A stretch of DNA of 64,000 nt from a virus: IMG/VR virus record IMGVR_UViG_3300037257_000055, positions 62,001 through 126,000 of that record, one strand, 5' to 3'. How positions within the stretch are numbered: position 1 is the stretch's first letter; every line of letters starts with the position of its first letter. The notes beneath the pieces are model-generated. The model saw nothing but the letters and a program-made list of their open reading frames with translations, was not told where the DNA came from and did not search any database. Of this stretch, positions 1 to 64,000 are shown in pieces. A program made the translations under genes and the position numbers.

Positions 1-21
1 TAGAAGAAAGAGGTTAAAGAA

Positions 22-384
22 ATGTTTAAATTATTTAAAAAATCACAATTAAAAAGTAAATTAACTGAGAATGGTTTTCCTTGGCTGAAAGTTAAAAAAG
101 ATGTAATTAATAAGTACAGAGAGACTACTAATAAAAGTCATAACCTTACAGATTTTGAAATCCAGTACAAATTAAACAGAGGGTTTTATAGTTCAAGTAC
201 TGATAGTATTAATGAAGATAGAGATATTTGTTATTATGGCTACCTCAAAATAGTCAAAGATAATAGAACAAATACAATTACAGAAATACATAATAGTAAA
301 AGCAACAGATGTGGCAGAATCCATTATAAAGAAAAAGACAAAATAAAAGGAATTTATATTTCAGTTTTTGGAGGTGAAATATAA
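22..384 (+). CDS. Hypothetical protein, 120 aa
   Basis: Not recognised. The reading frame follows an AAAGAGG ribosome-binding site (7-13) at good spacing. The protein is lysine-rich at its N terminus and ends in a short hydrophobic, probably beta segment. Its stop codon overlaps the start of the guanylate-kinase-like gene as TAATG, so the two are likely translationally coupled. Confidence 0.75.
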   Translation: MFKLFKKSQLKSKLTENGFPWLKVKKDVINKYRETTNKSHNLTDFEIQYKLNRGFYSSSTDSINEDRDICYYGYLKIVKDNRTNTITEIHNSKSNRCGRIHYKEKDKIKGIYISVFGGEI

Positions 385-938
385 TGAGTAACATATTATA
401 TGTACCAGTAGGAAAGTCTGGAGCAGGTAAAGATTATATCACTGATAAAATATGCCAAGATTTCAATATGAAAAAAGTAATCAGCAGAACTACACGTAAA
501 CCAAGATTTAAAGGAGAAAATACACATTTATTTGTTTCTGAAGAACAAGCTAATGAGGAATGGGCTATAGCAATTGCAAGACAACCCGTTCCAAATAAAG
601 ATAAAATAGATAGGTATTATACTATAGAAGAAGATTTAAAAAATAAAGACTTTTATTTATTATTCCCTACAGGAGTAAAAAGTTTAAAAGAAAAAAATAT
701 AGATGTTCAAATTAAAACATTATATATAAAAACGCCTTGGTATATAAGAATATTTAGAATGATTAGACGAGGGGATAGTATATCTAATATTATTAAAAGG
801 TTAACATATGAAATGAGTGAGTTTAAAGGGTTTAAAGGAGATTTGAATTTTAAAAATAATGATGAAATGTATATTTATTTTAGAGATAAAAATTTCTTGA
901 ATTACACATTATTAGATGGATTTATAAAGGAGGATTAA
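384..938 (+). CDS. Guanylate kinase-like nucleoside monophosphate kinase
   Basis: Probably phosphorylates a (deoxy)nucleoside monophosphate, most likely GMP or dGMP, to supply phage DNA synthesis. A P-loop, GKSGAGKDY, lies near residues 10-18. The motif SRTTRKPR followed by GEN near residues 34-45 matches the GMP-binding segment of guanylate kinases (TTRxPRxGE). At 184 residues it is about the usual family length, but the C-terminal half is divergent, so substrate identity is inferred. It overlaps the preceding gene by one base and is followed closely by another small gene. Confidence 0.75.
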   Translation: MSNILYVPVGKSGAGKDYITDKICQDFNMKKVISRTTRKPRFKGENTHLFVSEEQANEEWAIAIARQPVPNKDKIDRYYTIEEDLKNKDFYLLFPTGVKSLKEKNIDVQIKTLYIKTPWYIRIFRMIRRGDSISNIIKRLTYEMSEFKGFKGDLNFKNNDEMYIYFRDKNFLNYTLLDGFIKED

Positions 939-943
939 AATAA

Positions 944-1147
944 ATGGAATGTACGATGTTTCAAGTAATAGCATTTTTAAATAAACTTTCAAATAAGGAT
1001 AGAAAATTTAAAAGAGTTGGTGATGATAAATTCAAACTCTTCAAAGGCGTATATGGAGATTTGATGATAGAACTTAATGGAACTTATAGACCATGTCCAG
1101 TATTTTTGTATATGCAAGATAAATGGATTTTAGAAGAACAAGAATAA
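944..1147 (+). CDS. Hypothetical protein, 67 aa
   Basis: Not recognised. An AAGGAGGA site lies about 10 bases upstream of the start. The stop overlaps the start of the next tiny gene (TAATG), a sign of coupling. The C terminus is rich in aromatic residues. Confidence 0.65.
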   Translation: MECTMFQVIAFLNKLSNKDRKFKRVGDDKFKLFKGVYGDLMIELNGTYRPCPVFLYMQDKWILEEQE

Positions 1148-1224
1148 TGCAAGCAATAATGTTTTCTGTAGGTGTGTCAATAGCTTTATTCTTAATAGTT
1201 CATTTTACAGAAAAGCATAAATAA
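1147..1224 (+). CDS. Predicted single-span membrane peptide, 25 aa
   Basis: A very short frame starting within the TAATG overlap. Residues 4-20 form one hydrophobic segment, followed by a short charged tail ending in EKHK, as in small single-pass membrane peptides. It has no ribosome-binding site of its own, so expression would depend on coupling to the upstream gene. Function is unknown. Confidence 0.45.
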   Translation: MQAIMFSVGVSIALFLIVHFTEKHK

Positions 1225-1268
1225 TAAATTAAGATAATAATATATAAGTATGAAGGAGAATGATTAAA

Positions 1269-1553
1269 ATGTTAAAAGAAGTTATAAAAATGAATGTAGG
1301 TTCAGGTGTGGATTTAGAGTTTAGAAGTATAAAAGAAGTTTTAATATTTTGGTATGAAGATTTTAAGAATAAAATTTGGAACTGTGAAAATAAAGAGTTT
1401 ACATATAGAGAGCTGAAGTTAAAAATTATTTATGATGTTGTATTGGATGAAAAAGGTAAAGTTATTGAAGAAACAGACTTTATAACAATTAGAAAAGATT
1501 TAGAAGAACAAATAAATCAAATCAATGAAATGTTAGAGGAGAGTAATAAATGA
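1269..1553 (+). CDS. Hypothetical protein, 94 aa
   Basis: Not recognised. The start at 1269 is preferred over the ATG at 1260 because the AAGGAG site (1253-1258) leaves only one base before 1260. The last 25 residues are predicted to be helical and acidic. The stop overlaps the next start as ATGA. Confidence 0.7.
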   Translation: MLKEVIKMNVGSGVDLEFRSIKEVLIFWYEDFKNKIWNCENKEFTYRELKLKIIYDVVLDEKGKVIEETDFITIRKDLEEQINQINEMLEESNK

Positions 1554-2008
1554 TAGAAATATTAATATGGGGAAATCCAAAGAAAGAATTCAAAAGATTA
1601 AATATAAACCCTAAATTAACTTGGAAAGGGTATGATTGGAAAGAAACTGAAGAAATAAGAGTTTATTGTATAACTAGAGACGAATTTGATATATTATGTG
1701 ATGATAAATATTCAGAAAATGATTGGCTTGATAGTTGTTGGAGATATGCTGAAGGCAGTAATATGGGAAGTCTAAATACTCAAAAGATAATTAATGGCAA
1801 AGCTTTAGAATGTTTTAGTTCATTAAGGCAACCATTATATGAAGATGATGAAGAGATTGATGATATGGAATATGACCACTTATTAGATTATTTATGTTAT
1901 TGTTTAGGTGTTTCTACGGAAAGTAATATATGTGCAGTAGCAGTTGATTTAGCTAGATATAATCATATGTCTATGGTTGAATTATTTGAAAGATATCAAA
2001 GCAGATAA
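1550..2008 (+). CDS. Hypothetical acidic protein, 152 aa
   Basis: Not recognised. The middle (about residues 100-115) is strongly acidic, and several cysteines cluster nearby (LCYCLG). Its start lies inside the stop of the preceding gene, so it is probably coupled to it. It is the last gene before an intergenic repeat. Confidence 0.7.
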   Translation: MIEILIWGNPKKEFKRLNINPKLTWKGYDWKETEEIRVYCITRDEFDILCDDKYSENDWLDSCWRYAEGSNMGSLNTQKIINGKALECFSSLRQPLYEDDEEIDDMEYDHLLDYLCYCLGVSTESNICAVAVDLARYNHMSMVELFERYQSR

Positions 2009-2012
2009 ATAG

Positions 2013-2046
2013 TTAATTTTAACAAGTGTTAAATAAATTAATAGAA
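2013..2046 (+). repeat. Copy of the dispersed intergenic repeat, with a perfect inverted repeat
   Basis: The first half is an inverted repeat, TTAACA-AG-TGTTAA (2019-2032). It runs directly into AAATAAATTAATAGAA (2031-2046), the motif that recurs in about twenty intergenic regions here. The next ribosome-binding site starts a few bases later. Confidence 0.7.
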
Positions 2047-2062
2047 GAAAGGAAATGAGTAA

Positions 2063-3166
2063 ATGAAAAGTAATATTTTTATACCAAAACAAATAAATGT
2101 AGGATTTCGAAATAGAGAAGATACATATACAAAGAAATTAGCTTATGTTATTTATTTTGACAATAAAGGAGTTTTAAGAAAAGAAACTTCATGGAATAGT
2201 TGGAGGGATGATGAAATAGACAACATAATATATGATAATGTTCCAACTGAAGGTTTTGTTTTAAACAAGAAAGTAGGGGATTACTCAAATGGTTGGGATC
2301 ATAGACAAGCATATGTAAGAATCTATGATAGTCGTGATTTTGAATTTGAGATAACTATAGAAAACCTATTATATATATTAGAAAATACTAGTGCAATAAA
2401 AGGAAAAGGGCTTGAAGGGGAATTTGTATATGGATGGGACGGAAAAGATTTAATATTAATTCCTACATCATCTCCAGATTATCAAGAAATTCAAAAGTTT
2501 AATGATGTATTATTTGAGAATAAAAAATTTAAAGCAAAAGACTTAATAATAGGTGCTACATATAAAGATAAATCAATGAACGAATGGATTTACATGGGAA
2601 GATTTGATAAATGGTCAAGAGATTCAGAAAAAGTATATAGAAACAATAGCAGATATGGTTATGACTATGATTATATCTATAAAGATGTAAATAAAGGTAA
2701 ACATCATTTCTTTGTGAAGGAGTCTTTGAATTACAGAGATGAGCCTTATTTAGAAACATTAATATTAAAATCATTAGGAGATAAATTTATAGATATAGTA
2801 TCTTCAGAATGTGTTGAAAACTATGCTGATTTATTTGATAGACTAGAAAGAAAAACTGAATACTCCCCTTATGATGAAAGTAAAGATAAATTATTTAAAT
2901 ATACTTTTAAAGAATTTAAAGAAGATGCAGATAAAAGAAGGTGGTTTTATTTTTATAGTGGCGAAAACAATAGAATGGAATTAGATAAAAGAAGAGATGA
3001 ACAAGGTGAATACGATACTGATGATTATAATATTTATAATAAATCAGATACTTATAAAAACGGATTTATAAAGAATACAACACTAAAAGAAATATATGAC
3101 GAATTCCAACCAATGTATAAAAATAAATACTTACAAAATGGAAAGCTATATGAAAGGGAGAGATAA
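2063..3166 (+). CDS. Conserved phage protein of unknown function, 367 aa
   Basis: It resembles a family of uncharacterised proteins I associate with large Firmicute phages, with a recognisable N-terminal stretch (KLAYVIYFDNKGVLRKE, then SWNSWRDDEID and PTEGFVLNKKVG). No catalytic motif is visible. The first 130 residues look like a conserved globular domain rich in aromatics, and the C-terminal third is highly charged. The gene starts a new transcription block after the repeat at 2013-2046 and is followed four bases later by the next gene. Confidence 0.75.
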   Translation: MKSNIFIPKQINVGFRNREDTYTKKLAYVIYFDNKGVLRKETSWNSWRDDEIDNIIYDNVPTEGFVLNKKVGDYSNGWDHRQAYVRIYDSRDFEFEITIENLLYILENTSAIKGKGLEGEFVYGWDGKDLILIPTSSPDYQEIQKFNDVLFENKKFKAKDLIIGATYKDKSMNEWIYMGRFDKWSRDSEKVYRNNSRYGYDYDYIYKDVNKGKHHFFVKESLNYRDEPYLETLILKSLGDKFIDIVSSECVENYADLFDRLERKTEYSPYDESKDKLFKYTFKEFKEDADKRRWFYFYSGENNRMELDKRRDEQGEYDTDDYNIYNKSDTYKNGFIKNTTLKEIYDEFQPMYKNKYLQNGKLYERER

Positions 3167-3169
3167 ATA

Positions 3170-3580
3170 ATGAGTAATATAAATGATAAAAAGATAATGG
3201 AGTTAAAGAAACAAATTGCAGAAAAGAAAAATAAATTAGAAGGTGTTAACAGATTTATACCTATAACAAATTGTTCTATAGAATTAGATGGTGTTAGACT
3301 CAATCTTAATACTTTGCAAAAAGAACAACTGATTCCACTTATGGTTAGATTAAACTGTTATATGTTATCAGCTAAAGATTTAGGCATGTTAGATGATTAT
3401 AAAATAAGTGGATACAAGGTGGGCGAATGGATAGTAGATGTCAGAACCAAATTAGATATTCTTTCTAGAAAAGATGAAGAAATAAAACTTAAAGTTATGG
3501 AGTCTAAATTAGATAAGTTATTATCTGATGAAAAGAAAACTGAATTAGAACTAGATGAAATTGCAGAATTTTTAAAATAA
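3170..3580 (+). CDS. Hypothetical helical protein, 136 aa
   Basis: Not recognised. The N-terminal 25 residues and the last 45 are lysine- and glutamate-rich helices likely to form coiled coils. They flank a compact hydrophobic core (about residues 30-90). It lies three bases after the previous gene, probably in the same operon. Confidence 0.75.
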   Translation: MSNINDKKIMELKKQIAEKKNKLEGVNRFIPITNCSIELDGVRLNLNTLQKEQLIPLMVRLNCYMLSAKDLGMLDDYKISGYKVGEWIVDVRTKLDILSRKDEEIKLKVMESKLDKLLSDEKKTELELDEIAEFLK

Positions 3581-3594
3581 TAAAAACAGATAAC

Positions 3595-3629
3595 TTCCTA
3601 GAATTAAAAATAAAAATCAGTTCTAGGAA
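3595..3629 (+). terminator. Strong hairpin after the 2063-3580 genes, possible terminator
   Basis: The arms TTCCTAGAA (3595-3603) and TTCTAGGAA (3621-3629) pair perfectly over 9 bp around an A-rich 17-base loop, and pairing can extend outwards past one mismatch. No long T run follows, so it may be an RNA-stabilising hairpin or a symmetric protein site rather than an intrinsic terminator. Confidence 0.5.
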
Positions 3630-3656
3630 ATTACCGTAAATGGTTGATTTTAATAG

Positions 3657-3671
3657 AATAAATTAATAGAA
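3657..3671 (+). repeat. Dispersed intergenic motif AATAAATTAATAGAA
   Basis: An exact copy of the recurring motif, preceded by TTGATTTTAA as in other copies and followed within 20 bases by an AAAGGAGAG ribosome-binding site. Confidence 0.7.
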
Positions 3672-3691
3672 AATATAAAGGAGAGATTAAG

Positions 3692-3994
3692 ATGAAGAGA
3701 ATGTTTTTAGATTTAGATGGAGAACAATTTTTTGATATAAGAGGTGAAAATTATGAGGTAATTAAGAGTTTCATAAATAGTAATTTTATTGGTCAAGGAA
3801 AACATTATGGTAGTTTGCCAGAAATTATAGATAATAAAAGCAAACCATTAATACTAATTAATTATACTGATGGCGATGATGACATTGAAGAAATAAATCA
3901 TAATAGCATTGAAGAAACTATTAAAACATATGAGGAACAAGAAGATGTGGACAGTGTACAATATTTAGGATTTCCAACGGTTTTAAATGTTTAA
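3692..3994 (+). CDS. Hypothetical acidic protein, 100 aa
   Basis: Not recognised. It is strongly acidic in the middle (DGDDDIEE). A good ribosome-binding site precedes it. Confidence 0.7.
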   Translation: MKRMFLDLDGEQFFDIRGENYEVIKSFINSNFIGQGKHYGSLPEIIDNKSKPLILINYTDGDDDIEEINHNSIEETIKTYEEQEDVDSVQYLGFPTVLNV

Positions 3995-4017
3995 TTAAAA
4001 GATGGGAGGATATTAAT

Positions 4018-4179
4018 ATGTATAATGAATTAAAAAATAAAATTAAAGTATTAGAATTATCTGATTCAGAAATATTATGGTTAAGTGATATGATGTGTGG
4101 TGAATCTGATGGCTCAGAAGCTAGTAATTCTTTAGAAAAGAAAATAGATAAATTATATAAAGAGACTTTTAATAAATAA
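4018..4179 (+). CDS. Hypothetical small acidic protein, 53 aa
   Basis: A short frame with a GGGAGGA ribosome-binding site 8 bases upstream. The protein is helical with a serine- and glycine-rich middle. Function is unknown. Confidence 0.6.
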   Translation: MYNELKNKIKVLELSDSEILWLSDMMCGESDGSEASNSLEKKIDKLYKETFNK

Positions 4180-4240
4180 AAAGGCAATAAAATATGGATT
4201 TGAATGGAATATTAATAAATTATAAAAAGGAGATAGGAAA

Positions 4241-4540
4241 ATGATTGATGAATTAATTAAAGAAATAGAAGAATTAAGAACAATAAAAACTAAATATGAA
4301 TATTTACAAAAAGACAAAGAAACAATGTCAAAATTGTTATATAAATATATGATTAAAGAATATAACTCTAAATCCTATGACGAAAGAGCTGATGAATTTA
4401 GAGTTACTATATGTAAAGATTGCAAACTTAGGGGTTGTAATTATACAAAAGAGTTGCCTATTGATATATTAAAGCCAATAGAAAGCGATGTTTCTTTTAT
4501 ACCTAGTAAAATAAGTTGTAAAAAATTTAAATGGGATTAA
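4241..4540 (+). CDS. Hypothetical protein with coiled coil and Cys cluster, 99 aa
   Basis: The first 45 residues form a charged helix. The C-terminal half contains CKDCKLRGC and a further Cys six residues from the end, consistent with a small metal-binding knuckle. Function is unknown. Confidence 0.7.
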   Translation: MIDELIKEIEELRTIKTKYEYLQKDKETMSKLLYKYMIKEYNSKSYDERADEFRVTICKDCKLRGCNYTKELPIDILKPIESDVSFIPSKISCKKFKWD

Positions 4541-4588
4541 AAACACGATAGATATGTTATTTTATGGTAAATATAAGGAGGAGAGTAT

Positions 4589-5056
4589 ATGGTAAAAATT
4601 TATAAAAATCCAAATGGAGACACAAGAACGGCTAAAAAAGATGTAAGTTTTGAGGAATTTCAACAAGCAAATGATATGCATAGGCGAGATGTTAAAAATG
4701 TCATGAAAGAGTTAGCTTATATGATAATGGATATAGGTTTCTCTCATGATATTACGAAGAAAACTGATGAAGAACTATTTTATAATAACCTTTTATCAAC
4801 AATGAATGAAGGAACTGATTTTGTTAATAACGAATGGTATCAACTACATATAGCCAAAGAAAGACATCATCTATTATCTAATTGTCCTGAAGATGTAAAT
4901 TTACTTGATGTATTAGAAATGATAACAGATTGTGTATGTGCTGGAATGTCTAGAAGTGGTGATGTAAGAGATGTTGAAATTAATGAGGAAATATTAAATA
5001 AAGCTTTGAAAAACACAGTAACAGTTATTAAAAATATGATAGAGTGTTCAAATTAA
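4589..5056 (+). CDS. HD-like phage protein related to the DUF5662 type, 155 aa
   Basis: A mostly helical protein with an ordered set of potential metal ligands: HDITK (about residue 55), the pair in ERHH (about 92) and a following helix LLDVLEMITDCV (about 108-119). The same order (HDKSK, RHH, LIDIMELLAD) occurs in the protein at 51030, so the two look like distant paralogues. The pattern resembles HD-domain phosphohydrolases, but no reaction is known for this family. The start is set by a GGAGG site. Confidence 0.65.
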   Translation: MVKIYKNPNGDTRTAKKDVSFEEFQQANDMHRRDVKNVMKELAYMIMDIGFSHDITKKTDEELFYNNLLSTMNEGTDFVNNEWYQLHIAKERHHLLSNCPEDVNLLDVLEMITDCVCAGMSRSGDVRDVEINEEILNKALKNTVTVIKNMIECSN

Positions 5057-5105
5057 AAAGCAAATAAAATAAATGTTTCATTGGAAGTTGAAAGGAAGTG
5101 AGATT

Positions 5106-5279
5106 ATGAATTGTCCAAAGTGTGGCAAAGAAATGAAACAGATTCATTGGGAAGGATTGTCTTTATTGAATCCTATGACTTGTGAAGAAGAACTAGAGTG
5201 TGAATGTGGAGTATATTATCAATTTTCATATGGTGCTGAAAGATGCTTAGATAAAGATGGCAATGAAATAGATTATTAA
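5106..5279 (+). CDS. Small zinc-ribbon protein, 57 aa
   Basis: MNCPKCGKEM at the N terminus and CECG about 30 residues later give a four-cysteine zinc ribbon. The start at 5106 follows AAAGGAAGTGA; an upstream ATG at 5073 lacks such a site. It is one of many such proteins in this window. Confidence 0.75.
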   Translation: MNCPKCGKEMKQIHWEGLSLLNPMTCEEELECECGVYYQFSYGAERCLDKDGNEIDY

Positions 5280-5295
5280 AGGAGGATAAATTGTA

Positions 5296-5637
5296 ATGAG
5301 TAAAGATCTATGGGATTTAGCCAAAAGGGCTACTAAAATAGTAAAAGAACAAGTCAAACAAGATATAAATGAAGATGAAATGACAGGAATATTCTATCAA
5401 GAATTTTGTGAACCTACTTTAGCCGAAAAAGAATTATTAGGCGATTTATTAATTGGTGACAAAGCAATGGTCAAGATAGAAATAGAAGATTTAAAAAATA
5501 TGAAAGGTAAAATAGGATATGTGTTAGGTGTAGATGTAAAATATCCTGAATATCCTATAAGTGTGAATTTAAAAGTAGGAGATGAATTTATTGAATGTAG
5601 ATTTAAGAGAATTGAATTAGAAAAAGTATTCTGTTAA
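5296..5637 (+). CDS. Hypothetical protein, 113 aa
   Basis: Not recognised. The first 45 residues are helical and the rest is predicted beta-rich, with a GDxxMVKIE-like segment suggesting a small barrel. It is preceded by AAAGGAGGA. Confidence 0.7.
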   Translation: MSKDLWDLAKRATKIVKEQVKQDINEDEMTGIFYQEFCEPTLAEKELLGDLLIGDKAMVKIEIEDLKNMKGKIGYVLGVDVKYPEYPISVNLKVGDEFIECRFKRIELEKVFC

Positions 5638-5686
5638 AATTCTAATTTGAAGGTAAATAAATTAACAGAAGAAAGGAGGTTGTATG

Positions 5687-5887
5687 ATGTACATAGCTTT
5701 TGGAATTTATATGTTTATAGGTTTTTGGTTTATAAAACCTAAAGATATAAGAGATTTTCATTGGACATGGGTAGATTTTTCAGATGGATTCTTTCCATTG
5801 TGTATACCTATTTGGGTATGGCTAATAATGTGGTTACTTTGGTTACCAATAAAAATAATTCAATGGATATTAGGAGGATTTAATTAA
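5687..5887 (+). CDS. Predicted Trp-rich membrane protein, 66 aa
   Basis: Two hydrophobic segments (about residues 2-17 and 40-60) unusually rich in tryptophan point to a small inner-membrane protein. AAAGGAGG (5672-5679) suits the start at 5687 better than the ATG one codon earlier. A hairpin terminator follows. Confidence 0.65.
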   Translation: MYIAFGIYMFIGFWFIKPKDIRDFHWTWVDFSDGFFPLCIPIWVWLIMWLLWLPIKIIQWILGGFN

Positions 5888-5899
5888 ATAACAACATAG

Positions 5900-5937
5900 A
5901 AGTTTCTAGCAGAGATTAAATTTGTTAGAAACTTTTT
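5900..5937 (+). terminator. Intrinsic terminator
   Basis: AAGTTTCTAGCA and TGTTAGAAACTT form a stem of about 12 bp with one mismatch and a 12-base loop, followed by TTT. It separates the membrane-protein gene from a new promoter. Confidence 0.7.
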
Positions 5938-5946
5938 ATATTATTT

Positions 5947-5962
5947 AAATAAATTAATAGAA
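5947..5962 (+). repeat. Dispersed intergenic motif AAATAAATTAATAGAA
   Basis: An exact copy ending six bases before the -35 element of the promoter at 5969-5997, so it sits where an UP element would. Confidence 0.75.
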
Positions 5963-5968
5963 AGACTA

Positions 5969-5997
5969 TTGACTTATTAGGTTGGAAGATTTATACT
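5969..5997 (+). promoter_or_regulatory. Sigma-A-type promoter
   Basis: TTGACT, a 17-base spacer and TATACT. It lies directly downstream of a terminator and a motif copy and would transcribe the gene at 6073. Confidence 0.8.
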
Positions 5998-6072
5998 AAA
6001 GATAAGCTAATAAGGAATGACAGATACATATAAATTGGATATAATATTAATAATGAAATGGAGTGGAATCAA

Positions 6073-6465
6073 ATGAAAGATTTAAAATTGCCAATAATAA
6101 GTAAAGAAGAAAGAGAAGTAATATGGAACAATCTAAAAGAAGGTGATACTTTAGTTGAAATTGAATGGAACTCTTGGGGTGATAGTTATACTGTTAGGAA
6201 TAGAAAGATCATAAAAAGAACCGCTAAAGGAAGTATTAGGTTAGATAACAATGAACTTCTAAAACATTTGGAATCTAAATATTATGTTGTAACTGACGAA
6301 TTAAAAACTTGGTATAATATAATAGAAGTTGAAGAAAATTTATTTACCTTGTTTAATAAAGCATCAAGAGATAAAAAATATTTTAAGAATAATTTGACAT
6401 ATGAAGATATATTTAATTTAAAAGAAATATTGGAAAGAGCATTGCAAGGTAAAGAGTGTGAATAA
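6073..6465 (+). CDS. Hypothetical protein, 130 aa
   Basis: Not recognised. The first part (to about residue 70) looks like a small beta domain and the rest is helical. The ATG at 6073 is spaced correctly from GGAGTGG (6060-6066); the upstream ATG at 6058 is not. Confidence 0.7.
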   Translation: MKDLKLPIISKEEREVIWNNLKEGDTLVEIEWNSWGDSYTVRNRKIIKRTAKGSIRLDNNELLKHLESKYYVVTDELKTWYNIIEVEENLFTLFNKASRDKKYFKNNLTYEDIFNLKEILERALQGKECE

Positions 6466-6508
6466 GACCTTAAAAACTATATTTTAACAAAATTTAGGAG
6501 GAATTGAA

Positions 6509-6790
6509 ATGCAAAAAGATTTAATAACAACTGAAATATTAGAAGAAATAAATTCAACATTAAAAGATAAAGGAACTTGTTTAAGAATAATCAGAGATGG
6601 TCAAGTTAATAATATTGTAAAAAGCTATAAACTTCAAATAGTAGATGAATTTATAGATTCACAATACATGTTACCTAATCCTAATAAAGAATGTGAAAAA
6701 TTTATTAGAGATTTTTTTGAAAGTAAAGGTATAAAATTACCATACAGTAATCAAGTATTAAATATATGGGCATATGAGGAGGAAGTATAA
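6509..6790 (+). CDS. Hypothetical protein, 93 aa
   Basis: Not recognised. It is preceded by TTAGGAGG, and its stop overlaps the next start as TAATG. Confidence 0.7.
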   Translation: MQKDLITTEILEEINSTLKDKGTCLRIIRDGQVNNIVKSYKLQIVDEFIDSQYMLPNPNKECEKFIRDFFESKGIKLPYSNQVLNIWAYEEEV

Positions 6791-6987
6791 TGGATAGAAA
6801 CATATTATTAACTTATATACATGTGAAAGGATATACTACTTATGAATGGTTTGAAGATATGGAAGAATGTAACGAATTTATAAAGGATTCTAAAGATAAA
6901 ATTTATAAGATATTTGAATGTTGTCGAATTGGAATTGTTAAAGATATGGAAGAAGAATTAAATTATAAAATAGGGGAGGAATTATAA
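6790..6987 (+). CDS. Hypothetical protein, 65 aa
   Basis: Not recognised. It is coupled to the previous gene by a one-base overlap and is followed two bases later by the next. Two adjacent features, a CC pair and an acidic C terminus, are visible. Confidence 0.65.
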   Translation: MDRNILLTYIHVKGYTTYEWFEDMEECNEFIKDSKDKIYKIFECCRIGIVKDMEEELNYKIGEEL

Positions 6988-6988
6988 A

Positions 6989-7255
6989 ATGGAAGAAAAA
7001 GAAATAGTTAAGAAAATAGAAGAATTTATCAATGAAACAAATAGAGAATTATTTGAACTTGATGAATATTTTAGTGTAAAAGGTAAAATTATAGAATGTG
7101 ATAAAAAAGGTCAAACAATTAAGGTTCAAATATTAGATAAGAAGTATTCATTTTATTTTCAAGATAATGAAATACATGGAGTATTGACAGAACCATATGA
7201 AGTCAAAGAATATTTTAATTTTAAAAGTATTATATATTGGAAAGGGAAATTGTAA
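6989..7255 (+). CDS. Hypothetical protein, 88 aa
   Basis: Not recognised. It has a helical N terminus and then an alternating beta pattern (VKGKIIECDKKGQTIKVQI) suggestive of a small OB- or SH3-like barrel. It uses a GGGGAGGA site inside the preceding gene. Confidence 0.65.
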   Translation: MEEKEIVKKIEEFINETNRELFELDEYFSVKGKIIECDKKGQTIKVQILDKKYSFYFQDNEIHGVLTEPYEVKEYFNFKSIIYWKGKL

Positions 7256-7339
7256 ATGATAAAACATGAAGGGAAAAAATTGTTATTAACATAAATTCTA
7301 TCTTTTATTAAAAATAAAAACATAAAAGGAGATACAATT

Positions 7340-7747
7340 ATGGAAATAATAAAACGTTGTGGATGGATTCATTATGTTGATGAATTTTATAAGTTTGATT
7401 CTAATAAATCTGGAAAATGGATGTATTTCTTTAAAGATAAAGAATTTGTAGCTAAAATATGTGAGGATACCATAAAAAAGAATATTGTTGGTGAATCAAA
7501 ACATACAGATGAAGAAATAGGAGTTACTTGTTTTTATCTTAATTGTGATGATATCAGAACACATAAAAAGATTCTATTGTACTTTATTGAAAATAATCTT
7601 ATTTCTAAAACAAAAAGTGGAAGATTATATAATATACCCTTTAAATTAAATGCTCGGACTTCAGCAGGTGAATATGGTGATGAATTTCATTCAGATATAA
7701 AACTATCGAAATTCATTGATTTAAATACAGGAAAATGGTTGCTATAA
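7340..7747 (+). CDS. Conserved phage protein, 135 aa
   Basis: It resembles uncharacterised phage proteins with an N-terminal KSGKWMYFF motif (about residues 22-31). No catalytic residues can be assigned. An AAAGGAGA site precedes it. Confidence 0.65.
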   Translation: MEIIKRCGWIHYVDEFYKFDSNKSGKWMYFFKDKEFVAKICEDTIKKNIVGESKHTDEEIGVTCFYLNCDDIRTHKKILLYFIENNLISKTKSGRLYNIPFKLNARTSAGEYGDEFHSDIKLSKFIDLNTGKWLL

Positions 7748-7803
7748 AATAGATTTGAAAATAAAGTGTTAAAATATCTTTTAATTGAAGCGAGGTGAGT
7801 AAA

Positions 7804-7941
7804 ATGGATTGTAAAAGATGTGGCAATGAGTTAAAGCAAATGGAAGATTTGGATTTCTTTGAATGTGAAGAATGTGAATTAATATATGATGAACAAGATA
7901 ATGATATTACAGAAGATTATTTTGAGGGAATATATCAATAA
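7804..7941 (+). CDS. Small zinc-ribbon protein, 45 aa
   Basis: CKRCGNE near the N terminus and CEEC about 15 residues later form a minimal zinc ribbon with an acidic tail. GCGAGGTGA precedes the ATG. Function is unknown. Confidence 0.65.
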   Translation: MDCKRCGNELKQMEDLDFFECEECELIYDEQDNDITEDYFEGIYQ

Positions 7942-7961
7942 ATGAGAGAGGTGATTTTAAA

Positions 7962-8189
7962 TTGTGTAAAACAAAAATACAGGAATATATAAAATTATTA
8001 GATGGTTATATTTGCAAAACAAATGAACATAATTTTAATATAAAGAATCAAAATATTATAATAGATAAAAATGTATTGTTATTAAATACTTTAGATGATA
8101 TTCAATTAAAGAAGACATTAAATTTATTAGAAAGTATTTATGAATCTGAAATAAATATAAAAGAATTAATAAAAAATATAAGTCAATAA
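7962..8189 (+). CDS. Hypothetical helical protein, TTG start, 75 aa
   Basis: Not recognised. A TTG start is chosen because GAGAGGTGA lies about 9 bases upstream and no ATG fits. The sequence is rich in Ile, Lys and Asn, with several amphipathic helices. Confidence 0.6.
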   Translation: MCKTKIQEYIKLLDGYICKTNEHNFNIKNQNIIIDKNVLLLNTLDDIQLKKTLNLLESIYESEINIKELIKNISQ

Positions 8190-8221
8190 AGCAATAAGTT
8201 TATAATGAAAGGGAAAAGCTA

Positions 8222-8704
8222 ATGATAAAAAATTTAAAATTAAATATAAATAAAACATATGAGTTGTATTTAGAATCCAAAGACTTAATTGAAAAAGGTC
8301 ATTGTTATAATAATTGTATAAACATATTGGCAAATCTATTATTAGAAGATTACCATAAGGGAGAATATAAAATTGGTTATTGTTATACTGGAGGGCAAGA
8401 CCACTATTTAGTTAGACATTGCGTTATTATTAATAAGAAGAATGAAGTAATTGATGTTACTGCGTTGTCAAAATACGAAGTTAAAGAACTTAGAAGATTA
8501 TCAAAATTATATAATATACAATATTATATTTTTGCAGAATTAGATAGCCAACAATTATATTTTGCCCTAGAAAAAGCTAATTATGTTCCAGCATTAAAGA
8601 ATATATTTAGTGAGAAAGAAAAAGAATTATATGAATATATAAGTAAATTAGGTTTAGAAATTAATAGTTGTGATTATAATATGTTTATTAAAGAGTTATT
8701 ATAG
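8222..8704 (+). CDS. Possible papain/transglutaminase-like protein, 160 aa
   Basis: The order GHCYNN (Cys near residue 28), a His in RHCVIINKK (near residue 66) and an Asp in VIDVT (near residue 78) matches the Cys-His-Asp triad spacing of transglutaminase- and papain-like folds, which have a His-containing beta strand followed by a strand ending in D-x-T. This is a motif-level inference and the C-terminal half is unassigned helical sequence. A cysteine hydrolase or transferase acting on a host protein would fit, but so would a non-enzymatic relative. Confidence 0.5.
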   Translation: MIKNLKLNINKTYELYLESKDLIEKGHCYNNCINILANLLLEDYHKGEYKIGYCYTGGQDHYLVRHCVIINKKNEVIDVTALSKYEVKELRRLSKLYNIQYYIFAELDSQQLYFALEKANYVPALKNIFSEKEKELYEYISKLGLEINSCDYNMFIKELL

Positions 8705-8716
8705 GAGGATTTAAAT

Positions 8717-8962
8717 ATGAAAAAATTATATACTGAAGTGCAATATAGGGAATATGAAAAATTAATGGAGAAAATGGTTAATACTGATGATATATCAATT
8801 GGCTTTGAAATTCATGAAGAAATAAATATATGGTTAATTGATAATCATATAAGTCAGCAAGCAGAAGATCAAATGAACACAAGAATGGAAGAAGAAGATA
8901 TAGATGAAATGAATGGAGTTAAAAAAGAAGGAAAATTAATAGAATTTCCAAAGAAAGAATAG
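8717..8962 (+). CDS. Hypothetical acidic helical protein, 81 aa
   Basis: Not recognised. It is rich in Glu and Met and probably all-helical. It follows the previous gene by 12 bases with an AGGAGGA site between. Confidence 0.65.
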   Translation: MKKLYTEVQYREYEKLMEKMVNTDDISIGFEIHEEINIWLIDNHISQQAEDQMNTRMEEEDIDEMNGVKKEGKLIEFPKKE

Positions 8963-8966
8963 ATGT

Positions 8967-8990
8967 AAAGGCTTTAAAAGAGCCATTTTA
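8967..8990 (+). terminator. Weak terminator-like hairpin
   Basis: GGCT and AGCC (8970-8984) flank a 7-base loop. Outer AAA/TTT pairing can extend the stem past one mismatch, and ATTTTAT follows. The stem is short, so termination is uncertain. Confidence 0.4.
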
Positions 8991-9047
8991 TGGTAATATT
9001 AGGTTTTAAGAACGGCTTAAATAGGGACTTTAGGAGGCATAAAAATT

Positions 9048-9338
9048 ATGAAATTTACTAAAAAAGAAACAGATGATTTTATAGAACAATTAATATTCAC
9101 TAATGAGTCAATGTGGACGGCATTATGTTCATGTGAAGAATTAACAAGAAAAGATATATTTAAAGAAATAGTCAATTCTGATAGTGAAGAAACTGAACAA
9201 TTAAAGAAAATGATAGCTGAAAAATTCTATAAGAAAGCCAGTGAGAAAAGTGATGTAAAATTTGCTAAACCAGAAATGAGTGGAGATTTACAAGATTTTC
9301 AATTTCTTGGTGATGAATTAGAAAAATATTTAAAATAA
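9048..9338 (+). CDS. Hypothetical protein, 96 aa
   Basis: Not recognised. It is acidic and helical, and TAGGAGG lies upstream. It starts a run of three closely spaced genes. Confidence 0.7.
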   Translation: MKFTKKETDDFIEQLIFTNESMWTALCSCEELTRKDIFKEIVNSDSEETEQLKKMIAEKFYKKASEKSDVKFAKPEMSGDLQDFQFLGDELEKYLK

Positions 9339-9352
9339 GAGAGGTTATAATA

Positions 9353-9556
9353 ATGAAATGTGAAGCTTGTAAATATGAATCATGGGATTTTGATAATAAG
9401 TTTGTAAAAATAAATCTAGTAGCTACAATTCAAAAGAAAAACAGAGATGATGATACATATGATGAAAAGGTTGAGATATTAGCGTGTCCAAAGTGTGGAA
9501 CTTTAAAAATTAGCACAGATTGTTTACTATATTTAAATGAAGATGAGGAGGAATAA
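9353..9556 (+). CDS. Small zinc-ribbon protein, 67 aa
   Basis: MKCEAC at the start and CPKCG about 40 residues later give a four-Cys zinc ribbon separated by a beta-rich stretch. Function is unknown. Confidence 0.7.
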   Translation: MKCEACKYESWDFDNKFVKINLVATIQKKNRDDDTYDEKVEILACPKCGTLKISTDCLLYLNEDEEE

Positions 9557-9558
9557 TT

Positions 9559-9918
9559 ATGAAAATAACAGCGACAAATTCAACAAGGTTTACAAAAATA
9601 GAAGAAATATTAGATAAATTAAAAGAAGATTTTACTAATAAATTTGAATCAGCAGAGTTTGTATTAGAAGGATGGGATGATATAAAATTAACATCATTAA
9701 ATTGTTTTGATGAAGAAATTGTATTACCAAAGGGATTTATAATAGGACAGATACAATATCATATTTATCCAGAATACAAAAAAGATAAAGATGATATGAT
9801 TACAGAAAAACAAAAATATAGAATTGAAATTGAAGGAACTTTAGAAGATCAGAAATATAAATTAATCTATAACAATTTATATACAATAGGTATAAAAATA
9901 CGAGTTGAGTTATATTAA
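9559..9918 (+). CDS. Hypothetical protein, 119 aa
   Basis: Not recognised. It starts two bases after the zinc-ribbon gene, which contributes its GGAGGA site. Secondary structure appears mixed, with long beta strands in the second half. Confidence 0.7.
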   Translation: MKITATNSTRFTKIEEILDKLKEDFTNKFESAEFVLEGWDDIKLTSLNCFDEEIVLPKGFIIGQIQYHIYPEYKKDKDDMITEKQKYRIEIEGTLEDQKYKLIYNNLYTIGIKIRVELY

Positions 9919-9952
9919 AATGAAGAATTTAGAGTAAGTGGAGGATTTCTTT

Positions 9953-10180
9953 ATGACAATTAAAACAGTAATATATGATTATAAAATTGAAGCAGAAAGT
10001 TATATAAATAAACCAATTATTAAAGATAATATACCAATAGGAACAATTAGCAAGGCTACAAAGTTTGATTTAGGAATTGAAATAGAAGGACAGATATGGG
10101 ATAAATATATATCTAGTTTTGTTGAATTTACTGACGATGAAGATAAAAGAGTTTGTAATAGTGTTAGCATAAGTCTATAA
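9953..10180 (+). CDS. Hypothetical beta-rich protein, 75 aa
   Basis: Not recognised. The ATG at 9953 follows GTGGAGGA (9938-9945) at normal spacing. The earlier in-frame GTG at 9938 lies inside that site and is rejected. Confidence 0.65.
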   Translation: MTIKTVIYDYKIEAESYINKPIIKDNIPIGTISKATKFDLGIEIEGQIWDKYISSFVEFTDDEDKRVCNSVSISL

Positions 10181-10199
10181 ACAAATTAACAGAAATTAA

Positions 10200-10228
10200 T
10201 TGACAATATAAAATAATAAGAGTAATAT
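10200..10228 (+). promoter_or_regulatory. Sigma-A-type promoter
   Basis: TTGACA, a 17-base spacer and TAATAT, preceded by an AACAAATTAACAGAA variant of the dispersed motif. Confidence 0.8.
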
Positions 10229-10267
10229 TATGGTTATAAATAAATTAATATAAGGAAGTGGATAATT

Positions 10268-10399
10268 ATAAACAAATCAAAAATGTCAGAGCAATTTAAA
10301 TTATTCCTACAATCACAAGAAATGGACATTAATATATATGAATACATAGGTAAAGATTGTTATGATTATAAAGTTAGAAATGTTCAAACTGGTGTGTAA
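10268..10399 (+). CDS. Small protein with apparent ATA start, 43 aa
   Basis: The frame is open from 10268. The AAGGAAGTGGA site (10254-10262) is ideally placed for an ATA codon at 10268 (or ATT at 10265), whereas the first ATG (10283) is over 20 bases away. The protein would be NKSKMSEQF followed by a short helical and beta stretch. The gene may use a non-standard start, or may have lost its start codon by a single G-to-A change. Confidence 0.4.
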   Translation: MNKSKMSEQFKLFLQSQEMDINIYEYIGKDCYDYKVRNVQTGV

Positions 10400-10432
10400 T
10401 AGGGTATATAAGATATTAAGGAGGTATGATTA

Positions 10433-10636
10433 ATGGAAATAATTGAATTTAAATTAAATGATGAACTTCAACAACAAGCCATAGATTTTGGAGAATACAT
10501 TGGAGATTATATTGTAGAAATCAACGAAGAAGAAAGTATTATAAAATATACATATGAAAACGAGGAATATGAAGTAGAATATGACACAAAAGAAGTTGAA
10601 AGGTATTTTAATGATGGGATATGGATAAGACTTTAA
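10433..10636 (+). CDS. Hypothetical acidic beta-rich protein, 67 aa
   Basis: Not recognised. It is very acidic, with alternating strands (YTYENEEYEVEYDTKEVE). An AAGGAGG site precedes it. Confidence 0.65.
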   Translation: MEIIEFKLNDELQQQAIDFGEYIGDYIVEINEEESIIKYTYENEEYEVEYDTKEVERYFNDGIWIRL

Positions 10637-10686
10637 ATTACTTCTTTTAAGGTGAAATAAATTAAACTGGAGGTTAGAAAATAGAT

Positions 10687-11169
10687 ATGGAAATATTAGA
10701 TTATTACAACGAAATTAAAAGTTATAAAAATAATGAATTAAAAAAGGTATTAGGAACGTACGGTTTTAATTACAAAGATAAAAAAATAGATTTGGTAAAG
10801 AAATGTATGGAACGAAAATATAATGAATTTTTTAGAAATAGAATAAAACTAAACAGTAATGAGATATTAAATAAAGCAAAAGAATATAAAACATTTGAAT
10901 CTTCAAGTGATGTTATAGGAACTTTGTGGATAGATGGTTGGATATTTTTAATTAATACTTCTATAGGTAAGTTTTGGTATTGCATAAGTAAAGACCGTGT
11001 TTATCCTACTGCAACTGGAACATCAAATCAAATAGATAGAGAAATTGATAGACTTGAAGAATATTTAAAAAATCATCAAGATTTTAAAACTGACTTAATT
11101 AATTATGGTGGATATATAAAGGAAAATTTTTTGTTTGATTGGAATGACTTTCAAAATTTAATACAGTAA
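10687..11169 (+). CDS. Hypothetical protein with SAP-like N terminus, 160 aa
   Basis: Residues 1-45 (YNEIKSYKNNELKKVLGTYG, then a second helix with LVKKCMERK) follow the helix-turn-helix pattern of SAP DNA-binding motifs. The remaining 110 residues have a Trp-rich beta core and are not recognised. A DNA-associated role is inferred only. Confidence 0.5.
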   Translation: MEILDYYNEIKSYKNNELKKVLGTYGFNYKDKKIDLVKKCMERKYNEFFRNRIKLNSNEILNKAKEYKTFESSSDVIGTLWIDGWIFLINTSIGKFWYCISKDRVYPTATGTSNQIDREIDRLEEYLKNHQDFKTDLINYGGYIKENFLFDWNDFQNLIQ

Positions 11170-11207
11170 AATATTACTTTTATTTGGAAAATTAAGGAGG
11201 GATAAAA

Positions 11208-11954
11208 TTGAAAAATATATATTATGCAAAAGACATTATAAATGGTTTAGTTCAGGAAATATCTTTAGGAACAAAAGTTATAATGAAGACTGAACCAAGG
11301 TTTAAACGCAAATTTATTAAAGGCAAACTAATAAAAAATGATGATAATTGTATAGGTATTGATTACCCAAAAGAACTGGGAGGAACTTTCTTATCAAGAG
11401 AAGCTATAGAATATATTAAAATATTAGAAAAAGGGAGTAATAATATGTCAAAGAAAGAACAATTATTAAATGAATTGGAGCAAATTAAAAAAGAATTTAA
11501 AGAAAAGATAGAAAATGTACAAAAACAAATTGAGAAAGAAGATAATAAAAAAGAATGGTGGACTCCTAAAGAAAATGAAATATATTGGTATATACATTTA
11601 GATGGAAAAGTGTATTATCAAGGTTATGAGGATGACGAATTTAACAAACAACGTATTGAAAATTTAAATTATTATAAAACCAAAGACAAAGCTAAAAGAA
11701 TTGCTTTCGAACAGTTGCTACATAGGAATTTAGAGAAGTTTGCTTTTGAAAATAATGAAAGAGAAATTGATTGGAACAATAACTCTTTAAAATACAGCAT
11801 AGCTTATAATTATGACAGTAAAGAATTAATTATTGATGAAACTAGGGATTATAAATATATAAGTGAAACTTATTTTATATCTGAAGAAGTAGCAGAAAAA
11901 GCAATGCGAGAATTTAAAGACGATTTAATCAGATATTTTACAAGTGATAAATAG
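11208..11954 (+). CDS. Hypothetical protein, TTG start, with internal start at 11445, 248 aa
   Basis: The frame begins with TTG after TAAGGAGGG. Residues 1-79 form a small beta-rich domain. Codon 80 is an ATG (11445) preceded by AAAGGGAGT, an internal ribosome-binding site that could give a 169-residue product on its own. That product has a coiled-coil start (about 30 residues) and then EWWTPKENEIYWYI, typical of uncharacterised phage proteins. The full frame may be a fusion of two once separate genes. No function can be assigned. Confidence 0.65.
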   Translation: MKNIYYAKDIINGLVQEISLGTKVIMKTEPRFKRKFIKGKLIKNDDNCIGIDYPKELGGTFLSREAIEYIKILEKGSNNMSKKEQLLNELEQIKKEFKEKIENVQKQIEKEDNKKEWWTPKENEIYWYIHLDGKVYYQGYEDDEFNKQRIENLNYYKTKDKAKRIAFEQLLHRNLEKFAFENNEREIDWNNNSLKYSIAYNYDSKELIIDETRDYKYISETYFISEEVAEKAMREFKDDLIRYFTSDK

Positions 11955-11964
11955 GAGGTATGTA

Positions 11965-12180
11965 ATGAGTACTTATATAACAGCAGTGAAATGTACTTAT
12001 AAATATTCAGATGATAATTTAACGGTTGGGAAAATATATAATAATATTCAAAGTATGGATTTGTTTTTATATTATCTAACTGACGATACAGGAGAATCTT
12101 ATAAAGCATATAGAAGAAGTCATTTTGAAATAATTGAACGCAATGAAGAAATGATAAAAAAGTATTTATCTAGAAATTAA
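11965..12180 (+). CDS. Hypothetical small beta protein, 71 aa
   Basis: Not recognised. The pattern (TVGKIYNN, then DDTGESYKAYRRSHFEII) resembles the small SH3-like proteins common in phages. The ATG at 11965 fits TAGGAGG; the overlapping GTG at 11944 does not. Confidence 0.65.
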   Translation: MSTYITAVKCTYKYSDDNLTVGKIYNNIQSMDLFLYYLTDDTGESYKAYRRSHFEIIERNEEMIKKYLSRN

Positions 12181-12239
12181 GTCTATATAAATATTTAGAT
12201 TTAACATAAAATAACAATAAAATTGGGAGGAAAATAAAA

Positions 12240-12491
12240 ATGAAAGAACTAGTAATATTAGAAAATTTTAATCAGTTAAATAATAAACAAATAAAGTATC
12301 TTGAATATGAGAATTATCATATTTTTATTACTAATGATAAAGAAATATTAATGTTTTTCACAAATTTCTATCCAGATTGTGGAGTTATAGAATTTGAAGA
12401 TAAGATGTATATAAATTCACAAATACATTCAAATAAAGAATTTAGAGACTTACTAATAAATAATGAAGTTATAGATAACAATTATATGTGA
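12240..12491 (+). CDS. Hypothetical protein, 83 aa
   Basis: Not recognised. It is a soluble mixed alpha/beta sequence with a GGGAGGA site upstream. Confidence 0.65.
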   Translation: MKELVILENFNQLNNKQIKYLEYENYHIFITNDKEILMFFTNFYPDCGVIEFEDKMYINSQIHSNKEFRDLLINNEVIDNNYM

Positions 12492-12548
12492 ATGAGTCAT
12501 AGTATTATTAATAAAAATTTAATTTTAAAAGAATGGAGGAATGAATAA

Positions 12549-12965
12549 ATGAAACATTTTGAAATTGGACATGATGTTATGTTAACAAAAGAATATAAAT
12601 CAATTGTATTAACACAAGATGAGCAATGTTATAAATATAGTGGATTTGAATTGGGAGAATTATTTAAAATAATGACGTCAGAAAAACATGGGTTTATTTT
12701 AGAAAATTCTAGTGGCAGATTCTTTTTTAGTGATGATTTTATGCAAGAATATTTTGATATTAAAACAGATGTTGGAAATAATTTAAAAACTATATTGATT
12801 AATAATAACAACAAAGCCTTTGCCATCGCAAATAATGCTATATATTTCAATGATAGAAGTGATTATTTAAAAGCATTATATGATGTATGTAATGCACTAA
12901 ATCCTAAGTTGAATGAAAGTTTAATAGGTAGTAAATATATAGAGGATGTGAACTATTTACAATAA
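12549..12965 (+). CDS. Hypothetical protein, 138 aa
   Basis: Not recognised. The first half is beta-rich (ELGELFKIMTSEKHGFILEN) and the second half helical. It is closely followed by the next gene. Confidence 0.7.
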   Translation: MKHFEIGHDVMLTKEYKSIVLTQDEQCYKYSGFELGELFKIMTSEKHGFILENSSGRFFFSDDFMQEYFDIKTDVGNNLKTILINNNNKAFAIANNAIYFNDRSDYLKALYDVCNALNPKLNESLIGSKYIEDVNYLQ

Positions 12966-12990
12966 TTTTATAGGAGTGGAGGATTATAAA

Positions 12991-13194
12991 ATGCATAAAT
13001 ATGAAAATTACAATATAACTTATGATAATAAAAGATATAAAGTTAGATATATAAATCCTTTAAATACTGTGTTTTTAAGTCCTATAGTATATGAAAATGA
13101 TTCTATTACAGTATCAGGAGGACTTGAATGTTATATATCTTTACAAGAACTAGAAAATACAATTAATGAGATGGAAATGGTTTATTATATATAA
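12991..13194 (+). CDS. Hypothetical protein, 67 aa
   Basis: Not recognised. The ATG at 12991 follows GGAGTGGAGG (12973-12982). It has a short beta-rich body and a helical C terminus. Confidence 0.65.
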   Translation: MHKYENYNITYDNKRYKVRYINPLNTVFLSPIVYENDSITVSGGLECYISLQELENTINEMEMVYYI

Positions 13195-13218
13195 TAACAA
13201 ATTAACACAAATAAACTA

Positions 13219-13247
13219 TTGACAATAATTAGTACAAGTAGTAAGAT
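13219..13247 (+). promoter_or_regulatory. Sigma-A-type promoter
   Basis: TTGACA, a 17-base spacer and TAAGAT, preceded by an AACAAATTAACACAA motif variant. A 7-bp inverted repeat (ATCTTAA at 13249, TTAAGAT at 13265) overlaps the predicted start of the RNA. Confidence 0.8.
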
Positions 13248-13296
13248 AATCTTAAGTTAATAAATTAAGATAAAAATGAAAGGAAATGATAATAAT

Positions 13297-13560
13297 ATGA
13301 AAGCAGAATATCTAATTAAAAAAGTTGAAGAATTTTGCAAGGAGAATAATTTAGACATTTCAAAAGTATATGAGAAGATGGCTGTTGTGTATCAAGAAGA
13401 ATGGGGCGTAAATATTGATTTAGAGATGCATCAGAATGGTTTTACAGACATGGCACTGTATTTAGAGAAATTAGGAACTATCGAGAGATACATACATATT
13501 TTAAATGGTTTTAGTAATTGCATCAATAATAAATGGGATTTAGCATTAGATAAAATATAA
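13297..13560 (+). CDS. Hypothetical helical protein, 87 aa
   Basis: Not recognised. It is all-helical with a KVEEFCKENNLD start. The ATG at 13297 is preferred over 13276 because the AAAGGA site lies after the latter. Confidence 0.7.
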   Translation: MKAEYLIKKVEEFCKENNLDISKVYEKMAVVYQEEWGVNIDLEMHQNGFTDMALYLEKLGTIERYIHILNGFSNCINNKWDLALDKI

Positions 13561-13590
13561 ATAAATTAATATAATAAAGGAGAGTTAGAA

Positions 13591-14088
13591 ATGAATTATC
13601 AAGAAAAATTATTAGAATTAGCTAAAAAGGAAGGAATACAAGGATTAAAAGGCGAAAAGTTTGAAGACATATATAATAAAGTTTTTTTCAAACTACTATC
13701 TGAAAATAAACAATTGAATCAAGCAATAGAATTTAAAGATAAATATTTCTATGAATTAAATGATAAATATATAGAAATGAAAAAAGGATACAAAAATTTA
13801 TTAGAAGAAAATGAAAACTATAAGTCTGCTAATAAATCATTGGGGAATTTTAGAGTATCACTTGAAGAAAAAGTAGATAAACAAAAATCATACATATCAG
13901 AATTAGAATATCAATCAATGGAACAAGCTAAGACGGAAGAGAGTTTAAGAGAAATAATAGATAATTATAGAAAAGGAATTAAGGATTCAAATATACAATT
14001 AGCAGAGTTTAAAGGAATAGAAGAAAAGTTAAAAGGTGAAATAGCAAATTTAAAACAAATCTTAAAAGCAGTAACGTATTTATTGTAG
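13591..14088 (+). CDS. Coiled-coil protein, 165 aa
   Basis: From about residue 35 to the end it is a continuous charged heptad-like helix (KEKVD and EKLKGEIANLK repeats), so it is very probably an elongated coiled coil. The N-terminal 30 residues are a separate short helical piece. Role is unknown; it could be structural or a scaffold. Confidence 0.7.
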   Translation: MNYQEKLLELAKKEGIQGLKGEKFEDIYNKVFFKLLSENKQLNQAIEFKDKYFYELNDKYIEMKKGYKNLLEENENYKSANKSLGNFRVSLEEKVDKQKSYISELEYQSMEQAKTEESLREIIDNYRKGIKDSNIQLAEFKGIEEKLKGEIANLKQILKAVTYLL

Positions 14089-14141
14089 AATATTGGGAAT
14101 AAAATGGAAATTTTACACAATGTTAAGGAGTGAAAAATAGA

Positions 14142-14525
14142 ATGAATGAGAAGTTAAATATAATTGAAGCTAGAAAAATGCCATCATATACAGAATTTAA
14201 GGTGTTATATGATTGTGGACATTATGATAAAAGGACAATAAAGAAGTTACCTAATGGTTTTTTTGAATGGAGTGATAAAAGTCAAGAATGGCTATGTGAA
14301 AGTATTTTAATGGCGAAGTTTATTCCAATTCAAAAGACAGTGAATACAACAGAAGCTTTTAAGTCATTGGATGAGAATAAAGAAATAGAAAGTGTTTGTA
14401 CACATAATAGGTATAAGAAAGAAAATAGGAAGTTATTATTGGTAGTTGAAGGATTCGGATTTGAAGAATGTGAGTCAATATCTTCAGAAGAAATATTAGA
14501 TGATTGGATAATTATAGAACAATAA
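14142..14525 (+). CDS. Hypothetical protein, 127 aa
   Basis: Not recognised. A CGHY segment near residue 26 and a later C-x4-H could be metal ligands, but no full motif is evident. The ATG at 14142 is spaced from AAGGAG (14125-14130). Confidence 0.65.
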   Translation: MNEKLNIIEARKMPSYTEFKVLYDCGHYDKRTIKKLPNGFFEWSDKSQEWLCESILMAKFIPIQKTVNTTEAFKSLDENKEIESVCTHNRYKKENRKLLLVVEGFGFEECESISSEEILDDWIIIEQ

Positions 14526-14555
14526 GCACATAAGATCTTGATTTTAAGGTAAGTT

Positions 14556-14571
14556 AAATAAATTAATAGAA
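14556..14571 (+). repeat. Dispersed intergenic motif AAATAAATTAATAGAA
   Basis: An exact copy preceded by TTGATTTTAAGGTAAGTT, the same upstream half seen at other copies. A ribosome-binding site follows within 10 bases. Confidence 0.7.
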
Positions 14572-14592
14572 GAATAAAGGAGAATCGAAATT

Positions 14593-14799
14593 ATGAAGGT
14601 ATATTTAATTAAAAGAGGTAAAATTACTCATGTAGGGTTTAAAGCAAAGGTTATGGGTGATATAGATGTATATAGTGTGTGTAATCAAAGAATGGATTGT
14701 AGTGATGTAATATATATAGGAGAAGATACTGAGGTAACTTGTAAAAGATGTTTAAAGAAAATGGCTAAAGCTGATGAACATGGAAGAGCAATACTTTAA
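14593..14799 (+). CDS. Small zinc-binding protein, 68 aa
   Basis: A Cys near residue 30, a Cys near residue 36 and CKRC near the C terminus give a probable zinc site in a small beta-rich protein. Phage proteins of this layout are common and uncharacterised. Confidence 0.65.
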   Translation: MKVYLIKRGKITHVGFKAKVMGDIDVYSVCNQRMDCSDVIYIGEDTEVTCKRCLKKMAKADEHGRAIL

Positions 14800-14804
14800 T
14801 AAAA

Positions 14805-14832
14805 AGAGTACCTTAAATTAATAAGATACTCT
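14805..14832 (+). terminator. Hairpin after the 14593 gene
   Basis: AGAGTA (14805-14810) and TACTCT (14827-14832) pair across an AT-rich loop directly after the stop codon. There is no long T tract. Confidence 0.45.
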
Positions 14833-14837
14833 AGTTT

Positions 14838-14876
14838 GTAAAAGTAAATGAGGGTCATTACTTCTCATTCCTTTTA
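14838..14876 (+). other. Strong 13-bp hairpin in a 230-base non-coding gap
   Basis: GTAAAAG and CTTTTAC close the stem, a small internal loop follows, then AATGAG and CTCATT pair inside it around an 11-base loop. Six bases separate it from the previous hairpin. The rest of the gap (14800-15031) shows no gene on either strand. It could be a tandem terminator or a structured small RNA. Confidence 0.5.
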
Positions 14877-15031
14877 CATCAATCAGTAACATTTATTAAA
14901 TGCAACTTCATGACTAAGAAGATATTTATATTATAACCCATTTAAAATATAAATATACAAGTAAATTTTGGTTGTATTTGAAGATTATATTAAGTTCAAA
15001 TGAAAGGAATATTTTAAAGGGAGTTGAGAAT

Positions 15032-15211
15032 ATGAGATTAATAAATAAGTTGGATGAAGAAATAAATGAATTTAAAGAAATTCTTGATTTAGCAGAAGAT
15101 AATATTGATATAAGAGATGTAAAATATTTATTAAGTGGATTAGAAATTACAGTTAACAATATTAGAGAACAATTAAATAAAGTAGATAATAGTCTTAGTG
15201 AGATAATATAA
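15032..15211 (+). CDS. Hypothetical coiled-coil protein, 59 aa
   Basis: All-helical and heptad-like. The ATG at 15032 follows AAAGGGAGT; upstream codons in the same frame lack a site. The minus-strand frame over this region is a shadow. Confidence 0.6.
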   Translation: MRLINKLDEEINEFKEILDLAEDNIDIRDVKYLLSGLEITVNNIREQLNKVDNSLSEII

Positions 15212-15240
15212 ATTTGAGTGATTAAAGGATGTGAATAAGA

Positions 15241-15477
15241 ATGCATTTATTTCATTGTTGGCATAAAGTAGAAGGTGGTGAAAGAAAAATACCTTCTAAA
15301 TCAAAATGTAAATTACAAAAATCACAATTTATACATAATGGACATATTGATTATACAATTCAATATAAATGTTGTATTTGTGGAAAAGTAAAAGAAAGTT
15401 CTTTATATAAAGATTATGACATATCAAGAGCTGAAGAATATAAAACAAAGGAGGAATATAATTATGAAAAGATATAG
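15241..15477 (+). CDS. Small zinc-binding protein, 78 aa
   Basis: HCWHK near the N terminus and KCCICGK near residue 45 supply Cys and His ligands for a zinc site. The C terminus is tyrosine-rich and overlaps the start of the next gene by 14 bases. Confidence 0.65.
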   Translation: MHLFHCWHKVEGGERKIPSKSKCKLQKSQFIHNGHIDYTIQYKCCICGKVKESSLYKDYDISRAEEYKTKEEYNYEKI

Positions 15478-15658
15478 AATAGAAATCAGTCAAAACGGAT
15501 GGGAGTATACAGGATATGCATGGATTACCTGTGATACTATAAAGAAAATATCAGATAAAAGTGTATTAATAGATGGGATATATACGTTAAAATTCGATGA
15601 AGAGATTGGGAATATTATAGAATCAAATAATAATGATGATGAATATAACTTTGAATGA
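15464..15658 (+). CDS. Hypothetical protein, 64 aa
   Basis: Not recognised. It is beta-rich with an acidic Asn/Asp-rich tail. The ATG at 15464 follows AAAGGAGGA, which lies in the end of the previous gene. Confidence 0.65.
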   Translation: MKRYRIEISQNGWEYTGYAWITCDTIKKISDKSVLIDGIYTLKFDEEIGNIIESNNNDDEYNFE

Positions 15659-15684
15659 ACAGTACACAAATAGGAGGTATAGCA

Positions 15685-15918
15685 ATGAAGATTAAATATA
15701 GATTAGATTATGTAATAGATGCAGTATTAGAACTAGAGGAAGATGATTTAACAGAAGAAGCATTAACTGCAATTAAAAATGGAGAGCCTTTTGTTACTGA
15801 TGTAGATAGAAAAGATTTGATTGAAGGTCTAGCATTTAAGATGGGGATTAAACCTAGTGAAATTAAAATAAAAAATGAAGATATTAGAGTTATAGAAGAA
15901 GTTGAGGAGGAAAATTAA
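15685..15918 (+). CDS. Hypothetical acidic protein, 77 aa
   Basis: Not recognised. It is strongly acidic at both ends with a central KDLIEGLAFKMGI helix. The ATG at 15685 follows TAGGAGG; the earlier ATG at 15655 overlaps the previous stop but has no site. Confidence 0.65.
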   Translation: MKIKYRLDYVIDAVLELEEDDLTEEALTAIKNGEPFVTDVDRKDLIEGLAFKMGIKPSEIKIKNEDIRVIEEVEEEN

Positions 15919-15919
15919 G

Positions 15920-16156
15920 ATGAATAAAGAGTATATGGTATTATATTGTAACGATGATGGAGAAACAAAAATCACATATTATAATAAACAGGAATTGGAA
16001 TCATGGTTAAATAGTGATTGGACTGAAGGTGCTACATATTTAGATAACACAACTACAGAAATGCCTTGGAGTGTTGATGGTTCATATTATATGATTATTA
16101 AAGGACAAGTAGTAGTTCCACAACCTAAACAAATTATAACTAAGTATGAAATATAA
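15920..16156 (+). CDS. Hypothetical protein, 78 aa
   Basis: Not recognised. It is beta-rich with several aromatics (WLNSDW, MPWSVDGSYYMII). It uses a GAGGAGG site in the end of the preceding gene. Confidence 0.65.
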   Translation: MNKEYMVLYCNDDGETKITYYNKQELESWLNSDWTEGATYLDNTTTEMPWSVDGSYYMIIKGQVVVPQPKQIITKYEI

Positions 16157-16169
16157 GGAGTAACAGATT

Positions 16170-16391
16170 ATGTATAATGATTTAGTAAAAGAAAGTTACT
16201 ATAATGGAATAAAACAAGGAATTACAACTACAATATTAGGGTTATTTATGATGAGTAAGATAACAGAAGAAGTTGCTGACCAATATATTAACAGTTATAA
16301 AAATGAAATTGGATTTGAAGATATAATTACCATTTATGAAGAAAATAAAATTAAAACTAAAGAAAAACTTAATCAAATGGGAAAGTTATAA
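16170..16391 (+). CDS. Hypothetical helical protein, 73 aa
   Basis: Not recognised. It is helical, with a mildly hydrophobic stretch at about residues 12-26 (GITTTILGLFMM) that is too short for a confident membrane span. Confidence 0.6.
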   Translation: MYNDLVKESYYNGIKQGITTTILGLFMMSKITEEVADQYINSYKNEIGFEDIITIYEENKIKTKEKLNQMGKL

Positions 16392-16495
16392 TTTAAAATG
16401 GCTCTATTACTAGCTTTACAGACTTGTACAAGCAGTTAAACTATTAGTTTTAAGTGCTTTTAATAAATTATATAAAATGGAAAGGAATGATACAT

Positions 16496-16750
16496 ATGAA
16501 TCAAAAATTTAACCATGTATTTTGTAAACATAAAAACAATTTTGATTATTGTTATAAATGTGAGAAAGAATGCCCGTCAGTTAGTAATCTATGGTATACA
16601 TATATAAGAAATCCTATAGTTAATTTCTTTATTGCATTAAGATATGGATTTGTAAAATGTAATCAAATACCAACTAGATGTAGCTATCTTTATAGAAATA
16701 AATATTGTTTATTCAAAGATAGAAATTGCTATTCAAATAGAAAGAAATAA
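16496..16750 (+). CDS. Cysteine-rich protein, 84 aa
   Basis: Nine cysteines, including CKHK, CYKCEKEC and a C-terminal cluster, suggest metal binding by one or two knuckles. The ATG at 16496 follows AAAGGAATGA; upstream codons lack a site. Confidence 0.6.
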   Translation: MNQKFNHVFCKHKNNFDYCYKCEKECPSVSNLWYTYIRNPIVNFFIALRYGFVKCNQIPTRCSYLYRNKYCLFKDRNCYSNRKK

Positions 16751-16801
16751 TAAATTTAGTATATAGATAAAATATAAACAATTAAAGGAGAATGAATTAT
16801 T

Positions 16802-18076
16802 ATGGATTTAAAAGAAATGTTACAAAGAACTACAGAATCATTAAAAGAAAATTCTATTATAGAAGAAAAGCAAATTAAACAAGAAGCTGAAAAGGTAGAA
16901 GCTAGAACAACTACAGAATATGATATTGATTCAAGAGAAGTTGAAATGATTTTATCATTAGGATTAAAAATAGATAAATTTACACCACAAGATACAGATG
17001 GTAACTATTATGATGCTGAGGAATATTACTATTGTTCTAATGACAAATGGAATGTGAAAATTAGAAACTTACTTTATGATCCTGATTTAGGAACAATACT
17101 TCAAGTTCTAGAATTAACAAATAAAACAGATGGACAAGTAGTAGATTTCTATTGTGATTTATGGTGTCAAAATACAGGTGATACTAGATTTAAACAATTT
17201 AAATATTTACTAAATCATACATATGATGAATATATAAAAGAAGAATTTGGACTATATTTTACATTACCTAAACTATTAAGAGAGAAAGGGTTTGATGTAA
17301 TAGAAAATGATTTTACATTTAATCCAATTAGATGCATTGGGAATTTAGAAATTTCACAACCTAGCAAACCTAAAATAAAATCATATTTAATAATTAGTCA
17401 TGATTATGGGTGCTATGTATCTCTAAGTAGTATTTTAAAAGACACTATGTTTAATAAAAATATTGGTTACTCTGCAAATTATAATAGTGAGAAAGATATA
17501 GATATTTTAGCAGAGATGATAAATAAACATATTGAACATATTGAAGGTAAAATTGGATATCTTGAAGATGAAAGATATTATGATAATAAAGATATTGAAA
17601 GGTTATTTGATAGCTATAAAAGAAAATTTGACCATGTTACAGATATGTCGGATAGTTATAAATATGAATATTGGAATATATCAGAATATAATGATAGAGA
17701 ACCGACAACAGAAGAAACTGATGAATATAATAGAATGTGTGATTTAGCCGAAATAAATCATTATACTGGAGCTGAAATTTATAAAAAGTATGAGGTCTTA
17801 ATAAATCATAATGCTTATCATTTTGGAGGTGTAGGAACTACCTATGAATTTGAAGTAATATATAATTTAAACATTGATAAAGATAATTGTATATTAAATG
17901 TAAAGCAAACTACTACAGAATATGCAGGCAGAAATAATGTATTAAATGACGAAAGCTTAGAAAATGAAATCAAAGAAGAAACTAATACATATTCAATTAA
18001 TGGAACTTTTACATACATAGAAGATACATTGACAGAATTTTTAGATGAATTAAGTAAAATAGTTGAGACTGAATAA
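16802..18076 (+). CDS. Large hypothetical protein, 424 aa
   Basis: Not recognised. The N-terminal 40 residues are a charged helix. The body is a soluble mixed domain with many Tyr, Asp and Asn. A segment at about residues 285-310 is rich in acidic and tyrosine residues. No nucleotide-binding, nuclease or membrane motif is visible. The gene is preceded by AAAGGAGA and followed closely by 18099. Confidence 0.7.
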   Translation: MDLKEMLQRTTESLKENSIIEEKQIKQEAEKVEARTTTEYDIDSREVEMILSLGLKIDKFTPQDTDGNYYDAEEYYYCSNDKWNVKIRNLLYDPDLGTILQVLELTNKTDGQVVDFYCDLWCQNTGDTRFKQFKYLLNHTYDEYIKEEFGLYFTLPKLLREKGFDVIENDFTFNPIRCIGNLEISQPSKPKIKSYLIISHDYGCYVSLSSILKDTMFNKNIGYSANYNSEKDIDILAEMINKHIEHIEGKIGYLEDERYYDNKDIERLFDSYKRKFDHVTDMSDSYKYEYWNISEYNDREPTTEETDEYNRMCDLAEINHYTGAEIYKKYEVLINHNAYHFGGVGTTYEFEVIYNLNIDKDNCILNVKQTTTEYAGRNNVLNDESLENEIKEETNTYSINGTFTYIEDTLTEFLDELSKIVETE

Positions 18077-18098
18077 AAGAAAAAAGGAGGAATTAAAA

Positions 18099-18317
18099 AT
18101 GAAACTTGAAGAGATCTATGTGGATAAAATTAAAAAATTAGAACCTGAAGTAAACTTTAGAAAACACAGTGAAGCAGATATACTTTTATGTGAACTATTA
18201 AATAAATTAGGTTATGAAAAAGTAGTTGAGGAATATAATAAGATTCCCAAATATTACCTAAGTCTAGGAGAAAGTGAAGTAAGTATAGGAAATGATTATA
18301 GAATGAAACGAAAGTAA
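18099..18317 (+). CDS. Hypothetical helical protein, 72 aa
   Basis: Not recognised. A central helix (ADILLCELLNKLGYEKVVEEY) suggests a small helical bundle. The ATG at 18099 follows AAAAGGAGGA. Confidence 0.65.
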   Translation: MKLEEIYVDKIKKLEPEVNFRKHSEADILLCELLNKLGYEKVVEEYNKIPKYYLSLGESEVSIGNDYRMKRK

Positions 18318-18331
18318 TAAAAACAACAATG

Positions 18332-18354
18332 GGGCTATTACATAGTTCTAGCCC
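18332..18354 (+). terminator. Terminator-like hairpin
   Basis: GGGCTA and TAGCCC pair perfectly across an 11-base loop, followed by TTATAAAA. A GGCTA..TAGC-type element also appears at 28753 and 62250 at the start of intergenic repeats. Confidence 0.5.
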
Positions 18355-18434
18355 TTATAAAAGCACATAAAAAATGTATTTTATCAAGATTTAATAAATT
18401 AAAAGTAAATAAAAATAGAAAAGGAGTGAATAAA

Positions 18435-18626
18435 ATGGAATTAAGATTATTTAAAAAAGATAAAGAAGAGTATACAAGAATTAAATTATCAAATAAATCA
18501 GAAAGACCAGCAATAGTTGAAATAGCTTGTATGTTAGGAGAACCAATAAAAACAAGTGCAACATATACTTACTTTGAAACTAAAGGTGATATTTCTGCTA
18601 CAAGTAAATTATTAGGATTGAAATAG
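18435..18626 (+). CDS. Hypothetical protein, 63 aa
   Basis: Not recognised. It is a small basic protein. The ATG at 18435 is correctly spaced from AAAGGAGTG. Confidence 0.65.
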   Translation: MELRLFKKDKEEYTRIKLSNKSERPAIVEIACMLGEPIKTSATYTYFETKGDISATSKLLGLK

Positions 18627-18637
18627 GAGGTAGTCTT

Positions 18638-18868
18638 ATGCATAACTGTTTATTATGTGGACATTGCAGTAACGATAGTGATGATGAATATGGATTATCT
18701 AGTTGTTATACATGTTATAAGAGAGAACTAGATAATGATACGAGATTCCCATATAGGAATACTAAATGTAAATTATATGAAAATGATACAAGTGTAGTTA
18801 GTTTGACTAATAAAGGTGTAGGTAAAGTATTATTTGAAACAATAACTTGGCAAGTAGATGATTATTAA
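18638..18868 (+). CDS. Cysteine-rich small protein, 76 aa
   Basis: CLLCGHC at residues 4-10, CYTCYK near residue 28 and a further Cys near residue 47 suggest a zinc site. It resembles short phage proteins of unknown role. Confidence 0.65.
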   Translation: MHNCLLCGHCSNDSDDEYGLSSCYTCYKRELDNDTRFPYRNTKCKLYENDTSVVSLTNKGVGKVLFETITWQVDDY

Positions 18869-18930
18869 GAGCCTTTAAATGATGTCTTTTATTGGAAGTT
18901 AATAAATTAATAGTAATAGAAGGAGAAACA

Positions 18931-19308
18931 ATGTGGATATTAAAAGGAACTATGAGAAGAGTTTTTGTATTTAAAAATATAGCTATAAAAATACCATTGG
19001 ATATAAAAGGTTATTTAGCAAATATGAATGAGATACATAATTGGTATAAATACAAACAATATAAAGAATATCTATGCCCCATAATATTTCATGATTTGCT
19101 AGGTTTAATGGTAGTAATGAAAAGAGTTCAGCCAGTATACGATTTAGATGAATTTGATTTAAGTTTTATAGAATTTAGGCATCCAATATTTAATGATATA
19201 AAAGAAAATAATTTTGGATTGCTGAAGGGTAAATTAGTAAAAATTGATTATGGTAATGACTATTGGCTATATAATGTGTGGATTGATATTAAAAACAAAT
19301 TAATATAA
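18931..19308 (+). CDS. Miniature protein-kinase-like protein, 125 aa
   Basis: The order of motifs follows the protein kinase fold: FKNIAIKIP with Lys20 as the ATP-anchoring lysine, Glu28-type acidic residues in the next helix, a hydrophobic hinge GLMVVMKRV near residue 66, then ENNFGLLKG and KIDYG with Asn94 and Asp106 in the places of the catalytic-loop Asn and the DFG Asp. At 125 residues it lacks most of a C-lobe and has no clear HRD Asp, so catalysis is doubtful. It may be a decoy or a minimal ATP-binding relative. The start at 18931 is set by AAGGAG. Confidence 0.5.
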   Translation: MWILKGTMRRVFVFKNIAIKIPLDIKGYLANMNEIHNWYKYKQYKEYLCPIIFHDLLGLMVVMKRVQPVYDLDEFDLSFIEFRHPIFNDIKENNFGLLKGKLVKIDYGNDYWLYNVWIDIKNKLI

Positions 19309-19315
19309 TTAAGTA

Positions 19316-19344
19316 TTGACATATATAAATTATGGTAGTAAACT
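19316..19344 (+). promoter_or_regulatory. Sigma-A-type promoter
   Basis: TTGACA, a 17-base spacer and TAAACT lie just after the kinase-like gene. The dispersed motif here comes after the promoter (AAATAAATTAATAAATT, about 19363) rather than before it. Confidence 0.75.
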
Positions 19345-19397
19345 AATGATATACCAAAGTTAAATAAATTAATAAATTAAGAAAGGGATTGATTAAA

Positions 19398-19739
19398 ATG
19401 CAAAGAGGATTAAGAGCCAAACTTCATTTTTACGAAGATTATTCAGGATATAGCGAAAAAGAATTAGATGAGAAATTAAAAAAGTTAGAAATAGATGTAG
19501 ATAGTTTTTCTAATTATAATGGTGAAATGCCTGTACATGAATATAAGTCATTAATTATACAAAATGAATTATTTAAATTAAGAGACAAAGAAATAGAAAC
19601 TTGTTATGGCTTATTAAAAGAGAAAAAATACATAAATCAAGAAGAACGACAAAAGTATGAAGAGTCAATAAATTCACTTTTGGATGAAAAAATTGAAGAA
19701 CTAAATAAGTTAGAAAGTGTTAATAAATTAAAATTATAA
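19398..19739 (+). CDS. Hypothetical coiled-coil protein, 113 aa
   Basis: Not recognised. It has charged helices throughout, with heptad-like repeats from about residue 50. The ATG at 19398 is chosen because the upstream start at 19389 would touch the AAAGGGA site. Confidence 0.65.
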   Translation: MQRGLRAKLHFYEDYSGYSEKELDEKLKKLEIDVDSFSNYNGEMPVHEYKSLIIQNELFKLRDKEIETCYGLLKEKKYINQEERQKYEESINSLLDEKIEELNKLESVNKLKL

Positions 19740-19751
19740 AGGAGAATAATA

Positions 19752-20525
19752 ATGGTAAATGAATATAGATACATTGATTTAGGTGAAGAATGGAGAATGT
19801 TAATTATTAGTAGTGCAGTATCAGAATCTTATGCACAATTATTTTCAGAACATAAAACAAATGAATTACTTTTAAAATTAAGAGAACTTGGTTTTATTAC
19901 AGATGATGAACCAAAAGTACATTCACAACTAATGAGAGAAATAAAAACCTTATGGAATGATATTTCTGAAGATGATAGAAAACTAATTATAAAATACTCA
20001 TGTGAGGTGAATAAAATAATGAAAATATATAGAATTAAAGTATTTACTAAAGAAGATAACATTAAAGAAGTGACTGAGGATTTGGCTAGAAAAGTTAGAT
20101 ATTATGCTAAAGTGATTGCTTTAAACGATTATGGTAGGATTATTGGAGGTCAGTTTATTATTGATATACATAAGTGGGAGTTAAGCCAAAAAGCTAATAG
20201 AGGACACGTTATCATTTATGATGATGGTTTTTCACAGGATGAAATTGAAGAATTTTTAAAACCTATGGGAACAAATATAGATTTTTATAAAGAACCTTTA
20301 TTTATCAAGTTAGATAATTTTAAAGATATTGTATCTAAATATGAAGAATACTTTAAAAATTTTATTAAATGGATAAATCAAGATTTAAAAGAATTAAATG
20401 ATAAAACTGATAAAGAACATAAAGAAAAGATGAATAATTTGGACTCAGAATTAAAAGAACTAGAAAGATTAGAAAATGAAGAAATGGGAAAAATTAAAAA
20501 CTACTATGATAATTTGAAAGTATAA
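19752..20525 (+). CDS. Hypothetical protein with DDG-type motif and internal start, 257 aa
   Basis: Residues 1-89 form a helical domain. Codon 90 is an ATG (20019) preceded by GTGAGGTGA, so a second product of 168 residues may be made. That half carries HVIIYDDGFSQDEI followed by LKPMG (about residues 170-190). This closely resembles RVVLCDGDFTQDEI..LTPM at the end of the NTPase at 22548, suggesting a shared domain. The last 60 residues are a coiled coil. Function is unknown. Confidence 0.6.
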   Translation: MVNEYRYIDLGEEWRMLIISSAVSESYAQLFSEHKTNELLLKLRELGFITDDEPKVHSQLMREIKTLWNDISEDDRKLIIKYSCEVNKIMKIYRIKVFTKEDNIKEVTEDLARKVRYYAKVIALNDYGRIIGGQFIIDIHKWELSQKANRGHVIIYDDGFSQDEIEEFLKPMGTNIDFYKEPLFIKLDNFKDIVSKYEEYFKNFIKWINQDLKELNDKTDKEHKEKMNNLDSELKELERLENEEMGKIKNYYDNLKV

Positions 20526-20557
20526 AAATAAATTAATAAAAAGGAGAGAGAAGACAA

Positions 20558-20833
20558 ATGTATAATTATAGTTTGGATTTTAGAATAACAGGTCAAGAAG
20601 CTAGAAAAGATATTCAAAGAGATGGACTTCAATCAGAAAAGGAATATTCCTTTGATGAATGGAAGACTATTGTTAAGGAAGCGATTGAATCTATTGAAGA
20701 AAATGAAATACAGTATATCACGACTAATGTAATATTAAGAAAAATTGTAGAACTACATAATGATTTCAAACCTATAGATTGGAAAGGCAGTGTTTTTATT
20801 GAAATGGAACAAAATAATGAAGGAGGAATGTAA
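20558..20833 (+). CDS. Hypothetical protein, 91 aa
   Basis: Not recognised. It is soluble and mixed in structure. Its end overlaps the ribosome-binding site of the next gene by only two bases. Confidence 0.7.
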   Translation: MYNYSLDFRITGQEARKDIQRDGLQSEKEYSFDEWKTIVKEAIESIEENEIQYITTNVILRKIVELHNDFKPIDWKGSVFIEMEQNNEGGM

Positions 20834-20834
20834 A

Positions 20835-21722
20835 ATGGCTTGGAAAAATAGAGAAGAATTAAAGGTTAATGTATTAAGATTTAGTGGGGATTTGACTCCA
20901 ACTAATACCAAATGTAGTTGTTGTGGAAAAGAAAAACCATCGGAAGATACAATAGATTTAGGTGATAAAATACATCATATTTGTTCAGATTGTACATCAT
21001 TACTAGTTCAGTTTTTAGTTACTAAAGAAAATTCAGATATGTTTTTAAAAAGTATAAATGACGGATTAGAATATGAAAAAGCAACACCAGAATTTTTAAG
21101 CATGGCAGGCAGAACAAGTGGATGTATGGATAAAATTGATAGAGAAATACAAAGAGATGAAAGAAAAAGATTAAATGAATTAAATAAAGCAACAAATAAT
21201 TATATGCTTTTTGATATGGGATATGATAGCAATGATGAAAAATACGCAATGCTTTTTGAAGAAACTAAAGATGTGGGAATTAAAATAGTTAAGAGTATAA
21301 ATATATCTTCAAATAAACTAGATGAAATTGCAGATCAACTTATAAATGAGGTTTCTAAATATGAAAATTGCAAGTTAATAATACCTAATCCAGCTTCGAG
21401 AATTGGAATATTAGATTATTTTTATGCAAAAGATTTTACTGATATTATTGAAATAAACAAAGAAGATATCAGAGAAGCAATTACAAATAGTATAGGAATA
21501 GTTCAAAATAAAGAAAAGTTATATAAAATATTTATGTGTGATAATCAAACTCCAGAATATATAGAGTTAATAAAAGAATTATGTGTTGAGTTAAGTAATT
21601 TAGAAATTGAAGTAACTCAAAGGGGGAATAATATCAGATTCAAAAGAAAGTTAAATGATATTGATTGCTCTAAAATTAACACCGTGTTTTGGACATTAAG
21701 TAAATTAGGAATTAGATTATAA
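20835..21722 (+). CDS. Zinc-finger protein with possible RNase H-like domain, 295 aa
   Basis: CSCCG near residues 24-28 and CSDC near residue 50 form an N-terminal zinc finger. Beyond residue 115, the pattern YMLFDMGYDSNDEKYAMLF followed by alternating strands and helices is reminiscent of the RNase H-like nuclease fold of large terminases. The expected catalytic acids are not all in place, so this is weak. It lies near the terminase-like NTPase at 22548. The ATG at 20835 follows GGAGGAATG. Confidence 0.5.
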   Translation: MAWKNREELKVNVLRFSGDLTPTNTKCSCCGKEKPSEDTIDLGDKIHHICSDCTSLLVQFLVTKENSDMFLKSINDGLEYEKATPEFLSMAGRTSGCMDKIDREIQRDERKRLNELNKATNNYMLFDMGYDSNDEKYAMLFEETKDVGIKIVKSINISSNKLDEIADQLINEVSKYENCKLIIPNPASRIGILDYFYAKDFTDIIEINKEDIREAITNSIGIVQNKEKLYKIFMCDNQTPEYIELIKELCVELSNLEIEVTQRGNNIRFKRKLNDIDCSKINTVFWTLSKLGIRL

Positions 21723-21750
21723 GAAATAAATAATGAAGGAGTAATAAGAT

Positions 21751-22110
21751 ATGAATACAAAATTAGCTAAAGTCAATCATAATGTAGTTGACGCTTTTAG
21801 CAGTATATTGGACAAAATTCAAACAAGTAATGGATATGTTTATAGAGTAAAAGAAGGTAGTCAAATTTCAGCGTTTAGATATGTTAACGGTATTGTTCAA
21901 AATGATTTAGTTATTGAATATAAATTAGATTCAGTTGGACAAACCCTGTTGAGTAAAAATAATATATCAATAGTCAAGAAAACAGATTCTAGTTTTACTA
22001 TTAAAAATCTTAATATTAATACTTTGACTACATTCTATTTAACTGTAGTAGATAAAACTACTGGTGATAAGATATTAGATAATCAAATCATAACTCTAAA
22101 GGGAATGTAA
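21751..22110 (+). CDS. Possible Ig-like beta-sandwich protein, 119 aa
   Basis: The second half (FTIKNLNINTLTTFYLTVVD, then ILDNQIITLKG) has the alternating pattern of an immunoglobulin-like domain, as in phage decoration proteins. The first half is unassigned. The structure is inferred from pattern alone. Confidence 0.5.
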   Translation: MNTKLAKVNHNVVDAFSSILDKIQTSNGYVYRVKEGSQISAFRYVNGIVQNDLVIEYKLDSVGQTLLSKNNISIVKKTDSSFTIKNLNINTLTTFYLTVVDKTTGDKILDNQIITLKGM

Positions 22111-22212
22111 AATTATATATTAATTATAAGGGAATTAGATTAATTTTTAGTGTCTTTTTATTAGTATGTAAAATAAATTAATGATAAATAAGTTGTAAAG
22201 AAGGTTATATTT

Positions 22213-22527
22213 ATGAATCAGCCAAAAGATTATGATTGGGAAGAACAAAGAATAACTGCTTTTCTTATAATGAATAATAAATTGTATGAGGAACGAGAAC
22301 ATATAGATTGTTTTGGAAAAGCATTAAACCTAGATTTAAGTGAGTATATGTCAATTGAGCATTATGAGGAAGATAACGATATTGAAATTACTCAAGATTA
22401 TATTCTCGGAGAAGTAGCAGATATTGATGGAATAAGAAGCATAATATGTGTAGGAGATATGAAGACATCTAGAGACACTATTAGCAAATATTATAAAGAT
22501 ATATCATATGAAAATTACTATGATTAA
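22213..22527 (+). CDS. Hypothetical acidic protein, 104 aa
   Basis: Not recognised. It is acidic in the middle (EEDNDIEITQDY). It is followed by the NTPase gene after 20 bases. Confidence 0.65.
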   Translation: MNQPKDYDWEEQRITAFLIMNNKLYEEREHIDCFGKALNLDLSEYMSIEHYEEDNDIEITQDYILGEVADIDGIRSIICVGDMKTSRDTISKYYKDISYENYYD

Positions 22528-22547
22528 AAAATTAAAGGAGAGATAAA

Positions 22548-23891
22548 ATGGAAAAGAAAATGATATTAAATGAATGGCAAACTGACATTGTAGCAGATGA
22601 CTCAAAAATAATAATGGCTAATATAAGCCGAAGAGGTAGTAAAACTTTCCTATTAGCTAATAAAGTATTACATGATAAACCAAAAACAGTCTTATACATA
22701 AATAGTAATATGGGACAATTAAGAATCTTAAAAGATCATTTTGAAGAAATATTTGCTTTAGACGATGATATAAGAGAATCAATTAAGTATTATAATTTCT
22801 CCAGAAAGAAGTTATTTATTGAATTTAATACAGGAGAAACGATAAGTGCATATGATAAGGATGAAAGATTTGATGAAGATGAAATTATTGACTTGGTTTT
22901 GTTTGATGATGGATTACCTCAATTAGATATTAAGGCTAAGAAATATGTGTCTGTATTTACCATCAAATATCCTATAATGAATTTGTTCAATTGTAGAAAA
23001 GATATTAGTTATCATGTAATAGGTTTGAAAAAATTAGAAGAGTGTGGAATATTGACAAAAGAACAAATAAAAGATACAAAAGAAAGACTTGGAGATGTAG
23101 AATTTAACAAATGGTTTGATATTTGTAATGAATATAAAGATATGTTTAAAGAAGAAAAACCAGTTAGAGGATTAAGAAGGAAATTAAATTTATATGAAGA
23201 AAGTGCTGATTTTAGTAATGCTATTGATTTTAAAAGTGCAATAATAAAAGAACAAAAAGATAGAAATAACAAGGTAAAAGAATATAATGATGTAATAAAA
23301 GAAAATTTACAAAATATTAAAGATTTATTTGATTCTGAAGAATTTAAAGTAACTACTCAAAGAGAAGTCAATAGAAGTTTTAGTCTAATAGTAATTAAAG
23401 AAACTAATACTATGAAAATAGAACGTAAATTTAATTGCTTTAATGAATTAGAAAAAATAATGACAATTAATAAAGGAGAAGTGGATTTAAAATCATTTGT
23501 AGAAAATAAATTAAAGGATTTTGTAGTAAAAAAGGCATTAGAATACGATTTAAAATTGAATTATAATAATGTCATCTTAATAGTAACCAAAAAAGATAAT
23601 GTAAAAGAAATATTTGAGGATATTTCATGTAGATGTCAATTTGATAAATCAACAATAGATGCTAGTAATTTTAGTTATGCAAATGCTACATTAACTTATA
23701 GTGGAGCTGAAATAAAAATAAGGAAATTTGATGATAAATTTACAAGACGTAATTTAGGTTGTACAGGTAGAGTTGTTTTATGTGATGGTGATTTCACACA
23801 AGATGAAATTAACAATATCTTGACACCTATGAGTATAGAAACTGAAAAAATACAAAGATTTATTATGGGAATGGATATGTTTGAATTGTAA
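22548..23891 (+). CDS. Terminase/helicase-like NTPase with an internally duplicated core, 447 aa
   Basis: Residues 27-34 (SRRGSKTF) resemble the degenerate Walker A of large terminases, and IIDLVLFDDG (about residues 112-121) resembles Walker B. A second, Walker-A-less copy of the region from the VLYI strand to the DDG motif appears between about residues 343 and 440, ending RVVLCDGDFTQDEI. The two copies align through NFS, a TGETISAYDKDERF/SGAEIKIRKFDDKF-type stretch and the acidic motif. A related segment occurs in 19752. It could be a diverged packaging ATPase, a helicase or a DNA-binding relative. The N-terminal half is preceded by AAAGGAGAG. Confidence 0.55.
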   Translation: MEKKMILNEWQTDIVADDSKIIMANISRRGSKTFLLANKVLHDKPKTVLYINSNMGQLRILKDHFEEIFALDDDIRESIKYYNFSRKKLFIEFNTGETISAYDKDERFDEDEIIDLVLFDDGLPQLDIKAKKYVSVFTIKYPIMNLFNCRKDISYHVIGLKKLEECGILTKEQIKDTKERLGDVEFNKWFDICNEYKDMFKEEKPVRGLRRKLNLYEESADFSNAIDFKSAIIKEQKDRNNKVKEYNDVIKENLQNIKDLFDSEEFKVTTQREVNRSFSLIVIKETNTMKIERKFNCFNELEKIMTINKGEVDLKSFVENKLKDFVVKKALEYDLKLNYNNVILIVTKKDNVKEIFEDISCRCQFDKSTIDASNFSYANATLTYSGAEIKIRKFDDKFTRRNLGCTGRVVLCDGDFTQDEINNILTPMSIETEKIQRFIMGMDMFEL

Positions 23892-23924
23892 AAATAAACT
23901 AATATAACAAAAAGGAGAATGATT

Positions 23925-24344
23925 ATGATATTAGATAAATGTTTTAGAAAAGAATTATGGAAGGTATTAGAGGAATCAAAGAAAGGTATTAATTTTAATT
24001 CACAAAAGCAATTTGATAATCTACATACTATCTTAAAGAAAAATTATTCAATTGATGATATTGAAATGTTATTACAAGAATTTAATTGTATAGTTAATGA
24101 GTACATTGGTAGTAAAGAATTTAAAGAACTATTTAAAGTAAATGGTGGATTTATTCAAGAGTCAAAAGATGCGGTATATTTAGATTTTGCAAGTTGGTTA
24201 GTAGGACAAGGCAGAGAAATATATGACAGATTCTTTAAAGAAGGTAATGAAGTGGTAGTAGATTATATAAGAGACAATAAAATTAATAGTGAGAACTATG
24301 AATATGAGTGTTTAATGTATGCGTTCTTTAATATGAATGCTTAA
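23925..24344 (+). CDS. Hypothetical helical protein, 139 aa
   Basis: Not recognised. Residues 65-100 (DFASWLVGQGREIYDRF) are reminiscent of a DUF4240-like helical domain, but this is only a loose resemblance. The ATG at 23925 follows AAAAAGGAGA. Confidence 0.6.
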   Translation: MILDKCFRKELWKVLEESKKGINFNSQKQFDNLHTILKKNYSIDDIEMLLQEFNCIVNEYIGSKEFKELFKVNGGFIQESKDAVYLDFASWLVGQGREIYDRFFKEGNEVVVDYIRDNKINSENYEYECLMYAFFNMNA

Positions 24345-24408
24345 TATGACCATGGGGAGTTTCGGCTTCTCTTAAATTTGGAAATAATTAAAATTAATAT
24401 AGATTAGC

Positions 24409-24423
24409 AACAAATTAATAGAA
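24409..24423 (+). repeat. Dispersed intergenic motif AACAAATTAATAGAA
   Basis: The AAC variant of the motif, placed just before the homing-endonuclease gene. Confidence 0.65.
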
Positions 24424-24442
24424 CGAAAGAGAGTGAATGTAA

Positions 24443-25909
24443 ATGAGAAAAATGTTTTTAGACGATTTACCTGGGTATGAAAAAGAAAATAATAAAGGTT
24501 ACATAAATTGGAAAAAGAGTATAGATTATAATGTAAAAGGAGTTTACGATAATATAAATTTTGAAGTTAAAATTATATCGTACAAAATGCCATATATATT
24601 TATTAAATATTTGAATAATCCACCTTTTAAAATAACAACTTCTGCATTTATAAAATGTCACTTGGGAAAATTGCTAGGTATATACACATCAGATTTTAAA
24701 GTAAATATAGATACAACATTTAAAAGTGAAAGAAGGGATTTAATAATTATAGATAGAGAATATAGAAAAAGATGTAATACATATGGAAATAAAAAATATT
24801 ACAAATATCATTGTAATAAAGATGGATATGAAGGATGGATATTAGAAAGTAATTTATTAAAAGGACAAAATTGTGCATGTTGTGAAAATCAAATAGTAGT
24901 AGAAGGTATAAAAGACATACCTACAACTGCACCTTGGATGATACCTTACTTTCAAGGTGGATATGATGAGGCTAAGAAATATACTAAATCAAGCAGTAAA
25001 AAGATTTATCCAATATGTCCTGTTTGTGGTAGAGTTAAAAGTACTAAAGTAATTATAGCTAACATTTATAAATATCACTCTATAGGATGCTCATGTGGGA
25101 ATAGTGTGAAATATCCAAATAAGTTTGCCTTCAATTTATTGGAACAATTGAATATAGATTTTGTATCAGAATACTCTCCAGAATGGATTAAACCTAAGTC
25201 ATATGATTTTTATTTCGAATTAAACAATAAGAAATATATATTAGAGATGGACGGTGGATTTCACAATCATGATAATTCTATGAGTGGACAAACCAAGGAA
25301 AAAAGTCAATTTATAGATGATGAAAAGGATAAATTAGCTGAAAAACAAGGAATTGAAGTTATAAGAATTGATTGTGATTATCTTAATATAGAAAACAGAT
25401 TTAACTACATAAGACAGAATATAGTTAATAATAATAAATTAAATAAATTGTTTGATTTAAATAATATAGATTGGAACAAAATTGAAGAATTTGCTTTATT
25501 AAATTTTGTTAAGATGGCTTGGACAATGTGGGAATCAGGAATACATAATGTAAATGATATAGCAAAAAATATAAAAATGTCTCCAAGAACCATTAGAAGT
25601 TATTTAACAAGAGGAACAGAAAGAGGATTATGTACATACAAAGGAGATGGAAATAGTAAGGAAACAATATGTTTAACAAATGGAATGGTATTTAAATCTG
25701 CTAGTGATTTAGTTGATAAAGGTGAAGCATTATTTGGGGTAAAATTCAATAGTAGTATGATTTCAAGAAATTGTAAAGGAAAATGTAAAACATATAAAGG
25801 ATATACATTTAAATACATAAAAGATTTAACCCCTGAAGAATACATAAAATATGATATTAAAAACAAATTAAACGGATTACATAATCAAGAATTAGTACAG
25901 GCTTGTTAA
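24443..25909 (+). CDS. Vsr-type (EDxHD) homing endonuclease with NUMOD-like tail, 488 aa
   Basis: Probably a free-standing homing nuclease. The first 230 residues contain three Cys pairs (CACC, CPVCG, CSCG), which look like zinc fingers for DNA recognition. Residues about 255-315 carry SYDFYF, LEMDGGFHNHDN and a helix ending QGIEVIRIDC, the Vsr-like nuclease core in which D, H and nearby acids bind metal. The C terminus has a helix-turn-helix (VNDIAKNIKMSPRTIRSYL) and a NUMOD1-type repeat (MVFKSASDLVDKGEALFG, later YKGYTFKYI). It sits next to the terminase-like NTPase, a usual neighbourhood for such genes. Confidence 0.8.
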   Translation: MRKMFLDDLPGYEKENNKGYINWKKSIDYNVKGVYDNINFEVKIISYKMPYIFIKYLNNPPFKITTSAFIKCHLGKLLGIYTSDFKVNIDTTFKSERRDLIIIDREYRKRCNTYGNKKYYKYHCNKDGYEGWILESNLLKGQNCACCENQIVVEGIKDIPTTAPWMIPYFQGGYDEAKKYTKSSSKKIYPICPVCGRVKSTKVIIANIYKYHSIGCSCGNSVKYPNKFAFNLLEQLNIDFVSEYSPEWIKPKSYDFYFELNNKKYILEMDGGFHNHDNSMSGQTKEKSQFIDDEKDKLAEKQGIEVIRIDCDYLNIENRFNYIRQNIVNNNKLNKLFDLNNIDWNKIEEFALLNFVKMAWTMWESGIHNVNDIAKNIKMSPRTIRSYLTRGTERGLCTYKGDGNSKETICLTNGMVFKSASDLVDKGEALFGVKFNSSMISRNCKGKCKTYKGYTFKYIKDLTPEEYIKYDIKNKLNGLHNQELVQAC

Positions 25910-25970
25910 TACATATATAAATAAAATAACAAAACAATAAAGTCTAAAAATATATAAAGGAAGTGAAGTA

Positions 25971-26390
25971 ATGAAATTAATAAAGAAAACTAAAAATATA
26001 ATACTAAGAACAGAACCTAATTTAAAACAATATATAGCCTGTTCTGATGCAGATTATTATTTAAAAGATAAAGAATATGTGAAAGTAATATTAAAACCAA
26101 CTATACAAGATATTAAAAATCCATTCTTATTTATTACTAATAAAGGGCTATATGATAGTAAGTTTATTGGATTTGATGATATTAATGAATTTATGAAATA
26201 TTGTAAGATGTATAGTATATTATCTAAAGATATTGGATACCTTACTTTTGATGTAAACAATGCATATATAAAATGTCATTGTCCCAGTTGCAAAAAAGAA
26301 TTTATGGAAGAATTTGATTTAAGATATGATGAATTACCTAGTAAAGATGATAATGGTTATATATTATATTGTAGTGAATGTTATTATTAA
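25971..26390 (+). CDS. Hypothetical protein with C-terminal zinc ribbon, 139 aa
   Basis: The first 95 residues form a mixed domain. CHCPSCKKEF and a final CSECYY give a four-Cys zinc ribbon at the C terminus. It is preceded by AAAGGAAGTGA. Confidence 0.7.
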   Translation: MKLIKKTKNIILRTEPNLKQYIACSDADYYLKDKEYVKVILKPTIQDIKNPFLFITNKGLYDSKFIGFDDINEFMKYCKMYSILSKDIGYLTFDVNNAYIKCHCPSCKKEFMEEFDLRYDELPSKDDNGYILYCSECYY

Positions 26391-26446
26391 ATATAAATAA
26401 ATTAATATAAATATATTTAAATAATGTGTATATAATTTCAAATTAA

Positions 26447-26455
26447 TGGTATAAT
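26447..26455 (+). promoter_or_regulatory. Extended -10 promoter
   Basis: TGGTATAAT is an extended -10 element with no good -35. It lies about 40 bases before the small zinc-ribbon gene. A similar TGGTAAAAT occurs at 26670-26678 before the next gene. Confidence 0.55.
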
Positions 26456-26493
26456 AGTAATATAAAATTAGTTTGAAAGGAAAGGGAATTTGT

Positions 26494-26646
26494 ATGAGAG
26501 AAGTATATATAGAAGAAGGGGATACACAGTATGAATGTCCATATTGTCACACGGAAGTTGAAGATTTTACAGGAGAGCCAATTGAAACAGATAGTGAAGA
26601 ATACTGTCCTAAGTGTGGCAGAGAATTTAAAATAATAGTTATTTAG
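26494..26646 (+). CDS. Small zinc-ribbon protein, 50 aa
   Basis: CPYCHTE and CPKCGRE separated by an acidic linker make a textbook zinc ribbon. GAAAGGAAAGGG lies upstream. Confidence 0.7.
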   Translation: MREVYIEEGDTQYECPYCHTEVEDFTGEPIETDSEEYCPKCGREFKIIVI

Positions 26647-26702
26647 TATAGTATTTGTATGTAAATATATGGTAAAATAATAATCATTAAGGAGGTAATA
26701 AA

Positions 26703-27176
26703 ATGTTTAAGTATTTAGATTTATCAGACTGGACTTTTGAAGTAAATGGGATTCCACCAGAATTAAATGAGTGCTTAGAAAGAAATTTAATTAAAAAGGC
26801 AGATACAGATAATTTTCAATTTTTAGCACTAGATGAGAATTTAGAAGAAGTAAAAAATATACTAGGTGAAAACTATAATAGAGTATCTGAATATAGTTTT
26901 ATAGAGTGGATAGAACAAGAGTTATCGGAACATAGTTATAGTATTGAAGTAGAAAATTATGATGGAGATAAAATTGAAATAACTGGGCAAGATATGTTTG
27001 AAATTATATCTGAGGATTTTGCTTCATATATTGATGATTTAGATGAAGAACAAATATATGAATCAGAAAAGCCTATTGCAAAACTTGAGTTATCATTGAA
27101 TGAAATAGGTAGACGAGAATTAAAAAATAGGCTAGAAGCACTTAATGACAATATATCTACTGCAAAGTTTTGTTAA
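26703..27176 (+). CDS. Hypothetical acidic protein, 157 aa
   Basis: Not recognised. It is acidic throughout, with a mixed N-terminal half and a helical C-terminal half. It lies immediately before the regulator gene and shares its transcript. Confidence 0.7.
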   Translation: MFKYLDLSDWTFEVNGIPPELNECLERNLIKKADTDNFQFLALDENLEEVKNILGENYNRVSEYSFIEWIEQELSEHSYSIEVENYDGDKIEITGQDMFEIISEDFASYIDDLDEEQIYESEKPIAKLELSLNEIGRRELKNRLEALNDNISTAKFC

Positions 27177-27188
27177 GGAGGTAATAGT

Positions 27189-28013
27189 GTGTTAAGAACA
27201 GTTAGAAATGTGTTTGATATATCAATTAAAGATTTATCGTATTTTACTAAAATACCATCATCAACGTTGTCATCATATGATTCAGAAGTTAGTAATCCAA
27301 CTAAAGATAATTTAAAAAAGTTATGTGAATTTTTTGGATTAGAGGAAAAATTCTTTATTGGAACAGATGGAATGAAACATGCTGAATATGAACAAATTTG
27401 GGATGCAAAAGAAAGATTCGTTTTTAATCATTTTGGTAGAAGTGATAAAGATCATATGGTAAGTGCATCTAGTTTGTTAAATAAAAGAAAAACTATAGCT
27501 GATAGAATAAATCCCTTAGATAACAAACAAATGGAGTATATTGATAAAATACTATATTGCTTAGATAACCAAAATGAAGATAAGTGTAGGCAATTATTAG
27601 ATGCTTTAAATAATATAAAAGTAAATAATGAAGATATAAATATAGTATATCAAGAATATATTTATAGAGTTAAAGATAAAGATGTTGAATTATTTAAAGA
27701 AAACAAAGATAAAATTCAAGATATCCTAAGAAATCCAGACTACAATACAAATAAACTAATGTTAATTAGATTTAATAAAAGAACTGGTGATATAAAGAAA
27801 GGCTATTATTTTTATACAGATGGTTGTGAACATTTTGGTTGGAGTATTATTAATCGAATCAATAGTATCATAACAGATAAGTATGATTCAGAATATAAAC
27901 ATATAATAAAAGTTAACTGGCAACACAATAATGAATTTAGCGATAGAATAACTTTGTTTAAAGATGGTAAAAATGATTATGCAGAGATATTAGAAGATTG
28001 GAGTGTTGTTTAA
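27189..28013 (+). CDS. XRE-type HTH regulator, GTG start, 274 aa
   Basis: Residues 1-55 read as a lambda-repressor-like helix-turn-helix: RNVFDISIKDLSYFTKIPSS with the recognition helix at STLSSYDSEVSNP and a second conserved helix DNLKKLCEFFGL. The remaining 220 residues are unassigned; they include a helical stretch (about 110-170) and a beta-rich C terminus, and there is no RecA-cleavable protease motif. AAGGAGGTAATA precedes the GTG. It ends with TAATG overlapping the next gene. Confidence 0.75.
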   Translation: MLRTVRNVFDISIKDLSYFTKIPSSTLSSYDSEVSNPTKDNLKKLCEFFGLEEKFFIGTDGMKHAEYEQIWDAKERFVFNHFGRSDKDHMVSASSLLNKRKTIADRINPLDNKQMEYIDKILYCLDNQNEDKCRQLLDALNNIKVNNEDINIVYQEYIYRVKDKDVELFKENKDKIQDILRNPDYNTNKLMLIRFNKRTGDIKKGYYFYTDGCEHFGWSIINRINSIITDKYDSEYKHIIKVNWQHNNEFSDRITLFKDGKNDYAEILEDWSVV

Positions 28014-28432
28014 TGAAAAGTTATAATGAAATTTATAAAGAATGGTTTGATGGTGAAGATAATGTCATAGTTATATCAGATAGTCCAACTGGTCAGCTAG
28101 TTATTGGAATATGTAATAGTATAGTTTCTATAGGTTATATAATCAATTTTAATGGTAATTATGAGATATCTGTAGATGCTCAATTTACAACTGATTGGGA
28201 TTCATTTACCGAAGAGCCAATAGAAAATATTAAAAACGCACATGAAACACTATATCAAACAATGTTTAATCTTTTATATTGTTTAAATAAAAGAAATATT
28301 GAATATAAATTTAATATTAATACGATTAATAGAGAAATAGATACATTCTATAGGAATTGTAGCATTAAGCAATTTATAGATGAACTTAGAAAAATCATGA
28401 AAACAAATATTCAAGTAAAGGAAACAATATAG
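28013..28432 (+). CDS. Hypothetical protein, 139 aa
   Basis: Not recognised. The ATG overlaps the stop of the regulator gene. The N-terminal 60 residues are beta-rich and the rest helical. Confidence 0.65.
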   Translation: MKSYNEIYKEWFDGEDNVIVISDSPTGQLVIGICNSIVSIGYIINFNGNYEISVDAQFTTDWDSFTEEPIENIKNAHETLYQTMFNLLYCLNKRNIEYKFNINTINREIDTFYRNCSIKQFIDELRKIMKTNIQVKETI

Positions 28433-28433
28433 T

Positions 28434-28736
28434 ATGAATATGAACGATGAAAAGAGATTAGATTTATTAGATAGTTTTTGTAGACACAGTAGCAATACGA
28501 ATTATCTTGATAAATTGTATTGTGCAATAACTGAAAGTTCTTGTTATGACCACAGTAGTAAATTTGAATTAAAATTATGGTTGCATGAAGAGTTTATTAA
28601 ATATTATAATATTATTATCAATGATGAAGTAGACCAAAGATATATAAATAGAGGAGATAATAGGAATACATTATGGTTAATTAACTTAGTTAAATTACAA
28701 TTAGATAAAGAATTAAGAAAAGTTGAAGATAAATAA
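28434..28736 (+). CDS. Hypothetical helical protein, 100 aa
   Basis: Not recognised. It is helical, with a conserved-looking DSFCRHSSNTNYLDKLY start. It is the last gene before the 513-base non-coding gap. Confidence 0.65.
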   Translation: MNMNDEKRLDLLDSFCRHSSNTNYLDKLYCAITESSCYDHSSKFELKLWLHEEFIKYYNIIINDEVDQRYINRGDNRNTLWLINLVKLQLDKELRKVEDK

Positions 28737-28752
28737 TATATTATAAAATGGG

Positions 28753-28775
28753 GGCTATGTTTAATATATGTAGCC
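28753..28775 (+). terminator. Terminator-like hairpin
   Basis: GGCTA and TAGCC pair across a 13-base loop, 17 bases after a stop codon. The tail (TGTATAAC) is not T-rich. Confidence 0.4.
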
Positions 28776-28814
28776 TGTATAACATTTAATTATCAATAAA
28801 TTAATAAAATTATA

Positions 28815-28844
28815 TTGACAAGTAATTAGTAAATATGATAAGAT
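28815..28844 (+). promoter_or_regulatory. Sigma-A-type promoter of the 681-aa gene leader
   Basis: TTGACA, an 18-base spacer and TAAGAT. The predicted transcript starts at the 28851 hairpin. Confidence 0.75.
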
Positions 28845-28850
28845 GAAGAA

Positions 28851-28876
28851 GTGGTAAGGAATAACAAACTTACCAC
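28851..28876 (+). ncRNA. 5'-terminal RNA hairpin, loop GAATAACAAA
   Basis: GTGGTAAG and CTTACCAC pair perfectly over 8 bp. It begins six bases after the -10 element, so the RNA would start with it. A matching hairpin with the shared loop core AATAACA lies at 31781-31812. Confidence 0.6.
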
Positions 28877-29009
28877 TTACATAAAATATAATTGTTAATA
28901 AATTAATAAAAATACTAAGAATTATCAAATTAACAGATTTTAAGAATGGCTTAAACACTAGGATGTAGAAGTCGAAAAAGCCAATAAAAAGTATGTTTTA
29001 GCAAGACTT

Positions 29010-29024
29010 AACAAATTAATAGAA
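29010..29024 (+). repeat. Dispersed intergenic motif AACAAATTAATAGAA with upstream repeat
   Basis: It ends nine bases before the next -35 element. The preceding 85 bases (GGCTTAAACACTAGG, AAAAAGCCAATAAAAAG, GTTTTAGCAAGACTT) resemble stretches at 46712 and 62249. Confidence 0.65.
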
Positions 29025-29032
29025 ATAAACAC

Positions 29033-29061
29033 TTTACAAATGAAATTGTATGTGATATAGT
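29033..29061 (+). promoter_or_regulatory. Second sigma-A-type promoter before the 681-aa gene
   Basis: TTTACA, a 17-base spacer and TATAGT. The predicted RNA begins GTGGTAAGAATAA (29068), the same start as the upstream and 31748 promoters. Confidence 0.65.
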
Positions 29062-29088
29062 TAAAGAGTGGTAAGAATAAATTAATAG

Positions 29089-29201
29089 AATATGTTTTGC
29101 TGAGTAGAATAAACTACTCAAAAGTTTCATAGAAAACTCCTTTCAAAAGTAGTGTTAATGTAACAGTTAACCTACTCAGCAAAGCATATTAAATAAATGC
29201 T
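29089..29201 (+). ncRNA. Structured leader RNA, copy A
   Basis: The arms at 29089-29107 and 29172-29190 form a 19-bp helix with one G-U pair. Two competing pairings are visible: GAGTAG (29102) with the nearby CTACTC (29114), and AGCAT (29183) with ATGCT (29197). The enclosed 64 bases contain further small hairpins. Copy B before the Tad2-like gene has the same layout with compensatory changes in the helix. The remainder of the gap 28737-29249 holds only the promoters, hairpins and repeat listed here; no gene is visible on either strand. Confidence 0.65.
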
Positions 29202-29255
29202 CAATAAATTAAAGGGAAAATAAAATATACATATAAAATAAAGGAGTGAATGAAA

Positions 29256-31301
29256 ATGGAATTTAAAAATTTTAAAAAGGTGTTACAAGAAAACTTTAAA
29301 CAAATCACAAAGGATGCAGATTGCTTATTTGAGGTGAACGTAGATAAAGATGAATTATGGAATATTTACTTAGACAGTTTTCCAGAAGGTACAAATGAAC
29401 TTTACAGACAAAGAAGAGAATATGATTGTAGTTGTTGTAGACAATTCATTAAGAGTATTGGAAATGCAGTTATTATTAAAAATAATGAACTAACTACAAT
29501 ATGGGATTTTGATGCAAATAGTACAACCTTCCAACCAGTGGCAAATGCATTATCTGAATATGTTAAATCAAAAGCCATTACAGATATTTATATTAGCAAA
29601 TTTAAGAATATTGGTACTGATAGTAATAGAGAATTATTAGAAGACGGTTCAATAAATAAATATGAACATTTCTACTTAGAATTACCAGATAAATTTGTTG
29701 ATAGAAGTAGTAGATCAGAAGGTGATTTAAAAGGAACTTATAGAGATACAAGAAATGTATTTAAAAGGTCATTAGATGAAATTTCAGAAGAATCACTTTT
29801 AACAGTATTAGAATTAATATCATCTAATACATTATACAAAGGTGAAGAATGGAAAGGCGTTTTAAATGAATTCCTTAAATACAAGAAAGCTTATGATGAA
29901 TTACAAACACAAGAAGAGAAAGAAACTTATGCTTGGGAACAATCAGTAAAAGTTGGTGGTTCAATTGGAAGAATTAAAAACCATTCAATAGGAACATTAC
30001 TTATAAATATAAGTGAAGGAATGGATTTAGATACGGCAGTAAGAAAATATGAAGCGATAATTGCTCCTGAAAACTACAAACGTCCAAAGGCTATTTTTAC
30101 TAAAAAAATGTTAGAAGATGCTAAGAAAACAATAGAAGATTTAGGCTACTTAGATTCTTTACCAAGAAGACATGGAACTTTAGATGATATTTCTGTAAAT
30201 AATATATTATTCTCAAACAAGGACTCAGCTAAGAGAATACAAAATACAAATATATTTGATGAAATGTCAAGTTCAATTCCTATTAATCCTAAGAAATTCT
30301 CAAAGGTTGAAGAAATTGCAATAGAAGATTTTGTAAAGAATGTATTACCTACAACAAAGGAACTTGAAGTTTATCTTGAGAATAAACATTCTAGCAATAT
30401 GGTTTCATTGATAGCACCAGAGAATAAAGATGCTAAGACAATGTTTAAATGGAACAATCCTTTTAGTTGGGCTTATTCAGGTAATATAACAGACAGTTCT
30501 ATGAAAGATAGAGTTAAATCAGCAGGTGGTAATGTAGATGGTATATTAAGATTTTCTATTCAATGGAATGATGAAGAATATGATGGAAATGATTTAGATG
30601 CTCATTGTTATGAACCAAATGGAAATGAAATTTATTTTAGTAATAGTTGTAATAGGAATACTACTGGAGAATTAGATATAGATATTCAAAGTCCAAAACA
30701 TGGAATTCCAGCAGTTGAAAATATAACATGGACTGATAAAAATAAGATGAAAGAAGGGACATATAAATTCTTTGTTCATAACTATGCTAATAGAGGAGGA
30801 AGAACAGGATTTAAAGCAGAAATAGAATTTGATGGACAAATATACTCTTTTGATTATAATAGAGAATTAAAAAATAAAGAAAATGTAATGGTTGCAGAAG
30901 TCAATTTTAATAGAGAAACAGGTTTTACTATTAAAGAGTTATTACCATCAAGTGTTTCTTCAAAAGAAGTATGGAATTTAAAAACAAATCAATTTATACC
31001 AACAGGAGTTGTTATGTATTCACCTAATTACTGGGATGAACAACAAGGAATTGGTCATAGACATTACTTCTTTATGTTGAAAGATTGTGTTAATTCAGAG
31101 AAGCCAAATGGATTCTATAACGAGTTCTTAAAAGAAGACTTAATGAAACAAAAAAGAGTATTTGAAGCATTGGGTAGTAAGATGGCAGTAAAAGAAGTTG
31201 ATGACCAACTATCAGGATTAGGATTTAGTTCTACTAAAAGAAATGAATTGGTAGTTAAAGCAATAGGACAAACAGAACGTATACTAAAAATTAAATTTTA
31301 A
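29256..31301 (+). CDS. Large phage protein with DUF2135-like domain, 681 aa
   Basis: It resembles a family of uncharacterised proteins of large Firmicute phages. Residues about 425-560 ([44 protein letters not shown]) look like a DUF2135/YfaP-type beta sandwich, a domain otherwise known in von Willebrand-type proteins. The N-terminal 250 residues are charged and helical. The long, structured leader and two promoters suggest strong or tightly controlled expression. The ATG at 29256 suits AAGGAGTG (29241-29248) better than the one two codons earlier. The molecular role is unknown. Confidence 0.75.
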
Positions 31302-31336
31302 AATAAATTAATAAATAAGAAGGAGAATGATTAATT

Positions 31337-31729
31337 ATGAACACAGAAAAGAATGTTTTTGAGGTAGCTAGTAGGAATAAATTTAGGTTTGATTTTAGAG
31401 GACAACAACCAGTAGAAGAGTTATGGTCATTATCAGTTAAAGATTTAGATACAATTTTTAAAGGATTGAATTCACAACTAAAACAAGTGGAGGAAGAAAG
31501 CTTATTAGATACTAAAACACAAAAAGATGAAGAATTAGATATGAAAATTGAAATTGTAAAACATATAGTTAAAATAAAACAAGCTGAATCCAAATCAAGA
31601 GAAGATGCTAAAGCTAAAAAAGAACAAAAGCAAAAATTATTAGAAGCTTTAGACTTAAAAAAGAATGAGGATTTAAAAGGTAAGTCAGCAGAAGAAATTC
31701 AAAAGATGATAGATGAATTAGACAATTAA
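31337..31729 (+). CDS. Conserved phage protein, partner of the 681-aa protein, 130 aa
   Basis: A short conserved N-terminal segment (ASRNKFRFDFRGQQPVEELW, then SVKDLDTIF) is followed by a lysine- and glutamate-rich coiled coil. I associate this sequence type with phage genes that sit next to the 681-aa family. It lies 35 bases downstream in the same operon. Confidence 0.7.
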   Translation: MNTEKNVFEVASRNKFRFDFRGQQPVEELWSLSVKDLDTIFKGLNSQLKQVEEESLLDTKTQKDEELDMKIEIVKHIVKIKQAESKSREDAKAKKEQKQKLLEALDLKKNEDLKGKSAEEIQKMIDELDN

Positions 31730-31743
31730 ATAAATTAATAGAA
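31728..31743 (+). repeat. Dispersed intergenic motif AAATAAATTAATAGAA
   Basis: An exact copy overlapping the previous stop codon and ending four bases before the -35 element at 31748. Confidence 0.75.
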
Positions 31744-31747
31744 GTAG

Positions 31748-31776
31748 TTGACAAGTAATAAATAAGAGAGTAAAAT
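31748..31776 (+). promoter_or_regulatory. Sigma-A-type promoter of the Tad2/TnpB leader
   Basis: TTGACA, a 17-base spacer and TAAAAT. The RNA would start at or near the 31781 hairpin. Confidence 0.8.
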
Positions 31777-31780
31777 AACA

Positions 31781-31812
31781 GTTGTGGTAGAGAATAACAC
31801 CTTTACCACAAC
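31781..31812 (+). ncRNA. 5'-terminal RNA hairpin, loop AATAACAC
   Basis: GTTGTGGTA and TACCACAAC pair over 9 bp, extendable to 12 with one G-U pair. The loop core AATAACA and the GTGGTA stem match the hairpin at 28851, so the two are related. Confidence 0.6.
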
Positions 31813-31854
31813 ATACATAAAAGATTAAGTGAAATAAATTAATATAAACAGGAT

Positions 31855-32019
31855 AATATGTTTTAAAGAGTAGCTAATGACTACTCAATAGGGAAAGAAG
31901 AACTCTCAAAGGTTGATACCCAAGATTTTTAAGTTAGTACCAATTGCTTAAATCGGAGAATGTGCTGAAACGGTAAATTCAGCTATTCTTTAAAGCATAT
32001 TAACAAATTAAGAATGCTT
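31855..32019 (+). ncRNA. Structured leader RNA, copy B
   Basis: The arms at 31855-31874 and 31982-32001 form a 20-bp helix with two G-U pairs. Compared with copy A, four adjacent base pairs differ on both strands (GCTG/CAGC versus AAAG/CTTT). The same competing pairings exist: GAGTAG (31868) with CTACTC (31881), and AAGCAT (31993) with ATGCTT (32014). GCTGAA (31964) and TTCAGC (31978) form an inner hairpin overlapping the right arm. No gene is visible elsewhere in the 31730-32053 gap. Confidence 0.65.
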
Positions 32020-32035
32020 AAATAAATTAATAGAA
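32020..32035 (+). repeat. Dispersed intergenic motif AAATAAATTAATAGAA
   Basis: An exact copy between the end of structured leader B and the AAAAGGAG ribosome-binding site. Confidence 0.7.
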
Positions 32036-32053
32036 GAAAAGGAGAAATAAATT

Positions 32054-32365
32054 ATGAATTTTGGAAAAGCAGTAGAATTAACTAAACAAGGTAAACCAAT
32101 AGCTAGAGAAGGTTGGAATGGAAAAGGAATGCATGTATTTAGTTTCTATTTCTCAACATTAAAAATGAAAGCTGATGAGAATTTTACAGAAGAGTTATAT
32201 GATGTTTCTGAATTACAAGGAATTGTTGAAGTAGGAGTAGGTAAAACTACATATAAACTTGAAAATTTCTTATTATTAAAGACAGCAGGAAATACAGTTA
32301 TTCCTTGGAATGCTAGTCAAGCTGATACATTAGCCGAAGATTGGGTTGAAGTAAAAGTAGAGTAA
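32054..32365 (+). CDS. tad2: Tad2-type anti-Thoeris protein (DUF2829), 103 aa
   Basis: DUF2829 proteins of this type sequester the gcADPR signal made by Thoeris ThsB, preventing ThsA activation. The family signature is clear: MNFGKAVELTKQGKPIAREG then WNGKGM at the N terminus, and IPWNASQADTLAEDWVEV at the C terminus. Length is typical. It is the first gene after promoter 31748 and leader B, so its expression is probably controlled at RNA level. The anti-defence role is known for some members and inferred here. Confidence 0.88.
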   Translation: MNFGKAVELTKQGKPIAREGWNGKGMHVFSFYFSTLKMKADENFTEELYDVSELQGIVEVGVGKTTYKLENFLLLKTAGNTVIPWNASQADTLAEDWVEVKVE

Positions 32366-32404
32366 TTAAAGAAAAATGACACAAGATTGAAAGGAGGTGA
32401 TAAC

Positions 32405-33625
32405 ATTAAAACTCAAAGAGTCGAAAGACATATAATAGATAAAAACCACAAAGCATGGAAATTGTTTGATGAGTATTGTTTTAAAGCTAAGAACATTTAC
32501 AATCTAGCGAATTATACTCAAAGACAATTATTTGTAAGAGGTAGTCCAATATTACAATATGTGGAGTTGTCAAAGGAACTTAATAAGACTGAGGCTTTCA
32601 AAGATATAGGTTCAAATTCAGCACAAATGACATTGAGATTGCTTTGTAAAGATTGGAAGTCATTCTTAGTAAGTGTAAAAGATTATTGGAAACATCCAAA
32701 CAAATATCTTGGAAAACCAAAATTACCTAGATATAAAAAGAAAAATGGTAGACATATTTTTATAATGACTAATATGCAAACCCATTTATATGATGGATAT
32801 TTATACTTTGCTTTTATACCACTAAAAGGACTGAATAACTTATTTAAAACCAATGTTAAAAATAAACTATTACAAACTAGAATTATTCCAAAAGGTTCAA
32901 CTTACATATTAGAAATAGTTTATGAGATTGAAGTTCAAGAGCCTAAAGAATTCAATAACAGAATATTAGGGATTGATTTAGGAGTAGATAACCTAGCTAC
33001 ATGCGTTAATAATGTAGGTGTACAACCTATCATTATAAATGGTAAAGTTATCAAATCTATAAATCAATATTACAATAAGAAGAAAGCTAAATTACAGTCG
33101 GATTTAAAGAAACGACATAAAAAGGACTGGAGCAATAAGTTAGATAAATTACAACAAGATAGAGATAATAAAATAAATTATTATTTACATAATGCTAGTA
33201 AATCTATAGTTACTTATGCGGAAGGATTAAATATTACGATCATAGTAATTGGTTTGAATAAAACTTGGAAACAGGAAAGTGGTTTATTCAAATCAGCTAA
33301 TCAGAATTTTATATCAATTCCATATGATAAATTAATAAAAATGATTACATATAAGTGTTCTAATATAGGAATTAAAGTAATAACTAATAACGAAAGTTAT
33401 ACGAGTGGTTGTAGTTTTTTAGATAATGAAGTAATAGGTAAAGATACATATAATAAAAGCAGACGTGTAGTAAGAGGTTTATTTAAATCTAATACAAACA
33501 AACTAATTAATTCAGATGTTAATGGAGCTTATAATATAATTAAAAAGGTATTTTCAGAAGCTTTTAAAGTAGATGAAATAGAGGGTGTACATTTACATCC
33601 AATAAGAGTTAGTATGACTTGTTAA
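32405..33625 (+). CDS. tnpB: TnpB-type RNA-guided nuclease, probable ATT start, 406 aa
   Basis: TnpB proteins use a short RNA to cut DNA. The RuvC core is visible: ILGIDLGVDNLAT (about residues 188-200), VIGLNKTWKQE, NESYTSGCSFLD and INSDVNGAYNI near the C terminus with its final Asp. The CxxC zinc ribbon of most TnpBs is absent. The related branch I recall has the same YTS-SFLD segment, with an acidic residue relocated there. A perfect AAAGGAGGTGA (32390-32400) points to an ATT at 32405; TTG at 32387 is the only alternative. No tnpA or insertion-sequence ends are visible. It lies 39 bases after tad2, probably on the same transcript. Confidence 0.82.
   Translation: MKTQRVERHIIDKNHKAWKLFDEYCFKAKNIYNLANYTQRQLFVRGSPILQYVELSKELNKTEAFKDIGSNSAQMTLRLLCKDWKSFLVSVKDYWKHPNKYLGKPKLPRYKKKNGRHIFIMTNMQTHLYDGYLYFAFIPLKGLNNLFKTNVKNKLLQTRIIPKGSTYILEIVYEIEVQEPKEFNNRILGIDLGVDNLATCVNNVGVQPIIINGKVIKSINQYYNKKKAKLQSDLKKRHKKDWSNKLDKLQQDRDNKINYYLHNASKSIVTYAEGLNITIIVIGLNKTWKQESGLFKSANQNFISIPYDKLIKMITYKCSNIGIKVITNNESYTSGCSFLDNEVIGKDTYNKSRRVVRGLFKSNTNKLINSDVNGAYNIIKKVFSEAFKVDEIEGVHLHPIRVSMTC
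33583..33600 (+). ncRNA. Hairpin at the 3' end of tnpB, possible guide-RNA scaffold element
   Basis: GGGTGTA and TACATCC pair over 7 bp with one G-U and a 4-base loop, 25 bases before the tnpB stop. TnpB guide RNAs are usually transcribed across the 3' end of the gene, so this is a candidate scaffold piece. The boundary and any guide cannot be located from sequence alone. Confidence 0.35.
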
Positions 33626-33713
33626 AGAGTTATAACTTATGGACTTATAAATTGGAATTGTGTTCATATAATGTTCACAAAAAGCCAATAAATGAATAAT
33701 TTTAATGTAAGTC

Positions 33714-33728
33714 AACAAATTAATAGAA
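33714..33728 (+). repeat. Dispersed intergenic motif AACAAATTAATAGAA
   Basis: It is preceded by CAAAAAGCCAATAAA and AATTTTAATGTAAGTC, the extended repeat also seen at 28985-29024. Confidence 0.65.
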
Positions 33729-33756
33729 CTAAAAATAATATTAAGAAGGTGATTAG

Positions 33757-34053
33757 ATGTATATAATTCAAAGTAATATTAACAAGGAAGACTTTCAAAG
33801 TATTATGTATAAAGTAACAGATTTAACTTGGGAAGAATTTAAAGAATACATATTAAATAATGATGACTCTACTAAAAGAGAATTTATAGGCACTATGGAA
33901 GGAATACATAAGCCTAAAAATTGTAAAATAAAAGTTGCTGATATAAATGACGAACATCATTTAAGAGTAAGTATAACTAGAGGATCTGGAATTATTTATA
34001 CTTCTGAATACTATTTAGTAACAGATGATAATTTTCAAAATTTAATTAGATAA
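33757..34053 (+). CDS. Hypothetical protein, 98 aa
   Basis: Not recognised. It has a mixed structure with a beta-rich C-terminal half. AAGAAGGTGA lies upstream. Confidence 0.65.
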   Translation: MYIIQSNINKEDFQSIMYKVTDLTWEEFKEYILNNDDSTKREFIGTMEGIHKPKNCKIKVADINDEHHLRVSITRGSGIIYTSEYYLVTDDNFQNLIR

Positions 34054-34067
34054 TATAGTATAAAATT

Positions 34068-34100
34068 GCATTAATGATTAGTTTTGTAAGACTAAAATGC
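34068..34100 (+). terminator. Nested hairpin before the replication module
   Basis: GCATT/AATGC (outer) and TTAGT/ACTAA (inner) pair around a TTTGTAAG loop. No T tract follows. Confidence 0.4.
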
Positions 34101-34138
34101 GTATTATAAATAAATTAATATTAAACAAATTATTAGGG

Positions 34139-34154
34139 TGACGAGCCAACGTCA
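34139..34154 (+). promoter_or_regulatory. Leader hairpin abutting the ssb ribosome-binding site
   Basis: TGACG and CGTCA pair perfectly around AGCCAA, and GAAGGAG starts one base later. This position, directly beside the ribosome-binding site of a single-strand-binding protein gene, suits a translational operator. Confidence 0.45.
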
Positions 34155-34170
34155 GAAGGAGAGAAATATT

Positions 34171-35040
34171 ATGGAACAAACTAAAGGATATTTAAGATTA
34201 GAAGGAAAAATTTGGGGACTAAACAACAAAGAACCTTTCACTAATTCAGTAAAAAGAAATCTTTCATTTGGATTACAAAGTAGTACAACCAACACTAATT
34301 ATGTACAAGTAGGAGATTGGAGTAATTCAAAACTTAATGTTAAGTTAAAAGCTAATCAAGATGATGAAGTAACTGAATTAAATGAACAAGAAGCAATTGA
34401 TTTTGTTAAGGGAAACTTTAAAGATGGTGATAGTGTATATTTAAATATAAGAGCTGATATTGATACATATCATAAGAAATTAACATGGATTGTAAGCCAA
34501 ATGTATAAGAAAAGCGATGTAATTGACTTTAATGCGGAAGGTTTTGAAGAAGTTAATGAATTAAATCAAGCAATAATAATTACAGAAAAGGCAAGTAATG
34601 GTTTAGTGAAAGTTGGTGTAACTACATATAAAGGAGAAATGATTGAATTAGAATTATCTTTAGAAGATGATGTAGTAAAAGAATACATAGAAGAAAACGC
34701 AAAAGTAGGAGATTTACTACATGCTACTATCAAAGTAGATAACAGACCTATTTACGAAGAAGGAGAAGTAGAAAGTGGTGAGCCAACTAAGGAAAGAAAA
34801 ACATTAAAAGGAAAAACTATCGGAGGAAATAATACTAAAACTTATAAAAAGATTAAAGAAAGAGAGTTAGTGTTATCAGTTATAGATATTGATACTGAGA
34901 AAAATGAAAAGAGTAAATATACAAGAGATGAAATTAGAGAAGCATTAGATTTAGTAGAAAATAAAGTGATTATCAAAAAAGATGACTCAAAGTCTAAAGA
35001 TACTAATGGTGGAGTTACAGACGAAGATTTGCCATTTTAA
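34171..35040 (+). CDS. ssb: Single-stranded DNA-binding protein, 289 aa
   Basis: The C terminus ends in an acidic stretch and DEDLPF, the conserved tip by which SSB proteins recruit partners. Residues about 8-150 have the strand pattern of an OB-type fold. At 289 residues it is longer than bacterial SSB and probably contains a second beta domain (about 120-260). It opens the replication operon and coats single-stranded DNA for the helicase, primase and polymerase that follow. The ATG at 34171 follows AGAAGGAG. Confidence 0.75.
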   Translation: MEQTKGYLRLEGKIWGLNNKEPFTNSVKRNLSFGLQSSTTNTNYVQVGDWSNSKLNVKLKANQDDEVTELNEQEAIDFVKGNFKDGDSVYLNIRADIDTYHKKLTWIVSQMYKKSDVIDFNAEGFEEVNELNQAIIITEKASNGLVKVGVTTYKGEMIELELSLEDDVVKEYIEENAKVGDLLHATIKVDNRPIYEEGEVESGEPTKERKTLKGKTIGGNNTKTYKKIKERELVLSVIDIDTEKNEKSKYTRDEIREALDLVENKVIIKKDDSKSKDTNGGVTDEDLPF

Positions 35041-35073
35041 TAAATTAAATAACAAACTATATACAAAAGATGA

Positions 35074-35092
35074 AGCCCTTGATTTTAGGGCT
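35074..35092 (+). terminator. Hairpin between ssb and the ATPase gene
   Basis: AGCCCT and AGGGCT pair over 6 bp around a T-rich 7-base loop. There is no T tract, so it is perhaps a partial terminator or processing site. Confidence 0.4.
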
Positions 35093-35142
35093 AATAGATA
35101 AAAAAATAATAAATAATTTAAAATAAGAAGGAGATTATCAAT

Positions 35143-36153
35143 ATGGGATTTCAAAAAGCAGTTAGAGAAAATATATGGGCAAAGGTTTTAACAATAGCAC
35201 CTTCTGGTGGTGGAAAAAGTTTTGGAGCATTAAGAGTTGCTAAAGGTTTAACCGAGGCATTAAGTAAAGATACTGGTAATGTAGAAAGAATTGCTTACAT
35301 AGGGACAGAAGGATCAAGAGATAAATATTATGCAGACGAATTCGATTATGATTTAATGCAACTAAAAGCACCTTTTACCCCTGAAAGTTATGTTGATGCG
35401 ATTGACGAAGCAATTGATGCTGGATATAAAGTAATTGTAATTGACCAAATAAGTAATGAATGGGCTGGAAAAGGTGGGATGTTAGAAATACATAGTAAAA
35501 TGAGTGGAAATTCATATACTAACTGGTCTAAGCTAACACCAAGACATGAAAAATTTGTAGATAAGATATTAGATTCAGAAGCATTCATTGTAGCAACAGT
35601 AAGAGGAAAAGATAAATATGTACTTGAAGAACAAAACGGAAAGCAAGTACCTAGAAAAGTTGGTATTGGTTATCAACAAAGAGATGATTTAGAATTCTTA
35701 TTTACTGTAGCTGTAACAGTAGAGCAAGATACTCACTTTTTTACATCAGTAAAAGATAATACACACTGTTTTGAAAATAGAAATGATGTATTAACTGAAA
35801 AAGATGGAGATATAATTTATAAATGGTCTACTGGTGGAGATGTAAAATCTAAACGAAATGAATTAGAAAAAGCTAAAGAAGAAGCTAAAACAAAAATTGC
35901 ATTAAACCAAGAAGAAGAAGTTAAAAAGATAGTTCAAGAAAATGAAAAAAAAGCTAAGAAACAACAAAACAAATTATCTTTAGATGAATTAAAGGCTGAT
36001 ATTTTACTTAAGTGTAAAGAGTTGTCTGATAATGGGAAGAGAGCAGAAGTTATCCAAACTTTAAAAGATTTAAATGATAGTCCAAACCCTAATGATATTA
36101 CAGATAAAACAATTGCAGAAAAAGTAATATCAGCATTTGAAGAATTAGTATAA
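35143..36153 (+). CDS. Sak4/RecA-like recombination ATPase, 336 aa
   Basis: A clear Walker A, APSGGGKSF (about residues 20-28), and Walker B, KVIVIDQISNEW (about 96-107), lie in a compact RecA-like core of about 230 residues, the size of phage Sak4 proteins that help anneal single strands with SSB. The C-terminal 100 residues are a lysine- and glutamate-rich coiled coil with a small helical end. Its place directly after ssb supports a recombination or replication-fork role; the exact activity is inferred. Confidence 0.75.
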   Translation: MGFQKAVRENIWAKVLTIAPSGGGKSFGALRVAKGLTEALSKDTGNVERIAYIGTEGSRDKYYADEFDYDLMQLKAPFTPESYVDAIDEAIDAGYKVIVIDQISNEWAGKGGMLEIHSKMSGNSYTNWSKLTPRHEKFVDKILDSEAFIVATVRGKDKYVLEEQNGKQVPRKVGIGYQQRDDLEFLFTVAVTVEQDTHFFTSVKDNTHCFENRNDVLTEKDGDIIYKWSTGGDVKSKRNELEKAKEEAKTKIALNQEEEVKKIVQENEKKAKKQQNKLSLDELKADILLKCKELSDNGKRAEVIQTLKDLNDSPNPNDITDKTIAEKVISAFEELV

Positions 36154-36161
36154 TAAAACAC

Positions 36162-36187
36162 AGCCCATGTCTGTTTGGATATGGGCT
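36162..36187 (+). terminator. Terminator-like hairpin after the ATPase gene
   Basis: AGCCCAT and ATGGGCT pair over 7 bp with a 12-base loop, followed by AATTTT. It may reduce read-through into the helicase block. Confidence 0.55.
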
Positions 36188-36211
36188 AATTTTAAAGGTA
36201 GGTGAATGTAA

Positions 36212-36658
36212 ATGAAATGCAAATACTCTTATTGTACTCATGGAGGTGAGGTGAAAAAAGAAGAAGCGGTTAAAATTGGTAATTCATATTTTCATAAAGA
36301 TTGTTACCATGAGAAGGAATTAAAACAACAAATAGAAGAATATTATTTAAATAATATGCCATCTTGTACTTTACAAATTCTAAGAAAAGTTATTAAACAA
36401 TTAATTCATGAAAATAATAATCCAACAAACTATATTTTATTTATATTAGAATTTATACATAAAAATAATAAACCTATAAACAATCCTTTTGGATTAATTA
36501 ATTATTCCAATGACTATAAGTTAAAGAATGAATTTAAAAAAATTACTATTAGAGATGAATACAATAAAACCATTAATACAAACAAATTAAACACTAGTGA
36601 TGATAGTATTGTATTTACCTATACTCCTACAAATAAAAAAATAACAGACATATTATAG
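36212..36658 (+). CDS. Zinc-finger protein before the helicase gene, 148 aa
   Basis: CKYSYC at the N terminus and HKDCYHE near residue 30 form a zinc site. The rest is helical up to residue 85 and then an Asn-rich tail. Genes of this layout commonly precede phage replication genes. A helicase-loading or primosome role is possible but unproven. Confidence 0.65.
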   Translation: MKCKYSYCTHGGEVKKEEAVKIGNSYFHKDCYHEKELKQQIEEYYLNNMPSCTLQILRKVIKQLIHENNNPTNYILFILEFIHKNNKPINNPFGLINYSNDYKLKNEFKKITIRDEYNKTINTNKLNTSDDSIVFTYTPTNKKITDIL

Positions 36659-36669
36659 GTGGTGAAATC

Positions 36670-38067
36670 ATGAAAGCTAATGACATTAAAAAGTTCGAAA
36701 AATTACATAATATAGAGTTACCTAAAGATGATATTTCAGAAACAGGAGTAATAGGAACTATATTAGTACATCCAGAGTTTATTTATAAAACGGAATATCT
36801 GAAACCGAATCAGTTTTATAATAGAGAATTAGCATGTATTTATCATATAGTTAATAACTTAATGGAAAAAGGTATTACAGAAATAGATAACTTTTTAATA
36901 ATGACTGAAGTTGAGAGTAATAAAGGTTTTAAAAATATAATTAATGAATTTGATGATATTTCAAAAGATATATGTGGATGGTTAGATGATTTAAGGCTAG
37001 TAGCTAGGTCTGAAATTGAAGGATATGAATTTATTGCTAATAATATAATATCTAATGCATTCAAAAGAGATACATACATAAAACTAAGAGAAATGGCTAA
37101 TGGAGTATTATCAAGTAATGAAGATATAAACAGTATTAATTATAAAGTTCAAACTGATATAACTAAATTTGCAGATGATTATATTGTAGATACTAATGTT
37201 CAAATGATAGGAGATAAGGCAGATGAATTGTGGGAATTAATAAAAAGTAGGAGAACAGATTCAGGATTTGCAGGTATACCTAGTAAATATAAAGGACTAA
37301 ATGAATATTTTACTTATGAAAATGGAGAATTAGTTGTAATAGGTGGTAGAGCCAAAAGTGGTAAATCAATGTTCTTTCTTAATGAAGCCATACATAAGGT
37401 TGAAAACGGAGTTCCTGTAGCTATATTTGATACTGAAATGAGTGATGAAAGATGGATGATAAGATTTTTAGCATTAAAGTCTGGAGTCGATATAAAAAAG
37501 GTTAAGAATGGTAATTACTCATTACAAGAAGAAAAGGCAGTAGAAGAAGCTAAAGAATGGTTAAAAAATAAGCCATTAGTTCACAAATATGATGTTGGTT
37601 GGACTAAAGATAAAATTTATATGACAGCGAAACAACTAAAACAATCTATGAACTTAGGATTGTTAATTTATGATTATATAAAAGTAGATGATACTGGTGG
37701 TGGAGACAATAAAGAACATAATATATTAGGAGATATGACTAATTTCTTAAAAAATAAGGTAGGTGGAGCATTAGATATACCTATAATAGCAGGTGGTCAA
37801 ATGAGTCCAAAAGAACAAAGATTAGCAGATAGCGATAAAATAAATAGATATGCTTCAACTATAGCATATTGGATACATAAGACAAAAGAAGAAATGCTTA
37901 ATGATGGTATTGATAGTGGTAATTGTAAATTAGTAATTGATTATAATAGAAATGGTGGTCAAATGGAGGATGGAGAATATTTAAATTTTGTTTTTGAGGG
38001 AGATAAAGCAATCATCACTCAAGCTAAGAACTTTTCTAATATAGAAGGTGGAAACTCACCATATTAA
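36670..38067 (+). CDS. dnaB: DnaB-type replicative helicase, 465 aa
   Basis: Unwinds DNA at the phage replication fork. The N-terminal domain begins with ETGVIGTILVHP (about residue 17), the usual DnaB start. The motor carries GGRAKSGKS (about residues 225-233), a Walker B strand LGLLIYDYIKV, then GGQMSP and a C-terminal DYNRNGG that fits the arginine-finger region. Length is normal for the family. It is followed 15 bases later by the primase, with which it would act. Confidence 0.92.
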   Translation: MKANDIKKFEKLHNIELPKDDISETGVIGTILVHPEFIYKTEYLKPNQFYNRELACIYHIVNNLMEKGITEIDNFLIMTEVESNKGFKNIINEFDDISKDICGWLDDLRLVARSEIEGYEFIANNIISNAFKRDTYIKLREMANGVLSSNEDINSINYKVQTDITKFADDYIVDTNVQMIGDKADELWELIKSRRTDSGFAGIPSKYKGLNEYFTYENGELVVIGGRAKSGKSMFFLNEAIHKVENGVPVAIFDTEMSDERWMIRFLALKSGVDIKKVKNGNYSLQEEKAVEEAKEWLKNKPLVHKYDVGWTKDKIYMTAKQLKQSMNLGLLIYDYIKVDDTGGGDNKEHNILGDMTNFLKNKVGGALDIPIIAGGQMSPKEQRLADSDKINRYASTIAYWIHKTKEEMLNDGIDSGNCKLVIDYNRNGGQMEDGEYLNFVFEGDKAIITQAKNFSNIEGGNSPY

Positions 38068-38082
38068 AAGGAGGTAAGGCAT

Positions 38083-39123
38083 ATGGATAAGGACGAACTT
38101 AAGATATATCTAAAAGAGAATCCACAATATATAGAAAATATATTAGAAAATATAGGTTGTCATCATATAAAAAAAAGTTCAAAACGTATTACTTGTGCTT
38201 TGCCTGATGGTGATAACTTTACTTCTATAAGTATTAAATTAAATGATAATTTAAAAACAGAAGTATATTCAAGAAAAGGTGAGTTTGATAAATACGAATA
38301 TAAAGATGTGTTTACTCTTATACAATTCATAAATGAATATAGTCTATCAGAAGCCATTCAGTTTGTATGTAAACAATGTGGATTGAAATATAGTAACAAT
38401 ATTAAAAAGAGTGAAAAGAGTTCTAGTTATAGCTTTTTAAGACAATTTAAAAGAAGTTTAAATAAAATAAATAAACTTGACGATTATGATGAATTAATAT
38501 TGGACGAAACTTTCACTCAGAGATTTATAAGAGAAACATGTGATTTATTTTTACAAGATGGGATTAATAAGACTACACAAACTAAATTTGGTGTTTCATA
38601 TGACATATTAGATAATAGGGTAGTTTTTCCAATTAGAAATGATAATGGAGAATTACTTACATTCAAAGGAAGAACGATGGATAGTAATTATAAAATTAAA
38701 GGAATACCAAAATATTTTTACTATTACCCGTATGTCGGAGAATTCTATTTATATGGTTTATATGAAAACTATTTTGATATTATATCATCTAATGAAGTGT
38801 TCATATTCGAAGCAGAAAAGTCAGTTATGCAATGTAATGATATGGATATTAATAACTGTGTAGCAGTAAGCAAAAAGGTTATTAGTCCAGTACAGTTAAC
38901 AAAATTACTTAAACTAGGAAAAGATATAATACTAGCCTTTGACAAAGATGTTATCTTAGATGATATTTTTGTAGAATGTAAGAAATTTAAAAAAGGGTTA
39001 TGTAATGTTTACTATATATATGATGATTTAGACTTATTACAAGGAAAAGAAAGTGTTACCGATAAAGGCAAAGAGATATTTATGCAATTATATACTAATT
39101 GTAAATTTAAATATGAGGGATGA
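38083..39123 (+). CDS. dnaG: DnaG-type primase, 346 aa
   Basis: Makes RNA primers. The N-terminal 105 residues have the CHC2-type layout (CHH near residue 27, later CKQCG), though its zinc ligands are incomplete. The TOPRIM core is visible: FPIRNDNGELLTFKGR, FEAEKSVMQC (about 241-250) and ILAFDKDV (about 281-288). It is shorter than bacterial DnaG because the helicase-binding C-terminal domain is absent, as in many phage primases. Confidence 0.88.
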   Translation: MDKDELKIYLKENPQYIENILENIGCHHIKKSSKRITCALPDGDNFTSISIKLNDNLKTEVYSRKGEFDKYEYKDVFTLIQFINEYSLSEAIQFVCKQCGLKYSNNIKKSEKSSSYSFLRQFKRSLNKINKLDDYDELILDETFTQRFIRETCDLFLQDGINKTTQTKFGVSYDILDNRVVFPIRNDNGELLTFKGRTMDSNYKIKGIPKYFYYYPYVGEFYLYGLYENYFDIISSNEVFIFEAEKSVMQCNDMDINNCVAVSKKVISPVQLTKLLKLGKDIILAFDKDVILDDIFVECKKFKKGLCNVYYIYDDLDLLQGKESVTDKGKEIFMQLYTNCKFKYEG

Positions 39124-39127
39124 TTAA

Positions 39128-40753
39128 ATGAAATATAAATTAATAGGAAATAACTACACATTTTCTCCAGTAGAAACAGTGTTAGAGAATAGGAATATAA
39201 CAAAAGATTTATTTAATTTAGATAAGTCGGTTATAGAAGATTATAATAACTATGATAATATGCAAGAAGGAATTGAATTATTATTAAAACACTTAGAAAA
39301 CAATAGTAAAATAGTAACAATAGGGGATTGTGATGTTGATGGGATGACAAGTTTTTCTATATTTTATAACAGAATAAAAGAATCATTTCCTAATGCAAAT
39401 ATAGAATTAAAAATACATACAAATAAACAACATGGTTTATCAGAAGATATTATTATTGAAGATGTTACAAATCTAGTAGTATTAACAGATTCATCGAGTA
39501 ATGATTTTATACAACATAAAGAATTAAAAGATAAAGGAATTGATGTACTTATTATAGATCATCATGATTGTGACGATGGTTATAGTAAAGATGCAGTAGT
39601 AATAAATAATCAATTATCTAAAAGTGTAACAAATAAAAATCTAGCTGGAGCTGGTGTAGTTTATAAATTTATAAAAGCTTTAGATGATTATTTATTTGAA
39701 GATAAATCAAGCAAATATAAAGATTTAGTTGCATTGGGTAATGTTGCTGATATGATGGATTTACATGAGTTAGAGACTAGATATTTTGTATATGAAGGTG
39801 TTAAAGAAATAAACAACTTATTTATTAAAGCATTAATGGAAGTAAATGAATATGACTTGGAAGGTAAATATAATATAGATAAAATTGGATGGGTAATAGC
39901 TCCTAAATTAAATGGAACAATCAGAAGTGGAACACAAGAAGAGAAAATGAAAATGTACCAAGCTTTTGTATCAGATGATTATGAATTTTGTTTAGAAATA
40001 GCTAAGATGTGTAAAAACGTAAAGACAAGACAAGACAATGCAGTTAAATCAGCTTTGAAAAAAATAGAACCTAAAATTAATATTGCTGAAGGTGATAAGT
40101 GTATTATATTAGATGTAGGCAAAGCATTAAATCAATCACATACTGGATTAGTAGCACAAAAAATAGAAGATAAATATAAACTTCCAACATTATTATATAG
40201 AAGTGTAGAAGATAAAAAAGATATTATTGGAGGAAGCTTTAGAGGAATAGATAATATTTCTAAGAATACAAGGTTAGATATACTTAATAGTGAATTAGTT
40301 ATTTTTTCAGAGGGACATGCTCAGGCTGGTGGTTATCAATTAAAAAAAGATAATTTAAACAAATTAAAAGACTATTTAAATGATTTATATAAAGATAAAG
40401 AAATTGTAGACAGCAAGGAGTATCTAGTAGATTTTATATTAGATGAATCAGAAATAGATGAATACATAGTAAATGAATTAGCATTATTAGAAAATGAATT
40501 TGGGAATAAGATAGATGCTCCTTTGATAGCTTTTGAAAATGTAGAATTAAATATAGTTGCAAATGACATTAAAAGAACTAGAATAGTGTTTTTTGTAAAT
40601 GGAATTAAATTTAATAAAAAATTCCCAACAAATGTACTAAAGGAACAATTATTAAATCAGTCATTAAAAGCAAATATAATTGGAAAGTGTACTATGGACA
40701 CATACAACAACACAGGTCAGATTGAAATTATTGACTTTGAAATAATAAATTAA
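39128..40753 (+). CDS. recJ: RecJ-type single-strand 5'-3' exonuclease, 541 aa
   Basis: A DHH-superfamily nuclease. GDCDVDGM (about residues 67-74) and IDHHDCDD (about 144-151) are the metal-binding motifs, and GGSFRG plus EGHAQAGG (about 370-405) form the DHHA1 part. The C-terminal 100 residues match the OB-type RecJ domain. Length is close to bacterial RecJ. It begins four bases after the primase stop. Confidence 0.92.
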   Translation: MKYKLIGNNYTFSPVETVLENRNITKDLFNLDKSVIEDYNNYDNMQEGIELLLKHLENNSKIVTIGDCDVDGMTSFSIFYNRIKESFPNANIELKIHTNKQHGLSEDIIIEDVTNLVVLTDSSSNDFIQHKELKDKGIDVLIIDHHDCDDGYSKDAVVINNQLSKSVTNKNLAGAGVVYKFIKALDDYLFEDKSSKYKDLVALGNVADMMDLHELETRYFVYEGVKEINNLFIKALMEVNEYDLEGKYNIDKIGWVIAPKLNGTIRSGTQEEKMKMYQAFVSDDYEFCLEIAKMCKNVKTRQDNAVKSALKKIEPKINIAEGDKCIILDVGKALNQSHTGLVAQKIEDKYKLPTLLYRSVEDKKDIIGGSFRGIDNISKNTRLDILNSELVIFSEGHAQAGGYQLKKDNLNKLKDYLNDLYKDKEIVDSKEYLVDFILDESEIDEYIVNELALLENEFGNKIDAPLIAFENVELNIVANDIKRTRIVFFVNGIKFNKKFPTNVLKEQLLNQSLKANIIGKCTMDTYNNTGQIEIIDFEIIN

Positions 40754-40779
40754 TTATAAAAGTAAAAGAGGTGAAATAT

Positions 40780-42129
40780 GTGGCAGATAGAGTTGGGGAA
40801 GAAAGATTAAATAACTTTGGAAGTAAAATGATAATAGTAGAGTATAGAAAAACAAGTGATATAGATGTTATGTTTCCAGAATATAATAATTATATAGTAA
40901 AAAATAAACAATATTCACATTTTAAAAAAGGAGCTATTGCATGTCCTTCAGAAGAAAGAACTGAGGTTAGCAGAAATAAAACCAACGAGAATAAAATAGT
41001 TTGGAAAAATAAATTAAATCAAAATGAATATAATTTAGAATTACTTATTAAATATATAAAAGAAAATCCAGATAAATGTTTTGGGAAAGAGGATATTTGT
41101 AAACAATTAGGTGTTTATAGAAAATTCTTAGACAAAGTTGAAAAGATAGAAAATATTAAATTTGAATATAATTTTAATGTTAATTCAATTAATAGTATTT
41201 ATTTTAAAGCTATATATCAAGATTATGATTGGTGTTATCAAAAATATATGACAGAAGGATTAAATCATGAAGAGATGGCTAAAGAAGCGAAGTGCAGTAA
41301 AAGAGTTATAGAGAAATGGTGTTGTGAAAAACATAAATTAACCCAAGAATATAGAAAAATACATAAACAATTAAATGATATACAAAAAGATTTAGTTATT
41401 GGCTCTTTGTTGGGAGACGGTCATGTTGATAAAAGAGAAACACAACCTATATTTATAGTCAGTCATGCGGAAAATCAAAAAGATTATTTGTTTTGGAAAT
41501 ATGAATTAATGAAGGATTTTATGAATATATCACCAACTTATTATAAAGAAGCATATCATAATTTTGGAACAGATTCGAAATATCTTTGTCAACCACACTA
41601 TAGAATATCTTCTAGAATACATAATTGTTTTATACAATATAGAGAAATGTCTAAACGTAATTTAATTGATAATCTCAATGAATTTTCATTAAGTATATTT
41701 GCATTAGATGATGGTTATAGAGGTGATTCAAATTGGGAAATATGTTTAGCTGATATACCATTAAAGGATAGATATCACTTTATAGATATTATGAAGAATA
41801 GGTTTGATTTAGATGGAATTGTAGAAAATAGCGATAAAAGATATATGAGATTTACGGCAAAATCATCAAGGAAATTAGATGAAATTATAACATCTATTAT
41901 TCCAAATAATTTAGATATAATAAAATGTAAAATAATAGAAAATGATAAAATAAAACAAGAACAATTTAGATTTTATATAAATTATAATAACAATGATATA
42001 TTGTTAAAAGATTTTTGTGATATTCTATCTTTTAATTATCAATACATACATTATGCAATTAAAAGATATAGGCTGAAAGATGGGGAAGAAATAATAAACT
42101 TTATGAATGATAGGGAGGAAAATAAATGA
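40780..42129 (+). CDS. LAGLIDADG homing endonuclease with N-terminal DNA-recognition module, 449 aa
   Basis: Two LAGLIDADG-type motifs, VIGSLLGDGH (about residues 206-215) and LSIFALDDGY (about 304-313), with their acidic residues intact, indicate a single-chain homing nuclease. The N terminus (ERLNNFGSKMIIVEY to KNKQYSHFKKGAI) is a module I know from phage and homing-nuclease proteins as probably DNA-binding. A helix-turn-helix lies near residues 160-185. A GTG start at 40780 fits GAGGTGA. It is free-standing between recJ and dnaE, and its stop overlaps the dnaE start as ATGA. Confidence 0.85.
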   Translation: MADRVGEERLNNFGSKMIIVEYRKTSDIDVMFPEYNNYIVKNKQYSHFKKGAIACPSEERTEVSRNKTNENKIVWKNKLNQNEYNLELLIKYIKENPDKCFGKEDICKQLGVYRKFLDKVEKIENIKFEYNFNVNSINSIYFKAIYQDYDWCYQKYMTEGLNHEEMAKEAKCSKRVIEKWCCEKHKLTQEYRKIHKQLNDIQKDLVIGSLLGDGHVDKRETQPIFIVSHAENQKDYLFWKYELMKDFMNISPTYYKEAYHNFGTDSKYLCQPHYRISSRIHNCFIQYREMSKRNLIDNLNEFSLSIFALDDGYRGDSNWEICLADIPLKDRYHFIDIMKNRFDLDGIVENSDKRYMRFTAKSSRKLDEIITSIIPNNLDIIKCKIIENDKIKQEQFRFYINYNNNDILLKDFCDILSFNYQYIHYAIKRYRLKDGEEIINFMNDREENK

Positions 42130-45100
42130 GTAACACATATACATTAACTCATTGTCACACAATGTATAGTAATGGGATAACTAATATAGATTCAGTAACA
42201 AAATATTCAGATTACATAAAACAAATTAAAAATGATAAAGCATTAGGGATACAAGGAATTTGTTTTACAGAGCATGGTTCAACATTTGAATGGTATAAAA
42301 AGAAATGTGAATGTGAAGACAATGGCTTCAAATATGTTCACTCTATAGAAGCATATGTTACAGAGTCTTTAGATGAAAAAATCAGAGATAATTACCATGT
42401 TTGCTTATATGCTACTGATTATGAATCATTTGAAGAATTAAATAGTTTAGTTTCAAAAGCTTTTAATAGAGAAGATGGACATTTTTACTATACACCAAGG
42501 ATAACATTTGAAGAGTTAATAAGTACAAGTAGTAAAATATTAGTTAGTACAGCGTGTTTAGGTGGAATATTAAGTAAAGGAAATGATAAATTAAAAGATA
42601 GATTTATTGAATTTTTAGTTGATAATTCAAATAGATGCTATTTAGAGATTCAGCACCACTTAGTAAAAGATCAAATTTCTTATAATAAATATCTTTGTGA
42701 TTTACATAAAAAATATAATATTCCATTACTTGTAGCTACTGATACTCACGCATTAAACAGCAAACATGCAAAAGGTAGAGAAATATTACAAAAATCAAAA
42801 GGCATTTTCTTCGATAATGAAGACGGTTGGGATTTAACATTAAAATCATATGACGAATTAGTTGAATTATTTAAAAAGCAAAATATAATGTCAGGCGAAG
42901 AAATATATGAAGCTTTAGAAAATACTAATAGATTATATGATAGAGTTGAAGAATTTAAAATTGATAAATCATATAAATATCCTAAATTATATGATAATTC
43001 TTTAGATGTATTAAAACAAAAAATCAATGAGGGTACATTATCAAAAGGAATAAATAAATTACCTAATTATAAAACTGAATACATTCCTAGAATACAACAC
43101 GAGTTAGAAACATACATACATAATGGTGCAGTAGACTTTTTATTATTAGATGAAAACATTAAAACATGGGCTAGAAGTAATAATATATTTGCTGGGTATT
43201 CAAGAGGTTCATGTTCTGGAAGTGAAATAGCTTATTTAATAGGTATTACTGATATAGATTCAATTAAACATAAAATGAATTTTGAAAGATTTATGAATAC
43301 TGAAAGAGTAAGTTTAGCAGATATAGATACAGATTGGTCTCCAAATCACAGAGAACTAGTAAAAAATTATATATATAGTAAAAAAGACTTATATTGTGCA
43401 GACATAATAACATTTAATACGGTTGCTTTAAAAGGTAGTATCAGAGATGTATGCAGAGCTATATATAAAAAAGATTTACCTAAAGAATTGGAAGAAGCTA
43501 GTAATAGAGATGTTGAAGGGTATGGGACTTTAACAGATAGTACTAGTAAAAAAGTTCATGACTATATGGATGATTATTTAAAAATTTCTAATTATATATG
43601 TGAAAATATAGAAGATAATGAAGATAAAATGAGGAAAGAATATCCAAAAGTATTCGAATATGTTGATATAATTAATGGTACTATAGTTTCTATAGGGACA
43701 CATCCTTGTGGTCAAATTTGTAGCCCTATCCCATTAGATAGTTCAGTCGGATTATGTAGCATATCAACTTGTTCACATCCAGTATCAATGATAAGTATGA
43801 AGGCTATTGATGCACAAAACTTTGTCAAGTTAGATTTATTAGGGTTAGACAATATACAAATAATAAATGAAACTTGTGAATTGGCTGATATAGAAAGATT
43901 AACACCCGAAAATACACCAGACGAAGAAGATGTGTGGCAATCAATGGCTAAAGATAATACTTTGATATTTCAATGGGAATCAGATAGTGCAGGTGCTTTT
44001 ATAAAAACATTATTGAGTGAAAAAACATTAAATAAAATAAAACAATTTAATCCAAATTTTAGATATGTAGATTTAGTTTCAATGGGAAATGGTGCTATTA
44101 GACCTGCTGGTGCAAGTTATCGTAATGCATTATCTAATGGTGAATTTAGGGATAATGGACATGAAGCATTAAATAAATTTTTAGCACCAACAATGGGTTA
44201 CTTAGTATATCAGGAACAAATTATGAATTTCTTACATGAATTTTGTGGATATACAATGGGTGAGGCTGATATTGTAAGGCGTGGATTTGCTAAGAAAACA
44301 GGTACAGAAAAATTTATTCCTAAAATTACAAGTGGTTTCATTAAAACTATGAAAGAAAAATACAATGTAGACGAAGAAGAATCTAAAAAATTAATTATAA
44401 ATTTTATACAAGTAATAACTGACGCATCGGATTATCTTTTTAGTGAAAATCATGCTGTTCCATATACATATATTGGATATATTGCTGGATACCTAAGATA
44501 TTATCATCCATTAGAATTTATAACTACAGCATTAAATATTAATAAAGATAAAGAAGAGAAGACTATCAGTATAATCAAATATGCTAATAGTAAAGGAATA
44601 AGTATATCATCACCTAAGTTTGGTTATGCGAAAGCTAGTTATTTCATGTCAAAGGAAACAAATAGTATATATAAAGGAGTAGGCTCAATTAAAAATCTTA
44701 ATAATAAGGTGGCAGATGAGGTATATGAATTATCTCAAAATAATAAGTATAATAGTTTTTTAGATTTATTATTAGATATTAAAGAAAATACATCTTGCAA
44801 CTCACGTCAATTAGAAATACTTATTAAATTAGATTATTTTGATTGCTTTGGCAAATCACAAAAGTTATTAACTATAGTTAATTTATATAATAAGTTATAT
44901 GGCAAAAAACAGTTTAACAAAAGCAAATTAAGCAATGAAAATATAGATTTAATTAGAAAGTATGCAAACAAAGAGACAGAAAAGGTATTTAAAGAAGTTG
45001 ATACTTATAAATTATTAGTAGATCAAGTAGTCAATATCCCTAATACAGATATCAGTTTTAAAGAAAAACTTGCTTTCCAAAACGAAATTTTAGGTTATAT

Positions 45101-45440
45101 AGATTATAAAAATGAAAAAATCGAAAAAAGATATGCTTTGATTACTGATATTAATACTAAATACACTCCCATAGTAAATACATACTGCTTAAATAATGGT
45201 GTTACATGTAAATGTAAAATTAATAAGAAGTTATGGAATAATGATGGTGAATTAAATGTTAATGATGTAATCTATATTCATTCTATGGAAAAGAAATTTG
45301 GATGGAAAAAGGTTGGAGAAAAGACTGATAAAAAGGGTAATGTAAAACCAGTGTTTGAAATCGATGAGAATAAAATCGAGTGGCATATTACAAATTATTC
45401 AGTAATACCAAGTATGGAGGAAGTGCTAGATGAAATTTAA
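42126..45440 (+). CDS. dnaE: DNA polymerase III alpha subunit, DnaE type, 1104 aa
   Basis: The phage replicative polymerase. The N-terminal PHP domain keeps its metal ligands (LTHCHTMYSNG, FTEHG). The palm contains GYSRGSCSGSE and ADIDTDW, the catalytic acids of C-family polymerases. MGYLVYQEQIM, RRGFAKKTG and a C-terminal OB-like domain follow. Length is close to bacterial DnaE; there is no PolC-type proofreading exonuclease domain. It is translationally coupled to the homing endonuclease upstream, and its end overlaps the ERCC4 nuclease gene by 11 bases. Confidence 0.93.
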   Translation: MSNTYTLTHCHTMYSNGITNIDSVTKYSDYIKQIKNDKALGIQGICFTEHGSTFEWYKKKCECEDNGFKYVHSIEAYVTESLDEKIRDNYHVCLYATDYESFEELNSLVSKAFNREDGHFYYTPRITFEELISTSSKILVSTACLGGILSKGNDKLKDRFIEFLVDNSNRCYLEIQHHLVKDQISYNKYLCDLHKKYNIPLLVATDTHALNSKHAKGREILQKSKGIFFDNEDGWDLTLKSYDELVELFKKQNIMSGEEIYEALENTNRLYDRVEEFKIDKSYKYPKLYDNSLDVLKQKINEGTLSKGINKLPNYKTEYIPRIQHELETYIHNGAVDFLLLDENIKTWARSNNIFAGYSRGSCSGSEIAYLIGITDIDSIKHKMNFERFMNTERVSLADIDTDWSPNHRELVKNYIYSKKDLYCADIITFNTVALKGSIRDVCRAIYKKDLPKELEEASNRDVEGYGTLTDSTSKKVHDYMDDYLKISNYICENIEDNEDKMRKEYPKVFEYVDIINGTIVSIGTHPCGQICSPIPLDSSVGLCSISTCSHPVSMISMKAIDAQNFVKLDLLGLDNIQIINETCELADIERLTPENTPDEEDVWQSMAKDNTLIFQWESDSAGAFIKTLLSEKTLNKIKQFNPNFRYVDLVSMGNGAIRPAGASYRNALSNGEFRDNGHEALNKFLAPTMGYLVYQEQIMNFLHEFCGYTMGEADIVRRGFAKKTGTEKFIPKITSGFIKTMKEKYNVDEEESKKLIINFIQVITDASDYLFSENHAVPYTYIGYIAGYLRYYHPLEFITTALNINKDKEEKTISIIKYANSKGISISSPKFGYAKASYFMSKETNSIYKGVGSIKNLNNKVADEVYELSQNNKYNSFLDLLLDIKENTSCNSRQLEILIKLDYFDCFGKSQKLLTIVNLYNKLYGKKQFNKSKLSNENIDLIRKYANKETEKVFKEVDTYKLLVDQVVNIPNTDISFKEKLAFQNEILGYIDYKNEKIEKRYALITDINTKYTPIVNTYCLNNGVTCKCKINKKLWNNDGELNVNDVIYIHSMEKKFGWKKVGEKTDKKGNVKPVFEIDENKIEWHITNYSVIPSMEEVLDEI

Positions 45441-45963
45441 TAGAGTATATAAAGATAAAGAAGTAAAACAAATTCTTAACTCAATAACTGTATTAGTAGA
45501 CAGCAGGGAAAAGGTTAACTCGCACATTAAAATGTGGTTAAAATCTAATAAAATAAATTATATAGATTATACTTTATCATTTGGGGATTATTCATTTATG
45601 ATACCACAGAATGAATCATTAGATATTCTTGAAGATTTATATTTTACTGACGAAATAGCTATTGAACGAAAGGCTCATGCTGAAGAAATTAGTGGCAATT
45701 TTACACAAGGAAGAGAAAGGTTTAAAAGGGAGTTTGAAAGAAGTAATGGAGCATTAAGGTTATTAATAGAAGATACTAATTACTCTAATGTCTGTGATGG
45801 TAAATATAAAACTGATTTTCCTAAAGAATCTTTTGTTGGCTCATTACATTCTTTTCAAGAACAATATAATTGCCCATTCTTTTTTACAGATAAAGAACAT
45901 AGTGGAAAATATATTTATAATACCTTTTACTATTATTTAAGAAATAAGTTAAAAACAAATTAA
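45430..45963 (+). CDS. ERCC4-type structure-specific nuclease, 177 aa
   Basis: The signature VDSREK (about residues 23-28), FGDYSF (about 51-56) and IERKA (about 77-81) is that of the ERCC4/XPF/Mus81 nuclease fold. It probably cuts branched or flap DNA during phage replication or recombination. It contains the nuclease domain only, with no HhH or helicase parts. It overlaps the end of dnaE. Confidence 0.85.
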   Translation: MKFNRVYKDKEVKQILNSITVLVDSREKVNSHIKMWLKSNKINYIDYTLSFGDYSFMIPQNESLDILEDLYFTDEIAIERKAHAEEISGNFTQGRERFKREFERSNGALRLLIEDTNYSNVCDGKYKTDFPKESFVGSLHSFQEQYNCPFFFTDKEHSGKYIYNTFYYYLRNKLKTN

Positions 45964-45968
45964 TAGAA
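45954..45968 (+). repeat. Dispersed intergenic motif AACAAATTAATAGAA
   Basis: It overlaps the stop codon of the ERCC4 gene and ends six bases before a -35 element. Confidence 0.65.
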
Positions 45969-45973
45969 ATAAC

Positions 45974-46002
45974 TTGACTTTGAAACTGAATAGATATAGA
46001 AT
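45974..46002 (+). promoter_or_regulatory. Sigma-A-type promoter
   Basis: TTGACT, a 17-base spacer and TAGAAT. It would transcribe straight into the hairpin at 46004. Confidence 0.75.
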
Positions 46003-46003
46003 A

Positions 46004-46043
46004 AAGATATAGGATAAGAAAATCTTGTATCTTATTTTTATTT
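46004..46043 (+). terminator. Promoter-proximal terminator or attenuator
   Basis: AAGATATA (46004-46011) and TGTATCTT (46026-46033) form an 8-bp stem with an inner GAT/ATC, followed by ATTTTTATTT. It lies at the predicted 5' end of the transcript, so it may act as an attenuator or as a protective 5' hairpin. Confidence 0.6.
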
Positions 46044-46059
46044 AAGGAGGAAATTATAT

Positions 46060-46320
46060 ATGGCTTTATTTAAAAAACCTGAATATACAAGTGATGAATT
46101 GAGATTAAATATAAAAAGACTAGAACGAGAAATTAAAGAATTACAAAATCAATATAATACTGCATTACTAAGAAGTAAAGAAATGTTTTCAAAACCTCAT
46201 ACAATAATGGACGTTGCAAAATGTCATAATGAATATGGAAATTCTAAAGATTTGAATTGTGATATTAATTGTTGTAAAAGAAGTATAGCAATTTATAAAA
46301 ATATGTTAAAAGATAAATAA
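46060..46320 (+). CDS. Hypothetical coiled-coil protein, 86 aa
   Basis: Not recognised. It has two charged helices and a C-terminal Cys cluster (LNCDINCCKR). Confidence 0.65.
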   Translation: MALFKKPEYTSDELRLNIKRLEREIKELQNQYNTALLRSKEMFSKPHTIMDVAKCHNEYGNSKDLNCDINCCKRSIAIYKNMLKDK

Positions 46321-46344
46321 ATTAATAAAAAGGAGATTATTAAA

Positions 46345-46701
46345 ATGAATAAATTTGAAAGAGAAATTAAAATTAAAGAAAATGGAAAGCCAATGATTAA
46401 ATTAAGCAGAAAGTGTAGTGGAACATTAGGTAGAATGAGAACAACGAGGAGCAATATTATAATATCAGAACAAAGAATTAATCCAAAGTCTCCAGTACAA
46501 GATAGAAGTTTTACATTAGTTATTAGAAACGATGGTGTAGATGGCGAATATAAAATGGGACAACTTTCATTTTTAAAAGAAGAAGATTTAATACAGATAA
46601 GAGATTCAATTGATTTGATATTAAATTTAGACAATGTAAAAGTGGTTAAAGAAGAAAGTAAGTCTAATGTGACAATTAATAATTATTACATACAAAAATA
46701 G
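46345..46701 (+). CDS. Hypothetical basic protein, 118 aa
   Basis: Not recognised. A basic central stretch (SRKCSGTLGRMRTTRS) suggests nucleic-acid contact. It ends in NVTINNYYIQK. Confidence 0.65.
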   Translation: MNKFEREIKIKENGKPMIKLSRKCSGTLGRMRTTRSNIIISEQRINPKSPVQDRSFTLVIRNDGVDGEYKMGQLSFLKEEDLIQIRDSIDLILNLDNVKVVKEESKSNVTINNYYIQK

Positions 46702-46749
46702 CACCTTGTAAATGGCATGAATACTAGGTTAAAAACCACATAAAAACAT

Positions 46750-46780
46750 GATTTTAACAGGAGTTAATAAATTAATAGAA
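46750..46780 (+). repeat. Full-length copy of the dispersed intergenic repeat
   Basis: The best example of the roughly 30-base unit: GATTTTAACAGGAGTT followed by AATAAATTAATAGAA. An upstream ATGGC-N7-ACTAGG element at 46712 also matches the copy near 28935. Confidence 0.7.
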
Positions 46781-46808
46781 TATAATATAATTAAAGGGGA
46801 TGTAAAAA

Positions 46809-47003
46809 ATGGATGATAATGAAAAATATAAAAGTATATTTAACAATTTAACTGATGAAGATTTCGAAGATATTTTAAAAGAATGTAATTTCAAATATGA
46901 AAAAGTAGAAAAGGGAAAAGGTGGATTATTTGTAGATGGTAAAAGAATAGAATCTGATAAAATATTTGAAGAATACAGTTACTTTAAGGGAGTTGATAAA
47001 TAA
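46809..47003 (+). CDS. Hypothetical acidic protein, 64 aa
   Basis: Not recognised. It is acidic at the N terminus and lysine-rich in the middle. Its stop overlaps the next start as TAATG. Confidence 0.65.
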   Translation: MDDNEKYKSIFNNLTDEDFEDILKECNFKYEKVEKGKGGLFVDGKRIESDKIFEEYSYFKGVDK

Positions 47004-47560
47004 TGAATAAAGATTTAAATAAGATTGCATTAACTAAAGAAGATAGAATAGAAGCTTATAAATATATTTTAGGCGATGATGAAGAATATACTAATTCTTT
47101 CTTTAAAGGTTATAAACCTAATTATTATTTTAATACTGAATCTGAAGAATTAAATGAATCACAAATAAAAGATATATTAGCAAAAGCAATTCTTACAGGA
47201 AAAAATAAGTTTGCTAGTTGTACTTCAATGTCAAAACCAATAACATTAGATGATTTAGATAAATTGGCAGAAAAGTTAAATCAATTACCGCCAGTAGCCA
47301 ATAAAATAGAAATAGGGACATTTGCATTAAAAGTATTATTGGAGAAAATACCTACTATTGATAATACTAAATTTAAAAGTTATCCTAATACAATGTATGG
47401 ATTACCTATTGAAATTTATGAAGGTTATGATTTTAAATTTAATCAAATGAGAGTTAAATTTAGTAATGGCGAGAGCAAAATTATAGATGTATTTACGTGT
47501 AATGATAATGTTAATATTTACAATGAAATATTTAGAATGGAGAGTGAAAATAATGAATAA
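47003..47560 (+). CDS. Hypothetical protein, 185 aa
   Basis: Not recognised. It has a mostly helical first 115 residues and a beta-rich end. It overlaps both neighbours and probably belongs to a three-gene unit. Confidence 0.7.
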   Translation: MNKDLNKIALTKEDRIEAYKYILGDDEEYTNSFFKGYKPNYYFNTESEELNESQIKDILAKAILTGKNKFASCTSMSKPITLDDLDKLAEKLNQLPPVANKIEIGTFALKVLLEKIPTIDNTKFKSYPNTMYGLPIEIYEGYDFKFNQMRVKFSNGESKIIDVFTCNDNVNIYNEIFRMESENNE

Positions 47561-47807
47561 AATAGAACTCAAAAATGGCTCAACAATTGAAACTATAGAT
47601 ACTAGTGAAGTTACTAGAAGTAAAAGAGGGCAAGAACAATTAAATAATATGAAATCTGCATGGGATTTAATTTATGAATATTATAATAGTTTACCTTGGT
47701 ATAAAAAGATTATTACTAAAATACAATGGTTCTTTGATGATATAGTGGGATTTTTCATTAGATTATATTATAAAATTGTTATAAAGATCTTATATAAATC
47801 TAAATAA
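47553..47807 (+). CDS. Predicted membrane-associated protein, 84 aa
   Basis: The C-terminal 45 residues are hydrophobic and aromatic with lysines (WYKKIITKIQWFFDD, then FFIRLYYKIVIKILY), an amphipathic membrane-binding pattern rather than a clean transmembrane span. The ATG at 47553 lies in the end of the preceding gene. Confidence 0.6.
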   Translation: MNKIELKNGSTIETIDTSEVTRSKRGQEQLNNMKSAWDLIYEYYNSLPWYKKIITKIQWFFDDIVGFFIRLYYKIVIKILYKSK

Positions 47808-47817
47808 ATTAATAGAA
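47802..47817 (+). repeat. Dispersed intergenic motif AAATAAATTAATAGAA
   Basis: An exact copy overlapping the preceding stop and ending five bases before a -35-like element. Confidence 0.7.
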
Positions 47818-47822
47818 ACATA

Positions 47823-47851
47823 TTGAATTAATTAAAAATCTATGGTAAGAT
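47823..47851 (+). promoter_or_regulatory. Sigma-A-type promoter with extended -10
   Basis: TTGAAT, a 17-base spacer ending TATGG and TAAGAT, which makes an extended -10 (TGGTAAGAT). Confidence 0.75.
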
Positions 47852-47875
47852 AATTTTATGGAAGGAAGTGAAATT

Positions 47876-48163
47876 ATGTTTGCAAATTTTAGAAAAGCAT
47901 TTTTTTCAACTAAAGAAGAAAAAGAAACTCAAGCTAAATGGTTAGAAGATAATCCATTACCTAAAAAGGAAAATATTAATCTAATAAAGACACATGATGG
48001 GATATATGTTTCAGAACCATTACAAGGTTTTGAAGGAGAATGTGAAGGATGTAAAAATTTTATTAAAAATTATCCATATTATATAGAGGGTGGTTGGTGT
48101 AAATTACATAAATGTTCATGTGGGTGGGGTTTTACTTGTGATGATTTTAAAGATAAACCATAG
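47876..48163 (+). CDS. Cysteine-rich protein, 95 aa
   Basis: CEGCKNF, WCKLHKCSCGW and a final Cys in the last 45 residues form a probable zinc knuckle. The ATG at 47876 follows GGAAGGAAGTGA. Confidence 0.65.
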   Translation: MFANFRKAFFSTKEEKETQAKWLEDNPLPKKENINLIKTHDGIYVSEPLQGFEGECEGCKNFIKNYPYYIEGGWCKLHKCSCGWGFTCDDFKDKP

Positions 48164-48186
48164 TCCAAATAAAACTTGGATTTTAA
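48164..48186 (+). terminator. Short hairpin with T tail
   Basis: TCCAA and TTGGA flank a 7-base A-rich loop and TTTTAA follows, directly after the previous stop. A diverged copy of the dispersed repeat follows. Confidence 0.45.
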
Positions 48187-48232
48187 ATGAATATAACGAA
48201 TTAATGTAATTAAGAAAGGGTGATAATTGAAT

Positions 48233-48679
48233 ATGAATGAATTACTGATAATATTATTTATGATTATATTCATGATTTTAATAATATTTATTCCAATATT
48301 ATTAGTAGATATTAGCTTTAAAATTAAAGATAAATTAAATCATACAATATTTAAAGAAAAGTATAAAAACAAGTTGGTTCAAAGTATAGAAGAAGGTATA
48401 AAATTTAATAATTATAAAATAAACAAATACAAAGGTATAGAAGATGAAACGGTATTATATGACGACTTTCAAAAACATTGTGCAATCTGCAATTGTTGTG
48501 ATAGTGAGTTTTACATATCAGAAGGAATTGATAAAATTTTAGTAGATGAATTTAAGCAATCAGAATTGGAGGCTCATAACTTATCTATTGTATATTCTGA
48601 ACAAAAGAGAAAAGAAAACTTACAAGCAAGAGTAAAATTTATAGAAGAAGAATTAAAAGATATCAAAAATAGAATATAA
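48233..48679 (+). CDS. Membrane-anchored protein with cytoplasmic Cys motif, 148 aa
   Basis: One N-terminal transmembrane segment (about residues 3-25, almost entirely Ile, Leu and Phe) is followed by a charged helical domain with CAICNCCDSEF near residue 85. The ATG at 48233 suits GAAAGGGTGA better than the TTG at 48227. Confidence 0.65.
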   Translation: MNELLIILFMIIFMILIIFIPILLVDISFKIKDKLNHTIFKEKYKNKLVQSIEEGIKFNNYKINKYKGIEDETVLYDDFQKHCAICNCCDSEFYISEGIDKILVDEFKQSELEAHNLSIVYSEQKRKENLQARVKFIEEELKDIKNRI

Positions 48680-48695
48680 GGAAGGATTGGTAATA

Positions 48696-48902
48696 ATGAA
48701 TTTAAAAACAATATGGACTTTAAAATTTAATGATTTAATTATTAACGAAGGAGATACCATAAAAATATACTTACATAATGATGAAATATTAATTGGTGAC
48801 TATAACTTTTCAGATGAAAGTACAATTTATTTGAATAGAGAAAATTCAGAAATGGAAATCGATTTTGATGATGTTAAAGAAATTGTAATATTAAGGAGAT
48901 GA
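48696..48902 (+). CDS. Hypothetical small beta-barrel protein, 68 aa
   Basis: Alternating strands (DTIKIYLHNDEILIGDYNFS) suggest a small Sm- or SH3-like barrel. The ATG at 48696 follows AAGGAAGGA. Function is unknown. Confidence 0.6.
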   Translation: MNLKTIWTLKFNDLIINEGDTIKIYLHNDEILIGDYNFSDESTIYLNRENSEMEIDFDDVKEIVILRR

Positions 48903-48909
48903 TACACAA

Positions 48910-49137
48910 ATGAATAACAACAAAATAATAGGATTTAATTTAAGTTTAAATTTTGGATTTACTAATGATGAAGATCATAAAGAAGTTATTAATAGAATAG
49001 AAAATATGATAGATGACTTATTAAAAGGTCAAATATATACAGGAGCGATATTATTAGGTGGTAAATCTGAATTTATAAAAGAAAACAATGATTTAGGTAT
49101 CAGAAAAATAAGTGAGGAGGGTAATAATGAAATATAG
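48910..49137 (+). CDS. Hypothetical protein, 75 aa
   Basis: Not recognised. It has a helical core and an acidic C terminus. Its end overlaps the next gene by 11 bases. Confidence 0.65.
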   Translation: MNNNKIIGFNLSLNFGFTNDEDHKEVINRIENMIDDLLKGQIYTGAILLGGKSEFIKENNDLGIRKISEEGNNEI

Positions 49138-49285
49138 AACTAGCAAAGAAGAATTAATAAATGAATTAAACGAAGTTATCTATAAGTGGTGTAGAGAATA
49201 TAATTATTCATATGAAGAAGCCACACAAATGTTAAATGATATATTTAAAGAACGACCAATAGTTAAAAATAAGGAGGGCGAGTAA
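49127..49285 (+). CDS. Hypothetical helical protein, 52 aa
   Basis: Starts within the previous gene after GAGGAGGG. KEELINELNEVIYKWCREYN followed by a second helix gives a small helical hairpin. It is followed two bases later by the next gene. Confidence 0.6.
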   Translation: MKYRTSKEELINELNEVIYKWCREYNYSYEEATQMLNDIFKERPIVKNKEGE

Positions 49286-49287
49286 AT

Positions 49288-49527
49288 ATGGTTATAACAT
49301 TGGAGAATGGACAAACAGTTACAATTTATGAAAAGCAAAATATATTGCCACAAATTAAAGAGTACATAGATAAAGAAATATTTGAGTTGCTTGAAGATAG
49401 TTTTAATAATGTAGATGGAAGTGTTATTAGAATAGAGGAACTTGAAGCTGAACTAGACGATGCTAATAGTTATAATGACGAACTAGAAAGAAAAATAGAT
49501 AGATTGGAGAGCGAAATTGATGAGTAG
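49288..49527 (+). CDS. Hypothetical coiled-coil protein, 79 aa
   Basis: The first 30 residues are mixed and the last 40 form an acidic coiled coil. It overlaps the YopX-type gene by eight bases. Confidence 0.65.
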   Translation: MVITLENGQTVTIYEKQNILPQIKEYIDKEIFELLEDSFNNVDGSVIRIEELEAELDDANSYNDELERKIDRLESEIDE

Positions 49528-49951
49528 AAAACATAAATATAAAGTTTGGGATAAAGTTAATAATTGTATGGATGAACTTGATGGATATGATTTGTATTTA
49601 GCTGATGGAAAAATATATGAAGTAAGTCTAAAAGGTTACTGGGGAATGGAACATTTAGAAAAAATAGATGTATCTGAAAGATATATACTTTTAGAATATG
49701 TAGGATTTAAAGATAAAAACAACAAAGAAATCTATGAAGGATATATTGATAGTTCTGGCTACGTAGTTACATATTTAGCAAATTTACATGATGGATTAGG
49801 TATGAATGCAGGATGGTATTTACAAAGAGATAATTTTGAATCTTGGTCTGAATTAGAATGTAATGAAGACATTGAAATCATAGGAAATATTTTTGAAAAT
49901 CCTGAAAAAGCTATAAATAATTGCAACACGGATTATACTACATCGTTTTAA
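49520..49951 (+). CDS. YopX-family protein, 143 aa
   Basis: The YopX domain common in Firmicute phages is recognisable: KYKVWDKVNNCM at the N terminus, LLEYVGFKDKNNKEIYEGY in the middle and DIEIIGNIFENPE at the end. YopX proteins are beta-rich and of unknown function. The ATG at 49520 starts within the end of the previous gene. Confidence 0.85.
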   Translation: MSRKHKYKVWDKVNNCMDELDGYDLYLADGKIYEVSLKGYWGMEHLEKIDVSERYILLEYVGFKDKNNKEIYEGYIDSSGYVVTYLANLHDGLGMNAGWYLQRDNFESWSELECNEDIEIIGNIFENPEKAINNCNTDYTTSF

Positions 49952-49969
49952 AAAGCTTGTTTTATTTGG

Positions 49970-49985
49970 AAATAAATTAATAGAA
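49970..49985 (+). repeat. Dispersed intergenic motif AAATAAATTAATAGAA
   Basis: An exact copy preceded by GTTTTATTTGG. The ribosome-binding site of the next gene follows at once. Confidence 0.7.
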
Positions 49986-50002
49986 GTAAAAGAGGTGAAA
50001 TT

Positions 50003-50335
50003 ATGAGTAAGGAAGATAAAGAAATTGAAAAGTTAGTGGACGAATTAATTGAAGGAAATAAGATATCCAAAGAACAAAGACAAGTGTTCATATTATTGTT
50101 TAGAGGAGAATACTTTAAAGGAAGAGAAGATGGCATTCAAGATATTAAAAAACAAGTTGATAGATTTTCTATTATAACAAAATCTTTAGTTAAATCAGTT
50201 GAAGAACTAATTGATGAAGAAAATGTTTTAGTCAAAAAGGATATAGAATCAGAATTAAAAGATTTATGTTATATGGTTGAGGCACAATTTAACAGGTTTA
50301 ATATGTGGATGAAAAGTAAAGAGGTGAGATTATGA
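50003..50335 (+). CDS. Hypothetical helical protein, 110 aa
   Basis: Not recognised. It is all-helical and charged, with a conserved-looking FRGEYFKGREDG turn. Its stop overlaps the next start (ATGA). Confidence 0.65.
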   Translation: MSKEDKEIEKLVDELIEGNKISKEQRQVFILLFRGEYFKGREDGIQDIKKQVDRFSIITKSLVKSVEELIDEENVLVKKDIESELKDLCYMVEAQFNRFNMWMKSKEVRL

Positions 50336-50670
50336 GAAAAACATTATCAGAAGAAGAATTTATTTATTATGTTAAAAAACATGAAGAATATTATAGTAAC
50401 AACAAACATGATTTTCATATTGGCGAAGTAGTAATAGTTCCAAAAGATGAAATGGATAAAGAGCAAATAGGGATAATTAAAAATTGGTCTGGAATAGATA
50501 ATTATGTATATGTATTAAGTTATGATGAAAAATCAAACAAACACTGGATTTGTGGGTTCAAAGAAAAAGAATTGAAAAAGACAAATATACAATTAGAAAA
50601 TGTATCAGAAGAACTTTATAATAAATATTGTTACTATTTAGAGAATTTTCTAAAAATCAAATTCATATAA
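50332..50670 (+). CDS. Hypothetical protein with KOW-like segment, 112 aa
   Basis: A stretch near residues 28-60 (HIGEVVIVPKDEMDKEQIGI) has the strand-turn pattern of KOW- or SH3-like modules. The rest is helical. It is coupled to the previous gene. Confidence 0.6.
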   Translation: MRKTLSEEEFIYYVKKHEEYYSNNKHDFHIGEVVIVPKDEMDKEQIGIIKNWSGIDNYVYVLSYDEKSNKHWICGFKEKELKKTNIQLENVSEELYNKYCYYLENFLKIKFI

Positions 50671-50679
50671 ATTACAAAT

Positions 50680-50792
50680 ATAAAATACGAATGATGTAAC
50701 TTAGAAAAGTTCAGAAGTGATAAAAATTACGATAAAATATAATAGTAATACGAATATTATAGAACTAAATTTAAATCAAATTCGCATTTTAT
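50680..50792 (+). ncRNA. Possible structured RNA in a non-coding gap
   Basis: The 12-base arms at 50680-50691 and 50781-50792 pair with one mismatch and enclose nested hairpins (AACTT/AAGTT, AGTTC/GAACT, ATAATA/TATTAT). The layout recalls leader RNAs A and B, but the sequence is different. No gene or clear promoter is seen in 50671-50833. Confidence 0.4.
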
Positions 50793-50833
50793 AAGAATAT
50801 AATAAATTAATATAGAAAGGTGGTAGAATTTAA

Positions 50834-51013
50834 ATGCCAAAGGATTTAAGATGCTTTGAATATGAGGAAAGAAAAGCTTTATACTACAGATTAAATACAG
50901 TACAAGGTTGGATTTAAGAAATGTTAAAAGAAGGATTAATAAATGATAAGTGGGATTGTGGATGAAAGAGTCCCAAGATATATTAAAGAATGTAAAAGAA
51001 CAATTGTATTAAA
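50834..51013 (+). pseudogene. Remnant of a small gene with stop codon and frameshift
   Basis: After AAAGGTGG, ATG at 50834 opens MPKDLRCFEYEERKALYYRL and continues to a TAA at 50915. The same frame then goes on in a coding-like way (EMLKEGLINDKWDCG) to a TGA near 50960, and a shifted frame continues with MKESQDILKNVKEQLY to about 51013. Together they read as one helical protein of about 60 residues broken by a nonsense change and a frameshift. The 27-residue first part could still be expressed. Confidence 0.5.
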
Positions 51014-51029
51014 AGGAGGACAAATAAGA

Positions 51030-51713
51030 ATGAATATTAAAGAATGTAGAAAAGAAACTCAGAAACATATTGACAATGTAAAGAATATATTGAACAAATG
51101 GAGTTTAGACTTAGAACAAAGAGGTAAACTTCATGATAAAAGTAAATTAGAAAGTCCTGAAGTAGAAATATTTTGTGAATATACTCCTAAATTAGTTGGA
51201 AGTACATATGGAAGTGATGAATATAAGGAATTCCTTAAAGAAATGCAAGTAGCATTAAGTCATCATTATAATTCAAATAGACATCATCCAGAACACTTTA
51301 GAAATGGAATACAAGGCATGACTTTAATTGATATTATGGAATTATTAGCTGATTTGAAGTCTGCAACTTTGAGGCATAATGATGGTGATTTAATTAGAAG
51401 TATTAATTTTAATCAAGAAAGATTTGGATATGATAATGATGTAAAACAAATCTTATTAAATACTGCTGAATTACTATATACATATAAGATATTCTTTGGT
51501 TGTTGTGATGGCAGAGAGGGAATGTATTTATCAGATACTATTGAAGGTGTTCACAAGAAAATTGATGAAGATCAACAATTAGATGAGACAGAAAAACGAA
51601 TATTGAAATTTGGATATTTTCATGAGTTTAAAGATAAAGACTATCATGATGAACATTTTTGTGTTGATAATGCTTTTGACTGTTACTGGTATAAGCAAAG
51701 TTATTTTAATTAG
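51030..51713 (+). CDS. DUF5662-type HD-like phage protein, 227 aa
   Basis: The family signature is clear: GKLHDKSKLESPE (about residues 29-41), ALSHHYNSNRHHPEHF (about 75-90), then MTLIDIMELLADLKSATLRH. The His and Asp residues are placed as in HD-type metal sites, but the activity is unknown. It shares this layout with the protein at 4589. The ATG at 51030 follows AAAAGGAGG; earlier codons in the frame run through the broken gene upstream. Confidence 0.82.
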   Translation: MNIKECRKETQKHIDNVKNILNKWSLDLEQRGKLHDKSKLESPEVEIFCEYTPKLVGSTYGSDEYKEFLKEMQVALSHHYNSNRHHPEHFRNGIQGMTLIDIMELLADLKSATLRHNDGDLIRSINFNQERFGYDNDVKQILLNTAELLYTYKIFFGCCDGREGMYLSDTIEGVHKKIDEDQQLDETEKRILKFGYFHEFKDKDYHDEHFCVDNAFDCYWYKQSYFN

Positions 51714-51745
51714 ATGGTCTTAAAAGAGAAATTTTAAAGGGTATT

Positions 51746-51759
51746 AATAAATTAATAGA
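51746..51759 (+). repeat. Dispersed intergenic motif AATAAATTAATAGA
   Basis: A near-exact copy preceded by AATTTTAAAGGGTATT and followed by a ribosome-binding site. Confidence 0.65.
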
Positions 51760-51776
51760 TGTAAGGAGATATTGAA

Positions 51777-52079
51777 ATGAAGATTAAATTAAATGGCTTG
51801 TTTGAACAAGATATAGAAAATGGGTTTGAGACTCAAAAAGAATATGAAGTAAATAAAGTTGAAATTAGTGGTGATTACTGTGCATATGACGTTTGGTATT
51901 ATATCACTAATGAAAAAGGTAATACTACTTGCTTTCAAGATTTAATGGTTGAAGAAGTTGGAATAGATGATAGAATAGAGAAGTTTGTTGCTAACTTTAA
52001 TGATTTTTTAACATTTAATAATTCAGACTTACCATATAAATTTGAATTTAAAATTGATTTAGAAAGTGAGGAAGTATAG
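51777..52079 (+). CDS. Hypothetical protein, 100 aa
   Basis: Not recognised. It has a beta-rich first 60 residues and a helical, acidic end. The next gene starts immediately after its stop. Confidence 0.7.
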   Translation: MKIKLNGLFEQDIENGFETQKEYEVNKVEISGDYCAYDVWYYITNEKGNTTCFQDLMVEEVGIDDRIEKFVANFNDFLTFNNSDLPYKFEFKIDLESEEV

Positions 52080-52313
52080 ATGATAGATTACAAATGTTTA
52101 ATAGAACTTTATAGAGATGGTCATGAAATACATACAGATACAGTTATGACTATTGAGGAAGATATTGATATAGTTGATGATTTTGAAAGAGATGAGACTA
52201 TCAGAGATATCTTACTGACTAAATTAAAAGAAGAATATGATGAAGATGTAAAACTATTGGAATATGAGAGTCTTACTGATATTGACTATGATATTTACAA
52301 ACTTACATATTAG
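52080..52313 (+). CDS. Hypothetical acidic protein, 77 aa
   Basis: Not recognised. It is strongly acidic and directly abuts the preceding gene. Confidence 0.65.
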   Translation: MIDYKCLIELYRDGHEIHTDTVMTIEEDIDIVDDFERDETIRDILLTKLKEEYDEDVKLLEYESLTDIDYDIYKLTY

Positions 52314-52391
52314 ATTTAAATAAATTAATATAATTAAAAGAGAGGTAAAAGAACAATTTAAAAATTTAAACTTACAGGAGGTAATATCATA

Positions 52392-54392
52392 ATGAGCAAC
52401 ACATATAATACAGACTCAATACAATCATTAGGTATTTTAGGTGGAGTACGTGCAAAACCTGCGTCAATAGGACTTGAATCTCATTCACATACATTCATAG
52501 AAATACTAATGAATGCTATTGATGAATATAGAGAAGGATATGGAAAACAAATCATAGTAACAAAATATAAAGATAATTCTATTTCTATTCAAGATTTTGG
52601 ACGTTCGTTACCAATGGCTAAAAATTCACAAGGGGAATATGCTTATAAAAAGATATTTGAAGAAATGTGGTCTGGTGGAAAATATGAAAACAATTCAAAA
52701 ACTAAAAATGGTAATTATAAATGGTCATGTGGCACAAATGGAATGGGAAATTTTGGTAGCTCGGCGACTGCTGATTTTTTAGAGGCTACTGCATTTGCAC
52801 CTAACAATATAAAATATCATGTAAGGTATGAAAAAGGAATTCAAGTTGGTGAGTTTGAAGAAACTACTCATAATTTTGATTCTACTGGAACTATCATACA
52901 TTGGATACCATCTAAAGAAGTATTTAAAGGCGATAATGATATAACAAAAGAATTTATAATTGATATATTGCAACAACAAGCAATTATAAATGATGACTTG
53001 AAATTTACTTATAAAGATGAAAATACAGATGAAGAATTAGTTTTTTATTATGAAAATGGAACTATTGATTATATTAAAGAATTAGATACTAAACAATCAT
53101 CTTTAACAGATATAATTAAATGGACAACTGAAGGAGAAGGTCGAGAAAATAAAGATGATGAGATATTCGTCATTAAGTCTAATATCACTTTTGCCTTTAA
53201 TAATGATATTAATTTAATTCAGTACTATCACAATTCTTCCTTTCTTGAAAATGGGGGAACGCCCCAAGACTTTATTAAAAATGGATTTACTTATGCTATT
53301 GACAAATACATAACTGAAAAAAATTTATATAAAAACAAAGAAAAGAAAGTGACATTTGACGATATTCAAGACAGTTTAGTAATAATTAGTGATACATATT
53401 CAACTATTTCATTATATACAGATCAAGCTAAGAAAAAGATTAAATCTAAATTTATGCAATCTCATGTAACTGATTTTTTAAGAGAGAAATTATATATCTT
53501 TTTTACTGAGAATCCATTAATTGGTTCACTTATAAGCAATCAAATATTAATTAATAAAAGAGTACGAGAACATGGAGAAGTTGCTAAAAAGAACATAAAA
53601 AAGAAACTTGAAGAAGCAAATAAAAGCGGAAGAGTTAAAATAGAGGGTTTGACAGATTGCAATATGAAGAAAAGTGCATTAGATGAAAGATTTTTATTAG
53701 TTGTGGAAGGGCTTTCTGCTAAATCTACAGTAGTTGATAGTTATGATAATAATACGATGGGAGCTGTTGGTTTGAAAGGAAGATTTATTTCCTGTTTAAA
53801 AACCACTGTAGATAGAGTTTTAAATAATGTTCCTGCGTTTACTTTAATATCTGCATTAGGTTGTGGTATAGAAATTCCATATGAAGAAAGGAAAGCATTC
53901 AAAGATATAAAAACATTTGATAAGAACAATTTAAGATATGGAAATATAGGAATACTTACAGATGCTGATTGCTGGGGGTCAGGAATTCGTCTTGCCTTAT
54001 TAACTTTTATATATAAATATTTACCAACTTTATTAAAAGAAGATAGAGTTTATATAATAATTTCTCCAAGATATGAAATTAAAATGAAAAGTGGAGAAAT
54101 GATATATGCATATAATGACAGAGAAAAAGAAGAATTAATGAAGACAATAGACACTAATGATATATACAATATAGGAATAGTGAAAGGAATCGGAGAAATA
54201 AATGCCGATGATTTTTGGGAAAAGGTATTGTGTCCAGAAGTTAGAGAGAAGACATTTATTCAAGTTACATATGATAATTTTGATGAAATTGTAGCTAAGT
54301 ATTTTGAAGATTATATGGGAGAGAATACTCAGCCAAGAAAGGAATTCGTTAAAGAATTTATAACAAATGTAAACTTAGAAGAAATTAATTAG
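52392..54392 (+). CDS. Type II DNA topoisomerase, ATPase subunit (GyrB/ParE-like), 666 aa
   Basis: Supplies ATP-driven strand passage with the subunit encoded next. The GHKL ATPase site is seen in FIEILMNAIDEY (about residues 35-46), QDFGRSLPM and NGMGNFGSSATADFLEATAF (about 117-136). The TOPRIM domain has VVEGLSAKST (about 437-446) and LTDADCWGSGI (about 522-532) with the catalytic Glu and DxD. Length is close to ParE. Whether it acts as gyrase or topoisomerase IV cannot be told from sequence. It is followed 13 bases later by the cleavage subunit. Confidence 0.92.
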   Translation: MSNTYNTDSIQSLGILGGVRAKPASIGLESHSHTFIEILMNAIDEYREGYGKQIIVTKYKDNSISIQDFGRSLPMAKNSQGEYAYKKIFEEMWSGGKYENNSKTKNGNYKWSCGTNGMGNFGSSATADFLEATAFAPNNIKYHVRYEKGIQVGEFEETTHNFDSTGTIIHWIPSKEVFKGDNDITKEFIIDILQQQAIINDDLKFTYKDENTDEELVFYYENGTIDYIKELDTKQSSLTDIIKWTTEGEGRENKDDEIFVIKSNITFAFNNDINLIQYYHNSSFLENGGTPQDFIKNGFTYAIDKYITEKNLYKNKEKKVTFDDIQDSLVIISDTYSTISLYTDQAKKKIKSKFMQSHVTDFLREKLYIFFTENPLIGSLISNQILINKRVREHGEVAKKNIKKKLEEANKSGRVKIEGLTDCNMKKSALDERFLLVVEGLSAKSTVVDSYDNNTMGAVGLKGRFISCLKTTVDRVLNNVPAFTLISALGCGIEIPYEERKAFKDIKTFDKNNLRYGNIGILTDADCWGSGIRLALLTFIYKYLPTLLKEDRVYIIISPRYEIKMKSGEMIYAYNDREKEELMKTIDTNDIYNIGIVKGIGEINADDFWEKVLCPEVREKTFIQVTYDNFDEIVAKYFEDYMGENTQPRKEFVKEFITNVNLEEIN

Positions 54393-54405
54393 GAGGAATT
54401 ATAAA

Positions 54406-56475
54406 ATGAAAAAAGGAATAGTAGAAGTTTTACAAACCGAAATGTTAGATTTTACTGCACCTGTAATAATTAATAATTTGCCATCAATAGATGGATTATT
54501 AGTTTCTCAGAGACAAGTTATTTGGGGGATGAAAAAAGCAGGAATGACAAGCGATAAACAATTTTATAAAATGTTAAAAGCTGGTGGTGCTATATTTAAT
54601 TATTATACATTAGGAGATGCTCCGCTTTATGGAGTTATGAAGAATCTAGGAAATAATTATTCATTAAACAAATATTTAGTCCCTAAAGGAAGTTATGGAA
54701 ATAAGAATTCTAGAGATGGTAAAGGTTCAGCTCCTAGATATATAGAATGCAAGCTAGATACATATGCTGAAAACATGTTGGAAGGGATAAATAAAAATGC
54801 AGTTCCAATGAAATGGAATTATGATGCCACTGAAAAAGAACCCGTATTCCTACCATCTAAAATACCTAATATACTAACCAATTTGAGAATAAGTATTGCA
54901 GTTGCAGAAGCAAATAGAATGCCTTCTCATAATATGGAAGATGTTTGTAGTAGTATAACATCATATATAAAAACAAAAGATATAAATAAATCAATTGAGT
55001 TAATAAAAGTCCCTGATTTACCTAGTGGTGGTCAAATTATTTATGACAAAAACATATTTGATAAAATTTATACAACTGGAAATGGGTCATTTACTATACT
55101 TGGAAAATATAAATATGACAAAGATACTAATACAATTACAATTTATGAAATTCCTTATACTACTTATATTGAAAATATAGAAGATGAACTAGAAAATAAC
55201 ATAGACAAATTCTCTAAAGAATTAACTGATTATCACAATGGTTCAGATAAAGATGGTCTAAAACTAGAATTATATTTAAAAAAGAATGCAGATATTGAGA
55301 CAGTAATTCAAAAATTAAGAAAATTTACATCCTATGAAAGTAAGTTTGCTTGTAATTTTACAATACTTGACTTAGATGGAAAAACTCCAGTATTAGTATC
55401 ATTACAAGATATTTTTAATAAATGGATTTATCATAGACAAGTATGTATTAAAAACGAATTACAATTTGATTATGATAAATTAAATGATAGATTACATAAA
55501 TTGACTGGCTTGAAATCAATATTGGTAGATTTAGATAGAGTTTTAGAGGTGATAAGAAATTCAAAAAATGATGATGACGCAACTAATAATGTTATGCATG
55601 AATTTAATTTAGATAAAGAACAAGCAGAATATGTTGTATCTATTAAATTATTAAATATTAATAAAGGTTATATAAATAATAGAATAAAAGATGTTGATAA
55701 TATATCTAAAGAAATAGAAAATATATCTAGTACCTTATCTTTAGAAGAAAATATAAATAACATTATCATTGAACAACTTGACGAAGTTAAAAAGAAGTAT
55801 AATCAAACTAGAAAAACAGATATCCTATATGAAGATAAAGTCATTAAAATAGATAATAGGGATTTAATTGAAGATTTTACAACTACAAATATTTTAACAA
55901 ATAGTATGTATTATAAGAAAACAAGAAGATTTGCAGATGCAGATAATCAAAAATTAAAAGAAAACGATGAAGTCATTAGTACCATTCAATGCTCAAATAA
56001 AGGTAAGGTAATATTTATATCAAATAAAGGTGATGCTTATATGTTAAACTTATCAGATATATCTGAATCTAAGCCATCACAATTAGGCATATATCTTCCT
56101 ACTATGTTAGGACTATCTAATGATGAATCAATTATAGGAATGTTATGTACAAATAATTATAAAGGCTATGTAGTTATAGTCTATGATTCAGGTAAAATAG
56201 CTAAGGTTAATCTTTCAAGTTATGAGACGAAAACCAATAGAACTAAGTTGTCCAATTGTTTGACTAGTAGTGAGAATGGATTACCTTTATTGATTGTTCA
56301 AATAACAGATGATGTAGAAATAGAATTAACTGATTCATTTAACAAAGTGAAAGTCATTAATACATCTAATGTAAATGCAAAATCATCACGTTCAACCCAA
56401 GGGGTTACAGTTTTTAAATCAAAAAAGGAGAACTGGAAAGTAACCTCAGCAAAAGTTCTATCAATTAAACAATAA
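54406..56475 (+). CDS. Type II DNA topoisomerase, cleavage subunit (GyrA/ParC-like), 689 aa
   Basis: Cuts and rejoins DNA. LPSIDGLLVSQRQVIWGMKK (about residues 26-45) matches the conserved start of the GyrA/ParC breakage domain, and GSAPRYIE places the active-site tyrosine at residue 112. The coiled-coil tower and its hydrophobic core follow, and the last 190 residues have repeated strands (SNKGKVIFISNKGDAYMLNL, GYVVIVYDSGKIAKV) like the GyrA/ParC beta-pinwheel. Confidence 0.92.
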   Translation: MKKGIVEVLQTEMLDFTAPVIINNLPSIDGLLVSQRQVIWGMKKAGMTSDKQFYKMLKAGGAIFNYYTLGDAPLYGVMKNLGNNYSLNKYLVPKGSYGNKNSRDGKGSAPRYIECKLDTYAENMLEGINKNAVPMKWNYDATEKEPVFLPSKIPNILTNLRISIAVAEANRMPSHNMEDVCSSITSYIKTKDINKSIELIKVPDLPSGGQIIYDKNIFDKIYTTGNGSFTILGKYKYDKDTNTITIYEIPYTTYIENIEDELENNIDKFSKELTDYHNGSDKDGLKLELYLKKNADIETVIQKLRKFTSYESKFACNFTILDLDGKTPVLVSLQDIFNKWIYHRQVCIKNELQFDYDKLNDRLHKLTGLKSILVDLDRVLEVIRNSKNDDDATNNVMHEFNLDKEQAEYVVSIKLLNINKGYINNRIKDVDNISKEIENISSTLSLEENINNIIIEQLDEVKKKYNQTRKTDILYEDKVIKIDNRDLIEDFTTTNILTNSMYYKKTRRFADADNQKLKENDEVISTIQCSNKGKVIFISNKGDAYMLNLSDISESKPSQLGIYLPTMLGLSNDESIIGMLCTNNYKGYVVIVYDSGKIAKVNLSSYETKTNRTKLSNCLTSSENGLPLLIVQITDDVEIELTDSFNKVKVINTSNVNAKSSRSTQGVTVFKSKKENWKVTSAKVLSIKQ

Positions 56476-56499
56476 ATTAACAAAACTATAAACAAACTA

Positions 56500-56528
56500 T
56501 TGACATAACAATCCAATAATGCTAATAT
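56500..56528 (+). promoter_or_regulatory. Sigma-A-type promoter, first of a tandem pair
   Basis: TTGACA, a 17-base spacer and TAATAT. It fires into the hairpin at 56531. Confidence 0.8.
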
Positions 56529-56530
56529 TA

Positions 56531-56561
56531 AAGCTAACAGGAAACAAAATCTTGTTAGCTT
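56531..56561 (+). terminator. Promoter-proximal hairpin
   Basis: AAGCTAACA and TGTTAGCTT pair perfectly over 9 bp around a 13-base loop. It starts at the predicted RNA 5' end. The A/T-rich tail is not a T tract, so it may be a stabilising 5' hairpin or a weak attenuator. Confidence 0.6.
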
Positions 56562-56576
56562 AAATTATATAAACTT

Positions 56577-56592
56577 AAATAAATTAATAGAA
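56577..56592 (+). repeat. Dispersed intergenic motif AAATAAATTAATAGAA
   Basis: An exact copy ending five bases before the second -35 element. Confidence 0.75.
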
Positions 56593-56597
56593 TTAAG

Positions 56598-56626
56598 TTG
56601 ACAAATAACTTTGTAAGTAGTAAACT
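56598..56626 (+). promoter_or_regulatory. Sigma-A-type promoter, second of a tandem pair
   Basis: TTGACA, a 17-base spacer and TAAACT. Downstream of it lies only the AAAGAGGTGA site and the next gene. Confidence 0.8.
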
Positions 56627-56661
56627 AAGATTAACCAATAAAGGAAAGAGGTGATAAGAAA

Positions 56662-56964
56662 TTGATAAATACAGATACATATGAATTAATACAAATGATA
56701 AATAGGAATAATCATGAAGTAAGTGAAACAATACAAGATTTGAATATATTAGTTTCAGATATTCGTAAAAATCCTAAAGAACTAGCCGATAAATTAGAAG
56801 AAGATAAGAACTCACTAGCTGACAGAACTGATAGATGTCCTAGCTGTGGCGAAAGCTTAATTCTTCTTGATAAATGGGACGAGCCAAGAGGAGAGATGCA
56901 AGGAAGAGAAGTATATGAAACCATGTATAAATATGGTTGTGACTGTGGATACATAAAAAAGTAA
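56662..56964 (+). CDS. Zinc-ribbon protein, TTG start, 100 aa
   Basis: The first 55 residues are helical. CPSCGES (about residue 59) and CDCGY at the C terminus form a zinc ribbon. TTG at 56662 is spaced from AAAGAGGTGA and no ATG fits. Confidence 0.7.
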   Translation: MINTDTYELIQMINRNNHEVSETIQDLNILVSDIRKNPKELADKLEEDKNSLADRTDRCPSCGESLILLDKWDEPRGEMQGREVYETMYKYGCDCGYIKK

Positions 56965-56996
56965 ATAAATTAATATAATTAAAGGAGAAATAAAAG

Positions 56997-57200
56997 ATGT
57001 TACAAGAAAATAAAGTTAAACTATTTGAAGTGTACTTGGATACTAAAACAAATGATATACATATAATATTTGAAAATATTCTGTTGGAAGAATTAAAAAT
57101 TAATAAAGAACAATTTTATGAAAAGATAAATAATGAAAAAGGTTTAGAATTGGAAATAAGAAAGATATGTAAGACATTAATTGAATCTGAACAAATCTAG
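56997..57200 (+). CDS. Hypothetical protein, 67 aa
   Basis: Not recognised. It is a small charged helical protein with an AAAGGAG site upstream. Confidence 0.65.
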   Translation: MLQENKVKLFEVYLDTKTNDIHIIFENILLEELKINKEQFYEKINNEKGLELEIRKICKTLIESEQI

Positions 57201-57264
57201 TTAAATGTCGAATTTTAACTAGTTAAATAAATTAAATAATATATAAAAAGGAGAAAAATATAGA

Positions 57265-57420
57265 ATGAGATTAATAGATGCAGATAAACTTAAAGATGAA
57301 TTAAGAAAATATTATGACATGGTGTTGTATCAAGCAATATCAGATGATGAAAAGTTAGCAAAACATGATATGTTATCTGATGTTATGTTTACAATAAATG
57401 AACAACCCACTATAGTTTAA
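57265..57420 (+). CDS. Conserved small phage protein, MRLIDAD type, 51 aa
   Basis: MRLIDADKLKDELRKYY is the start of a small protein family frequent in Firmicute phages and prophages, ending in a TINEQPTIV-type motif as here. Function is unknown. AAAAGGAG precedes it. Confidence 0.7.
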   Translation: MRLIDADKLKDELRKYYDMVLYQAISDDEKLAKHDMLSDVMFTINEQPTIV

Positions 57421-57451
57421 AAAATAAAGAATAAAGGAGATAAATTAATAA

Positions 57452-57658
57452 ATGAATATTTTCATAGATCAAAATAAAGGTGATTACATATACCGTGATT
57501 GGGAAGAAGAAAGTATAAAAGAAATGAACTTAAAATTTAAAGAATTACAAGACTTAGGATTTGAAGAATACAATGTAGAAATAGATTATTTAAATACCTA
57601 TTACTATTATAGAAATAATCAAGGTAAGCAACTTACAGTTACATTATTATGTAGTTAA
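57452..57658 (+). CDS. Hypothetical protein, 68 aa
   Basis: Not recognised. It is charged and helical, with a tyrosine-rich end (LNTYYYYRN). Confidence 0.65.
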   Translation: MNIFIDQNKGDYIYRDWEEESIKEMNLKFKELQDLGFEEYNVEIDYLNTYYYYRNNQGKQLTVTLLCS

Positions 57659-57679
57659 GAAAGAAGGAAGCAAAACAAA

Positions 57680-57940
57680 ATGTTTAAAGCAATTCTAAAA
57701 GAAAACAAAATCTACTGTCCAAGATGTGAACAATGCAACTATCAATTAACTAATGATTACAAGTTAGTAGAAATAGAAAGTCAAAAATATGTAGAATTTG
57801 TAGCTAGATGTTTAACAGATAATTGTAATGAAAAATTCTATTTTCAAAGTAAAATTACAATGAATAGCACAACACATTACGATTTTAATAAGGATAAAGA
57901 AATAGAAATTAAAGATGAAGTAACAGAAATTAAAATATAA
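57680..57940 (+). CDS. Zinc-ribbon protein, 86 aa
   Basis: YCPRCEQCNY near residue 12 and CLTDNC near residue 48 supply the Cys pairs of a zinc ribbon. An acidic tail follows. Confidence 0.7.
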   Translation: MFKAILKENKIYCPRCEQCNYQLTNDYKLVEIESQKYVEFVARCLTDNCNEKFYFQSKITMNSTTHYDFNKDKEIEIKDEVTEIKI

Positions 57941-57955
57941 AAGGAGAAACTAATA

Positions 57956-58033
57956 ATGAAAGATGATACAATATATAAGCTATTAAAAACAGAAAGAATA
58001 AAATTTAAAATAAGAAGGAGTGTATCAACATGA
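57956..58033 (+). CDS. Tiny basic peptide upstream of the chemoreceptor-like gene, 25 aa
   Basis: A short frame with its own AAAGGAG site. Its stop overlaps the next start (ATGA), and its last codons contain that gene's AGAAGGAGTG site. It may serve translational coupling rather than make a functional product. Confidence 0.45.
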
Positions 58034-58893
58034 AAATATTTAAAAATGAAAAAGAGTTAAATAAACTAAGAAAATCTTTAGAAAAGGAAATGAATGATAA
58101 ACTAGAATCTTTAAGAATTGAAAGTGATAATAAAATCAAAGAACTAGAGGCACAAAATGATGAACTACATACAGAATTAATTGAAAAAGACAACCTATTA
58201 AATAAAATCAAAGAAGAAGTAAATGATACAAAACTAACATTGTCAAAAGACATTAATAATATTAACACTTCAGTTTCATCACAAGCTTCTATATCAGAGG
58301 AATTAACCGCAACAGTAGAAGAAATCAATGCAACTATATTTAGTATAGCTGAAAGGGTTGACATGGCATATGAAGGTGCTAAAAACAATGGTGGAATTAT
58401 GGATACGTTTAATAATGATATTGAAGATATTTACAATTCCACAAATGAGTTAGATATTAAAATGAAAGATATTTCAAAAATAGCAGAAGCAATTAAAGGG
58501 ATTGCAGACCAAACTAATTTATTATCATTAAACGCTAGTATTGAATCAGCAAGGGCAGGAGAATATGGTCGTGGGTTCACAGTAGTTGCAAATGAAATCA
58601 AAAAATTATCAGAAGAATCTAAAGGATTTAGCATAATGATAAGTAAGAATATAAAAGAACTCCAAAATATGACTAGTGTTATACTAATTAAAACTGAAAC
58701 TGGAAAAGAAAATAGTGCAAAGTTAAAAGCAAGTAGTGTATTTAGAATTTCTAACATAGAAGAAATAAATACTAGTATGATTGAAACATCAGCAGGTATG
58801 GAAGAAGTTTCTGCTGGAATACAAGAACAAACTACTAATATTGTAGAAATTGCAAACAACGTAGAAAAAGTTACTAATTTAATAAATATGTAA
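58030..58893 (+). CDS. Soluble chemoreceptor-like (MCP signalling-domain) protein, 287 aa
   Basis: Residues about 75-287 form the long antiparallel coiled coil of methyl-accepting chemotaxis proteins. The conserved tip is clear: [20 protein letters not shown] then [21 protein letters not shown] (about residues 157-198), which in bacteria binds CheA and CheW. No transmembrane or ligand-binding domain is present. The N-terminal 70 residues are another coiled coil. It could interfere with or rewire host chemotaxis signalling, or use the fold for another purpose; this is inference. Confidence 0.82.
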
Positions 58894-58929
58894 AATATAA
58901 TTCAATATACATAGGAAGGAATGATGACA

Positions 58930-59499
58930 TTGCTAAGAGGAAAGAGGATTGTATGTTTGTTAAGTACAAGTTTATTATTTACTTATCCAACAAATGTACA
59001 AGCACCGTTTCATAGCCTAGCGGAGCAATCAATTGAAAAGCAAATTGATGTTGAAATGGTACAAGATTTTAAATTAAAAAGTTTTGAAATACAATTTGAA
59101 AAAGATAAGTTAGAACTTGAGAAAAAGGAATCTAAAGAACAAAAGACAAATGAATTGAAAAATGTAAAAGAAGATGATAATATTGAGTGGCAAGAGTTTA
59201 TAGTTACTTTTTATACAGGTCTTGAAGAAGAAAATAGTATCCATGGAAATGTTGATTGCAAGGGTAGACCTTTAGAACGAGGTGTTATTGCAAATAATAT
59301 ATTGCCATTAGGAACTAAAATATTTCTAGAAAAAGATTATGGAACTCGTATTGTCTCAGATAAAGGTGGAAGTAATTTTAATTCATCTAATCATATAGAT
59401 ATGTATGTTGAAAGATGGGATGGGGAAACTAGAGAACAATGGAAGAAAAGAGCTAATTCATATGGCGTAAAAAAACTACGTGGATATATAGTTAAATAA
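58930..59499 (+). CDS. Secreted 3D-domain cell-wall protein, 189 aa
   Basis: A signal peptide (KRIVCLLSTSLLFTYPTNVQA) is followed by a charged linker and a C-terminal 3D domain (about residues 95-189). The three conserved Asp lie in NVDCKG, SDKGG and HIDMYVER, as in MltA-, RpfB- and YocH-type double-psi barrels. It probably acts on peptidoglycan outside the membrane. TTG at 58930 suits AGGAAGGA best; ATG at 58921 and 58924 are too close. Confidence 0.75.
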   Translation: MLRGKRIVCLLSTSLLFTYPTNVQAPFHSLAEQSIEKQIDVEMVQDFKLKSFEIQFEKDKLELEKKESKEQKTNELKNVKEDDNIEWQEFIVTFYTGLEEENSIHGNVDCKGRPLERGVIANNILPLGTKIFLEKDYGTRIVSDKGGSNFNSSNHIDMYVERWDGETREQWKKRANSYGVKKLRGYIVK

Positions 59500-59508
59500 A
59501 TTAATAGA
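59494..59508 (+). repeat. Dispersed intergenic motif AAATAAATTAATAGA
   Basis: A near-exact copy overlapping the preceding stop and ending six bases before a -35 element. Confidence 0.7.
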
Positions 59509-59514
59509 TACATA

Positions 59515-59543
59515 TTGACTTTATAAATTAGTTGGTATATTAT
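59515..59543 (+). promoter_or_regulatory. Sigma-A-type promoter
   Basis: TTGACT, a 17-base spacer and TATTAT. AAGGAGG of the next gene follows within 15 bases, so the leader is very short. Confidence 0.8.
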
Positions 59544-59564
59544 AGTAATCAAGGAGGAAATAAT

Positions 59565-59840
59565 ATGTGGGAAAGAATAAAAGATTCAATTAATAGAGCA
59601 GTAAATGGAATAGCATATAATATCTTTGAAGATGAGGTTGAATGCGAGGTAAATTATGATATTGAAAATAAACAGATATGTCTAATTGTATATGATGAAT
59701 TTGATGAAGAAATTGTATTTGTTAATAAAAAATTCAATTTTGACTTAGAATCAATGGAATTAGAATTTATGGGAGAATTTAAAGCAAAAGATATTATAAT
59801 ACCATCAATCGAAAAATATTTAATAGAAAATTATTCTTGA
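59565..59840 (+). CDS. Hypothetical protein, 91 aa
   Basis: Not recognised. It is beta-rich in the middle (ICLIVYDEFDEEIVFVNKKF). The ATG at 59565 follows AAGGAGG; upstream codons in the frame lie in the promoter. Confidence 0.7.
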   Translation: MWERIKDSINRAVNGIAYNIFEDEVECEVNYDIENKQICLIVYDEFDEEIVFVNKKFNFDLESMELEFMGEFKAKDIIIPSIEKYLIENYS

Positions 59841-59921
59841 TTTATAATACGGACATCAAAATAAATGAATAGTTTTAATGGGTTTTTAATAAATTAAGAA
59901 AATAATAAAGGAGTGATTATA

Positions 59922-60425
59922 ATGAATAAAATAAATTTTAAGACTAAGGCTATAAAAACCGATAGAAAATATTATACTACTGGTAATGGACGTTTTACAA
60001 AAGATAAAATATATGAATTTAAAAATGGTTGTACGATGTGGGACAATAGTGAAAAAAGCGATAGTTATAAAAATTTTGAAGAGTTTATAAACTCAAATGA
60101 CAATTTCCAAGAATTATATAAAAATGCATCTGAAGAAAGCAATAAATTAATGGAAATTAAAAGATGCGACAAAACAAACAAAGCTTTAGAAGAAATAGAT
60201 GTTATATACAATGGTAAGAAAAGAAATATTAATAAGTTAACAGAGGAATCTAATAATATTAAAAATGAATTTAAAGATTTAGAGACTAGTAAATTATTAT
60301 ATAAAGATTATTTAAAATTAAAAGATAGACAATATTATTTAAATAAAAGACTTCCTATCGAAATAAATGAATTACGAGGTTTGAAAATTGCTAGAAAAAT
60401 ATTATTAAAGAATATATATATATAG
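59922..60425 (+). CDS. N-terminal part of a gene split at a TA repeat, 167 aa
   Basis: Not recognised. It has a basic N terminus (residues 1-60) and a coiled coil (about 65-150). Reading stops at a TAG inside an alternating AT tract (60412-60424). One fewer AT unit would let the frame run on into the protein that ends at 60853. The ATG at 59922 follows AAAGGAGTGA. Confidence 0.65.
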   Translation: MNKINFKTKAIKTDRKYYTTGNGRFTKDKIYEFKNGCTMWDNSEKSDSYKNFEEFINSNDNFQELYKNASEESNKLMEIKRCDKTNKALEEIDVIYNGKKRNINKLTEESNNIKNEFKDLETSKLLYKDYLKLKDRQYYLNKRLPIEINELRGLKIARKILLKNIYI

Positions 60426-60490
60426 AAACAAGTGAAGAAGAGTATGTTGAAAATTATAATGAAAATATAGTAACGCTCAATTATTATCAA

Positions 60491-60853
60491 ATGATGAGAG
60501 TGACAAATGAACTTGAAACGACTGAGTACGGATGGCATTGTGATGGATGTAATTGTGGAGAATTTCAGGCTGAAATAGAAGGAATAGGTTTCTTAGTTAT
60601 AGATAGGAGTTGTAGAAAATCTAGTTGTACTCCAGATGGAATGCAATTTAGTTTTGGAAGTGTAATACCCGTATATAATAAATCAATCATCAATGAGTAC
60701 ATGGATACTTACATATATGATGAATTTGAAGAACAAGGGATTAAACAAATTGGTGAAATAAATAAAGAACAATCATTAACAATATTAGAATATGCTAAAC
60801 AAAATACAATTAAAGAATTAGGTTATGACGAATATGGAAATGTAAGAAGATAG
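60491..60853 (+). CDS. C-terminal part of the split gene, with Cys cluster, up to 120 aa
   Basis: This frame has no convincing ribbon-binding or ribosome-binding site at its first ATG (60491), and the coding-like reading extends back to the AT tract at 60412 (ETSEEEYVENYN and onwards). CDGCNCGEF (about residue 18) and CRKSSC suggest metal binding. It is most likely the second half of the 59922 gene, expressed only after frameshifting or in genomes with a different repeat length. Confidence 0.55.
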   Translation: MMRVTNELETTEYGWHCDGCNCGEFQAEIEGIGFLVIDRSCRKSSCTPDGMQFSFGSVIPVYNKSIINEYMDTYIYDEFEEQGIKQIGEINKEQSLTILEYAKQNTIKELGYDEYGNVRR

Positions 60854-60889
60854 TATTAAATGTGCTAAATATAAAAAGAAGGTGAAAGA

Positions 60890-61207
60890 ATGAGAGAGGT
60901 AAAATGTTATCAATGTGGAATATGCCATAATCTACACAGACATGAAAAGAAAGCTAGAGAGTGTGAATCTATTGGAAAAGAAATGCCACTTGCAAATATA
61001 GGAGATATTCTCATTTACAAACATACAATTAGTGGATTCGAGTGTGAAGATGAAATTAAAATATCTAAGATTATAGATAAAGGGCATTATTTGATTTATA
61101 AGTTTATGAGTAGATTAGGTAATGGTTGGGAGAAAGGCTTATATTTTATTGATGAAATATGTGGCAATGATGAATTTAAAAGGAGAATAAAAGGAGTGAT
61201 TAAATGA
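60890..61207 (+). CDS. Zinc-finger protein, 105 aa
   Basis: CYQCGICHN and a following Cys near residue 25 (HEKKARECE) resemble a small zinc finger. The rest is a beta-rich domain. Its stop overlaps the next start (ATGA). Confidence 0.65.
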   Translation: MREVKCYQCGICHNLHRHEKKARECESIGKEMPLANIGDILIYKHTISGFECEDEIKISKIIDKGHYLIYKFMSRLGNGWEKGLYFIDEICGNDEFKRRIKGVIK

Positions 61208-61422
61208 TATTTTACAAATGCAATTGTGGATTAATAACTAATGAAATATTTAAAAGATGTCCAAGTTGTGGAGTTGAAAGCAAAAAGATAAAAGAAGAAT
61301 ATGAAAAAGTTTATGAATCTACTGGATTATTTAAAACTGAATCTGAGAGCCTTAGTGGATTATTCGGAAGTAAACGAAAGAGTTTAAGTGGTTTATTCCC
61401 TGACGGGAAAAGATATAAATGA
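61204..61422 (+). CDS. Zinc-ribbon protein with a repeated SLSGLF tail, 72 aa
   Basis: CNCG and CPSCG in the first 25 residues form a zinc ribbon. The C terminus contains two close copies of SLSGLF (SLSGLFGSKRK, SLSGLFPDGKR). The role of the tail is unknown. It is translationally coupled to the previous gene. Confidence 0.65.
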   Translation: MIFYKCNCGLITNEIFKRCPSCGVESKKIKEEYEKVYESTGLFKTESESLSGLFGSKRKSLSGLFPDGKRYK

Positions 61423-61441
61423 TTAAGGAGTGGATTAAATA

Positions 61442-61675
61442 GTGAATGTAAATATTAAAGACTTATTTTCAGTAGAGTTAGAAACTAAACTGACATCAGA
61501 AGAATTATTTGTAATGTCCTTAGCCTTACAAAAATTAAAAAGGATGACTAATGAAGAAATTGATAAAGAACTAGAATATTATTCAAAATACATAAATGAA
61601 GAAAGAATTAAATATATTGCAAAAAAGTTACATGATGAAACATATCGAACACTTAAAGGATTGGAAATAATGTAA
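61442..61675 (+). CDS. Hypothetical helical protein, GTG start, 77 aa
   Basis: Not recognised. It is all-helical and acidic. GTG at 61442 follows AAGGAGTGG. Confidence 0.6.
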   Translation: MNVNIKDLFSVELETKLTSEELFVMSLALQKLKRMTNEEIDKELEYYSKYINEERIKYIAKKLHDETYRTLKGLEIM

Positions 61676-61708
61676 AGAGTTAAATAAATTATAGAGGAGA
61701 TATGAATT

Positions 61709-62242
61709 ATGAAAAAACAAGCCGTATGTGAATATTGTGGAAAGGTATTTGAAGAAAGAATTGATGAGGAAAATTACTATAGTTATAAGCAAGATTGTGT
61801 GGAACATGAAATAACTCATCTACCATTAGCAAAAGATTTTGAATTCAACTTATCTTGTGCATTAAATGAATTAGATAAAAAATATGATAGTGTATCAAAT
61901 ATAAGAAAGATAGATATATCTGCATGTTGGGAATCTTATTATGGAAGAGATATTACATATGAATTTAAAATAGAAAATACTAAAATTAATAATACAATGT
62001 CTGAAAAGATAGAAGTACCATATGAAAGTAAAGAGAAAATACCAACAAAAGAAGAACTTATAATTCGATTAGAACAACATTATTTTATACCAACTATTCA
62101 AAAAGAATATAAAGGTACTGTTTCATTTGAAGATTATTGTGGTGGACATGGAGCAGACGATTATATAGTTGGAGATTTATATGTTAAAGACATATTTCAT
62201 GAATTAAAGGGTAAAAATATTGAAATTAAGATAATTGATTAA
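61709..62242 (+). CDS. Zinc-finger protein, 177 aa
   Basis: CEYCGKVF near residue 6, a later Cys and HEITH (about residues 30-37) make a possible zinc site at the N terminus. The remaining 140 residues form an unassigned mixed domain with a conserved-looking GGHGADDYIVGDLYV near the end. Confidence 0.65.
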   Translation: MKKQAVCEYCGKVFEERIDEENYYSYKQDCVEHEITHLPLAKDFEFNLSCALNELDKKYDSVSNIRKIDISACWESYYGRDITYEFKIENTKINNTMSEKIEVPYESKEKIPTKEELIIRLEQHYFIPTIQKEYKGTVSFEDYCGGHGADDYIVGDLYVKDIFHELKGKNIEIKIID

Positions 62243-62249
62243 TTAACAA

Positions 62250-62327
62250 TGTGGCTATTACTAGCTTACAGAGGTCGAATATTCAAATAAATTGCTGATT
62301 TTACCAAGAGTTAATAAATTAATAGAA
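62250..62327 (+). repeat. Extended copy of the dispersed intergenic repeat
   Basis: It begins GTGGCTATTACTAGC with a GCTA-TTAC-TAGC hairpin, also seen as GGCTCTATTACTAGC at 16398. It ends GATTTTACCAAGAGTT and AATAAATTAATAGAA (62313-62327). Confidence 0.65.
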
Positions 62328-62362
62328 CATAAAAACAATAAATAAAGGAGAGTGTATTAAAA

Positions 62363-62680
62363 ATGGAAGTAAGACAAGCAAAGGTAATTGGTGCAGAGAA
62401 AGATAAAGTGACTGAGGTTAAATTATATTTACAAGATAATGGATTTAGAGACTATCCAACAATTAAAGATTTAATGGAAACATTGGAGGAAGATAAGAAA
62501 TGGCATGCAGAACATGGACAATTAGAAGAGTTCTTAAATACACCTGTGACAATGCAATTAACAGATATAGAAGGTCAAGAAGTTGAAGGTAAAATGTGTT
62601 TAGATGTAGGAATGTGTGAAGGTAATGTATTTGTATTAACTGGAAACATTGAAAATATTAGTTTCGTTAAGGAGGATTAA
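62363..62680 (+). CDS. Hypothetical protein, 105 aa
   Basis: Not recognised. It has a soluble, mixed structure with an acidic middle. AAAGGAGAG precedes it. Confidence 0.7.
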   Translation: MEVRQAKVIGAEKDKVTEVKLYLQDNGFRDYPTIKDLMETLEEDKKWHAEHGQLEEFLNTPVTMQLTDIEGQEVEGKMCLDVGMCEGNVFVLTGNIENISFVKED

Positions 62681-62684
62681 TAAA

Positions 62685-62825
62685 ATGACTACAGATATAA
62701 ATTTCATAGAATCATGGCTAGGATGCAAACTTAAATGGCATCAAAAAGTTATATTGAAACTTATTATCATAAAAGAGACTTTATATAGTTATTTCACTAA
62801 GATAATAATATATTTAATTAAATAA
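62685..62825 (+). CDS. Hypothetical small basic protein, 46 aa
   Basis: FIESWLGCKLKWHQKVILKL recalls the short N-terminal motif of terminase-associated phage proteins, but the rest is an Ile-rich helix. It starts five bases after the previous stop, which supplies AAGGAGGA. Confidence 0.55.
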   Translation: MTTDINFIESWLGCKLKWHQKVILKLIIIKETLYSYFTKIIIYLIK

Positions 62826-62839
62826 GAAAGGTGATTGAA

Positions 62840-63142
62840 ATGGATAAAAATAAAGAACAAGAATTAAGAGACATGGTTACTATCAATGATAGATGGTATC
62901 ACAAGATTCCATACTTAGGTAAGAAAATACATAGCAAGCAAGTATACAAACGATTTTCAAGTAATAAATCTAAAATATTTAAAACAATTACAGAAGAAGT
63001 GAATAAGGAACTAGAAAAGAATGATTTCTTTAGTCAATTTGCTGATGCAAGTAATGTAATGCTTGATGACATTAAACAAATGACTATTAAAAATACGAAT
63101 TTAGATAAATATAAAAATGTATGTAAGACAATAAGATTATAA
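62840..63142 (+). CDS. Hypothetical protein, 100 aa
   Basis: Not recognised. It is basic, helical and rich in Lys and Asn. The ATG at 62840 fits GAAAGGTGA better than the upstream start at 62831. Confidence 0.65.
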   Translation: MDKNKEQELRDMVTINDRWYHKIPYLGKKIHSKQVYKRFSSNKSKIFKTITEEVNKELEKNDFFSQFADASNVMLDDIKQMTIKNTNLDKYKNVCKTIRL

Positions 63143-63161
63143 CTATGAAAATAGTTTATAT

Positions 63162-63176
63162 AATAAATTAATAGAA
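63162..63176 (+). repeat. Dispersed intergenic motif AATAAATTAATAGAA
   Basis: An exact copy followed directly by the AAAGAGG site of the ribonucleotide reductase gene. Confidence 0.7.
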
Positions 63177-63192
63177 AGAAAGAGGTAATGAT

Positions 63193-63639
63193 ATGAAAAT
63201 CGAAAATGAAATACTTTATAAAATTTGGGAAGATAGATACTCTAAAAACGGAGAATCAATTGATGAAAATTTACATAGGGTTAGTGATTACTGTTCAACT
63301 AATGAAAAAGAAGCAGAAGAATTTTATAATGTATTAGATAAAGGATTATTTTATCCAGCAGGAAGAACTATGAGTAATAGTGGAATAGGAACATCCCTAA
63401 CATTAAATAATTGTTTCGTTGCCCCACAAATACAAGATGATTTACAAGATATATTTAATAAAGTAAAATTAGGAGCTTTAACACATCAAAAAGGAGGAGG
63501 AATAGGCTACGATTTTTCGCAATTAAGACCAAAAGGAACTCCTACTTCTAATGATGCTATAGCAAGTGGTAATGTAAGCTTTATGGATGTATTTAATGCA
63601 CAAACTGCTACAATACTTCAAGGTGGAAGACGTAAATAG
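63193..63639 (+). CDS. nrdJ: Class II ribonucleotide reductase, 5' exon, 148 aa
   Basis: The N-terminal part of an adenosylcobalamin-type reductase that would convert ribonucleotides to deoxyribonucleotides. FYPAGRTMSNSG, LTLNNCFVAP, HQKGGGIGYDFSQLRP and ASGNVSFMDVFN are family landmarks. Reading ends in LQGGRRK and TAG, exactly where intact enzymes continue as GGRR+GA. The frame is therefore interrupted rather than complete, and the remaining two thirds would lie beyond this window. Start and AAAGAGG site are normal. Confidence 0.8.
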   Translation: MKIENEILYKIWEDRYSKNGESIDENLHRVSDYCSTNEKEAEEFYNVLDKGLFYPAGRTMSNSGIGTSLTLNNCFVAPQIQDDLQDIFNKVKLGALTHQKGGGIGYDFSQLRPKGTPTSNDAIASGNVSFMDVFNAQTATILQGGRRK

Positions 63640-64000
63640 TTATTATACGAGTATCTTGAAAATTACAAATACGTAAAAGAGTAAGGAGAGATTTATTATG
63701 GAATATCAATTATCAAAGGAAATATTAACAAAATACTTAGAACAAGGTTTTTCAAGTAGAAAAATAGAAGGAATCACAGGAATTAAATATTGGAATGTAA
63801 TAAATTATATTAAACAATATGGATTGCAAGACCTAAATAAATATGCAAAAGTTGCTGATTATAAAATAGATTATTTTCATAAAATTGATACCAAAGAAAA
63901 GGCTTATATATTAGGTTTTTTATTAGGAGATGGTTGTCTATCTAAAGATGATAAATTTGAGATAGATGTTCAATTAGATGATAGAGAAATTATAGACTTT
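63637..64000 (+). mobile_element. Putative group I intron in nrdJ, 5' part
   Basis: The insertion lies at the conserved GGRR of the reductase, a recurrent intron and intein site, and an open LAGLIDADG gene starts 60 bases later. ATAC-GA-GTAT forms a small hairpin just after the break, as expected for intron P1/P2. The core and 3' splice site lie outside the window, so this is inferred from position. Confidence 0.6.
63698..64000 (+). CDS. LAGLIDADG homing endonuclease within the intron, partial
   Basis: GTAAGGAGAG precedes ATG at 63698. Residues 5-40 form a helix-turn-helix-like start (ILTKYLEQGFSSRKIEGITG), and AYILGFLLGDGCLS (about residues 68-81) is a LAGLIDADG motif with its acidic residue. 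The frame is open to the window edge (101 residues). Confidence 0.75.
   Translation, partial: MEYQLSKEILTKYLEQGFSSRKIEGITGIKYWNVINYIKQYGLQDLNKYAKVADYKIDYFHKIDTKEKAYILGFLLGDGCLSKDDKFEIDVQLDDREIIDF

Follow-up and report, generated by a model that had tools for sequence, protein, structure and literature searches.

The DNA analysed here (the window) is a 64-kb stretch of a large Clostridium-like phage of 141 kb. On its + strand, which carries all of the features described below, lie a gene for a 681-aa protein (phrog_1735, unknown function; 29256..31301), a gene encoding a Tad2-like Thoeris anti-defence domain (32054..32365; PF11195, E 2.5e-21) and a tnpB-like gene with OrfB_IS605 and Cas12f1-like TNB domains (32387..33625). 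The same kind of folded leader RNA was found to precede the 681-aa gene (leader 1) and the tad2-tnpB pair (leader 2).

Leader 1 opens with a promoter identified by consensus scan, TTGACA-18-TAAGAT, in which a TG precedes the second hexamer (28815..28844), and the expected RNA start coincides with a 5'-terminal hairpin of 10 bp, AAGTGGTAAG/CTTACCACTT (28849..28878), identified from folds and covariation. Between this hairpin and a long helix (P1) lies a conserved element, M2 (AAGAATGGCTTAAACACTAGG...AAAAAGTATGTTTTA; 28936..29009), made of two hairpins. The first round of the M2 profile was used alone, as later iterations drifted into linker and promoter sequence; M2 is also kin to elements located 3' of genes elsewhere in these phages. 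A second promoter, TTTACA-17-TATAGT (29033..29061; consensus scan), is located just 5' of P1 and is matched in position and sequence type in the related contigs L110 and L063, and its expected start is the second GTGGTA of the leader (29069-29074). The cassettes are bounded by a linker of 12-15 nt, AAYAAATTAAYRGAA, and in leader 1 the linker AATAAATTAATAGAA (29076..29090) abuts the 5' side of P1. The left and right arms of P1, seen in both the sequence and the folds, enclose two predicted inner hairpins, P2 (29113..29153) and P3 (29154..29171), the latter abutting the right arm.

Leader 2 has a similar layout, with a promoter (TTGACA-17-TAAAAT; 31748..31776; consensus scan), a 10-bp 5'-terminal hairpin opened by GTGGTA (TTGTGGTAGA/TTTACCACAA; 31782..31811; folds and covariation) and the two arms of P1. 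In this case, the predicted P3 (GCTGAA/TTCAGC; 31964..31983) has its final three bases within the right arm. The inner region of leader 2 is highly similar in L060 only, and a search for its exact inner motif among viral contigs returned L060 alone; given that confinement, a wider group-I-intron-like or aptamer reading of this interior found no support.

The preliminary description had placed a promoter 5' of both leaders and an RNA start at GTGGTA, and the scan agreed on both counts, with predicted starts about 7 nt 3' of the -10 boxes, at or adjoining GTGGTA. Promoter-like sites were no more numerous overall than in shuffles; the three leader promoters were among the four best + strand sites of the scan and recur in relatives. 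Promoters with TTGACA equivalent to the first promoter of leader 1 also stand 5' of the same hairpin in L063, L110, L484, L083, L060 and L024. The GTGGTA-opened 10-bp hairpin of both leaders, together with M2 in leader 1, had not been part of that description.

The long-range helix reported earlier was recovered from sequence and folds in both leaders, as 19 uninterrupted bp in leader 1 (29089-29107/29172-29190, with one U.G) and as 22 uninterrupted bp in leader 2 (31854-31875/31981-32002, with two wobbles), the latter being slightly longer than first claimed. Stems of these lengths were unmatched in 300 dinucleotide shuffles per leader (largest 18 and 15 bp), and the folding z-scores of the leaders were -3.3 to -3.8. 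The helix ends are exactly identical in the two leaders, AATATGTTTT/AAAGCATATT, as had been stated. A compensatory change in the middle was also borne out, with both strands altered, except that it spans three consecutive pairs (GCT/AGC versus AAA/TTT) and not four; the G-C pair that follows is unchanged, and another G-C has become G.U.

Pattern searches located the module in other phage contigs, 5' of different genes. In these related phages P1 is situated 33-65 nt 5' of the start codon in several genes that are unrelated to one another, and the genes 3' of the module vary (phrog_1735, tad2, DUF444 and others), while the module is always sense to the gene 3' of P1. The leader was absent upstream of homologues of the 681-aa protein in 43 viral contigs, indicating that it does not travel with that gene. 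Across seven copies P1 forms a near-perfect duplex of 19-22 bp, interrupted at most by a 1x1 or 2x2 loop: a total of about 20 bp is kept even in L484, which has a 1x1 mismatch, and in L083, where a stem and a 2x2 internal loop are followed by 7 more bp. The lower ten pairs (AATATG.../...CATATT) are almost fixed in sequence.

Among six distinct versions of P1, 97.4% of cells were paired, compared with 88.2 +/- 2.0 in shuffles, and six pairs were changed on both sides, with 0/500 shuffles as good. The covariation score was 0.365 versus 0.179 in shuffles, and slid controls were 37-54% paired. The pairs comprised 101 Watson-Crick, 9 G.U, 0 A.C and 1 other; since every non-Watson-Crick pair but one reads as G.U in the transcript, with A.C never seen, it is the RNA that is selected. 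The 5'-terminal hairpin behaved in the same manner, with 97.5% of cells paired over eight copies and a covariation score of 0.411 versus 0.202 in shuffles. The earlier claim that the pairing itself is conserved therefore extends, through compensatory changes, to further phage contigs. A lack of more copies, or arms diverging without compensation, had been named as the outcome that would speak against the element; copies exist, and their arms diverge with compensation.

The alternative pairings said to compete with P1 are present in both leaders. In leader 1, GAGTAG (29102-29107) can pair with CTACTC (29114-29119), which lies within P2, and AGCAT (29183-29187) with ATGCT (29197-29201), the latter forming a competing 3' hairpin (29183..29201). 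In leader 2, the corresponding pairs are GAGTAG (31868-31873) with CTACTC (31881-31886) and AAGCAT (31993-31998) with ATGCTT (32014-32019; hairpin 31993..32019, from folds and flank shuffling). The right-hand hairpin, which overlaps the 3' arm of P1, was kept in all seven full copies, surviving in L484 by a register shift (TAAGC/GCTTA). By flank shuffling, the chance of such a hairpin in a single sequence is 1.5-12% per copy, and the copies share ancestry. The left-hand hairpin was perfect in 4/7 copies, imperfect in L063 and L110 through an A-C mismatch, and absent in L484. In the folds, giving up P1 costs 20-27 kcal/mol, or 11 kcal/mol in L083, the shortest version, and at this modelled stability P1 would not toggle at equilibrium.

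No convincing terminator was detected between P1 and the gene by terminator scan. The sole pass of a loose scan was GCTGAA/TTCAGC-TATTCTTTAA in leader 2, a weak terminator-like match that corresponds to P3, and the equivalent position is not U-rich in leader 1, L063 or L110. A G+C-rich hairpin with a U run, exclusive with an antiterminator, as in an intrinsic-terminator attenuator, was not found in the leaders. No sequestered Shine-Dalgarno site was seen, this site being free of structure in the copies inspected. Leader-peptide attenuation was likewise rejected, as inspection turned up no short reading frame that was both conserved and preceded by a proper ribosome-binding site. The proposal of a regulatory switch consequently holds up only in part: the right-hand alternative is present in 7/7 copies, and against it stand the stability of P1, the missing junction core, the incomplete left-hand alternative and the lack of an expression platform.

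The earlier statement that the leaders belong to no known riboswitch family held, with 0 matches to Rfam 15 covariance models at the gathering score over the whole window. Permissive Rfam scans of both leaders returned none, and those of L484, L483 and L060 gave sub-threshold, chance-level matches only. Neither the 391 Clostridia genomes nor three further single genomes matched in a covariance search, run without a positive control genome, and BLAST of the leaders against phage and plasmid collections returned nothing convincing. Two further approaches were set aside: a loose pattern, ATATGYTTT-N75-105-AAAGCATAT, which in viral and genome contigs gave mostly self-palindromic chance matches among the matches listed, and an all-against-all intergenic clustering, which collapsed into a single cluster through shared promoters and AT content. 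The leaders thus represent a covariation-supported phage RNA element absent from Rfam, placed 5' of an anti-defence gene and of a conserved gene of unknown function.

One interpretation of these data, which we favour tentatively and at somewhat less than even confidence, is that the element is a modular, conserved phage leader RNA, cut by host RNase III to yield a hairpin-capped, stabilised mRNA, and not a metabolite switch. Transcription would begin at the GTGGTA hairpin, P1 would form while the leader is being transcribed, and host RNase III would cleave the duplex of about two turns. In the downstream mRNA fragment, rid of the left arm, the first bases, AAGCAT...ATGCTT, could then form a hairpin at the new 5' end, with the Shine-Dalgarno site lying open beyond it; this hairpin may guard the message against attack by 5' exonuclease (RNase J) and uncouple it from the leader. 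Recombination at the short linker would move the cassette between genes. When fragments were cut in silico just before AAGCAT, 7/7 formed a hairpin 0-2 nt from the 5' end (-3.0 to -5.9 kcal/mol). The sequence also displays what RNase III would act upon, a duplex of about two turns within a transcript under RNA-level selection for pairing (covariation, and G.U in preference to A.C). The variety of downstream genes is easier to reconcile with an mRNA element of general use than with a ligand sensor. Several points count against the processing model. None of six phage records encodes an RNase III, so a host enzyme would be needed. A conserved end sequence is unneeded at a processing site, yet the lower end of P1 is nearly fixed. 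The chance of the 3' hairpin by flank shuffling, given above, is not tiny, and no more than two full copies were found in any genome, so that the module does not serve these phages as a processing signal in general.

RNase III processing is known for the early mRNAs of the phages SP82 (Bacillus), T7 and lambda, at leaders as well as at intergenic helices. As in those leaders, a long intramolecular helix lies 5' of a gene on a phage mRNA, and cleavage would free a structured 5' end ahead of the ribosome-binding site; unlike them, the present leaders have a multi-hairpin interior, a sequence-conserved lower end and a refoldable 3' arm, and cleavage is here predicted. Processing of T7 and lambda RNA has been noted (PMC3531473). 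The long-range intramolecular substrates of B. subtilis RNase III have helices of 10-36 bp, their cuts lie as much as 505 nt apart, and U-G wobbles are favoured in the distal box (PMC11780869); the length and spacing of P1 fall inside these limits. In the same organism, 5' stem-loops on the processed RNAs cggR and glnRA raise product abundance, as is predicted here for the hairpin that would cap the cut fragment; in those two cases RNase Y, and not RNase III, makes the cut, and no matching phage example is given there (PMC11780869). If the leader is indeed a processing and protection cassette, it would offer a compact test case for gene-by-gene control of message lifetime in Gram-positive phages. 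It could also be, at low confidence, that the covarying helix and the competing 5'-cap hairpin form a one-way switch driven by a nuclease or another factor, defining a new transferable leader family that times single genes, including tad2, as linker-bounded cassettes exchanged between phages.

A passive structure, in which the 5' hairpin and P1 simply protect the leader and keep translation of the gene independent of upstream sequence, with neither cleavage nor switching, is unlikely. It would suit the great stability of P1, the free Shine-Dalgarno site and the differing downstream genes, but leaves unexplained both the retention, in all seven copies, of a 3' hairpin that competes with P1 and why the lower helix is fixed in sequence. 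A two-state switch, in which a phage protein, a trans-acting RNA or co-transcriptional kinetics would decide between P1 and the two short hairpins, is slightly less likely again. The pairings are mutually exclusive, and by inspection the end of M2 in leader 1 (AGTATGTTTTA) could pair with the right arm too; however, the energetic preference for P1 and the incompleteness of the left-hand alternative described above argue against it, and neither state visibly hides the Shine-Dalgarno site or builds a convincing terminator.

We regard as improbable a cis-acting antitermination RNA that engages RNA polymerase directly past a strong promoter, as do HK022 put and the Bacillus EAR/LoaP-type leaders. 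Structured RNA directly 3' of a strong phage or operon promoter is common to all of these, and different phages have kept both M2 and the 5' hairpin, but no downstream terminators that would need read-through were demonstrated, P1 conserves pairing and not exposed sequence, and, unlike put, EAR or LoaP-type RNAs, the leaders gave no sequence or structure match in the Rfam scans. To our knowledge, none of the features specific to such antitermination RNAs is present in them.

A new class of metabolite riboswitch, in which P1 would close an aptamer built as a three-way junction with P2 and P3, is highly improbable. A junction with P3 abutting P1 was predicted in leader 1 (win1), L063 and L110, the element lies in cis 5' of genes, and the 3' arm of P1 is shared with a competing hairpin as in riboswitches; unlike riboswitches, P1 is 19-22 bp long, no invariant junction core was found in the inner regions of win1, L063/L110, L484, win2/L060 and L083, and P2 and P3 are both missing from L083. 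The downstream genes belong to no common pathway. The preliminary suggestion of a ligand as the common theme thus found no support, given the overly stable helix, the lack of a conserved core and the lack of a terminator or sequestered Shine-Dalgarno site. An inverted repeat acting as DNA (a protein-binding site, recombination site or miniature mobile element) is already disfavoured and about as improbable, since selection on DNA would not favour G.U over A.C on the coding strand and the module is always in sense orientation, even though direct linker repeats flank it and the same locus in L024 has one linker and no P1.

The linker occurs in 77 same-strand intergenic copies in this phage and in five relatives, and its copies in the window number 51 versus 10 expected. 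The linker around the leaders suggests intergenic regions assembled from exchangeable units in these phages; if so, this would bear on the swapping of regulatory modules between phage genomes. Other copies around the two leaders lie at 28795, 28897, 29010, 31729, 31833 and 32021, and a linker-like ACAAATTAAG occupies the loop of the competing 3' hairpin of leader 2, leaving its stem undamaged.

The long-range helix (P1) put forward in the preliminary description was present in both leader RNAs, with 19 uninterrupted pairs in the leader upstream of the 681-aa gene (leader 1; 29089-29107 with 29172-29190) and 22 in that upstream of tad2-tnpB (leader 2; 31854-31875 with 31981-32002). Among 300 dinucleotide shuffles made of each leader, none had a stem as long as the real one. 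Three consecutive pairs, rather than the four originally described, are changed on both strands between the leaders, and one more pair is G-C in one leader and G.U in the other. The shorter pairings proposed to compete with the left and right arms of P1 were also found in their proposed places in both leaders. A 10-bp hairpin (GTGGTA...TACCAC) that covaries among eight copies lies at the expected RNA starts, and leader 1 carries a second promoter directly 5' of P1, with a conserved element termed M2 (AAGAATGGCTTAAACACTAGG...AAAAAGTATGTTTTA) between the 5'-terminal hairpin and this promoter. All three promoters have GTGGTA at the predicted start point (28851-28856, 29069-29074 and 31784-31789), with the TACCAC partner at only two.

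The window comprises bases 62001-126000 of a record of 140,944 bases with 25% G+C. Leader 1 precedes the gene for the 681-aa protein (phrog_1735), for which the nearest annotated phage is Clostridioides phage pCD1602_4 (~70% DNA identity), suggesting a Clostridium-like host, and leader 2 precedes a Tad2-like gene (PF11195) and a tnpB-like gene. Viral contigs were scanned using the 5' hairpin, M2 and the 3' end of P1 as queries, and the full P1 module was identified in contigs L063 (218 kb), L110 (84 kb), L484 (196 kb) and L060 (130 kb), together with a short form in L083 and its near-identical counterpart, contig L115. The downstream gene is a 76-aa ORF in L063, encodes one small protein common to L110, L484 and L060, and encodes a DUF444 protein in L083; the leader was not found before the 681-aa homologues in the 43 contigs encoding them, where the contig includes the upstream region.

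A covariance model built from copies of the P1 module was used to search six phage records, which did not include L083, and returned six full copies, all among its own building sequences. One further weak match, at 10924-11042 of the record (outside the window) and at the same locus in phage record G009, was seen by inspection to contain AGTATG/CATATT and an AGCAT/ATGCT hairpin. A covariance search of 391 Clostridia genomes, which had no positive control, gave no match. A reduced relative of the module, consisting of AAAGTATG/CATATT, a AGCATattaaATGCT hairpin and a 12-15 nt repeat (the linker) without the long helix, was noted at 10970-11040 of record G000 (outside the window; L002) and at L514:8120-8180, and an exact copy of the 21-base M2 core (AAGAATGGCTTAAACACTAGG) lies at L483:693-713, in an 11.5-kb contig without the rest of the leader.

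Across six distinct versions of P1, which are few and related and whose arms were put in register by hand beforehand, 97.4% of cells were paired and 6 of the 19 pairs were altered on both sides. None of 500 shuffles equalled the observed pairing or covariation score, and sliding one strand by 1-3 columns lowered pairing to 37-54%. Of the arm pairs, 101 were Watson-Crick, nine were G.U as read on the coding strand and one was another mismatch; none was A.C. A bias to G.U rather than A.C is not what selection on DNA or on the antisense RNA would produce, so it is the sense RNA that is under selection. The covariation bears out the earlier claim that the pairing is conserved, and a conserved RNA element very probably exists.

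Every one of the seven copies can form the right alternative (AAGCAT/ATGCTT), in a shifted register in L484 (TAAGC/GCTTA) and with a linker-like insertion in the loop, the stem unbroken, in leader 2. Since flank shuffles gave an equally good hairpin in 1.5-12% of cases per copy, its joint conservation is suggestive, not proof. In a published transcriptome map of B. subtilis, the long-range intramolecular helices cleaved by RNase III measured 10-36 bp and their cleavage sites lay as much as 505 nt apart, and a stem-loop capping the 5' end created by RNase Y cleavage made the processed mRNA more abundant (PMC11780869). A cut in or above the middle of P1 would leave a downstream RNA beginning near AAGCAT, and in 7/7 copies the right alternative is predicted to form no more than two bases from the 5' end of this fragment. 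P1 would then act before the cut and the right alternative after it, which would explain why both incompatible pairings are kept. We regard this processing mechanism, from the cleavage and the nuclease responsible to the stabilisation of the product, as possible but somewhat short of probable; no phage-encoded RNase III gene was found in these phages.

Both leaders, L060 and L083 (five pairs in the last) carry a perfect left alternative (GAGTAG/CTACTC); L063 and L110 contain an A-C mismatch in it, and L484 lacks it. When P1 was forbidden, the folding energy rose by 19.9-26.8 kcal/mol per copy (11.1 in L083). Neither state hides the Shine-Dalgarno site, P1 lies 33-65 nt from the start codon, and the sole terminator-like match is weak and inside leader 2. 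The copies share no conserved junction core. For these reasons a metabolite riboswitch is unlikely and an equilibrium switch implausible. No Rfam family fits the leaders, in line with the preliminary description, which recognised no known riboswitch family, and a literature search found no published description of this leader RNA; a structured, probably processed phage leader is a known kind of thing, not new, but the family itself appears new.

Parts of both leaders are separated by the linker AAYAAATTAAYRGAA, which has 51 matches in the window (up to two mismatches; for example at 2032, 3657, 14557, 29076, 31729, 32021, 46766, 49971 and 62313); 10 would be expected, and 50 of the matches fall on the coding strand. 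The whole 141-kb record holds 77 same-strand intergenic copies against eight in coding DNA, which makes up 85% of it; five relatives have the same bias (35, 37, 81, 81 and 23 copies), and the linker is common to six phage records (this record, G001, G002, G006, G008 and G009). Linkers lie at stop codons and 14-31 nt 5' of start codons, just before Shine-Dalgarno sites, and flank promoter and hairpin cassettes on both sides; candidate roles are a recombination boundary, an RNA processing site or a translation element. Contig L024 matches the gene order of the window as far as leader 2, including the same upstream gene, and at L024:2010-2110 (compared with window 31782-32054) has the 5' hairpin followed by a single linker and then by another gene than in the window, without P1, whereas in the window P1 is flanked by two linkers. 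The L024 locus is apparently an empty site or replacement point, and the difference is consistent with the cassette having been either gained or lost through recombination at linkers.

M2 (28936-29009) belongs to a recurring two-hairpin intergenic element, mostly ending at a linker, of the form AAnAATGrGGCTATnACTAGnnTGTAGCC... followed by AAAAnnnnnnTTTTA. About 25 copies in five phages passed a first profile search; some have a terminator-type U run, which most lack. Such elements follow genes at window 62244-62331 (record 124244-124331) and record 80324-80413, 108711-108781 and 50997-51078, and also occur in G001, G002, G006 and G008. A further common intergenic hairpin, TTGCATTA...ATGC, adjoins linkers in several of these phages and lies at 34062-34110 in the window, with similar hairpins at L060:2997-3040, L110:4920-4945 (minus strand) and L024:2735-2780.
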